The notes under the pieces were generated by a model that saw nothing but the letters and a program-made list of their open reading frames with translations, did no database searches and had not been told where the DNA came from. Of a stretch of 64,000 nt of DNA, positions 1-64,000 are shown piece by piece (within the stretch, counting starts at the first letter, position 1; every line of letters begins with the position of its first letter). The stretch spans positions 62,001 through 126,000 of the forward strand of contig NZ_JACNME010000003.1 in NCBI RefSeq assembly GCF_014270065.1, written 5' to 3'. The DNA is from Quadrisphaera sp. RL12-1S. Lineage in GTDB: Bacteria > Actinomycetota > Actinomycetes > Actinomycetales > Quadrisphaeraceae. Made by a program: the position numbers and the translations under genes.

Positions 1-1753
<1,753 letters not shown>

Positions 1754-1774
1754 GCCTCCACCCTGCCGGGTGGG

Positions 1775-2836
1775 TCAGGCCTCGGCGAGCACCTCGCCCA
1801 GCGCGTCGGCGGTGGCCCGCAGCCGTCCCAGCGCCGCGGCGGCGGCCGCGGGCGACAGGGCCGCGAGCCCCGTCGACGTCGTCACCACCACCTGGCCCAG
1901 CTGGGCCGCGGGCAGGCCGAGGTGGTCCCAGGGCGTGCGCACCGCGCTGATCAGCGCGGACACCTCCGGCAGGGCGGCACCGCCCGCGAGCGCCGGCACG
2001 TCGAGCACGCCGAGGTGCAGCTCGTGGCCCGCCTCGAGCGCCTCCGCCAGCTGCTCCCACACGGCGGTGCCCAGCGGCCGCGAGGCCGGGGCGGCCAGGA
2101 CGAGGGCGTCCGCCCCGGCGGTGCGCAGCAGCGGCCACACCCCGGCGGCTCCCGAGGGCCCCGCGGAGGACGACGACGAGGGGGCCGTGCAGCGCAGCGC
2201 GGTCCGCACGCCCGCGGCGCGCAGCGCACCGGTGAGGTCGCGCAGGCCGTCACGGGCCCGCTGGGCGTCGACGGCGCGCAGCCTGCCCCAGCCGCTGGCC
2301 GTGGGGACGCGCCCCTCCAGGACGGCGGGCAGCGACGGCTCGTCCACCTGGACCACCAGCTGCGCGCCGGGGACGAGCCGCTGCACGTCGGCCGCGTGCT
2401 GGAGCACGCCCTCCACGAGCGAGCCGAGCAGGTAGCGGGCGGCACCGTCGTCCACCACGGCGCGCTCGCCGCGCGGGAGCCACACCGAGGCCGCCAGGCT
2501 CCACGGGCCCACCACCTGCAGCTTCAACGGGCCGGCGTAGCCGTCGGCGGCCTCGGCGAGGGCGTCGAGGTCGGCCGTGCGCAGCGACGCGGCGCGCTGG
2601 GCGTCACGGCCGGGGTGGTCCACCAGGCGCCAGCCGACGGGCTGCAGGTCCACCGGCATGTCCACCAGCAGCGCCGCCGTGCGCCCGGTCGGGTCGGCCC
2701 CGGGGCCGCGGGCGGGCAGCTCGGGGGCGAAGGGCAGGTGGTCCCCGCCCAGCTCTCCGAGGACGGCGCGGGCGGCCTCCAGCGGGTGCTCCCCGGGCCA
2801 GGCCCCGGTGGCGGTGGCTCTGGGGCGCTCGCTCAT
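1775..2836 (-). CDS. MetE-like (cobalamin-independent methionine synthase family) protein
   Basis: This 353-residue protein belongs to the single-domain MetE/UROD-like barrel family found between mnmA and ligA in many actinobacteria. Support comes from the genomic position, the barrel motif VVQVDEPSLPAV and the late segment TTSTGLAALSP. Full MetE is about 750 residues, so this is only the catalytic half. From memory, relatives carry His-Cys (HCC-type) and a later Cys in a TCGLA-type motif as zinc ligands. Here the corresponding places read LRC (R215-C216) and STGLA (T322), so two of three ligands seem changed. It may therefore not be a methyltransferase of the usual kind. The ATG at 2836 is chosen; an open frame extends upstream to 3241 but runs into mnmA. 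Family call good, function uncertain. Confidence 0.75.
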   Translation of the reverse strand: MSERPRATATGAWPGEHPLEAARAVLGELGGDHLPFAPELPARGPGADPTGRTAALLVDMPVDLQPVGWRLVDHPGRDAQRAASLRTADLDALAEAADGYAGPLKLQVVGPWSLAASVWLPRGERAVVDDGAARYLLGSLVEGVLQHAADVQRLVPGAQLVVQVDEPSLPAVLEGRVPTASGWGRLRAVDAQRARDGLRDLTGALRAAGVRTALRCTAPSSSSSAGPSGAAGVWPLLRTAGADALVLAAPASRPLGTAVWEQLAEALEAGHELHLGVLDVPALAGGAALPEVSALISAVRTPWDHLGLPAAQLGQVVVTTSTGLAALSPAAAAAALGRLRATADALGEVLAEA

Positions 2837-2847
2837 GCCCCCAGCGT

Positions 2848-2872
2848 GGCGGGCGGCGTCCGACCGCCCGCC
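2848..2872 (-). other. GC hairpin in the leader of the MetE-like gene
   Basis: A 9-bp perfect stem (GGCGGGCGG / CCGCCCGCC) with a 7-nt loop lies about 11 nt upstream of the MetE-like ATG, in the 164-nt gap after mnmA. No U-tract follows. It could attenuate or terminate readthrough from mnmA, or mask the ribosome site of the next gene; nothing in the sequence decides between these. Confidence 0.3.
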
Positions 2873-3000
2873 AGTGGGGGGCTGGGTGGTGCGCTGCCCG
2901 GTGGGTGCGCCGGTGCCCGGGGGCAGGGCCTCCACCCGGGCACCAGGCCACCCAGCGAGCACCGGGACACCCGCTCGGCGGACCTCGCGCGGCAGGGGCG

Positions 3001-4128
3001 TCAGGCGCGAGCCGGAACCCCGTCGCGCACGGCGGCGGCGAGGGTGGCCGAGCCCACCACGCGGGTGCCGTCGTAGAGGGCCAGCAGCTGCCCGGGGGCG
3101 ACACCGCGCGCGGGCTGGTCCAGCCGCACGCGCACGGTGCCGTCGTCGTCGACCTGCTCCACGGTGCAGGCCAGCTCCGCGCCGTGGGCGCGCACCTGCG
3201 CCCCCAGCCGCTGGCCCGGCTCCGGCGGCGGGCCGCACCACACGGCGCCGTCACCGGACAGGAGCTCCACGTCGAGGTCCTCGGCGGAGCCGACCACCAC
3301 GCGGCGCTCGGCCACGGACACCGAGAGCACGTACCGCGGCCTGCCGTCCGCAGCGGGCACACCCAGGCGCAGGCCGCGGCGCTGGCCGACCGTGTAGCCG
3401 GCGGCCCCGTCATGGGTGCCGACGGGGCGGCCGGCGGTGTCGACGACGTCGCCGGGCTGCCGGGCGCTCTCCGGCAGGCGGGCGCCGAGCCAGGCGCGGG
3501 TGTCGCCGTCGGGCACGAAGCAGATGTCGGTGCTGTCGGGCTTGTCGGCCAGCGCCAGGCCGCGCGCGGCGGCCTCGGCGCGCACCTCGTCCTTGCCCGT
3601 CGCGGTGCCCAGCGGGAACAGGGCCGTGGCCAGGCGCTGCGGCGGCAGCACCGCCAGCACGTAGGACTGGTCCTTGGCGAGGTCGTGGCTGCGGTGCAGC
3701 TCCCGGCCGCCGGTGGCCGTCCCCGGTCCGTCCTCCAGGCGCGCGTAGTGGCCGGTGGCCACGGCGTCGAAGCCCAGCGCCAGCGCGCGGTCGGCGAGGG
3801 CCGCGAACTTCACCTTCTGGTTGCAGCGCACGCACGGGTTGGGGGTGCGCCCGGCGGCGTACTCGGCCACGAAGTCGTCGACGACGTCCCGGCCGAAGCG
3901 CTCGGACAGGTCCCACACGTAGAACGGGACGCCGATGACGTCCGCGGCGCGCCGCGCGTCGCGGGAGTCCTCGACGGTGCAGCAGCCCCGGGCCCGTCCC
4001 GGGGTCGCGCTCGGGCTGGCGCTGGCCAGCGCCAGGTGGACCGCGACGACGTCGTGCCCCGCGTCCACCGCGCGGGCGGCGGCCACGGCGGAGTCGACGC
4101 CGCCGGACAGCGCGGCGAGCACCCTCAT
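3001..4128 (-). CDS. mnmA: tRNA-specific 2-thiouridylase MnmA
   Basis: MnmA (375 residues) puts sulfur on U34 of tRNAs for Lys, Glu and Gln in the cytoplasm. The PP-loop ATP-binding motif [11 protein letters not shown] is at residues 7-17. The catalytic cysteine sits in [10 protein letters not shown] (C102) and the second, persulfide-forming cysteine in TDICFVPDG (C203); both match the classical enzyme's positions closely. The C-terminal beta-barrel region ends with [16 protein letters not shown]. The ATG at 4128 is chosen because the PP-loop is always near the N-terminus; a longer open frame to 4203 overlaps the neighbour. It starts 10 nt after the stop of the cysteine desulfurase, its likely sulfur donor, so the two form a functional pair. 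Confidence 0.95.
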
Positions 4129-4138
4129 CGCGGCGCCC

Positions 4139-5332
4139 TCAGGAGCCCGCGAGCGCGAGGCCCGCGGTGCGGGCACGCTCGACGACGGGGCCGAGCACCT
4201 CACCGACCAGCGCCACGTCGGCGGCGGTGGAGGTGCGGCCCAGGCTGAAGCGCAGGGCCCCGGCGGCGTCGGCGTCGGACAGGCCCATGGCCCGCAGCAC
4301 GTGGCTGGGCTGGGGCACGCCGGCCGTGCACGCCGACCCGGTGGAGCACTCCACGCCGCGGGCGTCGAGCAGGTAGAGCAGGGCGTCGCCCTCGGCCCCC
4401 GGCACGGTGACGTGCAGGATCCCGGGCAGGCGGTCCTCCGGGCGGGAGGCGCCGCGGACCACGGCGTCGGGGACGGCGGCCAGCACCGCCGCCTCCAGCT
4501 GGTCCCGCAGCCCGCGCAGCGCCGGAGTGCGCTCGGCGAGGGTGTCGACGGCGGCGGTGGTGGCCACGGCCAGCCCGCGTGCGGCGGCGGCGTCGACGCT
4601 GCCGGAGCGGACCCCGCCCTCCTGGCCGCCGCCGTGCAGCACCGGCACGAGGGGGGTGCCGCGGCGCAGCACGAGGCCGCCCACGCCGGTGGTGCCGCCC
4701 AGCTTGTGCCCGGTGAAGGACAGCGCCGCCAGGCCCGAGGCGGCGAAGTCGACGGGGACCTGGCCGACGGCCTGCACCGCGTCGGAGTGCACGGGGACCC
4801 CGTGGCGGGCCGCCAGCTCGACCACCTCGGCGAGCGGCTGCAGGGTGCCGACCTCGTTGTTGGCCCACATGACGCTGACCAGGGCCACCGACGCCGGGTC
4901 GCGCTCGAGGGACTCGCGCAGCGCGTCCAGGCGCAGCCGGCCCTCGCCGTCCACGGGCAGCTCCTCCACCCGGGCGCCCAGGCCCGCGGGGTGCTCCCCC
5001 AGCCAGTGCGCCGGGTCGAGGACGCCGTGGTGCTCCACGGCCGAGACCAGCACGCGCGTGCGGCGCGGGTCCTCCCCGTGGCGGGCCCAGAAGAGGCCCT
5101 TCACGGCGAGGTTGTCGGACTCGGTGCCGCCGCCGGTGAGCACGACCTCGCCGGGACGTGCTCCCAGCGCGGCCGCGAGCTCCTCGCGGGACTCCTCCAC
5201 CACCCGCCGCGCGGCGCGCCCCGAGCTGTGCAGGGCGGAGGCGTTCCCCGAGCGGGTGAGCTCGGTGAGCATGGCCTCGGCCGCGGCGGGCAGCACGGGC
5301 GTGTCGGCAGCGTGGTCCAGGTACGCCGTCAC
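4139..5332 (-). CDS. iscS: cysteine desulfurase (NifS/IscS class)
   Basis: A 397-residue PLP enzyme of aminotransferase class V that takes sulfur from cysteine and carries it as a persulfide. Visible signatures are the N-terminal [12 protein letters not shown], the HH pair in VEHHGVLDP, the PLP-lysine motif SFTGHKLGG, and the active cysteine in STGSACTAG (about C335) close to an RFSLGR motif. The GTG at 5332 (MTAYLDHAA) is chosen because family members start just before this tyrosine; a longer frame to 5410 would run into the divergent glgX. It is directly followed by mnmA, which implies delivery of sulfur to tRNA thiolation. No iscU/iscA-type scaffold is nearby. The symbol iscS is by class; NifS-like is equally fair. 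Confidence 0.9.
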
Positions 5333-5369
5333 GCACCGAGGGTACGTCCATGCGGCAGAGTCATCCCCC

Positions 5370-7814
5370 ATGACCAGCGCGAGCGCCACGTCGAGAGCAG
5401 CGGCGAGCACCCCCTCTGGCCCGGTGTCGAGCCCGGTGTCGAGCCCAGCGTCGAGCCCGGTGTCGAGCCCGGTGTCGAGCAGCGCACCGCCCCTGGGCGT
5501 GCGCCTGCACCCGGGAGGCGCCAGCGCCGCCGTCGTCGCGTCCCGCGCCGACGCGGTGGCGGTCTGCCTCCTCGACGACGACGGCGCCGGCGGCTGGAGC
5601 GAGCGGCGCGTGCCGCTGACCCGCCGTCCCGGCGGCCTGTGGACCGGTGACCTCCCGGGCGTGCGCGCCGGCCAGCGCTACGGGCTGCGCGTCGACGGCC
5701 CGTGGGACCCCGCCGCGGGGCTGCGGCACGACCCGGCGAAGCTGCTGCTGGACCCGCACGCCCTCGCCGTCGACGGCGAGCTGCGGTGGGGCCCGGAGCT
5801 GTTCGCGCACGAGGTCAGCGGGCCGCAGTGGCTGCCGCTGGACGCCTCGCCGGCCGCGCAGCGGCGCAGCGGCCTGGACAGCGCCGGCAGCGCGCCCGTC
5901 GGCGTCGTCCTCGAAGCACCCGTGGCCGACCAGGCCGCACGCCCGCGCACCCCGTGGTCGCGCACGGTGGTCTACGAGGCGCACCTGCGCGGCCTCACGA
6001 TGCTGCACCCCGACGTCCCGCCGGAGCTGCGCGGCACCTGGGCGGGCCTGGCGCACCCCGCCGTCGTCGAGCACCTGACCCGGCTGGGCGTCACGGCGGT
6101 CGAGCTGCTGCCGGTGCAGGCGATCGGCACGGAGATCTCGCTGGCCCGGCGCGGCCAGGCCAACTACTGGGGATACTCCACGCTGAGCTGGTTCGCGCCC
6201 GAGCCTCGCTACGCCACCGCGGCCGCGCGCGCCGCGGGGCCGGCGGCGGTGCTCGCCGAGGTGCGCGACGCCGTCGCCGCGTTGCACGCGGCGGGCCTGG
6301 AGGTGCTCCTCGACGTCGTCTACAACCACTCCTGCGAGGGCCACGCCCACGACGGGCCGAGCCTCTCGCTGCGCGGCATCGACTCCGCCGGCTACTACCG
6401 CCTGGACGGTTCCGGCCGCGACGTCGACTCCACCGGCTGCGGCAACAGCCTCGACTTCGGGCGGCCGCAGTGCGTGCGCCTGGCGATGGACTCGCTGCGG
6501 CACTGGGTGACGGCGTTCGGCGTGGACGGCTTCCGGTTCGACCTGGCGCCCACGCTCGGCCGCGGCCTGGACGGCGCCTACCGGCCCGACGCGCCGCTGC
6601 TGCTCGCGATGGGCGCCGACCCCGTGCTGTCCGACGTCAAGCTGGTCTCCGAGCCGTGGGACCTCGGGCCGGACGGGTGGCGCACGGGTGACTTCCCACA
6701 GCCGTTCGCGGAGTGGAACGACAGGTTCCGCGACGGCGCCCGGGAGTTCTGGCTGGCCGTGCCGGGGCGCGCCTCGCGCGGGGAGCCCACCGGCTCGGGC
6801 CTGGGCGAGCTGGCCCTGCGCCTGACCGGCTCCGCGGACCTGTTCGGCGGCGGCCCGGGCGACCGCGGGCCGATGGCGTCGGTGAGCTTCGTGACCGCGC
6901 ACGACGGCTTCACGCTGGCCGACGCGTGCGCGTTCGACCACAAGCACAACCTCGCCAACGGCGAGGACAACCGGGACGGCACGGACTCCAACCGGTCCTG
7001 GAACCACGGCATGGAGGGCTGGCCCGGGGAGGGCGGCACCGCCGCCGGTCCGCTCGCCGACCCGGCCGACGAGCAGGCGGGGTTCGCCGTCGACCCCGAC
7101 GAGCTCATGGTGACCGCCCTGCGGCGCCGCTCCATGCGCAACCTGCTGGCCACGCTGGTGCTGTCCGCCGGCGTGCCGATGCTCACCGCCGGTGACGAGC
7201 TGGGCAGGTCCCAGGGCGGCAACAACAACCCGTACTGCCTCGACGACGAGACCTCGTGGGTCGACTGGCACCTGGCGCCCTGGCAGCAGCACCTGCTGGA
7301 GACCACCCGGCAGCTGCTGGCGCTGCGCGCGCAGCACCCCGTGCTGCACGCCGAGCAGCCGCCCCGCCCGGCCCGCGCGGCCGCGGTGCCCGGCGCTCCG
7401 CAGCTGACCTGGTGGGACGCCGAGGGCGGCCCGATGGACCCCGAGGACTGGCAGGACCCCCAGAACCGCACCGTGCAGGTGCACCTGGGCGCCGCGCAGA
7501 CCAGCGGGGAGGACCTGCTGCTCGTCCTCGCCGGGGACCTCGACGACGGCGACCTCGTGCTGCCGCCGCAGCCGGGCGTGGCGGGCTACCGGCTGCTGTG
7601 GGACAGCGCCGTGGAGCGCTACCCCGCGGGCGCCCTGGGAGCGCTGGACGCGGTGGGCACGACGGTGCCCGTCAGCGCGCTCTCGACCCGGTTGTACCGG
7701 CCGGTCACCTCACCTCAGGACGACGACGCGGACGCCGACGCTGCCGCCGTCGTCGTCGAGCCGGCCGAGGGCCAGACGACCGCGCCGTCGGAGCCGACCA
7801 CGGCCCGCAGGTAG
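5370..7814 (+). CDS. glgX: glycogen debranching enzyme GlgX (GH13)
   Basis: This 814-residue enzyme cleaves alpha-1,6 branches in glycogen after phosphorylase has trimmed them. An N-terminal CBM48-like part (GVRLHPGG to about residue 150) is followed by the GH13 barrel: DVVYNHS, GFRFDLAP with nucleophile D391, SEPWDLG with acid/base E428, and VTAHDGFTL with D512. The ATG at 5370 leaves 37 nt to the divergent cysteine desulfurase start. Before the conserved part, residues 18-38 are a low-complexity SSPV repeat encoded by five 12-bp units, and several repeats contain in-frame GTG codons that could be the real start. The last 100 nt overlap the convergent ABC-receptor gene, encoding an acidic tail not expected in the family. 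Identity firm, both ends less so. Confidence 0.92.
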   Translation: MTSASATSRAAASTPSGPVSSPVSSPASSPVSSPVSSSAPPLGVRLHPGGASAAVVASRADAVAVCLLDDDGAGGWSERRVPLTRRPGGLWTGDLPGVRAGQRYGLRVDGPWDPAAGLRHDPAKLLLDPHALAVDGELRWGPELFAHEVSGPQWLPLDASPAAQRRSGLDSAGSAPVGVVLEAPVADQAARPRTPWSRTVVYEAHLRGLTMLHPDVPPELRGTWAGLAHPAVVEHLTRLGVTAVELLPVQAIGTEISLARRGQANYWGYSTLSWFAPEPRYATAAARAAGPAAVLAEVRDAVAALHAAGLEVLLDVVYNHSCEGHAHDGPSLSLRGIDSAGYYRLDGSGRDVDSTGCGNSLDFGRPQCVRLAMDSLRHWVTAFGVDGFRFDLAPTLGRGLDGAYRPDAPLLLAMGADPVLSDVKLVSEPWDLGPDGWRTGDFPQPFAEWNDRFRDGAREFWLAVPGRASRGEPTGSGLGELALRLTGSADLFGGGPGDRGPMASVSFVTAHDGFTLADACAFDHKHNLANGEDNRDGTDSNRSWNHGMEGWPGEGGTAAGPLADPADEQAGFAVDPDELMVTALRRRSMRNLLATLVLSAGVPMLTAGDELGRSQGGNNNPYCLDDETSWVDWHLAPWQQHLLETTRQLLALRAQHPVLHAEQPPRPARAAAVPGAPQLTWWDAEGGPMDPEDWQDPQNRTVQVHLGAAQTSGEDLLLVLAGDLDDGDLVLPPQPGVAGYRLLWDSAVERYPAGALGALDAVGTTVPVSALSTRLYRPVTSPQDDDADADAAAVVVEPAEGQTTAPSEPTTARR
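5423..5482 (+). repeat. five-copy 12-bp tandem repeat in the 5' end of glgX
   Basis: Five consecutive 12-bp units with consensus GGTGTCGAGCCC; the third reads AGC for its first three bases and the last ends in CAG. Being a multiple of three, loss or gain of a unit keeps the frame and only changes the length of the SSPV linker. Units 1, 2, 4 and 5 each contain an in-frame GTG. Confidence 0.9.
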
Positions 7815-8866
7815 GAGTCGTCGAAGACGCTGGTCGGGTCCGGGACGCTCTTCAGCTCCCCGGACCCGACCAGCACCTGGCCCTCCGCGGTCAGCGCGGC
7901 CGGGTCGACGAAGCCGATCGGCTGGCCGGCCGGGGTGGAGCTGGCCACGAGCTTCGACTCGGTGGTGAAGACCTGCTCGTTGTGGGTCACGTCGAACCCG
8001 CTGCCGGACTTCTCCGCCGCCGCCTGCACGCACTGCTGCAGCTGGGTCTGGCAGACCTCGTGGGCGTGCAGCAGCGCCCGGACGAAGTCCTGCACGGCGG
8101 TGGGGTGGGCCTTCGCGAAGGCGGGGTTGGCGATGAGCTGCCCGAAGGAGCCGGTCACCCCGTAGTCCTCGGGGTTCCACTGCGTGACCTGGTCACCCAT
8201 CGCCGCCAGCGTGAGCGGCTCGTTGGACTTGTAGCCGGTGAGGGACTGCACCTGGCCGCGCACGAGCACGGTCGGGTCGTAGCCGACCTTGACCTGGGTG
8301 ATCGACCCCAGGTCCACCCCGGCCGTGACGAGCATGGCCCTCAGCGGCGCCGGGAGGCTCCCCTTGTGGCCCAGCGTGGTGCCGTCGAGCTGCTTGAGGT
8401 CGGTCACGCTCGGCTCGGTCATGAGCGTGGCGATCGGCACGTGGCCGAACGTCGCGACCCCGACGACGTCGGCTCCCCCGGCCACCGCGAGCATCGCCTC
8501 GGCCGCGCTGCCGACACCGGACAGCTGGGCCCGGCCCGCGGCGGTGAGCTGCGCGCCCTGCGCGGTGTCGCCGGAGCCGGGCTGCAGCTGCACGTCGAGG
8601 CAGACGTCCTTGAAGAACCCCATCGACTCCGCCGCGACGGCCTCGAGGATGGTCGTGGACGCCTGGTACTGGTACCCCGTGAGGTAGGTGACCGTGCCGG
8701 CGTCGCGGTTCTTCGCGCAGCGGTCGGCGTCGATGACGCCGCTGCCGCTCGCCGTCGCCCCCTGGCCCGGGGCTGGTGAGGAGCCCGAGCAGGCGGACAG
8801 CAGGAGCACGGCGGTGCAGGCGGCCGCCAGGGCGCCGAGGGCGGAGCGGCGTCGGAGCGTGGTCAC
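7715..8866 (-). CDS. ABC transporter substrate-binding lipoprotein (NMT1/THI5-like, SsuA family)
   Basis: A 383-residue extracytoplasmic solute receptor. The N-terminus is a lipoprotein signal (basic MTTLRRR, hydrophobic core, lipobox LLSAC), and the mature protein has the NMT1-like pattern: YLTGYQYQASTTILEAVAAE, the FFKDVCLDVQL element and GVATFGHVPIATLM. This family brings in sulfonates, nitrate, taurine or pyrimidine thiamine precursors; the ligand cannot be read here. GTG at 8866 is preferred because it gives a standard signal peptide; GTG at 8890 is possible. It is the last gene of a minus-strand unit with the permease and ATPase, separated from them by a kinase gene and a small ORF. Its last 100 nt overlap glgX on the other strand, giving a Ser/Ala tail. 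Confidence 0.8.
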   Translation of the reverse strand: MTTLRRRSALGALAAACTAVLLLSACSGSSPAPGQGATASGSGVIDADRCAKNRDAGTVTYLTGYQYQASTTILEAVAAESMGFFKDVCLDVQLQPGSGDTAQGAQLTAAGRAQLSGVGSAAEAMLAVAGGADVVGVATFGHVPIATLMTEPSVTDLKQLDGTTLGHKGSLPAPLRAMLVTAGVDLGSITQVKVGYDPTVLVRGQVQSLTGYKSNEPLTLAAMGDQVTQWNPEDYGVTGSFGQLIANPAFAKAHPTAVQDFVRALLHAHEVCQTQLQQCVQAAAEKSGSGFDVTHNEQVFTTESKLVASSTPAGQPIGFVDPAALTAEGQVLVGSGELKSVPDPTSVFDDSYLRAVVGSDGAVVWPSAGSTTTAAASASASSS

Positions 8867-8935
8867 GCGCCTGATTGTCGGGCCTCGCACCGCTGCGCGG
8901 CTTCCGACCGGTCGCAGCGGGGTCTCCGCGGGCGA

Positions 8936-9166
8936 TCAGCTCGTGGGGCCGCCGGTCATCCACTGCGTCGCGAGAGCGCGCCGCTCCGCGTCACCGGACT
9001 GCAGGTCCGCGCGCTCAGCGGTGCGGTTCCCCGGGCCGCCGGCGTAGTTCGGGAAGTTGCCGCGGAGGCGCTCGTCGGAGAACCCGACGACGATGCCGGA
9101 CGCGTAGGCGCCAGCCCGCCGGGGCAGCGCGGCGAGGGCCCTGACCAGTGCCGACGCGAGCTTCAT
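8936..9166 (-). CDS. small hypothetical protein coupled to the kinase gene
   Basis: A 76-residue ORF starting MKLASALVRAL and ending QWMTGGPTS. Its ATG overlaps the stop of the upstream kinase gene in an ATGA junction, the coupling used throughout this window, which is the main reason to accept it. The first 25 residues are mildly hydrophobic and basic; the rest is polar, rich in Gly, Arg and Asn (FPNYAGGPGNRTAER). I recognise no family. The reading frame also continues upstream through the kinase in another frame, so the ORF could be chance. Confidence 0.45.
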   Translation of the reverse strand: MKLASALVRALAALPRRAGAYASGIVVGFSDERLRGNFPNYAGGPGNRTAERADLQSGDAERRALATQWMTGGPTS

Positions 9167-9828
9167 GATCGGACGGTAGACCTCGGCGCACCACCGGTCC
9201 AGAGCGCCGCGCCCACGCGGTCGACCAGCGCCCCCAGCGGCGCCGACCCGTCCACCTCCCACGCCACCAGCCCCAGGTCGGCGCACTGCGCGCGCAGCCG
9301 GTCGGTGAAGAGCGCGTCGCGCTCCAGCAGGTTCGCGAGCGCTCGCGGCGGGTCGCTGGTGCGCCCCGCGACGTCGCCCAGCGACCCCCTCGCCGCGAAG
9401 GCGCGGCGGCGGAACGCGGGGGTCGGCAGCAGCCACAGCGCGTGGGACGGGTCCGCCAGGAGCGGCGCCACGAGGTGCGGCAGCAGCCGGAAGCCCTCTA
9501 CCAGCACCGGGCGCTCCGGCGGCAGCGCCGCGACGTCGTCGAGGAGCAGGTCGAAGGCCTCCCCGCGGTACCAGTGGAAGGTCTCGAGCATCTGCTGCGG
9601 CGTGCTGCCGAGCCACCGCACGTCCGTCGTCGCCGCGGCGAAGCGCGCGAGCTCGGGTGCGGCGGCGGGATCGGCGCGGCGGGCGTGGTCCGCCATGAGC
9701 TCGTCGGTGTCGACGACGACGAGCTCGGGGCGCTCGACCGCCAGCGCCCTGGCCACGCTGCTCTTGCCGGCGCCGCTGCCCCCGCCCAGCCAGCGGACGT
9801 GCCCGAGTTCCCGTGCGTCCGCGTCCAT
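9163..9828 (-). CDS. P-loop kinase-like protein of unknown substrate
   Basis: A 221-residue protein with a Walker A motif GGGSGAGKSS at residues 15-24, preceded by a short strand VRWL, and an acidic VVDTDELMADH motif like the substrate-side Asp of small-molecule kinases. Later come ETFHWYRGEAFDLLL, VLVEGFRLLP (a possible Walker B-like strand) and RTSDPPRALANLLERD, which look like lid and base-binding elements. It resembles shikimate/adenylate-type kinases in general fold and a conserved but uncharacterised actinobacterial family. ATG at 9828 has GGGAG 6 nt before it. It lies between the permease and the receptor gene of an ABC importer, so it may phosphorylate the imported compound, which is inference. 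Confidence 0.7.
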   Translation of the reverse strand: MDADARELGHVRWLGGGSGAGKSSVARALAVERPELVVVDTDELMADHARRADPAAAPELARFAAATTDVRWLGSTPQQMLETFHWYRGEAFDLLLDDVAALPPERPVLVEGFRLLPHLVAPLLADPSHALWLLPTPAFRRRAFAARGSLGDVAGRTSDPPRALANLLERDALFTDRLRAQCADLGLVAWEVDGSAPLGALVDRVGAALWTGGAPRSTVRS

Positions 9829-9868
9829 CAACGGCTCCCGGTCCGTCCGGCGCCGAGCCGCCGGCGGG

Positions 9869-10648
9869 TCAGCGGCGGCCCGGGGCGTAGCGCGCCAGCA
9901 CGCGCCGCTCCACCACCACGACGGCGCCGAGCAGCGCCACGCCCATGACCGCCAGCACGATGATCGCGGCGTAGACCGGAGCCAGCCGGTAGCTGGCCGC
10001 GGAGGTGGTGATGAGCGTCCCGAGCCCGGCGGACGAGCCGGCCGCGACGAACTCCGCGACCACCGCCCCGACCACGGACAGCGGCAGCACCACGCGCAGC
10101 GCCGTGAACAAGGCCGGCAGCGCCGAGGGCAGCCGCAGCCTCAGCAGCACCTCGGTGCGGGAGGCGCGCAGCGAGCGCAGCACCATGAGCGCGTCCGGCG
10201 GCGCGGCCCGCAGCCCCTGCAGCAGCGTGACCAGCACCGGGAAGAAGACGACGACGGCGGTGACCAGCACCTTGGGGGTCCGCCCGAAGCCGAAGGCCAC
10301 CACCAGCGCGGGGGCGAACGCCACGACCGGGGTGGTGTTGAGCACCACGGCCAGCGGCAGCACGGCGCGCGCGAGCAGCGGCACCTCGCTGAGCACCACC
10401 GCCAGCACAGCCGCCAGCACCCCGCCGAGCAGCACCCCCAGCAGCGCCGTCGACAGCGTGGTCCAGGCGTCCGCCAGGTAGGTGCCGCCGGAGCCCACCA
10501 GCTCGGCCACCACGTCGCCGGGCAGCGGCAGCAGGTAGGTCTGCCCCTGCGCCACGAGGTGGGCGGCCACGAGCTGCCACACCAGCGCGAGCAGCACCAG
10601 CGCCACCACCGCGGGTGCCCAGGTGGCGGGCCGCCACCAGCGGCTCAC
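9869..10648 (-). CDS. ABC transporter permease (SsuC/TauC-like)
   Basis: A 259-residue membrane protein of the BPD-transport inner-membrane family with about six helices. The conserved EAA-type cytoplasmic loop is seen as LRASRTEVLLRLRLPSALP, where the coupling helix touches the ATPase. The region VVAEFVAAGSSAGLGTLI is typical of SsuC/TauC/ThiX permeases. The GTG start overlaps the ATPase stop by 4 nt (GTGA at 10645-10648), so the two subunits should be made together. It belongs with the downstream NMT1-like lipoprotein. Substrate likely a small organic acid, sulfonate or pyrimidine; the sequence does not decide. Confidence 0.88.
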   Translation of the reverse strand: MSRWWRPATWAPAVVALVLLALVWQLVAAHLVAQGQTYLLPLPGDVVAELVGSGGTYLADAWTTLSTALLGVLLGGVLAAVLAVVLSEVPLLARAVLPLAVVLNTTPVVAFAPALVVAFGFGRTPKVLVTAVVVFFPVLVTLLQGLRAAPPDALMVLRSLRASRTEVLLRLRLPSALPALFTALRVVLPLSVVGAVVAEFVAAGSSAGLGTLITTSAASYRLAPVYAAIIVLAVMGVALLGAVVVVERRVLARYAPGRR

Positions 10649-11460
10649 GACGCCTCCGGCGAGCGACCGGCCGACCAGGCCGCGGCGAGCTCGCGGCGCA
10701 GCCGGTCCTCCACCGCGTGCATCGCGGGACCGCCGAGGTCGGCCCCGGCCCGCGGGCGCGGCAGACCCACGTCCACCACGTCCACCACGCGGCCGGGCGG
10801 GCCCGCCATGACCACCACCGTGTCCGACAGGACCACGGCCTCGCGCACGGAGTGCGTCACGAAGAGCACGGTGGTGCGCACGTGCTCCCACAGCGCGAGC
10901 AGCTGGCGCCGCAGCGCCTCGCGGGTGATCTCGTCGACGGCGCTGAAGGGCTCGTCCAGCAGCAGCACCCGCGGCCGCATCGCCACCGCGCGGGCCAGGG
11001 CCACGCGCTGCTGCATGCCGCCGGACAGCTCGTGCGGGTACGCCTCCAGGACCGCGCCGAGGCCCACCTCGCGCAGCACCTCCACGGCGTCGCCGCGCTC
11101 GGCGGTCTCCCCGTCGCGGCGCCGGCGCCGGTCCGCGGCGCGGTTGACGCGCCGTGGCAGCTCGACGTTGCCGCGCACGGTCAGCCACGGCAGCAGCGCG
11201 GGGGTCTGCGGCACCAGCCCGATCTCCTTGTCCGCCGCGGCGACACCGGGTGGGCGTCCGCAGACCAGCACCTCGCCGTCGTCGGGGTCCTCCAGGCCGG
11301 CGACGGCGCGCAGCAGCGTCGACTTCCCGCAGCCGCTGGGGCCGATGACGCTGGTGAAGCTGCCCTCGGGCACGTGCAGGTCGAGGCCGGCCACCGCCTG
11401 GACCACACCGCGGCCCGCGGCGCCCGGGTAGGAGCGCCGCAGGCCGCGGACGTCGATCAC
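10645..11460 (-). CDS. ABC transporter ATP-binding protein (SsuB/TauB-like)
   Basis: A 271-residue ATPase subunit. Walker A is GPSGCGKST, the Q-loop follows in GLVPQTPALLPW, the signature is LSGGMQQR, Walker B is VLLLDEPF and the switch histidine lies in FVTHSVREA. An unusual basic insertion (RAADRRRRRDGETAERGD) sits between the Q-loop and signature. The GTG at 11460 is chosen because VIDVRGL begins the first strand; it lies 19 nt after the glgP stop, so cotranscription with glgP is possible. It pairs with the adjacent permease and the downstream receptor to form an importer of the nitrate/sulfonate/taurine class. Confidence 0.88.
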   Translation of the reverse strand: MIDVRGLRRSYPGAAGRGVVQAVAGLDLHVPEGSFTSVIGPSGCGKSTLLRAVAGLEDPDDGEVLVCGRPPGVAAADKEIGLVPQTPALLPWLTVRGNVELPRRVNRAADRRRRRDGETAERGDAVEVLREVGLGAVLEAYPHELSGGMQQRVALARAVAMRPRVLLLDEPFSAVDEITREALRRQLLALWEHVRTTVLFVTHSVREAVVLSDTVVVMAGPPGRVVDVVDVGLPRPRAGADLGGPAMHAVEDRLRRELAAAWSAGRSPEAS

Positions 11461-11479
11461 GGGTGGTGCGAGCGCCGGG

Positions 11480-14044
11480 TCAGGCGCTGGTGACGAGCGC
11501 GGTCTCGGCCGGGCTCGCCTGCGCGCCGTGGCGCGGGAGCACGCGCACGGTGTAGCCGAAGGCACCCGAGCGCCGCAGCACCACGGTGCCGGAGAACAGG
11601 TGCCGGCCCTCCTCGTAGCTCTCCTCGAGCGCCAGCGCCGCGGTGGAGGTCTCCACCAGCTCGTCGTCGACGTCGACGCGCCCGTGCACCACCTGGACCT
11701 CGACGTCGGACGGCGAGAGCTGGCCGAGCGAGACGTACGCGGCCACCCGCACCTCGTCACCGACCTCCGGGGAGTCGCTGACGCCCCCGGACTCGACGTG
11801 GTCGACGCGCACGCCGCCCCAGGTCGCGCGGACGCGGCCCTTCCAGGCCGCGAGGTCGCGCGCCCCGGCGAAGTCACCGGCGGCGAGCGCTGCGCCGGAG
11901 GTGGCCGCGGGCACGTAGAGGGTGTTCACGTAGTCCTGCACCATCCGGGTGGCCTGCACCTTCGGCGCCAGGGTGCCGAGGGTGTGGCGGACCATCTCCA
12001 GCCAGCGGCCGGGCAGGCCGTCGGCGTCGCGGTCGTAGAAGCGCGGCGCCACCTGGTTCTCGATGAGGTCGTAGAGCGCCGCGGCCTCCAGGTCGTCGCG
12101 GCGGTCGGGGTCCTCGACGCCGTCGGCGGTGGGGATCGCCCAGCCGTTCTCGCCGTCGAACCACTCGTCCCACCAGCCGTCGAGGATCGACAGGTTGAGA
12201 CCGCCGTTGAGGGCGGCCTTCATGCCGGAGGTCCCGCAGGCCTCGAGGGGGCGCAGCGGGTTGTTGAGCCAGACGTCCACGCCCGGGTACATGGTCTGCG
12301 CCATGCGGATGTCGTAGTTGGGCAGGACGACGATGCGGTGCCGCACGCCGGCGTCGTCGGCGAACTGGACCATGCGCTGCAGGAGCCGCTTGCCGGAGTC
12401 GTCGGCGGGGTGGCTCTTGCCGGCGATGACCAGCTGGACCGGGCGGGTCGGGTGCGTGAGCAGCGCCGTGAGGCGCTCCGGGTCGCGCAGCATGAGCGTG
12501 AGGCGCTTGTACGTGGGCACGCGCCGCGCGAAGCCGATGGTCAGCACCTCGGGGTCGAGCACGTCGCCGACCCAGCTGAGCTCGGCCGGGGACGCACCGC
12601 GGCGCAGCCAGGAGGAGCGCACGCGGCGGCGGGCGTCGGCCACGAGCTGCGCGCGCAGCTCGCCGCGCAGCGACCACAGGGCCGCGCCGTCCAGGGAGGC
12701 GGCGCCGCCGGACTGGTTCGAGGCGTCCTCCCCGCCGCCGGAGGCGGCCAGCAGCTCCACGACCTTGCGGTCCACCCAGGTCGGCGCGTGCACGCCGTTG
12801 GTGATGGACGTGATCGGGGTCTCGTCGGCGTCGAAGCCCGGCCAGAGGCCGGAGAACATGCCGCGGGAGACCTCGCCGTGCAGGGCGGACACGCCGTTGG
12901 CCCGCTGGGCCAGGCGGAAGCCCATGACGGCCATGTTGAACACCGATGGGTCCCCGCCGGCGTAGTCCTCGGCGCCGAGGGCGAGCACGCGGTCGAGCGG
13001 GACGTCGCCGAGGAAGCCGGAGCCCCCCAGGTGCTCGGACACCGCGTCGCGCCCGAACCTGTCGATGCCCGCGGGCACGGGGGTGTGGGTGGTGAACACG
13101 GTGGCGGCGCGGACGGCCTCGACCGCCTCGTCGAAGGTGAGGCCCTGGGCCGTGAGCTCGCGGATGCGCTCCACGCCGAGGAACCCGGCGTGCCCCTCGT
13201 TGGTGTGGTAGATCGCCGGCTCCGGGGCGCCGGACAGCCTCGACCAGAGGCGCAGGGCGCGCACGCCCCCGGCACCGAGCAGCAGCTCCTGCTGCAGGCG
13301 GTGGTCGCCGCCGCCGCCGTAGAGGCGGTCGGTGACGTTCGCGGCGGCCTCGTCGTTGCCGGTGACGTCCGAGTCGAGCAGGAGCAGCGGGACGCGGCCG
13401 ACGTCGGCCTTCCACACGTGCGCCAGCAGGGTGCGGCCGTGCGGGAGGGGCAGGGAGATGACGGCGGGCGTGCCGTCCTCCTCGCGCAGCTGCGTCAGGG
13501 GCAGCCCGTCGGGGTCGGAGACGGGGTAGGTCTCGGTCTGCCAGCCGTCCCGCGTGAAGGCCTGCTTGAAGTAGCCGGCCTTGTAGAGCAGCCCCACGCC
13601 GACGATCGGGACGCCGAGGTCGGAGGCGGCCTTGAGGTGGTCACCGGCGAGGATGCCGAGCCCGCCGGAGTACTGGGGCAGCACCGAGGTGATGCCGAAC
13701 TCCGGGGAGAAGTAGGCGATGGCGGCAGGTCCGCCCTGGGGGGCGACCTCCTGCTGGTACCAGCGCTCGCCCGTGAGGTAGGCCCGCAGGTCCTGCGCGG
13801 CGGCCTCCACGGCAGCCACCACGGAGCGGTCGGCGGCGAGCTCGGCCAGGCGCTCGGGCGACAGCGCTCCGAGCAGCGCGACGGGGTCGTGGCGCAGGGA
13901 CTCCCACGTCTGCGGGTCCAGGCTCGCGAAGAGGTCCTGCGTCGGGGGGTGCCAGGACCAGCGCAGGTTGGTGGCCAGCTCCCCCAGGGGCGCCAGCGCC
14001 TCCGGCAGGGCGGTGCGGACGGTGAACCGTCGGATCGCTCTCAC
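11480..14044 (-). CDS. glgP: alpha-glucan (glycogen) phosphorylase
   Basis: An 854-residue GT35 phosphorylase that releases glucose-1-phosphate from alpha-1,4 glucan ends. The N-terminus (RFTVRTALPEALAPLGELATNLRWSW) is the DUF3417 module typical of the short actinobacterial/thermophile type. Further motifs are AYFSPEFGI, QYSGGLGILAGDHLKAASD, YHTNEGHAGF, FTTHTPVPAGIDRF, and the PLP-lysine region CGTSGMKAALNG. A C-terminal extension of roughly 150 residues after the PLP domain is predicted beta-rich. The start is a GTG (MRAIRRFTV). It is divergent from glgE with a 162-bp gap, placing glucan breakdown and synthesis on opposite sides of one regulatory region. Confidence 0.95.
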   Translation of the reverse strand: MRAIRRFTVRTALPEALAPLGELATNLRWSWHPPTQDLFASLDPQTWESLRHDPVALLGALSPERLAELAADRSVVAAVEAAAQDLRAYLTGERWYQQEVAPQGGPAAIAYFSPEFGITSVLPQYSGGLGILAGDHLKAASDLGVPIVGVGLLYKAGYFKQAFTRDGWQTETYPVSDPDGLPLTQLREEDGTPAVISLPLPHGRTLLAHVWKADVGRVPLLLLDSDVTGNDEAAANVTDRLYGGGGDHRLQQELLLGAGGVRALRLWSRLSGAPEPAIYHTNEGHAGFLGVERIRELTAQGLTFDEAVEAVRAATVFTTHTPVPAGIDRFGRDAVSEHLGGSGFLGDVPLDRVLALGAEDYAGGDPSVFNMAVMGFRLAQRANGVSALHGEVSRGMFSGLWPGFDADETPITSITNGVHAPTWVDRKVVELLAASGGGEDASNQSGGAASLDGAALWSLRGELRAQLVADARRRVRSSWLRRGASPAELSWVGDVLDPEVLTIGFARRVPTYKRLTLMLRDPERLTALLTHPTRPVQLVIAGKSHPADDSGKRLLQRMVQFADDAGVRHRIVVLPNYDIRMAQTMYPGVDVWLNNPLRPLEACGTSGMKAALNGGLNLSILDGWWDEWFDGENGWAIPTADGVEDPDRRDDLEAAALYDLIENQVAPRFYDRDADGLPGRWLEMVRHTLGTLAPKVQATRMVQDYVNTLYVPAATSGAALAAGDFAGARDLAAWKGRVRATWGGVRVDHVESGGVSDSPEVGDEVRVAAYVSLGQLSPSDVEVQVVHGRVDVDDELVETSTAALALEESYEEGRHLFSGTVVLRRSGAFGYTVRVLPRHGAQASPAETALVTSA

Positions 14045-14206
14045 AGCCGCCGAACCTATGCCAGCGCGGGCGGGGTCTGCGAGGGGTGATCAGGCGGGGT
14101 CCCGGTCGGTGCCCCCCGAGGGGGGGAGCGCATCGGCCCGGGCGGACCCGCGGGCGCCCGGGATCTCGGGTGTCGGTGGGCTGGGCGCCTCGATAGGTTC
14201 GCCGTC
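14045..14206. promoter_or_regulatory. divergent glgP/glgE intergenic region
   Basis: A 162-bp gap between the GTG of glgP (minus) and the GTG of glgE (plus), which must hold both promoters. A GATAGGTT stretch at about 14191-14198 is a possible -10 for glgE, which would give a very short leader. A CCCCCCGAGGGGGG palindrome occurs near 14113-14126. No sigma-factor box is clear. Confidence 0.35.
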
Positions 14207-16339
14207 GTGACCGCTGAGTCCTCCGTCGACGCCCCGGCCGACACCGCGGCGCGCCCGCAGCCGCCCCGGGAGCCGCTCATCGGCCCCTCCCCCAGCGGGC
14301 TCGGGCGCATCCCCGTCATCGACACCAGCCCGTCGGTCGACGGCGGCCGGTGGGCCGCCAAGGCGGTGGCGGGCGAGGCGGTGCCGGTGCGCGCCACGGT
14401 CTTCCGCGAGGGCCACGACGCCGTGAGCGCCTCCGCGGTGCTCGCCCGGCCCGACGGCTCGGTCCGCACCCGGGCCACCATGACCCCGCTCGCCCCGGGC
14501 ACGGACCGCTGGGAGGCGTGGGTGGTCCCCGACGCCCCCGGCGACTGGACGTTCTGGGTGGAGGGCTGGAGCGACCCGTACGGCACCTGGGACCACGACG
14601 CCACCATCAAGGTGCGCGCCGGGGTGGACGTCGAGCTCATGCTCGTCGAGGGCGCGATCCTCCTGGAGCGGGCCGCCGCCCGCGACGGGCTGCCCGAGCA
14701 CGTGGTGCACACGCTGCACGGCGCGGCCTGGGCGCTGCGCGACACCGGCCGCCCGGCGGAGGTCCGCCTGGCCGCCGGCACCGCCGAGGAGGTCAAGGCG
14801 GTGCTCGCCGAGCACCCCCTGCGCGACATGGTCTCCCCCGGCCCCGTGATGCAGCTGCGCGTGGAGCGCGAGCGCGCCCTGGTGGGTGCCTGGTACGAGG
14901 TCTTCCCCCGCTCCGAGGGCGCCTGGCGCGACGAGGACGGCGCATGGCGCAGCGGCACGCTGCGCACCGCGACCACCGCCGTCGACAGGGCCAAGTCGAT
15001 GGGCTTCGACGTCATCTACCTCACGCCGATCCACCCGATCGGCACCACCAACCGCAAGGGCCGCAACAACACCCTGGTCGCCGAGCCGGGAGACCCGGGC
15101 TCGCCGTACGGCATCGGCTCCGAGGCCGGCGGTCACGACGCGATCCACCCCGACCTGGGCACCTTCGACGACTTCGACCACTTCGTGCGGTACGCGAACG
15201 ACCGCGGCCTGGAGGTGGCGCTCGACATCGCGCTGCAGGCCTCCCCCGACCACCCGTGGGTGCGCGAGCACCCGGAGTGGTTCACGCGCCGCTCCGACGG
15301 CTCCATCGCCTACGCCGAGAACCCGCCCAAGAAGTACCAGGACATCTACCCGGTCAACTTCGACGACGACCCCGAGGGCATCTACGCCGAGGTCCTGCGG
15401 GTCGTGCTGCTGTGGGTCGAGCACGGCGTGAAGCTCTTCCGGGTCGACAACCCCCACACCAAGTCCGTGGTGTTCTGGGAGTGGCTCATCGCGAAGGTCC
15501 GCGAGGTGGACCCTGACGTGCTGTTCCTGTCCGAGGCCTTCACCAAGCCGGCCATGATGCGCGCTCTGGCCAAGGTGGGCTTCGCCCAGAGCTACACCTA
15601 CTACGCGTGGCGCAACACCCGCGCCCAGCTCACCGACTACCTGCTCGAGCTCACCACCGGCGGCGACGAGCCCGGTGACGGCGACGCCGCCCACGGCGGC
15701 ACCGCCGACTACCTGCGGCCCAGCTTCTGGCCCACCACGCACGACATCCTCACGCCGTACATGCAGTACGGCGGCCCGGCCGCCCACGCGCTGCGCGCCG
15801 TCATCGCCGCCACCGCCGTGCCCACGTACGGCATCTACTCCGGCTACGAGCTGGTGGAGAACGTGGCGCGCCCCGGCGCCGAGGAGCACAACGACAACGA
15901 GAAGTACGAGTACAAGCAGCGCGACTGGGACGGCGCCGCGGCGTCCGGCCGCTCGCTGGCGCCCCTGCTGGCCAAGCTGAACTACGCCCGGCACCACCAC
16001 CCCGCCCTGCAGCGGCTGCGCGGCCTGTCCTTCCACACCGCCGACGACGACGACGTGCTCGTCTACTCGCGCCGCGTGCCGGCGGAGCAGTCGCCCACCG
16101 GCGCGGAGGACGTGGTCCTCGTCGTCGTCAACCTCGACCCGCACTCCACCCGCGAGACGACCGTCCACCTCGACATGGCCGCCCTCGGGCTGGCGTCCTG
16201 GGACCCGTTCACCGCCCGCGACCTGGTCAGCGGCGACTCGTGGACGTGGTGGGAGAACACCTACGTCAAGCTGGGCCCCGACACCTCGCCGTTCCACGTC
16301 GTGTCGGTGACCCGCGTCGCCGAGGGCGGCGCTGCGTGA
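14207..16339 (+). CDS. glgE: alpha-1,4-glucan:maltose-1-phosphate maltosyltransferase GlgE
   Basis: A 710-residue GH13 enzyme that extends alpha-1,4 glucan chains with maltosyl units from maltose-1-phosphate. The order of domains matches the family: an N-terminal beta domain (residues about 30-150), a helical S domain, then the barrel beginning WYEVFPRS. The catalytic residues are D414 (LFRVDNPHTK), E443 (LFLSEAFTKP) and D513 (TTHDILTPY). TPIHPIGTTNRKG and PKKYQDIYPVNF are GlgE-specific. The start is a GTG; the stop overlaps the GTG of mak in a GTGA junction, so donor-making and donor-using enzymes are translationally coupled. Identity is firm. Confidence 0.97.
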   Translation: MTAESSVDAPADTAARPQPPREPLIGPSPSGLGRIPVIDTSPSVDGGRWAAKAVAGEAVPVRATVFREGHDAVSASAVLARPDGSVRTRATMTPLAPGTDRWEAWVVPDAPGDWTFWVEGWSDPYGTWDHDATIKVRAGVDVELMLVEGAILLERAAARDGLPEHVVHTLHGAAWALRDTGRPAEVRLAAGTAEEVKAVLAEHPLRDMVSPGPVMQLRVERERALVGAWYEVFPRSEGAWRDEDGAWRSGTLRTATTAVDRAKSMGFDVIYLTPIHPIGTTNRKGRNNTLVAEPGDPGSPYGIGSEAGGHDAIHPDLGTFDDFDHFVRYANDRGLEVALDIALQASPDHPWVREHPEWFTRRSDGSIAYAENPPKKYQDIYPVNFDDDPEGIYAEVLRVVLLWVEHGVKLFRVDNPHTKSVVFWEWLIAKVREVDPDVLFLSEAFTKPAMMRALAKVGFAQSYTYYAWRNTRAQLTDYLLELTTGGDEPGDGDAAHGGTADYLRPSFWPTTHDILTPYMQYGGPAAHALRAVIAATAVPTYGIYSGYELVENVARPGAEEHNDNEKYEYKQRDWDGAAASGRSLAPLLAKLNYARHHHPALQRLRGLSFHTADDDDVLVYSRRVPAEQSPTGAEDVVLVVVNLDPHSTRETTVHLDMAALGLASWDPFTARDLVSGDSWTWWENTYVKLGPDTSPFHVVSVTRVAEGGAA

Positions 16340-17841
16340 GCACCCCCGCCGCACCGACCACGGGGACGCACCTGCACGACCTGCTCGGTCCGTGGGTGCC
16401 CCACCAGCGGTGGTACCCCGCCAAGGGGCGGGAGGCGCGCGCCGAGGTGGTGGGCCGCATCCTCCTGCCCTGGGCCGACCCCGAGGACGTGCGCGTGCTC
16501 GTGCACGTGGTCCGCGTCACGACCGCCGCGGGCGGCCCGCCCGGCAGCTCCGGGCACGTCGACCTGGTGCAGGTGCCGCTGGTCCACCGGCGCGCCCCCC
16601 GCCCGGGGGCCGACGCCGCCGCCGCCCTGCTCGGCGTGCTCACCGACCCCGAGGGCATCGGCTGGTACGTCTACGACGGCCCGCACGACCCGGCCTACGT
16701 CGAGGCGCTCCTGGCGCTGCTGTCCGGCCAGATCCGCGGGGTGGCGCTGGACGCCTCCGGGGAGCAGGCAGCCCACGCCGGCACCGCGGTGGGCCACCAC
16801 CCCGCCGGTGCGGTCCCCCCGGAGCCGGGCAGCCCTGCCCGCGTGCTGCGCGGGGAGCAGTCCAACACCTCGATCATCGTCGAGCCCGAGGACGGCTCCG
16901 CCCCCGTCATCGTCAAGGTCTTCCGCACCCTGCACCCCGGCCGCAACCCCGACGTGGAGGTGCAGGCCTCGCTGGCTCCGGCCGGCGTCTCCGCGGTCCC
17001 GGCGCTGGCCGGCTGGGTGGAGGGCACCTGGCCGGTCTCCCCCGACGCCTCCGCCCCGCTGGTCTCCGGCGACCTCGCCGTGGCCTCGGAGTTCCTCGTG
17101 GGCGCGCAGGACGCCTGGCGCGAGGCCACCGCCGCCGTCGTGGGCGGCACCGACTTCTCCGGGCGCGCCCGCGCCCTGGGCGCCGCCACCGCGCAGGTGC
17201 ACGCCGCCCTGGCCGAGCAGCTTCCCAGCCGGCCCGCCGCCGACGACGACGCCCACCGCCTGGCCGAGGGCTGGCGCCAGCGCCTGGAGTGGGCGCTCGC
17301 GGAGGCGGACGTGCTGGCCGAGCGGGCGCCCGCGCTGCGCGAGCGGGTGGGCGCGGCGGGCTCGCTGGACGCCGCGGCGCTCGGCGTGCTGCAGCGCGTC
17401 CACGGCGACTACCACCTGGGCCAGGTGCTGGACGTGCCCGGGCGCGGGTGGGTGCTGCTCGACTTCGAGGGCGAGCCGCTGCGGCCCCTGGCCGAGCGCA
17501 CCCTGCCCGACCTCGCCCTGCGCGACGTCGCGGGCATGCTGCGGTCCTTCGACTACGCCGCGCGCCAGACCACCGTGGGACTGGCCGAGGGCCCCGAGGC
17601 GGACACCGCGCGCGCAGCGGCCGGGCGGTGGGCCGATGCCGCACGGGCGGCGTTCTGCGAGGGCTACGCCTCGGTGACCGGCGCCGACCCGCGCGGCGCG
17701 GCCGCGCTGCTGGACGCCCTCGAGCTGGACAAGGCCCTCTACGAGGTGGTCTACGAGGTGCGCAACCGCCCCTCGTGGGTGGCCGTGCCGCTGGCCGCCG
17801 TCGACAGGCTGCTCGCCGGTCCGGTTCCCGCAGACGGGTGA
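16336..17841 (+). CDS. mak: maltokinase
   Basis: A 501-residue kinase that makes maltose-1-phosphate from maltose and ATP, the donor for GlgE. The N-terminal cap contains VPHQRWYPAKGR, a maltokinase hallmark. The kinase part has RGEQSNTSIIVE with a lysine in VIVKVFR, the catalytic loop HGDYHLGQVL and the metal-binding LLDFEGEPLRPL. The C-terminus (ALYEVVYEVRNRPSWVAVPL) is also characteristic. Translation starts at the GTG sharing four bases with the glgE stop. In many actinobacteria this protein is fused to or next to treS; here treS is absent, so maltose must come from elsewhere in the genome. Confidence 0.93.
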   Translation: MSTPAAPTTGTHLHDLLGPWVPHQRWYPAKGREARAEVVGRILLPWADPEDVRVLVHVVRVTTAAGGPPGSSGHVDLVQVPLVHRRAPRPGADAAAALLGVLTDPEGIGWYVYDGPHDPAYVEALLALLSGQIRGVALDASGEQAAHAGTAVGHHPAGAVPPEPGSPARVLRGEQSNTSIIVEPEDGSAPVIVKVFRTLHPGRNPDVEVQASLAPAGVSAVPALAGWVEGTWPVSPDASAPLVSGDLAVASEFLVGAQDAWREATAAVVGGTDFSGRARALGAATAQVHAALAEQLPSRPAADDDAHRLAEGWRQRLEWALAEADVLAERAPALRERVGAAGSLDAAALGVLQRVHGDYHLGQVLDVPGRGWVLLDFEGEPLRPLAERTLPDLALRDVAGMLRSFDYAARQTTVGLAEGPEADTARAAAGRWADAARAAFCEGYASVTGADPRGAAALLDALELDKALYEVVYEVRNRPSWVAVPLAAVDRLLAGPVPADG

Positions 17842-17946
17842 CCCCGGCGGTCCCCCGGGCCGCCAGCCAGTCTCCTGCGGGGGTCCCTCCGAACCACCAC
17901 CGGGAGCGGCGCACGCCGCTCGCCGGACCCGTGGAGGGAGTCACCC

Positions 17947-18381
17947 GTGTCGCAGATCACCAGCACGAGCGGCCGAGGCCTGAACCGCCTGGTCGCCCTC
18001 GTCTTCGGAGCGGTCTACCTGCTGGTCGGCGTCGTCGGCTTCGCGCTGACGGGCTTCAGCGGCTTCGCCGACCCGATGGGCGGCCGCACGCTGGTCGTGT
18101 TCGAGGTCAACCCGCTGCACAACGTCGTCCACGTCGCGATCGGCGTCGCCCTGCTGCTGGCGTCGCGCCGGCTGGCGGCCGCCCGCGCCACCAACGGGAC
18201 GATCGGCGCCGTCTACCTGCTGGTGGGCGTGCTGGGGCTGTTCATCGCCTCGCCGACCAGCCACCTGAACCTGCTGGCCCTCAACGACGCCGACAACGTC
18301 CTCCACCTGGCCAGCGCTCTGCTGCTGCTGGGCGTCGCGCTCGGCGCCGACCGCCGCGCGCGGGTGGTCAGCGCGGCGTGA
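17947..18381 (+). CDS. DUF4383 family membrane protein
   Basis: A 144-residue protein with four predicted membrane helices, matching DUF4383: an N-terminal LNRLVALVFGAVYLLVGVVGF helix, the loop motif FEVNPLHNVVHVAIGVALL with histidines at the membrane edge, and the later DNVLHLASALLLL. The function of the family is not known. GTG at 17947 follows a strong GGAGGGA ribosome site. It lies between mak and glgB on the same strand; a hairpin after it could separate it from glgB. The link to glucan metabolism is by position only. Confidence 0.8.
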   Translation: MSQITSTSGRGLNRLVALVFGAVYLLVGVVGFALTGFSGFADPMGGRTLVVFEVNPLHNVVHVAIGVALLLASRRLAAARATNGTIGAVYLLVGVLGLFIASPTSHLNLLALNDADNVLHLASALLLLGVALGADRRARVVSAA

Positions 18382-18387
18382 GGCAGC

Positions 18388-18407
18388 GCCCGGGCACACG
18401 CCCGGGC
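18388..18407 (+). terminator. GC-rich hairpin after the DUF4383 gene
   Basis: An 8-bp self-complementary arm (GCCCGGGC) repeated around an ACAC loop, 6 nt after the stop codon. No U-tract follows, which is usual in this GC range; it is followed by further GC-rich dyads to about 18460. It may end the glgE-mak-DUF4383 transcript before glgB. Confidence 0.5.
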
Positions 18408-18517
18408 CCCGCCCGCTCGGCCGCGGCCGGCCGCCCCCCGGCGGCCGCCGCGGCCGCTGCGCGTGCTCGGCGGCGGCCCCGTAGCAGCGATGGTGACCTC
18501 GTGCCAGGGTGAGGGTC

Positions 18518-20899
18518 ATGGACACCAGCCAGGCTCCCGCCAGCCTCGACGTCGAGCTCCTGCGCCAGGTGGCGCGGGGTGAGAGCCCCTTCCCCCACGA
18601 CGTCCTGGGCGCCCACCAGGCCCCGGACGGCACCATCACCGTGCGCACCCTGCGGCCGCTGGCCGAGCAGGTGGTGCTGCTGACGCCGGACGGCGTGCGC
18701 ACGCCCTTCACCCACCAGGCCGAGGGCGTGTGGGCGGCCGTCATGCCCGGGGACGCCGTCACCGACTACCGGGTCGAGGTGACGATGCCGGGCGAGAGCG
18801 CCCAGCTCCTGGACGACCCGTACCGGTTCCTGCCCACCCTGACGCCCTTCGACCTGCACCTCATCTCCGAGGGCCGCCACGAGGAGCTGTGGACCGTCCT
18901 GGGCGCCCACGTGCAGCGCTGGCCGGGAGCCATGGGCGAGGTGCGCGGCACGTCCTTCGCGGTCTGGGCGCCCCGGGCGCGCGCCGTGCAGGTGGTGGGC
19001 GACTTCAACGGCTGGGACGGGCGCCAGAGCTCCATGCGCAACATGGGCAGCTCCGGGGTCTGGGAGGTCTTCCTGCCCGGGGTCGGCGTGGGCACGCGCT
19101 ACAAGTTCCGCATCCAGACGCAGTCGGGCGGGTGGGTCGAGAAGGCCGACCCGATGGCGCGGGCCACCGAGGTGCCCCCGCTGACGGCGTCGGTGGTCAC
19201 CGAGTCGACGTACAGCTGGAACGACGAGGAGTGGATCGCGCAGCGGGCGCGCACGGACGCGACCACCTCGCCGATGAGCGTCTACGAGGTGCACCTGGCC
19301 TCCTGGCGTCCCGGCCTGGACTACCGCGAGGCCGCCGACCAGCTGGCCGAGTACGCCTCGGCCGCCGGCTTCACGCACGTGGAGCTGCTGCCGATCGCCG
19401 AGCACCCCTTCGGCGGGTCCTGGGGCTACCAGGTCACCGGCTACTACGCCCCCACCTCGCGCCTGGGCACCCCCGACGACGCGAAGTACCTCGTCGACCG
19501 CCTCCACCGGGCGGGCCTCGGCGTCATCCTCGACTGGGTGCCCGCGCACTTCCCGAAGGACGAGTGGGCGCTGGCCCGGTTCGACGGCGAGCCGCTGTAC
19601 GAGTACCCCGACCCCCGCAAGGGCGAGCACCCCGACTGGGGCACCCTCGTGCCCGACTACGGCCGCCCCGAGGTCCGCAACTTCCTCGTGGCGAACGCTG
19701 TGTACTGGCTGCAGGAGTTCCACATCGACGGCCTGCGCGTGGACGCCGTCGCCTCGATGCTCTACCTGGACTACTCCCGCCAGAGCGGGCAGTGGGTGCC
19801 CAACCGCTTCGGCGGGCGGGAGCACCTGGAGGCCATCGAGTTCCTCCAGGAGGTCAACGCCACGGCGTACAAGCGGGTCCCCGGCATCGTCATGATCGCC
19901 GAGGAGTCGACGGCGTGGCCGGGCGTCACGCGCCCCACCGACGCCGGCGGCCTCGGCTTCGGCTTGAAGTGGAACATGGGGTGGATGCACGACTCGCTGC
20001 GCTACCTCGGCGAGGACCCCGTCAACCGCAGCTGGCACCACGGCGAGATGACCTTCGCGATGGTCTACGCCTACTCCGAGAACTACGTGCTGCCCATCAG
20101 CCACGACGAGGTCGTGCACGGCAAGGGCTCGCTCCTGCGCAAGGCCCCCGGGGACCGGTGGCAGCAGGTGGCCACGCTGCGCGCCTTCCTCGCGTTCATG
20201 TGGGCCCACCCGGGCAAGCAGCTGCTCTTCATGGGCCAGGAGTTCGGCCAGGAGGCGGAGTGGTCCGAGGGCCGCGGGCTGGACTGGTGGCTGCTCGACC
20301 AGCCGCTGCACGCCGGCGTCCTGGCGGCCCTCACCGACCTCAACCGGGTCTACAAGGGGACCCCGGCCCTGTACGAGCTCGACACCGACCCCGCGGGCTT
20401 CTCGTGGATCAGCGCTGACGACTCCTCGCACAACACGTTCTCGTTCATCCGCTGGGACTCCGAGCGGCGCCCGCTGGTGTTCATCGTGAACTTCGCGGGC
20501 GTGCCCCACGAGGACTACCGCCTCGGCTTCCCCGGCGCGGGCACCTGGACCGAGGTCATCAACACCGACGACACCCGCTACGGCGGGTCGGGCGTCACCA
20601 ACGGCGGGTCGGTCGAGGTGGCCGCGGAGCCGCACTGGGGCCAGCCGGCCTCGGCGCTGGTGCGCATCCCGCCGCTGGGCGCGGTCTGGTTCACCCCGCA
20701 GGAGTGGCCGCCGGCCGAGGGTGCCGCACCGGCCACCGCAGCGGTGGCCGCCGCGGGGACCGCGACCTCCTCGGAGGCCGCGGAGGCCACCGACGTCTCC
20801 GAGGCCGAGGCCCGTGAGACCGACGGCGCGGCGCTCGACGAGCTGGTCGTCGCCGCCGACCCGCCCGAGTACCTCAAGAACGAGGACGAGCAGGCCTGA
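18518..20899 (+). CDS. glgB: 1,4-alpha-glucan branching enzyme
   Basis: A 793-residue GH13 branching enzyme. It has two N-terminal beta modules (about residues 15-110 and 125-225, the second with [21 protein letters not shown]) as in the long actinobacterial type. The barrel follows with [16 protein letters not shown], nucleophile D409 in [11 protein letters not shown]462 in MIAEEST and D530 in [12 protein letters not shown]. The final 60 residues are an Ala/Glu/Thr-rich extension ending [10 protein letters not shown], beyond the usual length. ATG at 18518 is preferred over the GTG at 18509 because AGGGTGAGGG lies just ahead. It completes chain branching for the GlgE pathway. Confidence 0.96.
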
Positions 20900-20911
20900 C
20901 AGCCTCTCGAG

Positions 20912-20966
20912 GACGACGACGGCGCCCCGCCGCTGACCAGGTCAGCGGCGGGGCGCCGTCGTCGTC
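20912..20966. terminator. perfect 26-bp stem, 3-nt loop bidirectional terminator
   Basis: The arms at 20912-20937 and 20941-20966 are perfectly complementary over 26 bp with a CAG loop. It lies between the convergent glgB (plus) and the thioredoxin-like gene (minus), 12 nt after the glgB stop, so it should work in both directions. The plus-strand right arm ends in GTCGTCGTC rather than a U-tract. Confidence 0.85.
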
Positions 20967-21008
20967 GGTAGCCGGCCGGGCGGGCGGCCGGCCGTTCAGC
21001 CGGGGGCC

Positions 21009-22016
21009 TCAGTAGAGGGCGGCCGCGAGGGTGCGGCGGGCGGTGGCGACGCGCGGGTCGTCCGCGCCGACCACCTCGAACAGCTCCACCAGACGGGCGC
21101 GCAGCGCGTCGCGCTCGTCGCCGTGGGTGGTGCGCACGAGCGCGACGAGCCGGGCGAAGGCGCCCTCGGCGTCTCCGGCGAGCACCTGGTGGTCGGCGGC
21201 GAGCAGCCCGGCCTGGACGTCGGCCGGGGCGTCGTCGGCGGCGCGCACGGCCTGCGGTGCCTGCGTGCCCCGGGTGCGGCGGCGCAGCTCGATGCTGGCC
21301 AGCCCGACCGCCGCCTCCGCGTCCGCCGGCGCCTCCGCGAGCGCCCGGCGGTAGGCGTCGGCCGCGGCGTCGAGGTCGCCGCGGGTGATGGCCTCGCGCG
21401 CCTCGGCGTGCAGCGGGGGCACGGGCGGCTCGGCGGGGCCGCCGTCGGCGCCGGCCTCGCCCTCGCCGATCCCCCCGGCGGCGCCCGGCACCCGGCCGGT
21501 GACGCCGTTGGCCGCGGCGACCTTGAGCAGCTCGTCGAGGACCTGCCGGACCTGGGGCTCGGGGTAGGCGCCCTGGAACAGGGGCACGGGCTGGCCGGCC
21601 AGCACGGCGACGACGGTGGGGATCGACTGCACCTGGAAGGCCGCGGCGATCTGCGGGTTGGCGTCCACGTCCACCTTGGCCAGCAGGAAGGCGCCCGCGT
21701 ACTCCTCCGCCAGGCGCTCCAGCACCGGGGAGAGCTGCTTGCACGGCCCGCACCACGTGGCCCACAGGTCCACCACCACGGGCACCTGGGCGGACAGCTG
21801 CACCAGGGAGGAGAACTCGGCGTCGGTGACGTCGAGCACCACGCTGGCGCCGCCGGCAGGAGCCTGCTCGGCGGGAGGTGCCGCGCCGTCGCCGACGGGC
21901 GCCGCGGGGGCGCTGGGCGGCGCCGCGGGGCGCTGGGGCCGGTTGGCCAGGCCAGAGAGGTCGACGGCGCCGCGCAGGTTCAGGCGCGGGCCGGGGCGGC
22001 TCGCCGGAGTGCTCAT
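21009..22016 (-). CDS. thioredoxin-domain/TPR co-chaperone (CnoX/YbbN-like)
   Basis: A 335-residue protein with a Pro/Ala-rich N-terminal 60 residues, a thioredoxin domain (about 65-170) and a C-terminal TPR-like helical part (about 200-335; AITRGDLDAAADAYRRALAEAP). Unlike E. coli CnoX, which lost the redox CxxC, this one keeps WCGPC, and it has the cis-proline region in SIPTVV. In the family it protects unfolded proteins from oxidation and hands them to chaperonin or DnaK; here that is inferred. ATG at 22016 was chosen to match actinobacterial homologues. It is convergent with glgB and separated by the strong terminator. Confidence 0.85.
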   Translation of the reverse strand: MSTPASRPGPRLNLRGAVDLSGLANRPQRPAAPPSAPAAPVGDGAAPPAEQAPAGGASVVLDVTDAEFSSLVQLSAQVPVVVDLWATWCGPCKQLSPVLERLAEEYAGAFLLAKVDVDANPQIAAAFQVQSIPTVVAVLAGQPVPLFQGAYPEPQVRQVLDELLKVAAANGVTGRVPGAAGGIGEGEAGADGGPAEPPVPPLHAEAREAITRGDLDAAADAYRRALAEAPADAEAAVGLASIELRRRTRGTQAPQAVRAADDAPADVQAGLLAADHQVLAGDAEGAFARLVALVRTTHGDERDALRARLVELFEVVGADDPRVATARRTLAAALY

Positions 22017-22039
22017 GCCCCCATCCTCCCCCAGCCCGG

Positions 22040-23020
22040 TCAGCGGACGGCCACCCCGGTGGTGCCCCGCTGCCCCGCCACCAGGGCCACCTGCCCCGAC
22101 GTCGGCACCCGCAGCACCACCACCTCTGCGGTGGACACGTCCAGGCCCTTCGGGGCGGAGGAGCGCCCGGCGAGCGCGGCGAGGTCGGGGGGCAGCGACT
22201 GCACCACCCCGGCGCCGCGGGGGGTGAACGTGCGCTTCCCGGCGAGGACGCCCACGACGAGCGCTCCCCCGTCGGTGGTGCGCAGCGACCACAGGGCGCC
22301 CTCCCGCGGTGCGTGGGCGGCCGCGTAGTCGACGTAGCCGGAGACGCCGTCCCGTTCGGCCCGCTGCTCGGCGAGGACCTGGGTGCGCAGCGGGTCCTCG
22401 GCCAGCCCGGCGGCGGCCGGGGAGCCGTCCCCGCGGGTCAGGACGTCGGCGTAGCCGGCCACGGCCTGAGCCGGGGTCACCACCAGGCCCGGGGCGTCAG
22501 CGGGCAGTGCCTCGGCGGCACCGCCGCTGGACGCGGGCTGCGGCAGGGCGGCCCCCGGCAGCACGGCCGCCGAGGCCACCACCCGGTAGGGGTTGCGCGG
22601 TCCTTCCTGCACGAGGACCACCACCTGCGGGACCGCGCCCCCACCCGGCTGGAGGGCGGTGAGGAACCAGCGCGGCCAGGTCCCGGCGGGGGGCACGGCC
22701 GTGAGGAGCTGCTGCCCGGCCAGCGGTGCGGGCTCGGGGCTCGTGGGGACGGCGGCGCGCACGGTGAGGGCCGCGCGGCGCACCTCCAGCTCGGCCCCGG
22801 CGTACCGGGCCTCCAGCCCGTCACCGGACGCCTGCGCCACCGCGCTGAGGATGCGCGCCACCTGCGGCGCTGCGACGGAGGCGACCGGTGCCGTGCCGGC
22901 GGCCGCCGCGCGCTCTGTGGCCGCGGGGCCCCCGCACGCGCTCAGCCCCCCGAGCAGCACCGCGGCCAGGGCGCCGGCAGTGGCCACCACGACGACGACG
23001 CGGATGCGCAGGCGCCTCAC
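22040..23020 (-). CDS. putative lipoprotein of unknown function
   Basis: A 326-residue exported lipoprotein: MRRLRIRV, a hydrophobic core and lipobox GGLSACG near residue 29. The mature part resembles actinobacterial lipoproteins of the DUF8094 kind, with WPRWFLTALQPGGGAVPQVVVL, a YRVVASAAVLPGA segment and VITPAQAVAGYADVL-like sequence. I do not recognise a function. The GTG start overlaps the stop of the upstream membrane-protein gene (GTGA at 23017-23020), so the two proteins are probably made together and may form a complex at the membrane. The DUF name is from memory and would need a profile search. Confidence 0.7.
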   Translation of the reverse strand: MRRLRIRVVVVVATAGALAAVLLGGLSACGGPAATERAAAAGTAPVASVAAPQVARILSAVAQASGDGLEARYAGAELEVRRAALTVRAAVPTSPEPAPLAGQQLLTAVPPAGTWPRWFLTALQPGGGAVPQVVVLVQEGPRNPYRVVASAAVLPGAALPQPASSGGAAEALPADAPGLVVTPAQAVAGYADVLTRGDGSPAAAGLAEDPLRTQVLAEQRAERDGVSGYVDYAAAHAPREGALWSLRTTDGGALVVGVLAGKRTFTPRGAGVVQSLPPDLAALAGRSSAPKGLDVSTAEVVVLRVPTSGQVALVAGQRGTTGVAVR

Positions 23021-23772
23021 GGGACGGCCTCCGCTGACGCCCGCGATCGCAGCACCACGAGCACAGCACGCACCACCGCGGTCCCCGCGGCGGCGGCGCA
23101 GGCGGCACCGACGACGAGCAGGACGACCGCGACCAGCGGCACCGGGCGGCTGCTCCACGTGAGATCCACCTGCGCGGGGGCCGGTGCCGTGCCGTCGGAG
23201 GCCACCAGCACCGCCTCCGGGGCGAGCCCGCCCGCCCCGGAACCGCCTGCGAGGTCCAGCTCGGCACTGCCCTGGCCGCGCTGCTGCGCCGTCCACAGGT
23301 CGCTGCCGGAGGGGTCCGGGGCCGTGGCGGCGCCGTCGGTCCGCTCGACGCGCACGCCGCCGTCGTCGTCGAGCCCGGTGGCCGCTGCGGCGGCGGTGCC
23401 CCGGGTCCAGGCACGGACGTCCTCGGCGCTGCCGCGGGCCACGAGGACCGGGCCGTCGCCGCGGGCGCTGACCACCACGCGCCCCTCCCGGGCGCTCAGC
23501 AGCTCCGCGGACAGGACCACCAGCGGCGCGGACGCGCCCACCGGGAGGACGGCGGTGGTGCGCTGCGCCGGGCGCGCCACGGTGGCCAGCAGGGCGCCCC
23601 CCGCGAGCAGGAGCACAGCGAGCAGTCCCAGCGCGCCCACCCAGCGCCGGGTGGGGCGGCTGCCGTCCCGGGACCGGGCGCCGAGCCGGCGGACGAGCAG
23701 GGCGGGAAGCCCGCGACGGGCCGCGCGGGAGTCGGCGCGCCGGGCCGCCCGGCGGGGGCTGACCTCGGTCAC
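23017..23772 (-). CDS. hypothetical membrane protein with two helices
   Basis: A 251-residue protein with a strongly basic N-terminus (RRAARRADSRAARRG), a membrane helix at about residues 44-64, an extracytoplasmic stretch of some 140 residues and a second helix at about 212-238. The middle part contains EAVLVASDGTAPAPAQVDLTW but no recognisable motif. GTG start 12 nt downstream of the thiamine-binding protein gene. It is coupled to the lipoprotein gene downstream. The topology (both ends inside) suggests it holds the lipoprotein partner or faces the cell wall. Confidence 0.7.
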   Translation of the reverse strand: MTEVSPRRAARRADSRAARRGLPALLVRRLGARSRDGSRPTRRWVGALGLLAVLLLAGGALLATVARPAQRTTAVLPVGASAPLVVLSAELLSAREGRVVVSARGDGPVLVARGSAEDVRAWTRGTAAAAATGLDDDGGVRVERTDGAATAPDPSGSDLWTAQQRGQGSAELDLAGGSGAGGLAPEAVLVASDGTAPAPAQVDLTWSSRPVPLVAVVLLVVGAACAAAAGTAVVRAVLVVLRSRASAEAVP

Positions 23773-23784
23773 CGGCTCACCGGC

Positions 23785-24114
23785 TCACTGGCCGCGGCCG
23801 GGCTCGCCCTCGGCGCGCTCGACGGCGGCCTCGAGCCGGTCCAGCTTGCCCTGCAGCTCACCCGTGCGGCCGGGCCGGATGTCGGCCTTGAGCACGAGGG
23901 ACACGCGCGGACTGGCGCTGGCCACCGCCTCGCAGGCGCGGCGCACCACGTCCATGCACTCGTCCCACTCCCCCTCGAGCGTGGTGAACATGGCGTCCGT
24001 GCGGTGCGGGAGCCCGCTGGAGCGCACCACGCGCACGGCCGCGGCGACCGCGTCGGTCACCGAGCCGTCCGCGTCGCTGGCGTTGCCGGGGGACACGGAG
24101 AACGCGACGAGCAT
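23785..24114 (-). CDS. thiamine-binding protein (MTH1187/YkoF-like, DUF77)
   Basis: A 109-residue protein of the MTH1187/DUF77 family: MLVAFSVSPGNA at the start (first beta strand), GSVTDAVAAAVRVVRSSGLPHRTDAMFTTLEGEW in the middle, and VSLVLKADIRPGR as the last strand, followed by a charged helix. Relatives bind thiamine or related ligands between ferredoxin-like subunits in the cytoplasm. The acidic GEWDECMDVV helix is characteristic. ATG start is clear. Family call good; ligand inferred. Confidence 0.85.
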   Translation of the reverse strand: MLVAFSVSPGNASDADGSVTDAVAAAVRVVRSSGLPHRTDAMFTTLEGEWDECMDVVRRACEAVASASPRVSLVLKADIRPGRTGELQGKLDRLEAAVERAEGEPGRGQ

Positions 24115-24194
24115 GCGCCCACGGTAGCCACGGGCGGGGCGCCCCGCGGCGGTTCAGCGGGCCCGCGGCGACGTGCTCTGCGCCCGGAGCGCCC

Positions 24195-24545
24195 TCAGCG
24201 GGGACGGCGGTGGGCGCGGGCGCGCCAGCAGGAGCGGTGCCAGTGGCGGCGCTCCGACGGACCGACCCCGGGCGGGGCGTCCGCGGGCCAGGCCACCACG
24301 TGCGCGGTGCCGGGCTGGATGACCTGGTCGCAGCCCGGGCACCGGTAGGGCTTGAGGGCCGCCGCGCCCGGCACGGCGCGCACGAGCCAGTCGCCGTCGG
24401 GACCGCTCTCCCCGGTGGCCCAGCCGACCGGGCGGGTGGGCTCGGGCGCCGTCGCCTGCCGGGCCTGCGACCGCGCACCGCGCCGGCCGGCGGAGCGCGG
24501 GACGGGCTGGGGACGACGGCGCGGCACCTCACCATCATCCGGCAT
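24195..24545 (-). CDS. small conserved actinobacterial protein with CxxC (zinc-ribbon-like)
   Basis: A 116-residue protein. The N-terminal half is basic and low complexity; the C-terminal half has [20 protein letters not shown] and RRHWHRSCW, giving two Cys, a His, and a later His-Cys set that could hold one zinc. This pattern is conserved in actinobacterial proteins often annotated loosely as ATP/GTP-binding, for which I see no P-loop here. ATG at 24545 is used; a GTG lies one codon upstream. It is divergent from nucS with only 47 nt between starts. Confidence 0.75.
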
Positions 24546-24592
24546 CACCAGCCATCACCGGCCATCCACGAGGCTCGGTAACGTGCGCGCTC

Positions 24593-25288
24593 GTGCGCCT
24601 CGTCATCGCCCGCTGCTCGGTCGACTACGAGGGGCGGCTCAACGCCCACCTGCCCCTCGCCACCCGACTGCTGCTCGTCAAGGCCGACGGCAGCGTGCTC
24701 GTGCACGCCGACGGCGGCTCCTACAAGCCGCTCAACTGGATGAGCCCGCCGTGCTCGCTGGCGGTGGCCCCCGCTGACGGCCCGCACGCCGCGGCCGGGG
24801 CGCAGGAGGTGTGGACGGTGCGCTCGGCCAAGACCGAGGACCGCCTGGTCGTGGCGGTGCACGAGGTGCTCCACGACTCCACCCACGAGCTCGGCACCGA
24901 CCCCGGTCTGGTCAAGGACGGCGTGGAGGCGCAGCTGCAGAAGCTGCTGGCGGAGCAGGTCGAGCTGCTGGGCGAGGGCCACCAGCTGGTGCGCCGCGAG
25001 TACCCGACGGCCATCGGCCCCGTGGACCTGCTCGTGCGCTCGCCCCACGGCGGCACGGTGGCGGTGGAGGTCAAGCGCCGGGCGGAGATCGACGGCGTGG
25101 AGCAGCTGACCCGCTACCTGCAGCTGCTCAACCGGGACCCGCTGCTGGCCCCGGTGGAGGGCGTCCTGGCGGCGCAGGAGATCCGGCCCCAGGCGCGCGT
25201 GCTCGCCACCGACCGCGGCATCCGCTGCGTGGTGCTCGACTACGACGCGCTGCGCGGCGTCGACGACGTGGAGTCCCGGCTCTTCTGA
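24593..25288 (+). CDS. nucS: mismatch-specific endonuclease NucS (EndoMS)
   Basis: A 231-residue nuclease that cuts both strands at mismatches and provides the noncanonical mismatch repair of actinobacteria, which lack MutS/MutL. The N-terminal dimerisation domain begins [21 protein letters not shown] and has [14 protein letters not shown]. The C-terminal RecB-like nuclease has [12 protein letters not shown] and [21 protein letters not shown], which hold the catalytic Asp, Glu and Lys. The protein ends in ESRLF, similar to the short sliding-clamp-binding tail of known NucS. The start is a GTG. Loss of this gene gives a mutator phenotype in mycobacteria. Confidence 0.95.
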
Positions 25289-25326
25289 GGCTGGTGCCGC
25301 CTGCTGCCCTGCCGCACCATGGGCGG

Positions 25327-25659
25327 ATGGGAGTGAGCGCGAGCGGCACGGCGTTCGGGGTGTGGACGACGTTCGGGCTGTCCCTGCTCATGCTGGGCGT
25401 GCTCGTCCTCGCGCTCCGCTGGACGTTCTCCCGGGGTCACTCGGTGGTGGCCCGCAAGCCGCGCACCGGCCGGGCCAGCGAGTACGGGCTGCTCGTGGTG
25501 GTGAGCGAGCCGGGCACGTTCGTCGAGGCTGAGGTGGACCGGCAGCGCCTCGTGGCCGCGGGGCTGCGCGCCACGCTCGCACCCACCACCGACGGCCCGC
25601 GGGTCCTGGTCTTCCCCGAGGACGCGAGCATCGCGCGCGCCCTGCTCGAGGCCGCGTAG
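25327..25659 (+). CDS. single-helix hypothetical membrane protein
   Basis: A 110-residue protein: one N-terminal membrane helix at about residues 10-30 (VWTTFGLSLLMLGVLVLALRW), a basic hinge (RKPRTGRAS), and a soluble domain (EYGLLVVVSEPGTFVEAEVDRQRLVAAGLRATLAP) with an alternating strand-helix pattern like DUF2007/signal-transducing small folds. It lies 38 nt after nucS on the same strand and homologues commonly follow nucS in actinobacteria. No known function. ATG at 25327 was chosen. Confidence 0.7.
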   Translation: MGVSASGTAFGVWTTFGLSLLMLGVLVLALRWTFSRGHSVVARKPRTGRASEYGLLVVVSEPGTFVEAEVDRQRLVAAGLRATLAPTTDGPRVLVFPEDASIARALLEAA

Positions 25660-25669
25660 CGGCCAGCCC

Positions 25670-25686
25670 GCTCGAGCAGTTCGAGC
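25670..25686. terminator. weak hairpin between convergent genes
   Basis: A 6-bp stem GCTCGA / TCGAGC with a 5-nt loop lies between the stops of the nucS-linked gene (plus) and DUF2550 (minus). On the minus strand it is preceded by two direct copies of AGGGCCGCGC. Its termination strength is doubtful. Confidence 0.3.
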
Positions 25687-25708
25687 CGCGCGGCCCTGCA
25701 GCGCGGCC

Positions 25709-26155
25709 CTACAGCGCCGGGTGGCCGCCGGGTGACCCCGGCGGGGCCGCTTCCAGCCAGGAGGTGAAACCGGTCGCCGCGTCGGGGCTCATGCCCAGCT
25801 CCAGGCAGGCGCCGCGGTGGGTGCACCGCACCACGACGTCCCCCGGCTGCAGGGCCAGCCCCTCCTCGGCGCCCGGTGAGCGGCGCCCGACCACCTCCAG
25901 GTCGGTGCGCGCCCACGTCGAGCGCGGACCGGGGCGCAGGGACAGCACGCTCCACCACTGCACGTGGTGGCTGCCGAACCTGCCGATGCCCACGGTCCAC
26001 GCCCGCCCGCGGCGGCGCACGGCGCACTCGAAGCTGCCGGGCACCTTCACCAGCGCCCGCCGGCGCAGCGCGACCGCCACGAGGAGGAGGGCGAGCAGCA
26101 CCAGGGCTGACGCCGCGGCGATCGCGACGTCGAGGAGCAGGGCCTCGAGCGGCAA
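25709..26155 (-). CDS. DUF2550 family membrane protein
   Basis: A 148-residue protein with one N-terminal membrane helix (about residues 8-30) followed by the DUF2550 signature VKVPGSFECAVRRRGRAWTVGIGRFG and VQWWSVLSLRPGPRSTWARTDLEVVGRR. It directly follows atpC in actinobacteria, as here with a 5-nt gap. Function unknown. No ATG or GTG fits; the best start is TTG at 26155 (MPLEALLLDV), which places the helix correctly. Low-efficiency initiation and coupling to atpC would keep its level low. Confidence 0.82.
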   Translation of the reverse strand: MPLEALLLDVAIAAASALVLLALLLVAVALRRRALVKVPGSFECAVRRRGRAWTVGIGRFGSHHVQWWSVLSLRPGPRSTWARTDLEVVGRRSPGAEEGLALQPGDVVVRCTHRGACLELGMSPDAATGFTSWLEAAPPGSPGGHPAL

Positions 26156-26160
26156 CCCCG

Positions 26161-27911
<1,751 letters not shown>

Positions 27912-27934
27912 TCAGCGGACGATCTAGGCGGTGG

Positions 27935-28834
27935 TCAGCGGGCCGAGGTCATGGCGTCAGCGCCGCTGACGATCTCGGAGATCTCCTGCGTGATCTCCGC
28001 CTGGCGGGCCTGGTTCGCCAGCCGGGTGAAGTCCTTGATGATGTCGTCGGCGTTGTCGCCGGCGGCCTTCATCGCGCGCTGGCGAGCGGCGTGCTCGCTG
28101 GCGGACGCCTGCAGGAGCAGGTTGTAGATGCGGGCGCTGATGTAGCGCGGCAGGAGCGCGTCGAGCACGGTCTCGGGGTCCGGCTCGAAGGAGTAGAGCG
28201 GCAGCACCTCGTTGGACGGGGGCGCCTCGACGCCCTCGACCACCTCGAGCGGCAGGAGCCGCAGCGCCTGCGGCTCCTGGGTGACCATCGACAGGAAGCG
28301 CGTCGAGACGACGTGGATCTCGTCCACGCCGCCGTCGGCACCTCCGCGCTGGAACGCGGCCACCAGGGCCTCGCCCACCTCGTCGGCCAGCTCGTACGTG
28401 GGCGACTCCGAGGAGCCGGTCCACTCCGCCTCGATGGCGCGCCGGCGGAAGCGGTAGTACGTCACGCCCTTGCGGCCGAGGACGTACAGGACCGGCTCGA
28501 CGCCCCGCTCGCGCAGCGTCGCGACGAGGCGCTCCGCCTCGCGCAGCGTGTTCGAGGAGTAGGCGCCCGCCATGCCGCGGTCACTCGTCACGACGAGGAC
28601 CGCGGCCCGCTTCGGGTCCTCCCGCTCGGTGAGCAGGGGGTGCTCGGCGTCGGTGTAGGTGGCCACCGCCGAGACGGCCCGCGTCAGCGCCCGGGCGTAG
28701 GGGCTGGAGGCCGCCACCGCCTGGCGCGCCTTGGCGATGCGCGACGTCGCGATGAGCTCCATCGCGCGGAAGATCTTCTGGATCGACTGGGTCGACTTGA
28801 TGCGACCCCGGTACTCACGCAGCTGCCCGGCCAC
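27935..28834 (-). CDS. atpG: ATP synthase F1 gamma subunit
   Basis: The 299-residue rotor shaft. The N-terminal helix ([26 protein letters not shown]) and C-terminal helix ([41 protein letters not shown]-type) form the coiled coil; the Rossmann part has [14 protein letters not shown]. The stretch after [16 protein letters not shown] is a slightly long loop, as in actinobacterial gamma subunits. GTG start. Confidence 0.97.
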
Positions 28835-28878
28835 CGGAGCCTCCTCTCGTCGTCGTCGTCATCGTCGGTGCGGTCACG

Positions 28879-30510
28879 TCAGGACTTCTGCCGGACGATC
28901 TGCTCGTTCTGGACGTCGTCCAGCGCGTCCTCGCCAGCGGCACTGGAGTCGGCTCCACCGCCCTGCTCGGAGGTGCGGAAGCCGGCGTTGAAGTCGTCGA
29001 CGGCCTTGGTGAGGGCCGCCACGGTGTCGTCGCCCAGCTGCCCGGTCTCGCGGATGGTCGACAGCGCGATGTCGTTGCGGCGCAGGTGCTCGAGCAGCTC
29101 GGTCTCCCAGCGGCGGACGTCCTCGACCGGGATCTTGTCCATCTTGCCGTTGGTGCCGGCCCAGACGGAGACGACCTGCTCCTCCACCGGGAACGGGGAG
29201 TACTGGGGCTGCTTGAGCAGCTCCGTGAGGCGCTCGCCGCGGGCCAGCTGGTTGCGGCTGGCGGCGTCGAGGTCGGAGGCGAACAGCGCGAACGCCTGCA
29301 GCGACCGGTACTGCGCCAGCTCCAGCTTCAGGGTGCCCGAGACCTTCTTCATGGCCTTGATCTGGGCGTCGCCGCCCACGCGGGACACCGAGATGCCGAC
29401 GTCCACCGCGGGGCGCTGGTTGGCGTTGAAGAGGTCGGACTGCAGGAAGATCTGCCCGTCCGTGATGGAGATGACGTTGGTCGGGATGTACGCCGAGACG
29501 TCGTTGGCCTTGGTCTCGATGAGCGGCAGGCCGGTCATCGAGCCAGCGCCCAGCTCGTCGGAGAGCTTCGCGCAGCGCTCGAGCAGCCGGGAGTGCAGGT
29601 AGAACACGTCACCGGGGTACGCCTCGCGGCCCGGCGGGCGGCGCAGCAGCAGCGACACGGCGCGGTAGGCCTCGGCCTGCTTGGACAGGTCGTCGAAGAT
29701 GATCAGGACGTGCTTGCCGCCGTACATCCAGTGCTGGCCGATGGCCGAGCCGGTGTAGGGGGCCAGGTACTTGAAGCCGGCCGGGTCGGAGGCCGGGGAC
29801 GCCACGATGGTCGTGTACTCCATCGCGCCGGCGTCCTCGAGGGCGCCGCGCACGGAGGCGATCGTGGAGCCCTTCTGCCCGATGCCCACGTAGATGCAGC
29901 GGACCTGCTTCTTGGGGTCGCCGGACTCCCAGTTGGCCTTCTGGTTGATGATCGTGTCGAGCGCGATCGCCGTCTTGCCGGTCTGGCGGTCACCGATGAT
30001 GAGCTCGCGCTGGCCGCGGCCGATCGGGATCATCGCGTCGATGGCCTTGATGCCGGTCTGCAGCGGCTCGTGCACCGACTTGCGCTGCACCACCGACGGG
30101 GCCTGGAGCTCCAGGGCGCGGGTGGTCTCGGCCTTGATCTCGCCGAGGCCGTCGATCGGGTTGCCGAGCGGGTCGACGACGCGGCCGAGGAAGGCGTCGC
30201 CCACGGGGGCGGACAGCACCTCGCCGGTGCGGTGCACGGGCTGGCCGGCCTCGATGCCGGCGAACTCGCCGAGCACGATGGCGCCGATCTCACGCTCCTC
30301 GAGGTTCAGCGCGAGGCCGAGGGTGCCGTCCTCGAAGCGGAGCAGCTCGTTGGCCATGGCGCCCGGGAGGCCCTCGATGCGGGCGATGCCGTCGCCGGCC
30401 TCGCTGACCGTGCCGATCTCCTCGCGGGAACTGCCGCTGGGCGAGAAGGAGGAGACGAAGTCCTCCAGCGCACCGCGGATCTCCTCAGGCCGGATGGTGA
30501 GCTCCGCCAT
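28879..30510 (-). CDS. atpA: ATP synthase F1 alpha subunit
   Basis: The 543-residue non-catalytic nucleotide-binding subunit. P-loop [14 protein letters not shown], the arginine-finger region [16 protein letters not shown], and [12 protein letters not shown] are present. The C-terminus has an extension (residues about 515-543; [22 protein letters not shown]), longer than in E. coli; mycobacterial alpha subunits also carry a C-terminal extension that suppresses ATP hydrolysis, so a similar brake is possible here. ATG at 30510. Confidence 0.98.
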
Positions 30511-30576
30511 CGTCTGTCCCTGCTCCCTGTTCGTGGGTGGTTCGTCAGTGTGTCTAGTGTCCCCGCCGCGGCGGGG

Positions 30577-31385
30577 TCAGCCGACCACGCGGCGGCGGGC
30601 TGCGGCCAGGCGGCTGGCGGTGCTGGCGTCGAGGACCTCGCCGCCGACCTGCACGCGCAGGCCACCGAGCACCTCGGGGTCGACGTCCACCTGGACCTGG
30701 ACCCGCTTGCCGTAGACGCGCGCGAGGCCGGCCGCCAGGCGGTCGGTCTGCACGGCGGTGAGGGGCACCGCGGCGGTGACGACCGCGAGCAGGCGCGCGC
30801 GCCGGGCGGCGGCGGCCTCGAGGAGGTCGTCCAGGGCGCCGGAGACCCGGCGCCCGCGCGGTGCGGTGACCACCTGGCGCACGAGCGCGACCGTGGTGGG
30901 GTCGGCGCGACGGGCCAGCAGGTCGTCGACCAGCGCCCCTCGCTGCGCCGGGGTGGCGCGGCCGTCGTCGAGGGCGGAGGTGAGGGCGCGGTCGCCGTCC
31001 ACCAGCCGCGAGAAGCGGAACAGCTCGTCCTCGACCGTGTCGAGCACGCCGTCGGACTCGGCGCCGGCCAGCATGGCCTGCGTGCCGAGCGCCTCCAGGG
31101 CGTCGCCCAGGTCGCGCTGCTCGGACCAGCGGGCCCGCACCACGCCGGACACCACGTCGAGCGTGGGGCCGGACACCTGGGTGGCGAGCAGGCGCTGGGC
31201 CAGGGCGGCGCGGTCTGCCTCGGCGCGGCTGCTGTCGGTCAGCGCCCGGCGCAGCCCGACCGAGGAGTCGAGCAGACCGGCCACCGCGTACAGCTCCTGG
31301 CCGAGGGCGGAGGCCCCGCCCCGCGCCAGGAGCGGCTCGAGCCGCTCCTGGGCGGCGGCGAGGGAGTCTCGCGAGGCTCCGCGCA

Positions 31386-31386
<1 letters not shown>
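30577..31386 (-). CDS. atpH: ATP synthase F1 delta subunit
   Basis: The 269-residue delta subunit joins the peripheral stalk to the top of F1. It is longer than E. coli's 177 residues, as usual in actinobacteria. The C-terminal part shows VVTAAVPLTAVQTDRLAAGLARVYGKRVQVQVDVDPEVLGGLRVQVGGEVLDAS, the family signature. ATG at 31386 shares one base with the stop of atpF (TGATG), so the two stalk subunits are coupled. Confidence 0.95.
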
Positions 31387-32036
<650 letters not shown>

Positions 32037-32050
32037 TCAGTCGTGGTGGG

Positions 32051-32263
32051 TCAGAGTCCGCCGAAGACGAACGCGAGCGCGATGCCGAAGATGGCGAACT
32101 GCTCACAGAGCACGAAGCCGAGGATGGCGATCGTCTGGAGCATGCCGCGCGCCTCCGGCTGGCGTGCGACGCCGCTGACGTAGGCGGCGAAGATCAGGCC
32201 GACGCCGACGCCCGGCCCGATGGCGGACAGGCCGTAGCCGACGATCCCGAGGCTGCCAGTCAT
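32051..32263 (-). CDS. atpE: ATP synthase Fo c subunit
   Basis: The 70-residue c-ring protomer with two helices. The first holds the GPGVGVG small-residue packing motif (residues 16-22), the loop is ARQPEARG, and the second has the ion-binding glutamate E54 in LCEQFAIFG. The residues around E54 lack the extra polar ligands of sodium-binding rings, so proton coupling is expected. ATG start; 79 nt separate it from atpB. Confidence 0.97.
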
Positions 32264-32342
32264 AGATCCGTTCCTCTCGATTCCCGCCGCGATCGTGCGA
32301 CCGAGCGGTCGTGGTGGGTGGTGGGGAGTCCTGTGGTGTCTC

Positions 32343-33122
32343 TCAGTGGTCGTCTGCGTAGGCCTCGGCGATGTACAGCGAGGTCAGCAGGACGAAGACG
32401 TAGGCCTGCAGGAACGAGATGAGGATCTCGAAGGCCGTCAGGAAGAAGTAGATGGCGAAGGTCGGGATGGAGACGACCTTCAAGAACGCGCCGCCGTGGA
32501 TCAGCATGTACTCCCCGCCGAGGGCGAAGAGCAGCAGCAGCATGTGGCCCGCGAACATGTTGCCGAACAGTCGCAGCGCCAGCGTCAGCGGACGGATCAG
32601 CAGGAAGGTGAGCAGCTCCAGCACGAAGACCACGGGGACCGCCGCGACCGGGAGGCCCGCGGGGACGAGGTGGCGCAGCGTGCCACCGACGCCGTTGCGC
32701 TTCAGCTGGGCACCGATGTAGACCGCCCACACGGCGACGGCCAGCACGATCGGGAAGCCGATGCGGGCGAAGGTCGGGTACTGCACGACGGGCGTGATGC
32801 CCATCAGGTTGTTCACCAGCACCAGGGTGAAGATCGACATCAGCAGACCGAGGTACGGGCGCACGTGGGCCGCACCGATGACGTCTCGACCGACGGAGTT
32901 GCGCACGAGGCCGTAGACGCCCTCGAGGGCCCACTGGCCACGGCTCGGGACGAGCGCGAGGCGACGTGTGGCGGCGACGAGCACCAGGCAGATCACCACG
33001 GTCGTCAGGATCATGACGACCATCGGCCGGGTCAGCGCGAACGCGCCGTCACCGACGAGCGGCTGCCAGAAGTCGGCGGGACTCGGGGGCACGAAGCCCG
33101 CTGAAGTCGGCACACCGATCAT
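32343..33122 (-). CDS. atpB: ATP synthase Fo a subunit
   Basis: The 259-residue a subunit with about six helices that forms the two proton half-channels. The essential arginine lies in [17 protein letters not shown], preceded by [28 protein letters not shown] is also typical. ATG ([10 protein letters not shown]). It follows the atpI-like gene by a 142-nt gap, which could hold an internal promoter. Confidence 0.97.
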
Positions 33123-33264
33123 CCGTGGGCATCCTCTCGGTCGAAGTGCGGCCGGGTGGGTGCGATCTCGAGCGGGCTACGTCGTCCGCATCCCTGAGCA
33201 CCACCTGCGTGAGCGGGACCACCGTATCGGACCGCGGAGGTGCTCCTGACCGCGCGGGTGCCCG

Positions 33265-33735
33265 TCACCGGGGGGACGGGCGGTCCGCGGCACCGCCGTC
33301 GGCAGCGGCGCCGTCCGCCTGCCCCTCCTGCTGGTCGAACAGGAGGGTGCGCACGCGCGTGAAGGCCCAGATCTGACCCACCGTCCAGGCGAGCGAGACC
33401 GCGCACGCCGACACGGCGAAGGCGATCGGCGACAGCCAGGTCGCATCGCGGAAGAGGATGAGGAAGAGCCCCAGCAGGAGCACCACCGTCATGTAGCCGA
33501 CCATGGCGATGCCCAGCACGATGACCGGCTCGAGGTGGCGCACCTTCTGCAGCACGAGCGTGCTGGACGCGAACGTCACCCCCACCAGCAGGGCGGCGGT
33601 GACGGCGCCGGCGGCGCCGAGGCCGCCGTCGACCACCGCGAACACCACCACCGCGACCACGGCGACGACGGCGGCGGGCAGCGAGCCGCCCAGGAGCATG
33701 GCGCGGTAGGGGTCCTGCGGGCGCGAGGCCTGCAC
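33265..33735 (-). CDS. atpI: AtpI-like membrane protein
   Basis: A 156-residue protein with four membrane helices located at the head of the atp operon, the usual place of AtpI. Sequence similarity among AtpI proteins is low; here SSTLVLQKVRHLEPVIVLGIAMVGYMTVVLLLGLFLIL is the best-conserved part. In other bacteria it assists c-ring assembly or ion supply. GTG start. The C-terminal 25 residues are a polar Gly/Ala/Asp tail. The call rests on position and topology. Confidence 0.75.
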   Translation of the reverse strand: MQASRPQDPYRAMLLGGSLPAAVVAVVAVVVFAVVDGGLGAAGAVTAALLVGVTFASSTLVLQKVRHLEPVIVLGIAMVGYMTVVLLLGLFLILFRDATWLSPIAFAVSACAVSLAWTVGQIWAFTRVRTLLFDQQEGQADGAAADGGAADRPSPR

Positions 33736-33817
33736 GGTCGTCTCCAGACGTCAAGGGGGCGGGGCGCACCCGATCCTAGACGCGCGGGAGAGCACCCCTG
33801 CCGTCCGCGCAGGGCCC

Positions 33818-35044
33818 TCAGGCGCTGCGCTGCTGGTCGGCCGGGGGCTGCGGACGTGACGCACGCCTCACCCGTTCGGCGGCACCGCCCCGCTCCGCAC
33901 CGCCCGGCCCGCTCCGCTGCCGGAGCAGCACCGGACCGTGCGTGCGAGCGCGGCGCCGCGCCGGGCCGAGGGTCACCAGCACGGCGAGGAGCAGGGCTGC
34001 TCCCCACCCCAGCAAGGCCACCTTGAGCGGGACGAAGGCCAACGAGATGGCCCCGAACGACACCACCGCCGTCCACAGCCACAGCACCAGCACCGCGCGC
34101 CCGTGGGTGTGCCCGAGGGACAGGAGGCGGTGGTGCAGGTGGAGCTTGTCCGCGGCGAAGGGCGACTGGCCCGCCAGCACGCGGCGCACCACGGCCCACA
34201 CGAGGTCGGTCAGCGGCAGCAGCAGCACGGCGACGGGCAGCAGCACCGGCAGGAACACCGGGGCCACCTGGGCCCCGCTGATCTGGTTGAGGTTGGCCGG
34301 GTCCACCTGGCCGGTCACCGACACCGCGGAGGCGGCGAGCAGCAGGCCGATGAGCATCGAGCCGGAGTCGCCCATGAAGATCCGGGCGGGGTGGGCGTTG
34401 TGCGGCAGGAAGCCCAGGCAGACGCCCACGAGCACCGCCACCGTCAGCGAGCCGAGGTTGGCGTAGTTGTCGCTGGTCACCGTGCGGGTGAACAGGTAGG
34501 AGTAGACGAAGAAGGCGGCCCCGCCGATGCCCACCACGCCGGCCGCCAGGCCGTCCAGGCCGTCCACGAAGTTGACGGCGTTGATGCCCACCACCACGGC
34601 CAGCACCGTGACCACGAGGAAGAGCCCCGCCGACCCCACGAGCAGACCGCCGCCCCAGGGGAGGCTGTACAGCTGCACGCCCTGCCACGCCATGAGGCCC
34701 GCGGCCAGCACCTGCCCGGCCAGCTTGGTGAGCGGGTCCAGGCCCCAGACGTCGTCGGCCACGCCCAAGAGGCTGACGATCGCTGCCCCGGCGAGCACCG
34801 CCCACGGCGCCCGGTTGTCGGAGAACAGGTCCCCCAGGAAGGGCATCTGGCTGGCCGCCACGAAGGCGACCAGCACCCCCGCGAGCATCGCCAGACCCCC
34901 CAGGCGCGGGGTCGGCACGGAGTGGACGTCCCGGTCGCGCACCGCCGTCATGGCCCCGGCCTTCTCGGCGATGCGCCGGGCGAGCGGGGTGGCCAGGTAG
35001 GTGGTGCCCGCCGCGAGCAGCAGCAGGAGGACGTAGGCCCTCAC
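33818..35044 (-). CDS. wecA: WecA-like undecaprenyl-phosphate GlcNAc-1-phosphate transferase
   Basis: A 408-residue polytopic transferase (about eleven helices) of the MraY/WecA family that loads a sugar phosphate onto the lipid carrier for cell-wall polymers such as arabinogalactan linkers or teichoic acids. Motifs: [30 protein letters not shown], the [15 protein letters not shown] catalytic aspartates, FMGDSGSM, and the histidine motif [18 protein letters not shown] typical of WecA rather than MraY. GTG start overlaps tsaC stop (GTGA). The C-terminal ~50 residues are Arg/Pro-rich. The position ahead of atpI is conserved in actinobacteria. Confidence 0.92.
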
Positions 35045-35703
35045 CCTGGAGGCTCGTCCTCGTCGTCCACCGGGACCACCATGCGCAGCGCCGCGGTGGG
35101 GACGGCCCCGCGGCGCAGCACCCGCAGGCGCCCCCCGGTCGCGTCGACGATGGTGGACGGCGGAGCGTCGGTGCGCGCGGGCTGGCCGTCGTCGAGGTAG
35201 GCGGCCACCGCGTCCCCCAGCTGCGCCTCGGCCTCGGCGGCCGTGGTCGCGGCGGGCTGCCCGGTCCGGTTGGCGCTGCTCACGGCCAGCGGCCCGGTGG
35301 AGCGCAGCAGCTCCCGGGCGAGGTCGTGGTCGGGCACCCGGACGGCCACCGTGCCGCCGGTGTCCCCGAGGTCCCAGCGCAGCGACGGCTGGGCGCGGCA
35401 CACGAGCGTCAGGCCCCCGGGCCAGAAGGCCTCGGCCAGCGCCCGCGCCTCCGGCGGGACGCCGGTGGCCAGGCCGTCCAGGACGGCGACGTCGGAGACG
35501 AGCACGGGCGGCGGCATCGACCGGCCGCGCCCCTTGGCCGCCAGCAGGCGCGAGACGGCCTCGGCGTCGAAGGCGTCGGCGGCGATGCCGTGCACGGTGT
35601 CGGTCGGCAGCACCACCAGCTCGCCGCGGGCGAGGGCGTCGCGTGCGTGGCGCAGGCCCGCCTCGCGGGCGGAGGGCTCGGTGCAGTCGTAGCGGCTGCT
35701 CAC
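35041..35703 (-). CDS. tsaC: L-threonylcarbamoyladenylate synthase (Sua5/YrdC family)
   Basis: A 220-residue YrdC-domain enzyme that makes threonylcarbamoyl-AMP for the t6A37 modification of ANN-decoding tRNAs. Motifs: [20 protein letters not shown], the KGRGR phosphate-binding stretch, [22 protein letters not shown] and [14 protein letters not shown]. There is no Sua5 C-terminal domain, so it is the TsaC-length form. The GTG at 35703 overlaps the prmC stop in a GTGA junction and its own stop overlaps wecA in the same way. Confidence 0.93.
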
Positions 35704-36683
35704 GCGGGCCAGTGTGTCACCGGAGCCTGGACGAGGCGGGCGCTCGTGGCACGGGGCCTGCCGCCGGCGTCGTCGTGGGTGGTCGCGCCCTCCCAGGACG
35801 GCGGCGCGAGCAGGGCGCGCAGCGCCCCGCCCTGCACCTCCGCGTGCTCGACGACGACGAAGCCCCCCGGCCCCAGCAGCGCCGCGGCGCGCGCCACCAC
35901 CCCGCGCGGCACGAGCAGGCCGTCGTCGCCGCCGCCCCACAGCGCGAGGGCCGGGTCGTGGTCGCGAACCTCGGGCTCGCGCGGCACGGCACCCGGTGGC
36001 ACGTACGGCGGGTTGGACGCCACCACGTCCACCTGCCCGTCCAGCTCGGCGAGGACCTCCGCGGACGTCGCGTCACCCAGCACCAGCCGCACCCGCTCCC
36101 CCGCACCGGCGCCCGGCCCGCCGCCGGAGCGGTGGGCGTCGAGGTTGCGCTGCGCCCACGCGTGCGCCGCGGGGTCCAGCTCCACGGCGACGACGACGGC
36201 GGACGGCACCTCCGAGGCCACGGCGAGGGCCACGGCCCCCGAGCCGGTGCACAGGTCCACCACGAGCGGCGCCCGCCCGCTGCGCACCACCTGCCGGGCC
36301 GCCTCAACGGCGAGGCCCGCGGTGGTCTCGGTCTCCGGGCGCGGCACGAAGACGCCGGGCCCGACGAGCAGCTCCAGCCCGCGGAAGGGCGCCGAGCCCA
36401 GGAGGTGCTGCAGCGGCTCACGGGCCTCGCGACGGGCCACCAGCGCGGCGAGCGCGGACGCCTGGGCGGCGGTGAGGGCGGTGCCGCGCAGCGCAGCGGC
36501 GCGCAGCTCCCCCGGCCCCAGGCCCAGCACGCCCGCGGCCAGCAGGTCCGCGTCGACGGCGGGAGAGGGGACGCCCGCGGCGCCCAGGCGGGTCCTCGCG
36601 GCGCGCAGCACCGCGCCGAGGTCGCCGCCGCGGCGGGCGTCGTCGTCGTCCTGGGTGTCCGCGGGGGGCACGGCGTCAGGCAC
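35700..36683 (-). CDS. prmC: release factor glutamine methyltransferase PrmC
   Basis: A 327-residue methyltransferase that methylates the GGQ glutamine of release factors, using SAM. The helical N-terminal domain is followed by the SAM-binding motif [15 protein letters not shown] and the catalytic SNPPYVPPG. The start is ambiguous: GTG at 36683 overlaps the prfA stop by 8 nt and GTG at 36671 also fits; 36683 is used. The gene for its substrate, prfA, is immediately upstream, an arrangement known in many bacteria. The C-terminal 25 residues are divergent. Confidence 0.92.
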
Positions 36684-37770
36684 CGGCGTCGGCGAGGCGG
36701 GCGGCGAGGTCGGCGTCGACGCAGGACTGGACCACCGGGTCGAGGTCACCGGCCAGCACCTGGTCGAGGTTGTAGGCCTTGTAGCCGGTGCGGTGGTCGC
36801 TGATGCGGTTCTCGGGGTAGTTGTACGTGCGGATCCGCTCGGACCTGTCCACGGTGCGCACCTGCGAGCGCCGGGCCGCGGACGCCGACGCCTCCGCGGC
36901 CTCCAGCTGCGCGGCCCGCAGGCGCGCCCGCAGGATGCGCAAGGCCTGCTCGCGGTTCTGCAGCTGGCTCTTCTCGTTCTGGCAGCTCACCACCGTGCCC
37001 GTGGGCAGGTGGGTGATGCGCACGGCGGAGTCGGTGGTGTTGACGCTCTGGCCGCCCGGCCCGGAGGACCTGAAGACGTCGATGCGCAGGTCGTTCGGGG
37101 AGATGACCAGGGCGGCCTCATCCGCTGCGTCGTCGTTCTCGGGGACCACCAGGACGCCGACGGCGGAGGTGTGGATGCGGCCCTGCGACTCGGTGACGGG
37201 CACCCGCTGCACGCGGTGCACCCCGCCCTCGAACTTCAGGCGGGCCCAGGGGCCGTCCGGCCCGTCGTCGCCGCCGCGGCGCTTCACGGCCACGGACACG
37301 TCCTTGTAGCCGCCCAGGTCGGAGTCCGTTGAGGAGAGCACCTCGGTGCGCCAGCCGGTGCGCTCCGCCCAGCGCAGGTACATGCGCAGCACGTCCCCCG
37401 CGAACAGGGCCGACTCCTCGCCGCCCTCCCCCGCCTTGACCTCGAGGATGACGTCGGAGCCGTCCTCGGGGTCGCGCGGGGCGAGCACCTCGCGCAGGCG
37501 CTCGGCGGTGGCGCGCTCGGTCTCCTCCAGGGCCGGCAGCTCCACGGCGAAGGCGGCGTCCTCGGCGGCCAGCTGGCGCCCGGCGGCCAGGTCGGCCACC
37601 GCCGCCTCGCGGGCCGCCGCCGCTGCCGCCACGCGGCCCAGCTCGGCGTACCGCCGCCCCAGGGCGCGGGCCCGGGAGGCGTCGGCGTGCACCGCGGGGT
37701 CGGCGAGCTGGCGCTCGACGTCGGCGTGCTCGGCCAGCAGCGCGGAGAGGCGGTCGACGGGGGTGTTCAC
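36676..37770 (-). CDS. prfA: peptide chain release factor 1
   Basis: A 364-residue class-I release factor reading UAA and UAG. The peptidyl-hydrolysis motif GGQ is at residues 239-241 ([10 protein letters not shown]), the stop-codon-reading region lies in the segment before it ([18 protein letters not shown]), and the C-terminus ends [20 protein letters not shown] start ([11 protein letters not shown]). The preceding terminator after rpmE suggests its own promoter or partial readthrough. Confidence 0.97.
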
Positions 37771-37810
37771 TCAGGTCTCCAGGGCGTGCGGGCGGCGGTC
37801 AGACGACGAA

Positions 37811-37840
37811 CGCCGGCCCACCCCGCGGGGTGGGCCGGCG
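37811..37840 (-). terminator. 14-bp hairpin between rpmE and prfA
   Basis: Perfect 14-bp stem with a 2-nt GC loop, arms beginning CGCCGGCCCACCCC, located 16 nt beyond the rpmE stop on the minus strand and 40 nt before the prfA start. No U-run follows. Likely reduces readthrough from rpmE into prfA. Confidence 0.7.
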
Positions 37841-37856
37841 TCCGAGGGAGCCGGTG

Positions 37857-38066
37857 TCAGCTCTTCTTCGCGTAGCGCTGGTTGAAGCGCGCGATGCGGC
37901 CGCCGGTGTCGAGGATCTTCTGCTTGCCCGTGTAGAACGGGTGGCAGGCGCTGCACACGTCGGCGCGGATCTCCGTGCCGGGCGCGGAGCTGCGGGTGGT
38001 GAACGTGTTCCCGCAGGTGCACGTCACGGTGGTCTCGTGGTAGTCCGGGTGGATCTCGCTCTTCAC
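37857..38066 (-). CDS. rpmE: 50S ribosomal protein L31
   Basis: A 69-residue L31 of the zinc-binding (C+) type: [20 protein letters not shown], with the cysteine pairs CTC and CSAC ([12 protein letters not shown]) that hold zinc. Bacteria often also have a zinc-free paralogue expressed under zinc starvation. The GTG at 38066 fits the family start; the open frame to 38126 is upstream leader. Located between rho and prfA as in other actinobacteria. Confidence 0.96.
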
Positions 38067-38178
38067 AGCATCTCCTCGAGTGTCGGTGGCCGCCGGGTCG
38101 TGCTGCTCCCTCGGAGCGGAGCGCACGTGAGCCGGAGCCGGCGAGCAGTCTGCCAGCAGGACTGGCTCTCCTCCTAAC

Positions 38179-38216
38179 GCAGCGGACCCCCCGGGACTTC
38201 CCGCGGGGTCCGCTGC
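38179..38216 (-). terminator. 12-bp hairpin after rho
   Basis: Arms GCAGCGGACCCC and GGGGTCCGCTGC are perfectly complementary around a 14-nt loop, 28 nt past the rho stop and about 110 nt before the rpmE start. No U-tract. Likely ends the rho transcript. Confidence 0.7.
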
Positions 38217-38243
38217 GCCGGTGCGGAGGTCGTCAGGCGGCGG

Positions 38244-40454
38244 TCAGTCCTTGGCCGGCGTCCGGGCGGCGCCGGTCGTCGGGGTCTGGGCCTTCACCTG
38301 CATGAGGAACTCCGTGTTGCTCTTGGTGTCGCGCATCTTGCTCAGCAGCAGCTCCAGGGACTGCTGGCTGTCGAGCGCGGTGAGCACGCGGCGGAGCTTC
38401 CACATGACGGCCAGCTCCTCGCGCCCCAGGAGGATCTCCTCGCGGCGCGTGCCGGACGGGTTCACGTCGACGGCGGGGAACACCCGCTTGTCGGCGAGGC
38501 GCCGGTCGAGCCGCAGCTCCATGTTCCCGGTGCCCTTGAACTCCTCGAAGATGACCTCGTCGGCCTTCGAGCCGGTCTCCACCAGCGCCGAGGCGATGAT
38601 GGTCAGCGAGCCGCCGTTCTCGATGTTGCGCGCCGCGCCGAAGAACTTCTTCGGGTGGTACAGCGCGGCCGCGTCGACACCGCCGGACAGGATGCGCCCG
38701 CTCGCCGGGGCGGCGAGGTTGTAGGCGCGGCCCAGGCGGGTCAGCGAGTCGAGCAGGACGACGACGTCGTGCCCCAGCTCCACCAGGCGCTTGGCGCGCT
38801 CGATCGCGAGCTCGGCGGCGGCGGTGTGGTCGGAGGCGGGCCGGTCGAAGGTCGAGGCGATGACCTCGCCCTTCACCGTCCGCTGCATGTCCGTGACCTC
38901 CTCGGGGCGCTCGTCGACGAGCACGACCATGAGGTGGACCTCGGGGTTGTTGATGCTGATCGCGTTGGCGATGGCCTGCATCATCAGCGTCTTGCCGGCC
39001 TTGGGCGGCGAGACGATGAGACCGCGCTGCCCCTTGCCGATCGGCGCGACCAGGTCGACGATGCGCGTCGCCGTGATGCCGGGCTCGGTCTCCAGGCGCA
39101 GGCGCTCGTTGGGGTACAGCGGGGTGAGCTTGCTGAACTCCGGGCGGCGGCGCGCCTCGTCGGGAGCCATGCCGTTGACGGTGTCGAGGCGGACGAGCGC
39201 GTTGAACTTCTGCGCTCCGCGCCCGCTGACCTGCTGCTGCTGGTCGCCGTCACGGGGGGCCTTGACGACGCCGGTGACGGCGTCGCCCGGGCGCAGCCCG
39301 GACTTCTTGACCTGCCCGAGCGGCACGTACACGTCGTTCGGGCCGGCGAGGTAGCCGGACGTGCGGATGAACGCGTAGTTGTCGAGGACGTCGAGGATGC
39401 CGGCGACCGGCACGAGGACGTCGTCCGGGGAGACCTCCACGGGGGCCTCGACCTCCGCACCCGCCTCGGTGCGCCCGCGGCGCCCCTTGCGGTCGCGGTC
39501 GCGGTAGCGCCCGCGACGGCCGCGGCGACCGCGCAGGTCGTCGTCGTCCTCGTCCTCGCCGGGCGCACCCAGGTCGGTGCGCTGCTGCGCCGGCGCGGAC
39601 GTGCGCTGCACGGACGCGGCGCGGTCGTCGGTGCGGACCTGCTCGCCCCGCTCGCGCCGGGCGCGGTCGTTGCGCTCGCTGCGCTCGGCGAGGGCGCGGT
39701 CCAGGTCGAGCCGCACCTCCTCGGCGCGGTCGCGGGCGTCGCGCTGGGAGGTGCGCTCCGGCCGCTCAGCGCGGTCGGTGTGCTCGATGCGGTCGGCCCG
39801 CTCGACGCGCTCGGTGCGGTCGGTGCGGTCGGCCCGCTCGACGCGGTCAGTGCGGTCGGCCCGCTCGACGCGGTCAGTGCGGTCGGCCCGCTCGACCCGG
39901 GAGGTGCGCTCCGGCTGCTCGGCGCGGTCGGTCCGCTCGGCGCGGGCCTCGGCCAGCTCAGCCAGGTCCGGCAGGAGCACCTGGGCGTCCTTCGCCGGCT
40001 GCTCGGTGCGGGTGACCTGCTCGGAGCGCTCGCGCGGGGCGCGGGTGCGGCGCGCGGGGCGCTCCGGCGCTGCGGCGGGCTCGGAGGCGTCGGCCGCGGG
40101 GGCCTGCGCCGCGGTCGCGGCGGGAGCAGCGTCCTCGGCGGTGGGGACGGCGGCCTCGGCGGGCGCCTGCTCCGGGGAGCGGCGCTGGCGACGGACGCCG
40201 GTGGAGCGCGCGGGAGCGGTCCCGGACTCGCCCTGGCTGGTGGGCTGGCCGTTCGCCTGGCCGTTCGCCTGGGCGGTCTTGATGACGTCGAGCAGCTCGC
40301 TCTTGCGCATCCGGGCCGTTCCGGAGACGCCCAGCTGCACCGCCAGCGCCTGCAGCTCCGGCAGGCGGAGACCGGTGAGCCCGGCGCGGCGCGCGCCGGA
40401 GTCGGTCGCCGCGCCGGACTGCGCCGGTGCGGCGATCTCGGTGGTGTCGGTCAC
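38244..40454 (-). CDS. rho: transcription termination factor Rho
   Basis: A 736-residue hexameric RNA helicase. The N-terminal Rho-N module is split: residues about 25-62 (LTGLRLPELQALAVQLGVSGTARMRKSELLDVI) followed by a long disordered insertion (about 65-345) rich in Arg, Asp and Glu, with tandem DRTDRVERA repeats, then the RNA-binding cold-shock fold (PVAGILDVLDNYAFIRTSGYL) and the ATPase core with P-loop SPPKAGKTLMM, and LVDERPEEVTDM. E. coli Rho is 419 residues, so about 300 residues are extra, as in other high-GC actinobacteria where the insertion binds RNA and may phase-separate. GTG start with GGAAGGA ahead. Confidence 0.97.
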   Translation of the reverse strand: MTDTTEIAAPAQSGAATDSGARRAGLTGLRLPELQALAVQLGVSGTARMRKSELLDVIKTAQANGQANGQPTSQGESGTAPARSTGVRRQRRSPEQAPAEAAVPTAEDAAPAATAAQAPAADASEPAAAPERPARRTRAPRERSEQVTRTEQPAKDAQVLLPDLAELAEARAERTDRAEQPERTSRVERADRTDRVERADRTDRVERADRTDRTERVERADRIEHTDRAERPERTSQRDARDRAEEVRLDLDRALAERSERNDRARRERGEQVRTDDRAASVQRTSAPAQQRTDLGAPGEDEDDDDLRGRRGRRGRYRDRDRKGRRGRTEAGAEVEAPVEVSPDDVLVPVAGILDVLDNYAFIRTSGYLAGPNDVYVPLGQVKKSGLRPGDAVTGVVKAPRDGDQQQQVSGRGAQKFNALVRLDTVNGMAPDEARRRPEFSKLTPLYPNERLRLETEPGITATRIVDLVAPIGKGQRGLIVSPPKAGKTLMMQAIANAISINNPEVHLMVVLVDERPEEVTDMQRTVKGEVIASTFDRPASDHTAAAELAIERAKRLVELGHDVVVLLDSLTRLGRAYNLAAPASGRILSGGVDAAALYHPKKFFGAARNIENGGSLTIIASALVETGSKADEVIFEEFKGTGNMELRLDRRLADKRVFPAVDVNPSGTRREEILLGREELAVMWKLRRVLTALDSQQSLELLLSKMRDTKSNTEFLMQVKAQTPTTGAARTPAKD
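39780..39900 (-). repeat. 27-bp tandem repeats inside rho
   Basis: About four imperfect copies of a 27-bp unit encoding a nine-residue RADRTDRVE motif, with the last two units identical (GCGGTCGGCCCGCTCGACGC on plus). Units are multiples of three, so copy-number change keeps the frame. They lie in the disordered Rho insertion. Confidence 0.85.
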
Positions 40455-40861
40455 GAAGGTCCTTCCCCCTCGTCAGCGCCTCGGTGGACACCGGAGGCGG
40501 GTCACCGGGAGTCTCGAGCGAGGCCGGTGCTGAGTGACGCCGTGCGGGACCTCGCCCTCAGACCTCGCGCAGCGCGCGGATCAGGAGAGCGGAGAGGGCC
40601 CGTGGATCTCCACGGCAGGTGTGTCGACCCGTGGGGCCAGCAGAAGGCGGCGACATCGGCGCCGCGGCGCAGACCAGCAGGGCTGCCTCCACAGTAGCAC
40701 CCGGTCGCAGCAGCCACCCCCGCGCTCGGAAGGGCTGCACCGACGGCGTGCAGATGTCGCCCGGACGGCCGCGCGGCCCTCCGGTGGTCCCGCCCTCCCA
40801 TCGGCGCGCCGGCGGCGGTGATGAGGACTTCCCGGCGGGGGCTGTCCGCAGGTCGGGTCCG
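40455..40861 (-). promoter_or_regulatory. rho leader and promoter region
   Basis: A 407-bp gap between thrB and rho with no credible ORF. A TACTGT at 40691-40696 (minus strand reading) is a fair -10 hexamer; the region 17 nt upstream has no good -35. It would give a leader of about 230 nt before rho. Long untranslated rho leaders can support autoregulation by Rho-dependent termination, which is inference here. The GTG of rho has GGAAGGA 5 nt before it. Confidence 0.35.
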
Positions 40862-41812
40862 TCAGCCCGCGAGGACGTCGACCACGGCGCCCTCCCGGGC
40901 GACGCCGGGCTCCAGCGCGAGCCACCCGGCGCGCTGCTCCACCAGGGCGCGGGCGTCCGCCGCCGCGGCGGCACCGGGGCACAGGACCAGCACCGAGGGG
41001 CCGGCGCCGGAGACGACGGCGGCGTGGCCGGCCCTGCGCAGGTCCGCCAGGAGCGAGGCGCTGGCGGGCATGGCCGCGGCGCGCTGCTCCTGGTGCAGGC
41101 GGTCCTCGGTGGCGGCGAGCAGCAGCTCCGGCCGCCGCGTCACCGCCTCGACCAGCAGCGCCGCGCGCCCGGCCGTGTGGGCGGCGTCCGCGTGGGCCAC
41201 GTGCAGCGGCAGCATCGCCCGCGCCCGGGCGGTGGACAGCTCGACGCCGGGCACGCAGAGCACCGGGACGAGGTCCGCGCGGGGGTCCACGCGCACGGCG
41301 CGCCAGGGCCCGTGAGCGCCCTCGCGCCAGCCCAGCGTGAAGCCGCCCAGCAGCGAGGCCGCCGCGTTGTCGGGATGGCCCTCGAGGCCGCAGACCAGGT
41401 CGAGCAGCGCGTCGGCGGGGAGCGGCTCCTCCAGGAGGGCGGAGCCCGCCGCGGCCCCGGCCACCACCGCGGCGGCCGACGAACCGACACCGCGCCCGTG
41501 CGGCACGCCGTTGCGGCTGGTGACGCCCAGGCGCGGCTGCTCCGACGCCGGCACTCCGGCGGCGTGCAGCGCCGCCCTCACCGAGCGCACCAGGAGGTTG
41601 CCCTCACCGCCGCGGATGGAGTCCGCGCCCTCACCGGAGACCGCCACCTCGGCGGTGGGCTCCCCCGCCCCGCCGGGTGGGAGCACCTCGACGACCACCT
41701 CGTCGCGCAGGCCCAGCGCGAGCCCGAGGGCGTCGAAACCGGGCCCCAGGTTGGCGCTCGACCCGGGGACGACGACGCGCACGCGCCGTCCGGGGACCGT
41801 GCGGGCGCTCAC
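40862..41812 (-). CDS. thrB: homoserine kinase
   Basis: A 316-residue GHMP kinase converting homoserine to O-phosphohomoserine. The N-terminal [23 protein letters not shown] motif and the phosphate-binding [17 protein letters not shown] loop are clear; [14 protein letters not shown] is the C-terminal motif 3. GTG at 41812 overlaps the thrC stop (GTGA). The product feeds ThrC, whose gene is directly upstream, so the gene order matches the pathway hom-thrC-thrB. Confidence 0.95.
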
Positions 41813-42879
41813 ACGAGGCCGAGGGCCGAGGCGGCGGAGGCCGCGTCGACCCCCACGCGCACCGGGCGGACCTCGCTGCCGTCGGGCTCGCGCAGGGCCC
41901 ACTGCGGGTCCTTGAGGCCGTGGCCGGTCACCGTGACCACCACGCGCAGGCCGGAGTCCACCAGGCCGGCGGCGTGGCGCTTGAGCAGGCCCGCGACCCC
42001 GGCGGCGGAGGCCGGCTCCACGAAGACGCCGTCGCGGGTGGAGAGCAGCCGGTGCGCCGCGAGGATCTCCTCGTCGGTGACGGCCTCGACCACGCCGCCG
42101 GACTCCTCGCGAGCCGCCACGGCCTGCTCCCAGGACGCGGGGTTGCCGATGCGGATGGCAGTGGCGATGGTGTCCGGCGCGTCGACGGGGTGCCCGTGGA
42201 CGATCGGGGCGGCTCCGGCGGCCTGGAAGCCCCACATGCGCGGGCGGCGCGTGGCGGGCCCGTCAGCGGCGTACTCGCTGTAGCCGCGCCAGTAGGCGGT
42301 GATGTTGCCGGCGTTGCCCACCGGGAGGCAGTGCACGTCGGGGGCGTCCCCCAGGGCGTCCACCACCTCGAAGGCGCCCGTCTTCTGGCCCTCGATGCGC
42401 GCGGGGTTGACGGAGTTGACCAGCTCGACCGGGTAGGACTCGGCCAGCTCGCGGGCGAGCCGGAGGCAGTCGTCGAAGTTGCCGTCCACCTGCAGCAGCG
42501 TGGCGCCGTGCGCCACCGCCTGGCTGAGCTTGCCCATGGCGATCCGGCCGTCGGGGACGAGCACGCCGCAGGACAGGCCGGCAGCCGTGGCGTAGGCCGC
42601 CGCGGACGCCGAGGTGTTGCCCGTGGAGGCGCAGATGACGGCGCGGGCGCCGTCCGCGGCGGCGCGCGTCATCGCCACCGTCATGCCCCGGTCCTTGAAG
42701 GAGCCGGTGGGGTTGCAGCCCTCCACCTTGAGGCGGACGTCGCACCCGGTCAGCTCGGACAGGTGGCGGGCCCGCACGAGCGGCGTGCCGCCCTCGCCCA
42801 GCGTCACCGCGGGCGCCCCCGCCACCACCGGCAGGCGCTCCCGGTACTCGTCGACCACCCCGCGCCACTGGTGCGCCAT
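41809..42879 (-). CDS. thrC: threonine synthase
   Basis: A 356-residue PLP enzyme making threonine from phosphohomoserine. The PLP lysine is in [10 protein letters not shown], the phosphate-binding part in [15 protein letters not shown], and [17 protein letters not shown] is typical of the class-I ThrC. ATG at 42879 shares one base with the hom stop (TGATG). Length is standard for the short actinobacterial enzyme. Confidence 0.95.
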
Positions 42880-44222
42880 CAGCTGTCCCCTTCCACACGC
42901 AGCACCGAGGCCACCGAGGCCACGGCGTCGAGCTCCGACAGGTCCGCCACGCACCCGGCCAGGGCGGCGTCGGCGGCGGTGTGCGTCACGACCACGAGCG
43001 AGGCGGCCCCGCCCTCACCGGCCACCGCCCCCGCGGCGGGGCGCTGGCGCACGGTCTCGATGGAGACGCCGTGCGCGGCGAAGACCTGCGCCACCGCGGC
43101 GAGCACGCCGGGGCGGTCCGCCACCACGAGGCGCACCTGGTACCGGGTCCGGACGGCGTCCGTGGGGAGCACCGGGAGGCCGGCGTGGCCCAGCACGCGC
43201 GGTCCCTGGCTGCCGTCCTGGCGGTGGCGCGCCAGCGTGACGAGGTCTCCCAGGACGGCGCTCGCCGTGGGCCGCCCGCCGGCGCCCTGGCCGTAGAACA
43301 TGAGGTCCCCGGCTCCGGCGGCCTCGACGAACACGGCGTTGTAGGCGCCGCGGACGCTGGCCAGGGGGTGCTCCCGGCTCAGCAGGACCGGGTGCACCCG
43401 GGCCTGCACGCCCTCGACCGCGGCGCCGTCGTCGTCGACGCCGGTGGTGCGCTCGGCCACGGCGAGCAGCTTCACCACGGCTCCCGCCTCGCGGGCGGCC
43501 GCGACGTCCTCGGCGGAGACCGAGCGGATGCCCTCGCGGTGCACGTCGTCGATGGTCACGGGGGTGTGGAAGGCGAGGGTGGCCAGGATGGCGGCCTTCG
43601 CGGCGGCGTCCCACCCGTCGACGTCGGCGGTGGGGTCGGCCTCGGCGAAGCCCAGCTCCTGGGCGCGCGCCACGGCGTCGTCGAACGACTGGCCGTGGGT
43701 GTCCATCTGGTCCAGCACGTAGTTGGTGGTGCCGTTGACGATGCCGAGCACCCGCTCGACGCGGTCACCGGCCAGGGACTCCCGCAGCGGCCTGATGATC
43801 GGGATGGCGCCCGCCACGGCCGCCTCGAAGTACAGGTCCACGCCAGCCGCGTCGGCGGCGGCGTGCAGCTCGCGCCCGTGCGCCGCCAGCAGCGCCTTGT
43901 TGCCGGTCACCGCGCTGGCGCCGTGCTCGAAGGCCCGCAGCAGCAGGCTGCGCGCCGGCTCGATCCCGCCGACCAGCTCGACGACGACGTCGGCCCGGGC
44001 CACGAGCGCCTCGGCGTCGGTGGTGAGCAGGGACCTGTCGAGCACCCCGTCGAGGCCCTCGCGCGGCGCGTCCGCGTCGCGCACGGCGATCCCGACCAGC
44101 TCGATGGCCACCCCGGCGCGCGCCGACAGCTCGGCAACGCCCTCCGAGCCCGGCGCCAGCGCCGCCGCCACCTGGCTGCCCACCGAGCCGCAGCCCAGCA
44201 GCGCCACCCGCACCCGCTCCAC
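42879..44222 (-). CDS. hom: homoserine dehydrogenase
   Basis: A 447-residue enzyme reducing aspartate semialdehyde to homoserine, first step of the threonine/methionine branch. The N-terminal NAD(P) fold has [11 protein letters not shown]; the catalytic region includes [12 protein letters not shown] and the lysine in [18 protein letters not shown]-terminal ACT domain ([29 protein letters not shown]) implies feedback by threonine. GTG at 44222 is chosen over the GTG at 44243 because GAGGAG sits 5 nt before it. Confidence 0.95.
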
Positions 44223-44321
44223 ACCCGCTCCTCGCCCACGCACCGGTCACGGGTCGTGCCCGCGGCGGGCCAGTCTCCCAGACCGGCGCAGCCGCCGTGC
44301 GCCCCGCGTACCCTTCCGCGG

Positions 44322-44702
44322 GTGGACGACTCGGTGCCGGTGTGGACGGCGGTGCTGGTGGGCGCCGTCCTGCTGGCCGCCGGGGGCCTCGTGCCCTACG
44401 TGGTGGCACGGGCCGCGGACGGCCGCCTGCGCCGCAACCGGTGGGTGGGTGTGCGCACGCCGGGCACCCTCGCCGGAGACGCCGGGTGGCGCACCGGCCA
44501 CGCCGCGGCGCGTCCCTTCGCCACCGCCGCGGGGGCGCTGATGGCCCTCGCCGGCCTGGGGGCCCTGCTGGTGGGCGCCACGACGGGCTCGCCCGGGGTC
44601 TTCGCCGCCGTGGTGGTGGGGGGCGCCGTGCTCGGCGCGGTCGTGCTGGTCGCCGGCGCGGTGCGCGCGGACGCGGCCGCCCGCAGCTCGCTCCAGCGCT
44701 GA
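44322..44702 (+). CDS. SdpI family membrane protein
   Basis: A 126-residue protein with three membrane helices and the SdpI-like motif RRNRWVGVRTPGTLAGDAGWRTGHAAARPF between helices 1 and 2. SdpI of Bacillus is an immunity protein for a killing peptide, but most SdpI-like proteins have unknown roles. GTG start. It is divergent from hom with about 100 nt between starts and convergent with the next minus-strand gene. Confidence 0.8.
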   Translation: MDDSVPVWTAVLVGAVLLAAGGLVPYVVARAADGRLRRNRWVGVRTPGTLAGDAGWRTGHAAARPFATAAGALMALAGLGALLVGATTGSPGVFAAVVVGGAVLGAVVLVAGAVRADAAARSSLQR

Positions 44703-44720
44703 CCCCGGGCAGTGTCCCCG

Positions 44721-44746
44721 GGCGCCGTCCTCAGGCGCCGTCCTCA
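44721..44746. repeat. exact 13-bp tandem duplication at a stop codon
   Basis: GGCGCCGTCCTCA occurs twice head to tail. The second copy contains the stop codon of the minus-strand SRPBCC gene, and the first repeats it just downstream, giving two TGA codons 13 nt apart. A CCCGGG/CCCGGG hairpin at 44704-44722 lies beside it. Confidence 0.85.
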
Positions 44747-45241
44747 GAGGCCCAGGCGGCGGCCGATCTCGGCGTTGCGGTCTGCCAGCAGCCCGACGAG
44801 CGTCCGGCGCACGAGCAGCGCGTCGGCGAGGCGGCCGAGCGGACCCAGCGGGCTGGTCCACGTCATGCGGTCCGTCGACCGCGTGCGGGCGGACCCGTCG
44901 GGACCGGGCGGGAGCGGGTCGAAGAGGTGCTCGTGCCGGAAGGCCGAGAACGCGCCGGAGACCATCGCGTCCACGAAGCGCGCTCCCCCGCCGGGCAGCG
45001 CCTCGTGCACCTCGAGGATCTGCGTCGTGTGCCGCAGCGGCACCACGCCGTACAGCCGCAGCGACCAGCGCACCCGCTCCCCGGCGCCGATCCGGCCGCT
45101 GGTGCGGCTGCCGGGGCCCGCGGGCACCGGGTGCACCCGGTGGCGGCGGCCGGCGGCGCGCTCGACGTCGAGGTCGAGCGAGACCGCCAGCACGGTGGCG
45201 ACGTCCCCGGGGAGGTCGGTACGGGCCTCGATCGTCGGCAC
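44744..45241 (-). CDS. SRPBCC (START-like) family protein
   Basis: A 165-residue protein with the helix-grip pattern of polyketide-cyclase/START-like proteins: EARTDLPGDVATVLAVSLDLDVERAAG at the start, ERVRWSLRLYGVVPLRHTTQILEVHEAL in the middle and a long C-terminal helix (SPLGPLGRLADALLVRRTLVGLLADRNAEI). The ligand is unknown. GTG start. It follows the winged-helix regulator gene by about 30 nt and is likely in its operon. Confidence 0.75.
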   Translation of the reverse strand: MPTIEARTDLPGDVATVLAVSLDLDVERAAGRRHRVHPVPAGPGSRTSGRIGAGERVRWSLRLYGVVPLRHTTQILEVHEALPGGGARFVDAMVSGAFSAFRHEHLFDPLPPGPDGSARTRSTDRMTWTSPLGPLGRLADALLVRRTLVGLLADRNAEIGRRLGL

Positions 45242-45273
45242 CCGACCACTGTGGGCGCTGGGCCCGCGGGCTG

Positions 45274-45585
45274 CTAGCCGAGCCCGTGGCCGAGCAGTGC
45301 CCGGAGGGCGTCGAGGTGGGACCGCAGCGCCGCCCGACCGTCGTCCGTCAGCGCCAGCCACGTGCGGGGGCGGCGCCCGACCCGCCCCTTGGTCACCTCC
45401 ACGTAGCCGGCGGCCTCCAGGGCCGCGACCTGCTTGGACAGCACCGAGTCGGAGACCTCCACGGTGTCGCGGACCTCGCCGAACTCCGCGCGGTCGACGC
45501 CCGAGAGCGCCGAGACCACCGACAGGCGCACCGGGGAGTGGATGACGTCGTCGAGCTGGTGGCGGGGGTGGGAGGTGCTGGTCAC
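45274..45585 (-). CDS. winged-helix transcriptional regulator (MarR_6/PF13601 type)
   Basis: A 103-residue single-domain regulator: LDDVIHSPVRLSVVSALSGVDRAEFGEVRDTVEVSDSVLSKQVAALEAAGYVEVTKGRVGRRPRTWLALTDDGRAAL shows helix-turn-helix, recognition helix (SDSVLSKQVAALE) and wing (KGRVGRRPRTW). This family usually sits next to a membrane-protein gene and represses its own operon. GTG start overlaps the stop of the upstream membrane-protein gene (GTGA). The two operator-like motifs at 46.03-46.06 kb are its obvious target. Confidence 0.85.
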   Translation of the reverse strand: MTSTSHPRHQLDDVIHSPVRLSVVSALSGVDRAEFGEVRDTVEVSDSVLSKQVAALEAAGYVEVTKGRVGRRPRTWLALTDDGRAALRSHLDALRALLGHGLG

Positions 45586-46016
45586 CGGCGCGACCACCGC
45601 AGGGCCAGGACGGCGCAGGCGGCCAGCGGCACGGCGGTGACCACGGCGGCGGGCAGCCAGTACGAGGGGCCGGCGCCCAGCGACTCGCCGGTCACCAGCA
45701 CCACGCCGTAGACGACGGCCCAGGACCCCCAGGCCAGGGCGTGCAGCCTCCCCTCGGAGCGCAGGCGCACGGGACGGCGCGCGGCCCAGGAGACGCAGAC
45801 GGAGATCAGCACCACCCACGCGGCCATCGCCAGGGACACCCCGACGGGCCCGGGGACGAGCCCGATGACGCTCACCACGACGACGCTTCCGACGGCGAAG
45901 GTGGCGAAGTAGGTGGCCAGCCACCGCCCGCGGGCGGCGAGGCCTCGTCGGGCGGTGTCGGCGCCCGCGAGGGCGGCACGGGCCTGGTCGGCGGTGAGGT
46001 GGGCGTGCTCGCTCAT
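45582..46016 (-). CDS. four-helix membrane protein paired with the regulator
   Basis: A 144-residue protein with a soluble N-terminal helix (HLTADQARAALAGADTARRGLAARG) and four membrane helices. Proteins like this commonly precede the single-domain winged-helix regulator, as here with a 4-nt overlap. The function is unknown; some relatives are thought to sense membrane stress. ATG at 46016; the paired motif lies immediately upstream. Confidence 0.75.
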   Translation of the reverse strand: MSEHAHLTADQARAALAGADTARRGLAARGRWLATYFATFAVGSVVVVSVIGLVPGPVGVSLAMAAWVVLISVCVSWAARRPVRLRSEGRLHALAWGSWAVVYGVVLVTGESLGAGPSYWLPAAVVTAVPLAACAVLALRWSRR

Positions 46017-46026
46017 GCCACGAGTG

Positions 46027-46060
46027 TGGCAACTACTTTCCACCATGGCAAGTACTTTCC
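46027..46060 (-). promoter_or_regulatory. two direct copies of an AAGTACTT-type operator
   Basis: On the minus strand GGAAAGTACTTGCCA (46046-46060) and GGAAAGTAGTTGCCA (46027-46041) are direct repeats with one mismatch and a 19-bp period. The first contains the palindrome AAGTACTT. The block ends 10 nt before the ATG of the membrane-protein gene, where a repressor would block transcription or translation. AT content is far above the surroundings. Confidence 0.65.
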
Positions 46061-46082
46061 GATTGCAGACCTGCACTCGGAA

Positions 46083-46243
46083 GCGCGAGTGCGGGATCCG
46101 GGGTGCGCGAAGGCGCACTCGGGTGCGCGAGTGCGGGATCCGGGGTGCGCGAAGGCGCACTCGGGTGCGCGAGTGCGGGATCCGGGGTGCGCGAAGGCGC
46201 ACTCGGGTGCGCGAGTGCGGGATCGGGGGCACGCGAAGGCGAG
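46083..46243. repeat. 42-bp tandem repeat array with internal dyad
   Basis: Three full exact copies of a 42-bp unit start at 46083, 46125 and 46167, with a fourth partial, diverged copy from 46209. Each unit holds GCGAGTGC and GCGCACTCG as inverted arms around a BamHI-type GGATCC, so each copy can form a hairpin. The array lies between the operator and the helicase stop. Open frames run through it because 42 is a multiple of three, but codon use and composition do not suggest a gene. Confidence 0.9.
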
Positions 46244-46257
46244 GGGGCGGGCGGGGG

Positions 46258-48189
46258 TCAGAGCTGGGCGAGCAGGAAGTCGCGGCGCTTCTCCAGCACC
46301 TCCACGGACGCCGAGGCCGAGGCCGGCCCCGGCACGGCCTTGCGCAGCGCCACGTGCACCCGCGCGTGGGGCTCACCGGAGCGCGACGCCACCCGCGCCA
46401 CCAGCTGGTTCACCTCGCGGCGCAGCTCTGCGGCCGCGCGCCAGCCGGCCTGGCCCTCGTCGGGCTCGAAGCGCCCCGCCGTCGAGTCGGGGCCGCCGGC
46501 GGCGCCCGCGCCCCGGCCGCCCCCGCCGTCGTCGCCGCCGAGACCACCGAAGAGGTCGTCCTGGACGGCGGCAGCGGCCGCGGCGCGGCGGTGCTCCTCG
46601 TCGCGCTGGGAGAGCAGGTGCGCGGTCTGCTCGGGGGTGAGCATCCCCGCGAGCAGGCCGAGGTGCTCGCCGTCCTCCTCCGACAGCTCGGCCGGCGCCG
46701 AGCCCGCCAGCACGGCACGGCCCCCGTGGAGGACGTGCGCGAACTGGGCGTCGGCGTCGAGGGCGCGCCACTCGCGGGTCTCCCCCGCCGCGCGCTCGCG
46801 CGGCGGCAGCGGGTCGAGGTCCTCGCTGGCCTCCGCGGGCGGCGGGATGACGTGGTTGCGCTCCTCCTCCATGGAGGCGGCCAGCGTGAGCAGCGGGCGC
46901 ACGGCGGGCAGGAACACGGTGGCCGCCTCGTGGGGTCCGCGGCTGCGGACCACGCGCCCCACGGCCTGCGCGAAGAAGAGCGGGGTGCGGTAGCTCGTCA
47001 TCCAGGCCAGCACGGCCGCGCGCGGCACGTCGACGCCCTCGGACACCATGCGCACGCAGACCGCGATCCGCGTGGTGCCCGTGCCGAACTTCTCGATCTT
47101 CTTCGACGCCGTCGGGTCGTCGGACAGGATCAGCTCGGGCTTGGTGCCGGTGACCTTCTTGACGATGGCGGCGTAGGCGCGGGCGTCGTCCTGGTCGGAG
47201 GCCAGCACGAGCCCGGCCGCGTCGGGCATCCCGTGGGCGCGCAGGTGCGTGATGCGCTCGTCGACGGCGGCGATGACGTGCGGCACCCACTGGCCCTTGG
47301 GGTCGAGCACGGTCTTCCAGGCGGTCGCCTCGACGCTCTTGGTGCTCGGCTCGCTCAGCGACGCGGCGATGACCTCGCCCGCGCTGTTGCGCCAGCGCGC
47401 GGTGCCCGTGTACGCCGCGAACACCACGGGACGCACCACGCCGTCGCGCAGGGCCTCGCGGTAGCCGTACGTGTAGTCCGCTGCGGACCGCAGCTCGCCG
47501 GGCTCCCCGTCGGGCACCTCCGAGTACCGCACGAAGGGGATCCGCTCGCCGGGCTTGGTGCGGAACGGCGTCCCCGTGAGGCACAGGCGGCGGGCGGCCC
47601 GGTCGAAGGCCTCCTCGGCGGCCTCGCCCCAGCTGAGGCCGTCCCCGGCGTGGTGGACCTCGTCGAGGATGACCAGGGTCTTGGCAGCCGTGCACCGGGC
47701 GGCGTGCAGCGCCGGCTTGCCCGCCACCTGCGCGTACGTGGTGACGTAGCCCTTCGTCCCCGCGCGCACCGGGCCCACGGCGTTGGTGAGCGTCGGGTCG
47801 AGCACGATGCCCGCGGCGTCGGCGGCCTCCGCCCACTGCGTGCGCAGGTGGTCGGTGGGGGCGACGACGACGACGCGGGCGACCTCCCGGCGCGCGAGCA
47901 GCCGCGAGGCCAGCGTCAGGGCGAAGGTCGTCTTGCCGGCCCCGGGGGTCGCCGTGACGAGGTAGTCGGTCGGCTTCTCGGCCTCGTAGCGCCCCAGCGC
48001 CTGCGCCTGCCAGGCGCGCAGCGGGCGGCCGCCGTGCGACTCCACCGGGCCGACCACGGCGCCGGGGTCACCGGGCTGCTCGTCACGGGGCTGCTCGTCG
48101 GCGGCCTGCGCGAAGAGGTCGTCGGAGGCCTCCGCGGGCAGGTGTGCGGAGGCGCTTCTGCGGGCTCGCTGGAGCGGGGAGGAACTCAC
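46258..48189 (-). CDS. DEAD/DEAH-box helicase (XPB/UvrB-like SF2)
   Basis: A 643-residue SF2 helicase. The Q-like motif RPLRAWQAQALGRYEA, Walker A ATPGAGKTTFALTLA, DEVHHAG (motif II), LTGTPFR (motif III), VRMVSEGVDVPRAAVLAWM (motif V) and FFAQAVGRVVRSRG (motif VI) are present. The N-terminal 50 and central Gly-rich region (GGDDGGGGRGAGAAGG) are low complexity. The C-terminal domain of about 120 residues has no recognised family. Related actinobacterial helicases are thought to act in repair. GTG start overlaps the MFS gene stop (GTGA). Confidence 0.88.
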   Translation of the reverse strand: MSSSPLQRARRSASAHLPAEASDDLFAQAADEQPRDEQPGDPGAVVGPVESHGGRPLRAWQAQALGRYEAEKPTDYLVTATPGAGKTTFALTLASRLLARREVARVVVVAPTDHLRTQWAEAADAAGIVLDPTLTNAVGPVRAGTKGYVTTYAQVAGKPALHAARCTAAKTLVILDEVHHAGDGLSWGEAAEEAFDRAARRLCLTGTPFRTKPGERIPFVRYSEVPDGEPGELRSAADYTYGYREALRDGVVRPVVFAAYTGTARWRNSAGEVIAASLSEPSTKSVEATAWKTVLDPKGQWVPHVIAAVDERITHLRAHGMPDAAGLVLASDQDDARAYAAIVKKVTGTKPELILSDDPTASKKIEKFGTGTTRIAVCVRMVSEGVDVPRAAVLAWMTSYRTPLFFAQAVGRVVRSRGPHEAATVFLPAVRPLLTLAASMEEERNHVIPPPAEASEDLDPLPPRERAAGETREWRALDADAQFAHVLHGGRAVLAGSAPAELSEEDGEHLGLLAGMLTPEQTAHLLSQRDEEHRRAAAAAAVQDDLFGGLGGDDGGGGRGAGAAGGPDSTAGRFEPDEGQAGWRAAAELRREVNQLVARVASRSGEPHARVHVALRKAVPGPASASASVEVLEKRRDFLLAQL

Positions 48190-49661
48190 GGCCCGGCCAC
48201 GCTAGCCGCTCGCCCGCCCGCTCCGGGCTGGTTCGGCCAGCCCCCGGCGGGCCTCACGCGCAGCGCCACCGCCGCGGCCACCAGCCCGACCAGCGACAGC
48301 CCGCCGAAGACCAGGGCGAACGTCACCCCGCCGTCGGCGCTGGGCGCCGCGGAGGCCCCCGCGGCGGCGCCGGACAGGTCGGCGTGGAGGTCGGGCGCGG
48401 CGCCCAGGCGTGCGGCGAAGACCGCCCCGGCCACCCCGATGCCCACCACGGCGCCGAGGGCGTCGGACAGCTGGAGCGCGGCGCTGTGGCGCCCTCGCAG
48501 GTCCGGCGGGCTCATGGACAGCGTCAGCACGCTGGTGCTGGACAGCGTCAGGCCCATCCCGAGGCCGCCGACGGCCCAGACGCCGAGCACCGCCAGGCCG
48601 GGCAGCACGTGCAGCGACGGCAGCACGAGCAGCCCCACGGCGCAGGCCACGAGCAGCCCGCCGACCGCCATGAGGCGGGACCTGTCCATCCGCAGCCCCT
48701 GCCGCCCCTGCAGCGCCGAACCGAGGGTCCAGCCCATCGCCGCCCCCGTGAGCGCCAGCCCCGCCAGGGTGACCGGCAGCCCGCGCTCGAGCACCAGCAT
48801 GAGCGGCACGTACGACTCGGCGCCGAAGAACCCCGCGGTCATGAGGCCGCGGACGGCGATGACGCTCGGCAACCCGCGCCGGGCGCGCAGTGTGCCCTCC
48901 GGCAGCAGCGCCGGAAGGGCCAGCAGGACAGCGGCCAGGCCCACCAGCACCGTGACCACCGGGAGCAGGCGCAGCGGCACCAGCTCGGCGGCACCCGCCT
49001 GCGCCAGACCCGCGCCGGCCGCCACCCCCAGGCCCCGCAGCGCGCGCGAGCGCTGGCTGAGCAGACCCTCGCGCTCCGGGGCGCCGGCCTCCGGCGCCGG
49101 GGCGCCCAGGTGCCACAACCGGGGCAGCAGCACGGCACCGACCACCACGGCCAGCGGTGCCACGAGCAGGAACACCGCCCGCCAGCTCCACGCAGTGGCC
49201 AGCCAGCCCGCAGCCAGCGGGCCGATGACGGCGGGCAGCACCCACGCCGAGCTGATCCACGCGAAGACGCGGGGCCGCACCGCCTCGTCGAAGACGGCCC
49301 CGACCACGGCGTACAGGGAGACGACGAGCAGGCCGCCGCCCAGCCCGGAGACCGCGCGGCCGACGAGCAGCACGGTGAACGTCGGGGCGGTCCCGCAGAC
49401 CACCAGACCGCCGGCGAAGGCCAGCAGCCCCGCCACCACGGGCGTGCGCGGACCGCGGGCGTCCGCCCAGCCGCCGGCCAGCACCGTGCCCAGCAGGCTG
49501 GCGGTGAGGAAGAGGGAGAAGGCCAGGCCGTAGCGCCTCAGGCCGCCCAGCTCGTCGGCCACGACGGGCATGGCCGTGCTGACCGCCATCGCCTCGAAGG
49601 CGACCAGCGTGACCAGCGCGACGATGCCGGCGAGCGCGACCCGCAGCTCGCCGCGGATCAC
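48186..49661 (-). CDS. MFS transporter (drug exporter-like)
   Basis: A 491-residue protein with about 14 membrane helices. The N-terminal ALVTLVAFEAMAVSTAMPVVADELGG and the loop GGWADARGPRTPVVAG (motif A) fit drug/proton antiporters of the DHA2 kind; motif C-like GPLAAGWLATAWSWRAVFLL follows. The substrate cannot be told. GTG at 49661 overlaps the stop of the DUF3039 gene, and the stop overlaps the helicase start, so expression is coupled along the run. Confidence 0.87.
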   Translation of the reverse strand: MIRGELRVALAGIVALVTLVAFEAMAVSTAMPVVADELGGLRRYGLAFSLFLTASLLGTVLAGGWADARGPRTPVVAGLLAFAGGLVVCGTAPTFTVLLVGRAVSGLGGGLLVVSLYAVVGAVFDEAVRPRVFAWISSAWVLPAVIGPLAAGWLATAWSWRAVFLLVAPLAVVVGAVLLPRLWHLGAPAPEAGAPEREGLLSQRSRALRGLGVAAGAGLAQAGAAELVPLRLLPVVTVLVGLAAVLLALPALLPEGTLRARRGLPSVIAVRGLMTAGFFGAESYVPLMLVLERGLPVTLAGLALTGAAMGWTLGSALQGRQGLRMDRSRLMAVGGLLVACAVGLLVLPSLHVLPGLAVLGVWAVGGLGMGLTLSSTSVLTLSMSPPDLRGRHSAALQLSDALGAVVGIGVAGAVFAARLGAAPDLHADLSGAAAGASAAPSADGGVTFALVFGGLSLVGLVAAAVALRVRPAGGWPNQPGAGGRAASVAGP

Positions 49662-49996
49662 TCCCCCGCGCCGGAGCCCTTGCCGGAGCCCCCGCCGGAG
49701 CCGCCCTCGCGGGCGCGCATGCCCTCGATGACCTCCTTGCACATCGGGCACACGGGGAACTTGTTCGGGTCCCGCCCGGGGACCCAGACCTTCCCGCACA
49801 GGGCGATCACGGGCTCACCGGTGAGCGCGGACTCCAGCACCTTCTCCTTGCGGACGTAGTGCGCGTACCGCTCGTGGTCACCCGGCTCGACGGGCTGCTC
49901 GACGAGCTCCCGGTCGAGCAGAGCGGTGCCCGAGGAGGAGGTCCGCGGGTCCGCCGTCGCGGGGCTGGCGCTGGGGTCGGACAGCGGCTCGCTCAT
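49658..49996 (-). CDS. DUF3039 family protein
   Basis: A 112-residue protein matching DUF3039: HERYAHYVRKEKVLESALTGEPVIALCGKVWVPGRDPNKFPVCPMCKEVIEGM. The Cys in ALCGKVW and the CPMC pair are probable zinc ligands. The last 15 residues are Gly/Ser. The family is restricted to actinobacteria and its function is not known. ATG at 49996 is used; a longer frame reaches 50020. It lies 34 nt after yqgE. Confidence 0.88.
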   Translation of the reverse strand: MSEPLSDPSASPATADPRTSSSGTALLDRELVEQPVEPGDHERYAHYVRKEKVLESALTGEPVIALCGKVWVPGRDPNKFPVCPMCKEVIEGMRAREGGSGGGSGKGSGAGE

Positions 49997-50030
49997 GGAC
50001 CACAGCGTACGTCGTGGCACCGACGGGCCG

Positions 50031-50633
50031 TCAGTTCAGCGAGGGGTCCGACGGGTAGGACGCCACCCAGGCCAGCCGGCCGCCCTGGCGGCGCAGCACC
50101 GCGGCCCACAGGTCCTGCGGCGCGGCGGTGAACGCGTCCCCGGCCTCGCCGTCGACCACGTACCAGGAGCCCTCGGCCACCTCGTCCTCGAGCTGGCCGG
50201 CGCTCCAGCCGGCGTACCCCGCGAAGATCCGCAGGCCGGCGACACCCGGGGCCACCACCTCGGGCGGCGCGTCGAGGTCCACCACGCCCACCGAGCCCAC
50301 GATGCGCCGCACGCCCAGCGGCTCGGCGTCGTCCCCGGGCGCCCGGACCAGCCCCAGCGCGGAGTCGAGCCCCACCGGGCCGCCGCGGAACAGCTGGCCC
50401 GGTGCGGTGGTGTACGGCTGCCAGTCCGGCAGCACCGCGTCGACCGCCGTCGTCGTCGGGCGGTTCACCACCACCCCGAAGGCCCCGCCGTCGGCGGTGT
50501 GGTCGAGCAGGAGCACCACGCTGCGGCGGAACTCCTCCCCGGTCAGGGAGGGCGTGGCCACGAGGAGCCGTCCGGTCATCGACCACCCGTCGACCCCGGC
50601 CCCGGCCCGCTCCTCCCCCTTCCCGAGCGTCAC
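50031..50633 (-). CDS. YqgE/AlgH family protein
   Basis: A 200-residue YqgE/AlgH protein: TGRLLVATPSLTGEEFRRSVVLLLDHTADGGAFGVVVNRPT is the family signature, followed by LFRGGPVGLDSALGLVR and AGYAGWSAGQLEDEVAEGSWYV. The molecular function is not established. GTG at 50633 overlaps the VanZ-like stop (GTGA); the internal ATG at 50579 (MTGRLLVAT) is an alternative start that would drop 18 residues. Confidence 0.88.
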   Translation of the reverse strand: MTLGKGEERAGAGVDGWSMTGRLLVATPSLTGEEFRRSVVLLLDHTADGGAFGVVVNRPTTTAVDAVLPDWQPYTTAPGQLFRGGPVGLDSALGLVRAPGDDAEPLGVRRIVGSVGVVDLDAPPEVVAPGVAGLRIFAGYAGWSAGQLEDEVAEGSWYVVDGEAGDAFTAAPQDLWAAVLRRQGGRLAWVASYPSDPSLN

Positions 50634-50971
50634 GCGACCAGTCTGCCCCGCCGGGCCGGCAGCAGCAGCCCCACGAGCACGCCGGCGGCGTCCGCGAGGG
50701 CGTCCAGGGGGTCGCCGCTGCGGTGCGGCAGCACCCAGTGCTGCAGCAGCTCCGAGACCACCGCGTGGGCCAGGAGGACGACGACGAGCAGACGCACCCG
50801 GACGCCCGCCCGCCGCCCGGTCCAGGCCACGAGCGCGAAGACGGCCAGGTGGACCACCTTGTCAAGCACCGGGCCCACCAGCGGGACCTGGTCGGTGGAC
50901 GGCGCGCGCGGCGCGTAGAGCACCACCAGCTGCGCCAGCACCGCCGCAGCCAAGAGCAGCCGCGCCCTCAC
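50630..50971 (-). CDS. VanZ-like family membrane protein
   Basis: A 113-residue VanZ-like protein with about four helices; DKVVHLAVFALVAWTG and SELLQHWVLPHRSGDPLDALADAAGVLVGLLL are the conserved parts, the last with the typical D-x-D/N-x-x-G pattern at the final helix. VanZ lowers teicoplanin binding in enterococci, but most homologues have no tested role. GTG start overlaps the GGDEF gene stop and its own stop overlaps yqgE. Confidence 0.85.
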   Translation of the reverse strand: MRARLLLAAAVLAQLVVLYAPRAPSTDQVPLVGPVLDKVVHLAVFALVAWTGRRAGVRVRLLVVVLLAHAVVSELLQHWVLPHRSGDPLDALADAAGVLVGLLLPARRGRLVA

Positions 50972-52623
50972 CGGCCGGAGCGCTCTCCGGAGCGAGCGCG
51001 CTGCGCGCGGCGGCGGCGCTTGTCCTGGTACATGGCGGCGTCGGCGGCGGCCACCGCCTCGGCGACCGTCCGCCCCGCCTCCGCCCGGGCGGCACCCACC
51101 GACACCCGCAGCGGCAGGCCGTCGGCGGTGCGGGCCGCCTCCACGCCCGCGCGCAGGCGCGCCACCAGCGCGTCGACGTCGCCGACGCGCGGCACCAGCA
51201 CCGCGAACTCGTCCCCGCCGACGCGCGCCACCACGTCGGAGCTGTCGCGCAGGCAGGCCCGCAGCGCAGCACCGCAGGTGCGCAGCAGCTCGTCACCGGC
51301 GGCGTGCCCGTGCTCGTCGTTGACGCGCTTGAGGTCGTCCAGGTCGAGCAGCGCCACCGCCACCGGCACGCCGGCGTCCACCAGTCCCTGCGCGGCCGCG
51401 AGCTCGGAGTCCCACCGGTGGCGGCTGCCGACGTCGGTGAGGGCGTCGCGGCCCAGCTGCAGCCGCGTGTCGGACAGCTGCTGCTCCACCTTCTGGCGCG
51501 CGAGCACCACCGCCATCACGGTGCCGGCGGTGTGCACCAGCTGGGTGGCGATGCGGCGGCGCAGCGGGCTGAACGGCTGGGCCCCCGGGCCGGCGCGCAC
51601 GGCCAGGACGCCACCGGACGGGCCGCCGGGGTGGTCAGCGCCGCCCAGCGGAAGCACCAGCGCCGCCACCGCGCCGTCCTGGGGACGCAGCGGAGCACCC
51701 GCTGAGCTCCCGGGTGACGGTGCGGCACCGCCCACGGCGGCCCGGGCCGCCGCCAGCACGGCCGCGTCGTCGGCGCGCTCGAACGCGCTCCCGGCGTCCG
51801 GTCCCGGGGAGCCCGTCACCACGGTCACACCACCGGCGGCGAAGCTGGAGCTGCGGACCACGGCGGCCGGACCGCCGTCCAGCCACACCGCGGCGAGCCG
51901 GCAGCCGAGGGCGTCGAGCAGCACGTGGGCGACGCGCTGGACGGCCTCGGCGGGCGAGCCGCGCAGCGCACCGGTGAGCTCCTGCACGGCGTGCAGCGCG
52001 CGCAGCTCGTCGACCACGGGTCCCTCGAGTGAGCCGGTGCCCTCCCGGCCCGACCCGTCCGCGTGCGGCGGGACCGGCCCCCCGAGCGCCGTGGCCAGCC
52101 GCCGGGCGACGTCGCGGACCTCGGCGTCGGGGGCTGCGAGGAGGCGGTCGCTGCGGGTGCGTGCGCCGAGCACCACCAGCGCGTCGTCACCGCAGGCCAC
52201 CACGGCCGCGGTGGCCGCGCGGTAGCCGGCGACCACCGGGGCCGGGTCCACGGACAGCACCCGCACCACGGCTCCGCTGCGCAGCGCCCGGGCCACGAGG
52301 TGGTCGGCGTCGAGGTCGACAGGGGCCGGGACCTGGCCGGCGGCCACGGCGCCGGCGCCGTGGCCGGCCGCGTGCTGCCACCCACCGTCGGGTCCCGGTC
52401 GCAGGACCAGCGCGTCGTCGGCGCCGAGCGAGCCCGTCAGGTCAGCGGCGGAGGCGGCGGGGTGGCTGTTCCCGTGCACGCCGACCTCCACGCGTCCCTC
52501 AGCGGCGCACTCGGCGCCGCGCTCGACCGGGGCGGGGGTCCCCGCCTCCCGGTCCGGGAGTATCTCGCAGGTCGGGGGCACCGCGCGGCCGCCGGGCACT
52601 CCCCAGGCACGCAGAGCAACCAT
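50968..52623 (-). CDS. GAF/GGDEF diguanylate cyclase-like protein
   Basis: A 551-residue signalling protein. The C-terminal 170 residues are a GGDEF domain with an intact active-site motif RVGGDEFAVLVPR, preceded by DALTDVGSRHRWD and LLDLDDLKRVNDEHGH. It should therefore make cyclic di-GMP. Upstream is a GAF-like domain at about 220-390 (LHAVQELTGALRG..., VLLDALGCRLAAVWL) and a less clear sensor region at 55-200. No signal peptide or membrane helix is visible, so it acts in the cytoplasm. ATG at 52623, 14 nt after the phosphoketolase stop. Confidence 0.9.
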   Translation of the reverse strand: MVALRAWGVPGGRAVPPTCEILPDREAGTPAPVERGAECAAEGRVEVGVHGNSHPAASAADLTGSLGADDALVLRPGPDGGWQHAAGHGAGAVAAGQVPAPVDLDADHLVARALRSGAVVRVLSVDPAPVVAGYRAATAAVVACGDDALVVLGARTRSDRLLAAPDAEVRDVARRLATALGGPVPPHADGSGREGTGSLEGPVVDELRALHAVQELTGALRGSPAEAVQRVAHVLLDALGCRLAAVWLDGGPAAVVRSSSFAAGGVTVVTGSPGPDAGSAFERADDAAVLAAARAAVGGAAPSPGSSAGAPLRPQDGAVAALVLPLGGADHPGGPSGGVLAVRAGPGAQPFSPLRRRIATQLVHTAGTVMAVVLARQKVEQQLSDTRLQLGRDALTDVGSRHRWDSELAAAQGLVDAGVPVAVALLDLDDLKRVNDEHGHAAGDELLRTCGAALRACLRDSSDVVARVGGDEFAVLVPRVGDVDALVARLRAGVEAARTADGLPLRVSVGAARAEAGRTVAEAVAAADAAMYQDKRRRRAQRARSGERSGR

Positions 52624-52637
52624 CGCGTCACCATAGG

Positions 52638-55082
52638 TCAGAGCGAGGGGTCCCAGCGGAACCCGCTGATCTCTTCAGGGTCCTCGCCGGTCTCGTAGGC
52701 GTGGGCGCGGGCGGCCAGCCGGGCGTCGGCCATCTCCTGGCGCAGCCCGGCCTCCCTGACGCCCAGGCCGGGCACCCGGTCGATGACGTCCATGACGAGG
52801 CGGAACCTGTCGAGGTCGTTGCGGTGGACCATGTCGAAGGGCGTGGTGGTGGTCCCCTCCTCGATGAAGCCCCGCACGTGCAGGTGGTGGTGGCCGTTCC
52901 TGCGGTAGGTGAGGCGGTGCACCAGCGTCGGGTAGCCGTGGAAGGCGAACAGCACGGGCCGGTCGGTGGTGAACAGCGCGTCGTACTCGCGGTCCGGCAT
53001 GCCGTGGGGGTGCTCGCTCTCGGGCTGCAGGCGCATGAGGTCGACGACGTTGACGAACCGCACGCGCAGCTCGGGCAGCCGCCGGCGCAGGATCGCCGTC
53101 GCCGCGAGCGCCTCCTGGGTGGGGATGTCTCCCGCGCAGGCGATGACCACATCGGGCTCGACGCCCTCGTCGTTGGACGCCCACGCCCACCTGCCCAGGC
53201 CCCGGGTGCAGTGGGCCACCGCCTCGTCGACGGTGAGGTAGTCGAGGGCCTGCTGCTTGCCGGCGACGACGACGTTGACGTAGTGCTCGCTGCGCAGCAC
53301 GTGGTCCATGGTCGACAGCAGGGTGTTGGCGTCCGGCGGCAGGTAGACCCGCGTGATCTCGGCCTTCTTGGTGACCACGTGGTCGATGAAGCCCGGGTCC
53401 TGGTGGGAGAAGCCGTTGTGGTCCTGGCGCCAGACGTGGCTGGACAGCAGGTAGTTCAGGGACGCCAGCGGCCGGCGCCAGGGCAGCTGCCGGGTGGTCT
53501 TGAGCCACTTGGCGTGCTGGTTGACCATCGAGTCGACGATGTGGATGAACGCCTCGTAGCTGGTGAACAGCCCGTGGCGCCCGGTGAGGAGGTAGCCCTC
53601 CAGCCAGCCCTGGCACAGGTGCTCGGAGAGCACCTCCATGACGCGGCCGTTCCGCTGGACGTGGCTGTCGCCGTCGCGGGGTCCGTCGGCGAGCTGGCGG
53701 CCGGTGACGTCGAAGACGGCCTGGAGCCGGTTGCTGGCCACCTCGTCGGGGCCGAAGAGGCGGAAGGTCTCGGGGTTGGCGGCCATGACGTCGCGCAGCC
53801 ACTCGCCGAAGACCGTGGTGGGGCTGTGCACCTGCTCACCGGGCCGCGGCACGTCCACGCCGTAGGAGCGGAAGTCGGGCAGGCGCAGGGGCTTCTTCAC
53901 GAGGCCGCCGTTGGTGCGCGGGTTGGCGCTCATGCGGCGCTCGTCGCGGGGACGGTTGGCGAGGACGGCGTCGGTCGGGGCACCGGTGGGGTCGAAGAGC
54001 TCGGCGGCGCGGTAGCTCTCCAGCCAGGCGCGCAGCTGCTCGCGGTGCCCCTCGTCGGAGCGGACCTCGGACAGCGGCACCTGGTGGGCGCGCCACGTGC
54101 CCGCGACGGGCTGGCCGTCCACCTCGAGCGGGCCGGTCCACCCCTTCGGCGTGCGCAGCACGAGCACGGGCCAGCGGGGTCGGTCGCCCGGGTCGCCGTC
54201 GTGGGCGGCCGCGTGCTCGCGGGCGGAGCGCTGGTTCTCGGCGATGCGGTCCAGCGCGGTGTCCAGCGCCCAGGCCATGCGCTGGTGGACGGGGGTGGCG
54301 TCCTCGCCGTCGCCGGGCCCTGAGACCCACAGCGGGTCCCAGCCGGTGCCCCGCAGGTACTGCTCCAGCTCGTCGTCGTCCATGCGGGCCAGCACGGTGG
54401 GGTTGGCGATCTTGTAGCCGTTGAGGTGCAGCACGGGCAGCACCGCGCCGTCGCGGGCGGCGTCGAGGAACTTGTTCGCGTGCCAGGAGGCCGCCAGCGG
54501 ACCGGTCTCGGCCTCGCCGTCACCGATGACGCACACCGCCACGAGGTCGGGGTCGTCGAAGACCGCGCCGGTGGCGTGCACGAGTGCGTACCCGAGCTCA
54601 CCGCCCTCGTGGAGGGAGCCGGGCACGTCCGCCGCCGCGTGGCTGGGGATGCCCCCGGGGAAGGAGAACTGCCGGAACAGGCGCCGCATCCCCTCCTCGG
54701 TCTGGTCGACGTCGGGGTAGGCCTCGGTCCAGGCGCCCTCCAGCCAGGCGTTGGCCACCACCGCCGGGCCGCCGTGCCCGGGGCCCGCCACGAACAGCGC
54801 CTCGGTGTCGCGGTCCCTGATGGCGCGGTTGACGTGGCTCCACACGAAGTTCAGGCCCGGGGTGGTGCCCCAGTGGCCGAGCAGGCGGGCCTTGACGTGG
54901 TCCGGGCTGAGGGGCTCGCGCAGCAGCGGGTCGGCCTGGAGGTAGATCTGCCCCACCGACAGGTAGTTGGCGGCGCGCCACCAGTGGTCGACGGCGGCGA
55001 GGGCCTCCGCGTCCAGGACGTCGGGGACCAGGTCCCCCCCGGGGACGACGGGGACGGCGGGACGCGTGGCGAGGTCGGTCAT
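52638..55082 (-). CDS. xfp: phosphoketolase
   Basis: An 814-residue TPP enzyme splitting xylulose-5-P and/or fructose-6-P into acetyl-P and a smaller sugar phosphate. Motifs: [50 protein letters not shown], the TPP-binding [20 protein letters not shown], and [22 protein letters not shown]. Whether it prefers one or both sugars cannot be read. No acetate kinase or phosphotransacetylase lies nearby. ATG at 55082 is followed by TDLATRPAV. Confidence 0.96.
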
Positions 55083-55174
55083 GCTCTCCTACCTACCCGG
55101 TGCCGGGGGTGTTCACGCCGTCCGGGAGGCGTCCACCGGATGACCTGTCGGCCCTGGTGCGCGAGGCTGGGCCC

Positions 55175-55777
55175 GTGGCAGCTGAGCGCTTCGCGTACGG
55201 GCCGGGCACGGCCCTGGTGGTGGTGGACGTCCAGGTCGACTTCGCCGACCCCTCCGGCTCCCTGTACGTCACCGGTGGGCAGGACGTGGTGCCGTTGGTC
55301 AACGCCGAGGTGGAGGCGGCCACGGCTGCGGGCTCCCCGGTGGTCTTCACGCAGGACTGGCACCCCGAGCACACCCCGCACTTCGCGGCCGACGGCGGGA
55401 TCTGGCCGGCGCACTGCGTGGCGGGCACGCCCGGCGCGGAGCTGCACCCGGCGCTGGCCGTGCCCAGCGGTGCGCCGAGGGTGCGCAAGGGCACCGGCGC
55501 GGAGGACGGCTACTCCGGCTTCTCCGAGCTGGACCTGGCGTCGGGACGCCGCGAGGCCACCGTGCTGGGAGACCTGCTCGACGCCCACGGGGTGCGGCGC
55601 GTCGTCGTCGTCGGCCTCGCCGGCGACTACTGCGTCAAGGCCACCGCGCTGGACGGCGCAGCGCGGGGGCTGGCGGTGCAGGTGCCGCTGGAGCTGACGC
55701 GGTTCGTGCTCCTGGATGACGGCGACGACGAGCGCGCGGTGGCCGAGATGCGCTCCGCCGGCGTCGAGGTGCTCTGA
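55175..55777 (+). CDS. nicotinamidase/isochorismatase-family hydrolase
   Basis: A 200-residue cysteine hydrolase. The catalytic triad is visible: Asp in ALVVVDVQVDFAD, Lys in RVRKGTGAEDGYSGF, and Cys in VGLAGDYCVKAT. The metal site is in FTQDWHPEHTPHF (Asp, His, His), which is characteristic of nicotinamidase PncA. A GTG at 55175 is chosen because the next upstream in-frame GTG (55100) would leave only 17 nt to the divergent phosphoketolase start. It probably recycles nicotinamide to nicotinate for NAD salvage. I leave the symbol empty since a broader hydrolase role is possible. Confidence 0.85.
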   Translation: MAAERFAYGPGTALVVVDVQVDFADPSGSLYVTGGQDVVPLVNAEVEAATAAGSPVVFTQDWHPEHTPHFAADGGIWPAHCVAGTPGAELHPALAVPSGAPRVRKGTGAEDGYSGFSELDLASGRREATVLGDLLDAHGVRRVVVVGLAGDYCVKATALDGAARGLAVQVPLELTRFVLLDDGDDERAVAEMRSAGVEVL

Positions 55778-55833
55778 CCCCCCGCCACCTGCGACGACCA
55801 CGAGATCCAGACCCGCCGGGACCCCCACCCCCG

Positions 55834-55861
55834 CCACGATCATGCAGCTGCGCGCCACATC
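55834..55861 (+). repeat. dispersed intergenic repeat, copy 1
   Basis: A 28-bp sequence beginning CCACGATCATGCAGCTGC that matches the copy at 63955 at 23 of 28 positions and the inverted copy at 55905 similarly. Located in the 262-bp gap between the nicotinamidase-like and DUF4349 genes, which otherwise holds no gene. Confidence 0.65.
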
Positions 55862-55904
55862 CCGACGCGACGGGACCCGCGTGCAACGTCCTTGATCGTC
55901 GCGA

Positions 55905-55932
55905 GAGGTGGCGCTCAGGTGCGTGATCGTCG
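55905..55932 (-). repeat. dispersed intergenic repeat, copy 2 (inverted)
   Basis: On the minus strand this reads CGACGATCACGCACCTGAGC followed by GCCACCTC and matches the copy at 63955 at 26 of 28 positions. It is inverted relative to copy 1, 43 bp away, so the pair can fold into a large hairpin. A second TGATCGTCGCG lies 31 bp to its left. Confidence 0.75.
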
Positions 55933-56039
55933 CGGGGAGGGGGACGGGTAGGGCACCCAGGCGGACGACGGCGGTCACGATCACGTCACGGCGCCCGCCG
56001 CGCTGCAACGCGGCAGCACCCGAGCGGCGTCGTGCGGGC

Positions 56040-57023
56040 ATGACCAGGCGCGTCGTCCTCAGCTCCCGCGCTGTCGTGCTCTGCGCGGCCGCCGCCCTCT
56101 CGCTCGCCGGCTGCACCTCCGGTGGCAGTGCGTCGGCGGGGTCGGCGGCCGAGCCCGCGGCGGCCGCGGCCGCCGCGGAGGCCGGGGCGCGCGGCTCGGG
56201 GGCTGCGGGCTCGGGGGCTGGCGGCTCCGCGGACTCGGCGACCGCCACGACGTTCCAGGGCGCCGCGGGCGTCGGGGCGAGCGGCGGGGACCTGGCGGCC
56301 GACTCCTCCCGGCAGATCATCACCACCGCGTCGGCGAGCCTGGTCGCCGAGGACGTGGCCGCCGCGGCCGGGCGCATCGCGGTGCTCGTGGAGGGCGCGG
56401 GCGGCCGGGTGGAGGAGCGCTCGGTGCAGACCCCCGAGGGAGGCGCGGCCACCGCGCACCTCGTGCTGCGCGTGCCCGCCGACCGCCTCAGCACCACGGT
56501 GGAGGGGCTGGCGCGGTTCGGGACCGTCAGCGACGTCACCGTCAGCGCCACCGACGTCACCGCGCAGGCCACCGACCTTGACGCCCGGATCGGTGCGCTG
56601 CGCACCTCCACCGACCGGCTGACCCAGCTGCTGGCCGGCGCCGGGAGCACCGAGGCGGTGGTGGCCGCCGAGAGCGCCCTCACCCAGCGCCAGGCCGAGC
56701 TCGACTCGCTGGCGCAGCAGCGGACGCTGCTGGCAGGGCAGGTGCAGATGGCCACGCTCACGCTGTCGGTCCAGGGCCGCGCCGCCGCGCCGGAAGCCGG
56801 GCCCCGCGACTTCCTCGACGGGCTGGCGTCCGGCTGGCGCTCGCTGGTCTCCGCGCTCGGGGCGGCGCTCGTGGTGGCCGGGGTGCTGCTGCCGTGGCTG
56901 GTGCTCGCGGCCGCGCTGGCCGCGGGGGTGGTCGCGGTCCGGAGGCTGGGCCGGCGCCGGCGCAGGGCCCGTCAGGAGGTCGGGGTGGCTGCCGCGGGGT
57001 CGGACGGGGCCGACGCGTCCTGA
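56040..57023 (+). CDS. DUF4349 family lipoprotein
   Basis: A 327-residue exported lipoprotein: MTRRVVLSSRAVVLC hydrophobic signal with lipobox SLAGC, then a 70-residue Ala/Gly/Ser-rich linker, the DUF4349 domain (SRQIITTASASLVAEDVAAAAGRIAVLVEGAGGRVEERSVQT..., LVLRVPADRLSTTVEGLARFGTVSDVTVSATDVTAQATDLDARIGALRTS), a coiled-coil stretch and one C-terminal membrane helix at about 280-305. So both ends are near the membrane. Function of the family not known. ATG at 56040; the last 52 nt overlap the convergent esterase gene. Confidence 0.85.
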   Translation: MTRRVVLSSRAVVLCAAAALSLAGCTSGGSASAGSAAEPAAAAAAAEAGARGSGAAGSGAGGSADSATATTFQGAAGVGASGGDLAADSSRQIITTASASLVAEDVAAAAGRIAVLVEGAGGRVEERSVQTPEGGAATAHLVLRVPADRLSTTVEGLARFGTVSDVTVSATDVTAQATDLDARIGALRTSTDRLTQLLAGAGSTEAVVAAESALTQRQAELDSLAQQRTLLAGQVQMATLTLSVQGRAAAPEAGPRDFLDGLASGWRSLVSALGAALVVAGVLLPWLVLAAALAAGVVAVRRLGRRRRRARQEVGVAAAGSDGADAS

Positions 57024-58096
57024 GCGGTCTTCGGGGCCAGGCCCATCTGGTCGAAGGTCCACACCAGGCCGTGGGCGATGCCGAGGGCCGCGAAGTCCCA
57101 GTCGTGCTGCTGGCCGGTCTCCACGTCGTGCTGGAGCGGCACGCCCTTGGCCTGCAGCTCGGCGTACAGCCGCGCGGTGTTGCGGGCGGAGACCGGGTCG
57201 CCGTCGTCGGCGTTGTCCAGGAACACGGGCGTCCTGCGGGTCATCCGCAGCTGCGGCAGGTAGTGGTCGGGCGAGACCGCCCGGTACTGGGCCTCGGAGG
57301 TGAGGGCGTCCTGCCCGCCCTGCCCGGGGTTGCTGAAGGCCTCCAGCCCGATGATCCCGCCGTAGACGTCCTGGTGGCGCAGGCCCTGGTCGACAGCGCA
57401 GTAGGCCCCCATGGACATGCCGGCGGCCACGCGGTGCTCCGGGTCGGCCTGGGTGGCGTAGTGGGCGTCGACGTAGGAGACGACGTCGAGGACGTGCGTC
57501 TCGACCTGGGGGCCGCCCGGCCGGGTGCTGTCCAGGCACTCGGTGTCGTCGGTGCCCGGCGAGGTGAGGTCCGGCGCCACGAGCACCACCGGGGGGATCA
57601 GCCCGCCGTGGATGAGGACGTCCGCGGTGTGGGCGACGTCGCCGGCGGTGAACCAGTCCGCGGAGGAGCCCGGCTCGCCGTGGAAGAGGTAGACGACGGG
57701 GTAGCGCTGGGAGCCGGCCGCGTCGTAGCCGGGCGGGGTGTAGACCCACGTCTGGCTGGGCTCCAGCCCGGAGCCCGCGCGCAGCGGGACGGACACCTGC
57801 GTGACGGTGCCGTCGGTCCCGGGCACCTGGGCGCTGGCCAGGGCCTGCACGGCCTGGGCGGAGGGCAGCGACCCGGTGAGGGCGCTGGCGCCCGTGGCCG
57901 CGGCGGCCGCGAGCGCCACCACGGCGGCCGTCGCCGGCACCCAGGACCTCCGGCCGCGGGTGCGCAGCCGCACGCCCAGCAGCACCAGGGCCACGGCGAG
58001 GACGGCGAGGACGGCCGCTGGCCACCAGGAGGTCACCAGGCCCCCGCGGTGGTGCAGCTGCTGCAGCACCGCGTCGGGCAGCGTGTCCTGGACCAT
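56972..58096 (-). CDS. membrane-anchored alpha/beta-hydrolase (esterase family)
   Basis: A 374-residue protein: two membrane helices at about residues 22-45 and 52-75, then an esterase-D/mycolyltransferase-type alpha/beta-hydrolase. The strand YPVVYLFHGEPGSSADWF, nucleophile elbow AAGMSMGAYCAV (GMSMG), and late acid and His regions (LDNADDGDPV, GQQHDWDFA) make a plausible Ser-Asp-His triad. No TAT/Sec signal is needed; the catalytic domain would face the outside. ATG at 58096. It is divergent from the MprF-like gene 146 bp away, so a lipid-related substrate is likely. Confidence 0.85.
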   Translation of the reverse strand: MVQDTLPDAVLQQLHHRGGLVTSWWPAAVLAVLAVALVLLGVRLRTRGRRSWVPATAAVVALAAAAATGASALTGSLPSAQAVQALASAQVPGTDGTVTQVSVPLRAGSGLEPSQTWVYTPPGYDAAGSQRYPVVYLFHGEPGSSADWFTAGDVAHTADVLIHGGLIPPVVLVAPDLTSPGTDDTECLDSTRPGGPQVETHVLDVVSYVDAHYATQADPEHRVAAGMSMGAYCAVDQGLRHQDVYGGIIGLEAFSNPGQGGQDALTSEAQYRAVSPDHYLPQLRMTRRTPVFLDNADDGDPVSARNTARLYAELQAKGVPLQHDVETGQQHDWDFAALGIAHGLVWTFDQMGLAPKTAQDASAPSDPAAATPTS

Positions 58097-58242
58097 CGAC
58101 CGTCATGATGCGGCACCGGGGACCGGTGCGCCCGGCAACGACCTGCGTGGCGCCTGGGTGTTCCCCGGCAGCTGGCCCGTGTGCAGCCGCACGGGGGCGT
58201 TCTCGCGGCGGTACCCACCGGCGTGGGTCAGGATCTCCTCTC

Positions 58243-60084
58243 GTGGACATGCTCGTGCGCCGAGACCGCCGCCGCCGCGTCGCCGCGCTCCTCACCGGAG
58301 CGGTGGGCGTGCTGGCCCTGCTGTCGGCCGTCCTGCCGCCGCTGCGGGACCGCCTGGAGACGCTGATCGGGCTCACCCCCTTCCTCGTGCCCGCCACGGC
58401 GGCCGGGGTGACGGCGCTGGCCGGCTGCACGCTGCTCGTGGTGGCTCGCGGCCTGCGGCGCGGCAGCCGCCTCGCGTGGGCCGCGGCCCTGGCGCTGCTG
58501 GTGGTGCTGACGCTGCTGCACCTGGTCAAGGGCATCGACTGGGAGGAGGCCGTCCTCACGGCGGGGGTCGGCACCTACCTCGTGACCCAGCGGCGCGCCT
58601 TCCCCGTGCTGCCCAGCCGCGCCGTGGCGCTGCGGGCCGTGGCGCTCAGCGTGGGCGGGGCCCTCGTGGCCGTCTTCGTGGCGGTGGCGATCGCCGTGAG
58701 CTTCGGCGGCCACCACCACCACCGGTACTACGGGGAGACCGCCAAGGAGGCGGCGGGCCGCCTGGTCGGTGTCGAGCAGGCGCGCCGCGTGGGCGTGCCC
58801 GAGGGCGTGGTGCCAGGGCTCGGACCGGCCTCCAGCCGGGTGCTCCCGGTGGTGGGCGTGGGCCTGGTCTGCTCGGCGCTGTGGCTGCTGTTCGCGCCCC
58901 GGCGCGCGCCCCGGCTGTCCCGGCACGACCACGACCGCGAGCGCGAGCGCGCCCGGCGGGTGGTGGCCCGCTGGGGCGGTGACACGCTCGCCTACTTCGC
59001 CCTGCGCGACGACAAGGACTGGTTCTTCTCCGGCTCCTCGGTGGTGGCGCACTCGGTGCGCGGTGACGTCTGCCTGGTCTCCCCCGACCCGGTCGGGCCC
59101 CCGGAGGAGCGCGCGGCCGTGTGGGCCGACTTCCGCGAGTACGCCGAGCGCAACGGGTGGACGGTGCTGGTGATCGGCGCCTCGGAGACCTGGCTGCCGC
59201 TGTACGAGCGCAACGGCATGCGCGGCGTGTACCTGGGTGACGAGGCCGTGCTCGACGCCAGCACCTTCACGCTGCAGGGCGGCTCGATGAAGTCGCTGCG
59301 CCAGGCGTTCAACCGCGTCGGCCGCGCCGGTGTCACCTACAGCTTCCACTCCCCCGCCGAGCTCACCCCCGAGCTGCGGGCGGAGCTGGAGGCGCTCAGC
59401 GTGCAGAGCCGCCGCGGCGAGGCCGAGCGGGGCTTCTCGATGACGCTCTCCCGGCTGGCGGACCCGGTGGACCCGGAGGTGATGCTCACGCTGGCCCGCC
59501 AGACCCGCGAGGACGGCAGCAGCCGCCTGGTCGGGCTGGTCCAGTGGGTGCCGGCCGCCGACGTCGAGGGCTGGTCCCTGGACGTCATGCGGCGCTCCAC
59601 CGACGAGGACCTGCCCTCCGGGATCATCGACGCGATGATCATCGCGACGGCGGAGCACGTGCGCGACGCCGGGCAGAAGGGCCTGGGCCTGAACTTCGCC
59701 GTGCTGCGCACGGTGGTCAGCGGCGAGCAGGAGGGCCGGGTGCCCGACATCGCCCGCCAGGTGCTCACCCGGCTGGGCAGCCACTCCCAGATGGAGTCGC
59801 TGTGGAAGTTCAACGCCAAGTACGACCCGGCCTGGCGCGCCCGCTACGTGGTGGTGGACGACCTCGCGCAGCTGGCCACCGACGGCCTGGCCGTGGCCCG
59901 CGCCGAGGGCCTGACCGGTGAGCTGCCCCTGATCTCCGCGATCCCCCGCCTCGGCGAGCAGCTGCAGGGCGTCGGCACGGCCCTGCTGGACCGGCTGCCG
60001 GGCCGCACGCGCGACGAGGCCCCCGAGGACGACGAGGGCGACGACGACGCCGCGGGCGCCCGCGGCGGGTCGCCCTCGCGATGA
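58243..60084 (+). CDS. MprF-like protein: DUF2156 (aminoacyl-lipid synthase) domain with membrane helices
   Basis: A 613-residue protein. The first 240 residues hold about six membrane helices (far fewer than the 14 of full MprF), the rest is the DUF2156 double-GNAT fold: WGGDTLAYFALRDDKDWFFSG, LVSPDPVGPPEERAAVWADFREYAERNGW, GDEAVLDASTFTLQGGSMKSLRQAFNRVGRAG and LWKFNAKYDPAWRARYVV. This matches enzymes that move an amino acid from aminoacyl-tRNA to phosphatidylglycerol or other lipids. The amino acid is unknown. GTG at 58243 is used; ATG at 58249 is as good. A charged tail follows residue 590. Confidence 0.88.
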   Translation: MDMLVRRDRRRRVAALLTGAVGVLALLSAVLPPLRDRLETLIGLTPFLVPATAAGVTALAGCTLLVVARGLRRGSRLAWAAALALLVVLTLLHLVKGIDWEEAVLTAGVGTYLVTQRRAFPVLPSRAVALRAVALSVGGALVAVFVAVAIAVSFGGHHHHRYYGETAKEAAGRLVGVEQARRVGVPEGVVPGLGPASSRVLPVVGVGLVCSALWLLFAPRRAPRLSRHDHDRERERARRVVARWGGDTLAYFALRDDKDWFFSGSSVVAHSVRGDVCLVSPDPVGPPEERAAVWADFREYAERNGWTVLVIGASETWLPLYERNGMRGVYLGDEAVLDASTFTLQGGSMKSLRQAFNRVGRAGVTYSFHSPAELTPELRAELEALSVQSRRGEAERGFSMTLSRLADPVDPEVMLTLARQTREDGSSRLVGLVQWVPAADVEGWSLDVMRRSTDEDLPSGIIDAMIIATAEHVRDAGQKGLGLNFAVLRTVVSGEQEGRVPDIARQVLTRLGSHSQMESLWKFNAKYDPAWRARYVVVDDLAQLATDGLAVARAEGLTGELPLISAIPRLGEQLQGVGTALLDRLPGRTRDEAPEDDEGDDDAAGARGGSPSR

Positions 60085-60944
60085 GCGCAGCGGCGGCCCT
60101 GGGCATCGCGGCGGCCCTCGTCGCGGCCGTCGCCTACGGCCTGGCCTCCGTGCTGCAGGCGGTCGGGGCGCGCAGGGCCGAGGCCTCCGCGGCCCCGGGC
60201 GCCGGCGCGGCGGCGACGGGCCTGGCCCGCCAGCCCGCCTACCTGGGGGGCGTGGTCCTGGACGGCGCGGCGTGGCTGGTCTCCCTGGTGGCGCTGCGGA
60301 CGCTGCCGCTGTTCGCCGTCCAGGCGCTCCTCGCCGGCTCGCTCGCCGTCACCGCGGTGCTCGGCGCCCGAGTGCTCGGCGTGCGGCTGGGGCGCAGCGG
60401 GGCGGTGGCGGTGGCCGTCGCCGTCGTCGGGCTGGCCCTGGTGGCCGCGGGCGCCCGGCCGGGCCGGCCCCAGCCGGCGCCGCCCGGCACCGTGGGCTGG
60501 TGCCTGGCGATGGCCGTGGTCCTGGCGCTGCTCGCCGCCGTGCCCGCCGGGTGGGGCGGTCGCTGGCTCACCGGGCGCACCGGCGCGCTGGTGCTGTCCA
60601 CCGCCGCCGGCGTGGGGTACTCCGTGGCGGCGCTGTGCGCCCGCCTGGTGGAGCCCGCGTCCGTGCTGGGCCTGCTCGCGGAGCCGGCCACGTGGGTGGT
60701 GGTGGTGTCGGGGGTCGCCGGGACGCTGCTGTACGGCAGGTCCCTGGCCGGGGACGGCGTGGTGGTGGCCACGGCCGCGCTGTGGGTGGTGGAGGTGGTG
60801 GTCGGCGGTGCGGCGGGGCTGCTGCTCCTCGGCGACGGCGTCCGCGCCGGCTGGGCCGCCCCGGTGCTGGTGGGCGTGGTGCTGTCGCTGGCGGCGTGCG
60901 TGCAGCTGGCGCGGCCCGCGGCGGCCGCGAGCCCACCGGGCTGA
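60081..60944 (+). CDS. DMT-type (EamA-like) membrane protein
   Basis: A 287-residue protein with nine or ten membrane helices in two similar halves, as in small multidrug/EamA-type DMT proteins. The start MSAAAALGIAAALVAAVAYGLASVLQAVGARR and YLGGVVLDGAAWLVSLVALRTLPLFAVQALLAG are typical. The ATG overlaps the MprF-like stop (ATGA), so it is coupled to that gene. A plausible role is lipid or amino-acid movement across the membrane for the same pathway, but the family mostly exports small molecules. Function not established. Confidence 0.82.
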   Translation: MSAAAALGIAAALVAAVAYGLASVLQAVGARRAEASAAPGAGAAATGLARQPAYLGGVVLDGAAWLVSLVALRTLPLFAVQALLAGSLAVTAVLGARVLGVRLGRSGAVAVAVAVVGLALVAAGARPGRPQPAPPGTVGWCLAMAVVLALLAAVPAGWGGRWLTGRTGALVLSTAAGVGYSVAALCARLVEPASVLGLLAEPATWVVVVSGVAGTLLYGRSLAGDGVVVATAALWVVEVVVGGAAGLLLLGDGVRAGWAAPVLVGVVLSLAACVQLARPAAAASPPG

Positions 60945-60964
60945 GCCCGCGGCCGCCCCGGGCT

Positions 60965-61927
60965 TCAGCGGGGCAGGGCGAGGTCGGCCAGCACCGGGGA
61001 GTGGGTGCTCGGCCCCCGGGCCCCTTCCCACGTGCGCAGCGGCTCGAGCCCCGCCACCAGCACCACGTCCACGCGCGCGACGCCCGGCCCGGGCCCCCGG
61101 GTCAGCTGGGGGCGGCGCCCCACCTCCCGCTGCACGTCGACCAGGCCCTCGGCCGTCAGCAGCCGCAGCGGCCGGTTCAGCTCGGAGGAGTTGACGTCCC
61201 CGGCCACCACCACGAGGTCCCCATGCGCCCGCCGCTCAGCGGCGAGGTCGGCGTAGCGCTGCGCCTCCGCCACCCGCACCCGCGCCGACTGCGCGGTGCT
61301 CCCGGCCGGGTTGAACCCGTCGCCGTCCGGTCCGCACAGCAGGCAGGGGCTGGCCAGGTGCACCGACAGCACCGACGTCGGCCAGCCCCGCACGTCCAGG
61401 TGCACGAGGTCGGCCGGGCGCGCCCCGGTGGGCAGCCCCGTGACCGGTTCCGCGCCGGTGACGGGGAAGCGCGAGAGCACCGCGTCACCGTCGCGCTGCA
61501 GGGGGTCCGGCGTCCCGAAGGAGCGGTGCGGGTAGACGGCGGCCAGCTGCCGGTCCAGCAGGGCCACCTGCCGCGGCGTCAGCTCCTGCAGCACCAGGAC
61601 GTCCGGGTGGTGCTCGGCGACGAGCGCGAGCACCCCCTGCGTCCCCGCTCCGTGGGTGGCGTTGTAGGTGGCCACGCGCAGGTCCGCCGCACCGCCGGGC
61701 CGCTCCGGCGTGAGCAGCGGGCCCCACGTGCCGGCCGCGACGAGCGCGGGCGCCAGGAGCGCCGCCGCGCTGCGCCACCGACGGCCCAGCACCGCCACCA
61801 GGAGCAGCGGGACCGCCGGCACGAGCCACCAGAACGCCACGAGCGCCAGCGCGTACGTCGCGGCGGTGGAGTCGCCCAGGACGGCGACGGCCAGCAGCGC
61901 GAGGCTGGCCGCGGACCCGTAGCGCAC
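60965..61927 (-). CDS. endonuclease/exonuclease/phosphatase family protein with membrane anchor
   Basis: A 320-residue protein: three membrane helices in the first 70 residues, then an EEP fold with LRVATYNATHGAGTQG, VLVLQELTPRQ, VLSVHLASPC, VVVAGDVNSSELNRP and the terminal STHSPVLADLALP. The conserved Asn, Glu, Asp-x-Asn and His of the family are present. The catalytic domain would lie outside, as in other actinobacterial members; the substrate could be nucleic acid or a phosphodiester lipid. GTG start. Convergent with the DMT gene, 20 nt apart. Confidence 0.87.
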   Translation of the reverse strand: MRYGSAASLALLAVAVLGDSTAATYALALVAFWWLVPAVPLLLVAVLGRRWRSAAALLAPALVAAGTWGPLLTPERPGGAADLRVATYNATHGAGTQGVLALVAEHHPDVLVLQELTPRQVALLDRQLAAVYPHRSFGTPDPLQRDGDAVLSRFPVTGAEPVTGLPTGARPADLVHLDVRGWPTSVLSVHLASPCLLCGPDGDGFNPAGSTAQSARVRVAEAQRYADLAAERRAHGDLVVVAGDVNSSELNRPLRLLTAEGLVDVQREVGRRPQLTRGPGPGVARVDVVLVAGLEPLRTWEGARGPSTHSPVLADLALPR

Positions 61928-61977
61928 CGCACCAACCTCTCAGGTGGGGCCGGCCCACGCGCTCCGCGCTGCCGCGC

Positions 61978-62409
61978 TCAGGCGGGTGCGCCGTCCAGGT
62001 ACGTCCACCGCCGCTGCTCGCGCACGAAGCGGCTGCGCTCGCGCAGCACTCCCCGCTCGGCGCCGCTGCGCCAGCGCGCCTCGAAGGTGACGGTGCCCTC
62101 GTCGTCGAAGGGGCCCCCTCCGGTGGTGTCGAGCACGTCCAGGCGCAGCCAGCGCTGCTGCTCGTCCAGCTGCAGCTCCTCGGCGGACGGGCGGGTGGAG
62201 GGGTGCCAGGTGCGCGCGAGGTGGGCGGTGTCGCGCAGGGCGAAGGCGCTGTAGCGCGAGCGCATGAGCGCCTCGGCCGTGGGGGCGTCGGCCTCGCCGC
62301 GGTGGAACCGGGCGCAGCAGGCGCCGTAGACCTCCCCGCTGCCGCAGGGGCACCGCGCGTCGTCCGCCGCGCCCGCGCCGTCGGTGGTGCGCTCTACGGT
62401 CCCCGCCAT
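61978..62409 (-). CDS. YchJ family protein with SEC-C motif
   Basis: A 143-residue protein: SEC-C zinc motif CPCGSGEVYGACC at residues about 20-32, followed by YchJ-type sequence (APTAEALMRSRYSAFALRDTAHLARTWHPSTRP, FEARWRSGAERGVLRERSRFVREQRRWTYLDG). The family is widespread but unexplored. The ATG at 62409 shares the tetranucleotide CATG with the start of the divergent gene, so either or both starts may be wrong; the conserved domain begins at residue 18, allowing some shift. Confidence 0.87.
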   Translation of the reverse strand: MAGTVERTTDGAGAADDARCPCGSGEVYGACCARFHRGEADAPTAEALMRSRYSAFALRDTAHLARTWHPSTRPSAEELQLDEQQRWLRLDVLDTTGGGPFDDEGTVTFEARWRSGAERGVLRERSRFVREQRRWTYLDGAPA

Positions 62410-62920
62410 GACGACCAGTGTGGAGCCGCGCGCCGAGCGACCGACCATGCCCGACGGCTACGGGCTCCCCGAGACCACCGACGGCCTGCTGGACTGGGCC
62501 GCCGTCGAGGAGCGGCTGGTGGCGGCGCAGCACTACTGGCTGGCGACCGTCCGGCCCGACGGGCGCCCGCACGTGGTGCCCCGCTGGGGCGTCTGGGTGG
62601 ACGGCCGGTTCTGGTACGACGGCGCGGCCACCACCGTGCACGCGCGCAACCTCGCCACCGGCCCGGCCTGCGCCCTGCACCTCGAGAGCGGCGAGCAGGC
62701 CGTGGTGGTCGAGGGGGCGTCGCACCCGACCCGCGCCGACGCCGAGGGCCTGGGGCAGCGCCTGGCAGCGGCGTTCGCCAAGTACCACCACGCCGGGTAC
62801 TCCCCCGGCCCCGACGCCTGGTCAGGAGAGGACGGCGGAGGGCTGCGCGTGCTGGTGCCGGTCAAGGCCCTGGCCTGGACCTCCTTCCCCACCGACTGCA
62901 CGCGGTTCACCTTCGGCTGA
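62408..62920 (+). CDS. FMN-binding split-barrel (PNPOx-like) protein
   Basis: A 170-residue pyridoxamine-phosphate-oxidase-like protein: AAQHYWLATVRPDGRPHVVPRWGVWVDGRFWYDGAATTVHARNLATGPACALHLESGEQAVVVEG shows the flavin-binding split barrel, probably binding FMN or F420. The substrate is unknown. ATG at 62408 overlaps the divergent YchJ start; the internal ATG at 62447 (MPDGYGLPETTDG) is a good alternative. Confidence 0.85.
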   Translation: MTTSVEPRAERPTMPDGYGLPETTDGLLDWAAVEERLVAAQHYWLATVRPDGRPHVVPRWGVWVDGRFWYDGAATTVHARNLATGPACALHLESGEQAVVVEGASHPTRADAEGLGQRLAAAFAKYHHAGYSPGPDAWSGEDGGGLRVLVPVKALAWTSFPTDCTRFTFG

Positions 62921-62994
62921 CGCGCTCTGCGACCCCACCCACGCCCACAGCCAGCACCTGACCGTGCACGGCGAGGGCGCGGCGAGGGCATGAC

Positions 62995-63024
62995 GAAGGG
63001 CCCGACCTGGTGGTCGGGCCCTTC
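62995..63024 (-). terminator. hairpin downstream of tmRNA
   Basis: A perfect 13-bp stem (GAAGGGCCCGACC / GGTCGGGCCCTTC) with a 4-nt loop, ending 5 nt past the tmRNA 3' end on the minus strand. It is followed by GTCATGC rather than a U-run. Likely terminates ssrA transcription. Confidence 0.8.
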
Positions 63025-63029
63025 GCACG

Positions 63030-63401
63030 GGGTGGAGGTGGCGGGAATCGAACCCGCGTCCGCCGTCGTACCCCCAGGGCTTCTCCGGGTGCAGACCGTG
63101 AGTCGTTCTGCTCGGCCCCAGCGCTCACACGGACGTTGCGCTGACAGGCCCAGTCACCTTGGTTTCCCACCGACCCCGGTGACACTGGTCGGTGGTGGAG
63201 CCCCCTAGCTGACGCCGGTACCCGGGCCGGGAGCACTCCCGGGCCGACGGACTTTCAACTCAGCTGATCAGGCAGCGAGAGCGAAGTCGGTGCTCTTGGA
63301 ATCGGCACCTATGGGTTTGCAAGGAACGTTAACGAGATGACCTTGCCTTCTCGACCCGCTTCCCCTGGTTCGACGATGCGACGTCGAGACCTGGCACCCC
63401 C
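63030..63401 (-). ncRNA. ssrA: transfer-messenger RNA
   Basis: A one-piece tmRNA of about 372 nt. The acceptor stem pairs GGGGGTG (5' end, 63395-63401) with CACCTCC (63034-63040), followed by a discriminator A and CC; the T-arm has GGGTTCGATTCCCGCC. The tag frame at 63271-63306 reads ADSKSTDFALAA, then TGA, with AGGTGCC before the resume codon, matching actinobacterial tags ending FALAA. Pseudoknot arms with GC-rich stems lie between tag and T-arm. It rescues stalled ribosomes with SmpB, which is not in the window. Exact ends are inferred from base pairing. Confidence 0.95.
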
Positions 63402-63482
63402 TGTGGAGTTGTGGCGACAGTCTACGCGCTCGTCCGCGTGCGGCGCTCGCGGCTTTCCTGCGCGCAGCACCAGACTGGGGCG

Positions 63483-63935
63483 GTGGACGACGGCGAGATC
63501 GGTCAGGTGGCAGCGGTCGAGCGGCAGCTGCAGCGCTCGCTGGGAGCGTGGGTGGGCGTCAGCGCGGTGGGCGGCACGGCCGCGATCGCTGCGGGCCGGT
63601 CCCGGAAGGACCCGCTGCTGCGCGCGTTCGGCCTGCAGACCCTGCTCTGGGCGGCGGTGGACGCCGGGGTGCTTTCGGCGAGCACGCGCGGGGGGACACC
63701 GCCCGCGGGACGGCTGCGGACGCTGCTGCTCGCCAACACCGCTGCGGACGTCGGGTACGTGGGCGTCGGGACCGCGCTCGCGGCCCGGCCCGACAGGGTG
63801 CCGCGGCGCCTGCGGGGCCGGCGCACCAGCGACGCGGCCCTGCGCGGCCACGGGCTCGCCGTGGTGCTGCAGGGCCTGGCGCTGCTGGTCATCGACTCGA
63901 CGGCCGCGGCCCGCCTGCGCCCACCCCGCTCCTGA
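63483..63935 (+). CDS. hypothetical membrane protein (DUF6992-like)
   Basis: A 150-residue protein with about four membrane helices; the segment GGTAAIAAGRSRKDPLLRAFGLQTLLWAAVDAGVLSAS resembles an uncharacterised actinobacterial/Bacteroidetes family. GTG at 63483 is chosen; the frame is open to 63411 upstream, but that part would be unlike the conserved family. It lies about 80 nt past the tmRNA 5' end on the opposite strand, possibly sharing a divergent promoter. Function unknown; DUF name from memory. Confidence 0.65.
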   Translation: MDDGEIGQVAAVERQLQRSLGAWVGVSAVGGTAAIAAGRSRKDPLLRAFGLQTLLWAAVDAGVLSASTRGGTPPAGRLRTLLLANTAADVGYVGVGTALAARPDRVPRRLRGRRTSDAALRGHGLAVVLQGLALLVIDSTAAARLRPPRS

Positions 63936-63954
63936 CCGCCCTCCCCCACCTCCT

Positions 63955-63982
63955 CCACGATCACGCACATGAGCGCCACCTC
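63955..63982 (+). repeat. dispersed intergenic repeat, copy 3
   Basis: A 28-bp sequence starting CCACGATCACGCACATGAGC and ending GCCACCTC, a close match to the copy at 55905 (26 of 28, inverted) and to 55834 (23 of 28). Located in the intergenic region after the last gene; more of it may lie beyond the window. Confidence 0.75.
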
Positions 63983-64000
63983 CCCCGGGAGCACCGGCGC

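Follow-up and report, generated by a model that had tools for sequence, protein, structure and literature searches.

Loss of the zinc site in a retained single-barrel MetE-like protein of Quadrisphaera

The MetE-like gene, its neighbours and its fold

The window, i.e. the whole 64,000-nucleotide stretch of Quadrisphaera sp. RL12-1S DNA that was analysed, opens with a run of genes on one strand, arranged as iscS-mnmA-MetE-like-CPBP-ligA, which fits the actinobacterial mnmA-ligA family order. The gene under study (1775..2836, minus strand, with the ATG at 2836 and the TGA at 1775-1777) encodes a single-barrel protein of 353 aa, similar to the C-terminal part of MetE. A MetE-like gene had been reported here, with no strand given, in a preliminary description; its presence was confirmed by a match to PF01717 (MetE catalytic domain, Meth_synt_2) of 22.1 bits, slightly more than the cut-off of 21, and a genome-wide PF01717 search gave 21.9 bits. 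Upstream lie mnmA, encoding the tRNA 2-thiouridine synthase (3001..4128, minus strand; NCBIfam NF001138, 375.7 bits, cut-off 284), and, preceding it, a gene for an IscS/NifS-type cysteine desulfurase (4139..5329, minus strand; PF00266, 7.3e-51), whose TIGR03402 score of 360 bits is under the cut-off of that model, 530.75. Downstream, a CPBP/Rce1-like membrane protease is encoded (878..1753, minus strand; PF02517, 28.9 bits), followed by the N-terminal part of ligA, the NAD-dependent DNA ligase (1..840, minus strand), a stop-free frame named by sequence reading.

Further into the window, a 12-nt tandem repeat, GCCCGGTGTCGA, is present in 5.2 copies at 5419-5480 (plus strand), close to the start of an ORF which by reading is GlgX-like; in the GlgX-like frame it reads as a Ser/Pro-rich run and could give a length-variable N-terminus. 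The ORF at 7715-8890 (minus strand) has a lipoprotein-like start, LLLSACSG, and by reading resembles an ABC-transporter solute-binding protein. A defence association was rejected, as PADLOC gave no match.

The 353-aa protein falls outside MetE proper, as defined by TIGR01371 (two barrels, 754 profile positions, cut-off 929.95 bits), since it has one barrel and is too short. Among NCBIfam models no match was found at E <= 1 other than a ribosomal S8 model (E 0.21), the uroporphyrinogen decarboxylase family is absent from the Pfam matches at E <= 1, and single-sequence searches for solved relatives returned nothing at E <= 10. Identity to the 67 other proteins in the alignment ranges from 33 to 92%, the closest named relatives being Quadrisphaera proteins (80-86%) and an orthologue (92%) on a record labelled Streptomyces sp. 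NP160 (NZ_VDMJ01000009.1); the species name on this record is probably wrong. A protein search of the host genome gave a single copy of the orthologue, and a second, zinc-intact one was therefore rejected; the other PF01717 relatives of this genome are MesD and a contig 6 protein which, by sequence reading, keeps H..C, E and C.

The barrel had been described as intact, and structure prediction agrees: the AlphaFold model shows a MetE-type barrel with a pLDDT of 94.7 and a pTM of 0.93. Its best PDB match is MesD (3rpd; Z 24.6, rmsd 3.2 over 282 residues), followed by MetE (Z up to 23.0) and uroporphyrinogen decarboxylase (UroD; Z up to 19.4). The model of a zinc-intact orthologue (pLDDT 95.9) gave comparable values, with a Z of 23.5 and an rmsd of 3.2 over 282 residues for 3rpd, and a Z of up to 18.9 for UroD. 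The resemblance to UroD concerns the overall barrel, with 8-15% identity; UroD is active without metal and is not known to have a zinc site. With MetE the protein shares the fold of the C-terminal catalytic barrel and the QxDEP motif, but MetE is a zinc-binding protein of about 750 residues and two barrels, while the Quadrisphaera protein has one barrel and none of the ligands. MesD is likewise a single barrel, but is only 15% identical to the Quadrisphaera protein, keeps its zinc and substrate residues and requires MesX (PMC7857596).

Two groups of relatives described in literature are relevant. Rv3015c is a single-domain MetE-like protein, common in actinomycetes and of unclear activity (PMC4428469), and appears to be orthologous to the mnmA-ligA family; the family resembles the present protein in consisting of one MetE-type catalytic barrel, widespread in the class and often encoded between mnmA and ligA. 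Zinc residues are replaced (FSHG, YCDQ, YREQ) in the MesB-like proteins of Chloroflexales, for which another function has been proposed (PMC7857596), so that zinc-less MetE-type barrels are already known in kind. Those proteins belong to another phylum and family and are set apart by description, whereas the losses reported below, about six, fall within one class. The literature searched yielded no study of mnmA-linked proteins that lack the zinc site, nor anything more on the enzymatic function of the family.

Mapping of the zinc site

In E. coli MetE the zinc ligands are H641, C643, E665 and C726 (PMC7857596). Their positions were mapped mainly by two MAFFT alignments including the E. coli sequence, taken from the NC_000913 record, one with 65 and one with 215 orthologues. 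Both alignments place the four ligands, in this order, at R215 (2192..2194), T217 (2186..2188), A248 (2093..2095), where orthologues mostly have Asp, and T322 (1871..1873), all on the minus strand, and hence all four are gone. The loss noticed in the preliminary description is thereby borne out and extended. Two of the positions named there, R215 and T322, were right; C216 had been taken for a ligand position but is adjacent to the ligand column, the motif being H-C-C in typical relatives, with its second Cys, at 217, as the ligand, and A248 had been overlooked. The same columns were aligned in a profile search of PDB sequences, where Candida MetE was a weak match (E 0.19), and by hhalign, with low probabilities, against E. 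coli MetE (16%) and the MesD of the same genome (19%).

Six distinct Quadrisphaera-type sequences are devoid of any ligand, with R215 and T322 in 6/6, T or A at 217 and A or S at 248, and a sequencing error or a single-strain oddity was rejected on these grounds. That the zinc site is lost in the Quadrisphaera protein is nearly certain, and zinc-dependent thiol activation, as had been argued, would not be expected of it. A replacement metal site is not visible in the zinc-less proteins: the alignment places no ligands elsewhere, and His147 (58 of 87 sequences) is the only column with Cys or His in at least half of them. C216, the sole cysteine of the protein, is Cys in five of the six Quadrisphaera-type sequences, and the L058 orthologue has no cysteine at all. 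Active methyltransferases among zinc-less relatives were looked for in the literature searched, and none was found.

Other residues of the catalytic site were affected unequally. In the alignment of 215, the column of MetE S433, which binds homocysteine (PMC7857596), is occupied by A12 (2801..2803, minus strand). D165, corresponding to the likewise homocysteine-binding MetE D599, is kept; it forms with E166 part of the QxDEP motif (2339..2344, minus strand), and E166, aligned with MetE E600, is Glu in 215/215 orthologues. MetE E484 falls on a non-conserved column, and E39 is a candidate equivalent, being Glu at a frequency of 1.00 (rounded) in the 128 proteins retaining at least three ligands versus 29% of those that lost the site. 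After the former ligand strand, a Ser/Gly/Ala-rich loop (residues 221-232 approximately; 2141..2176, minus strand) is modelled with low confidence (57); it corresponds to a gap in zinc-intact orthologues and varies in length among Quadrisphaera sequences.

Recurrence of the loss and its genomic context

Of 197 class genomes, 169 gave a match to the MetE-like family. The genomes represent a sample, and sequences were taken from part of 168 gene-bearing order genomes and 169 class genomes; from 245 matched loci, 215 distinct orthologues were counted after removing duplicates and contained sequences. All four ligands are kept in 125 of them, three in 3, two in 15, one in 33 and none in 39, i.e. 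87/215 retain two or fewer and are referred to as zinc-less. The earlier statement that relatives usually keep the site thus holds: the usual member of the Rv3015c-type family, and intact orthologues normally, carry H-C-D-C together with the Ser of the S433 column, all of which the Quadrisphaera protein has lost. This Ser is present in 125/125 intact and 3/3 three-ligand proteins versus 4/87 zinc-less ones, and the Asp of the D599 column in 125/125 intact versus 42/87 zinc-less proteins.

The loss had been presented as if peculiar to this protein, which proved incorrect. In a gene tree from which the ligand columns had been left out, six maximal zinc-less clades are seen, implying about six losses: Quadrisphaera with the genera g119 and g120; L010, alone in a genus with three intact members; family f14, which includes Kineococcus (L009 is identical to the named L066); L024, in family f18; L219; and a large clade of families f6, f7, f8 and others. 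A MnmA tree of 130 taxa, from which f14 and L024 are absent and in which the large clade is split in two, indicates five losses. The clades carry differing replacements, such as RTAT, APPG, HGDP and SPPE. H215 is changed to Arg in four of the six, in 22 sequences (L001, L010, L024, L082 and f14 loci), one of which belongs to the large clade; the Arg codons are CGC or CGG, derived from CAC/CAT, and the repeated change may reflect only the easiest mutation.

Some proteins may record intermediate states. L022 and L023, both of f18, and L045 have altered zinc sites (HCPC, HCPC and HCNC, respectively) and yet keep the substrate Ser; judging from these residues, they are possible early stages of the loss. 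L112, L113, L178 and L219 are the sole four of the 87 zinc-less proteins with the substrate Ser, which hints that the metal site was lost first and the Ser later.

The zinc state was compared with the methionine synthases encoded by 114 genomes, namely 34 of the 37 gene-bearing genomes of the order sample and 80 chosen ones, of which 84 are intact, 27 zinc-less and 3 three-ligand; the gene-bearing G011, G046 and G058, with no sequence in the set, are omitted. MetH was found in 76/84 intact versus 7/27 zinc-less genomes, MetE in 16/84 versus 17/27, and MetE without MetH in none of the intact and 12 of the zinc-less ones. In this count, G025 and G042, whose MetE matches sit at two separate places, were scored MetE-positive, while MetH-negative were scored G099, G081, G131 and G178, which have partial MetH matches only, and G078, G239, G149 and G072, which have no match, three of these four being less than 80% complete. 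The Fisher test for MetH against zinc state gives p 2.7e-10, computed on raw counts, with kinship ignored and few independent events. Three losses occurred in MetH-less lineages (the Quadrisphaera clade, L010 and f14), the large clade is mixed, and the L024 and L219 genomes have MetH. As a lead, these counts therefore suggest that the intact protein tends to co-occur with B12-dependent methionine synthesis, and that the catalytic site tends to go where this is absent. In the host genome neither a full MetE nor MetH was found, and for this reason its methionine synthesis may depend mainly on MesD/MesX; an adjacent MesX-MesD pair is located outside the window, on contig 3 at about 168000-170100 (L071; PF08908, 537 bits; NF006589, 627 bits, cut-off 392).

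Linkage to mnmA is largely shared by intact and zinc-less genes. Among loci with at least 1500 nt upstream, 61/78 intact and 48/65 zinc-less ones are preceded by mnmA on the same strand, with family values of 19/19 for f8, 9/10 for f7, 4/4 for f13, 0/5 for f14 and 9/19 for f6. All 37 gene-bearing genomes have MnmA, in 36 over the cut-off and in G033 split over two contigs. The hypothesis that MnmA needs the MetE-like protein was rejected, as 16 of the 22 gene-less genomes of the first order sample have MnmA over the cut-off; the converse dependence, MnmA being required by the MetE-like protein, is compatible with the data. Six genomes (G002, G003, G020, G037, G040 and G053) have neither MnmA over the cut-off nor the MetE-like gene; some of the six are small or incomplete genomes, G040 for instance being 73% complete. 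At the other side of the gene, and within the flanking DNA examined for each locus, a CPBP/Rce1-like relative adjoins 6/87 zinc-less versus 0/125 intact genes.

Constraint on the zinc-less proteins and possible interpretations

Fifty positions are conserved in at least 93% of the 125 intact orthologues, and the Quadrisphaera protein differs at 10 of them, including all four ligands and Ser12. The enrichment of ligands among the departing positions has a hypergeometric probability of 9e-4, or 1.2e-4 when Ser12 is added. For a comparison among clades, eight site positions (12, 39, 105, 165, 215, 217, 248 and 322), in which E39 and K105 were included as they fall together with the ligands, were set against the remaining 42. 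The kept fractions, site versus others, are 0.38 versus 0.92 for Quadrisphaera with g119 and g120 (8 sequences), 0.50 versus 1.00 for L010, 0.18 versus 0.93 for f14, 0.25 versus 0.81 for L024, 0.62 versus 0.95 for L219, 0.29 versus 0.79 for f6, 0.20 versus 0.77 for f8, 0.09 versus 0.65 for f7 and 0.09 versus 0.71 for f11-13. W69 (2630..2632, minus strand) and E166 are found in all members (100%) of all zinc-less clades.

The case is one of real active-site loss in a retained protein, i.e. a pseudoenzyme-type variant of a known family, and the present task of the Quadrisphaera protein is probably different from the methyl transfer that its relatives would be expected to carry out. Each of the roles suggested for it earlier, another reaction or that of a regulator or scaffold, would fit a retained protein. 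The gene is the Quadrisphaera orthologue of the actinobacterial single-barrel MetE-like family often found between mnmA and ligA. The ancestral site would have been complete. By the DSSP strings of the models, strand 5 carries its H-x-C, strand 6 ends with its D and strand 8 is directly followed by its C, while the substrate residues are a Ser behind strand 1 and a D with which strand 4 ends; ancestral members were probably zinc-dependent thiol methyltransferases tied to B12-dependent methionine metabolism. The site would have been dismantled in the ancestor of Quadrisphaera and its two sister genera, all without MetH. With the metal ligands and the substrate Ser gone, zinc-dependent methyl transfer to thiols has very probably been lost as a consequence. 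The barrel, the locus behind mnmA and mostly N-half residues (G68-W69, G110-P111, D129, E166, G175, S181-G182) are kept under purifying selection, and this conservation makes it likely that the protein is retained for some other function. A zinc-independent job of this kind would predate the loss and be shared with the enzyme, the binding of a small ligand or a protein partner being its most likely form. Taken as a whole, the explanation that the site was dismantled while a zinc-independent, non-methyltransferase job was kept is rather likely; any particular role, such as that of a MnmA/IscS partner, is doubtful. The presence of D165 and E39, residues of the substrate-site type, in the Quadrisphaera protein speaks against this explanation, and so do the incomplete synteny with mnmA, the weaker selection in some zinc-less clades, the families in which the gene had no match and the presence of MnmA in gene-less genomes.

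Its main rival, slow decay, assumes that the zinc enzyme became dispensable after the loss of MetH, or in the presence of another methionine synthase, and that the gene lingers behind mnmA, the seeming constraint being due to recent ancestry, fold constraint and GC bias. The accompaniment of zinc loss by MetH absence is in line with this view, and so is the distribution of the gene. In the first order sample it had no match in f3 (0/4), f4 (0/4), f9 (0/3), f19 (0/3) and f20 (0/3), where a profile search gave one weak match (E 2e-4), and families devoid of the gene fit gradual decay; f12 had 1/2 and f13 0/3, divergent copies being later detected by profile search in some f13 genomes. It is present, however, in all sampled genomes of the zinc-less families f6 (4/4), f7 (4/4), f8 (3/3), f11 (3/3) and f14 (3/3), and the loss must be old, because whole families are covered by it. 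Median dN/dS values, roughly estimated by the Nei-Gojobori method from pairs with a dS of 0.05-2 only, point both ways: selection is clearly weaker in the zinc-less f7 (0.57) and f8 g121 (0.47), but Quadrisphaera (0.21; N-half 0.127, C-half 0.297) and f6 g7 (0.18) resemble the four intact groups (0.20-0.31), f14 and f8 g9 being at 0.32 and 0.26. The stronger conservation of the N-half was rejected as a mark of zinc loss, since the ratios are similar in intact groups. Decay is also argued against by the 92% of the 42 non-site positions kept in the Quadrisphaera clade, by the invariance of W69 and E166, and by the lack of internal stops among the matches listed in the order-level searches. It may well be correct for f7 and part of f8; as an account of the Quadrisphaera protein, it is unlikely.

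A further possibility, judged quite improbable, is that a new, UroD-like, metal-free chemistry has been acquired, with R215 and D165/E166 forming an active site for an anionic substrate. That UroD is the next structural neighbour, for the models of both the zinc-less and the intact protein, and is metal-free would agree with this, as would the replacement of H215 by Arg in four of the six losses and the invariance of E166. The replacements differ among clades, however, and reveal no new site that the clades share; residue 217 varies between T and A even inside Quadrisphaera; and one transition suffices to turn His CAC into Arg CGC, so that the convergence may be mutational. A methyltransferase that is still active, binding zinc through other residues or not needing it, is extremely unlikely: D165 and E39 are retained, and some ligand changes (Asn, His, Tyr) are deemed compatible with zinc (PMC7857596), but the ligand positions are R, T, A and T, the substrate Ser is gone too, the single Cys is missing in one Quadrisphaera sequence, and only His147 is a shared Cys/His column.

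Returning to the retained, zinc-independent job, a more specific and rather doubtful version of it would assign to the barrel two functions that can be separated. One, the zinc-dependent transfer of methyl groups to thiols, would be linked to B12-dependent methionine synthesis and would have been given up about six times, in lineages in which MetH had been lost or had become dispensable; the other, older and independent of zinc, might for example serve the thiolation of tRNA or the handling of sulfur together with IscS/MnmA, and would be exerted via W69, E166, D129 and mostly R52. Quadrisphaera would then have the second function only, and, if this were true, the zinc-less lineages would amount to naturally occurring separation-of-function mutants of a family described as unclear in its role.

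Most of the actinomycetes sampled have a member of the parent family, which is often annotated as a MetE homologue; on zinc-less copies, a methionine-synthase label is unsupported. The association with MetH provides an initial clue to the activity of the intact enzyme, and the recurrent, site-specific loss indicates that part of the role of the family may not need zinc chemistry.
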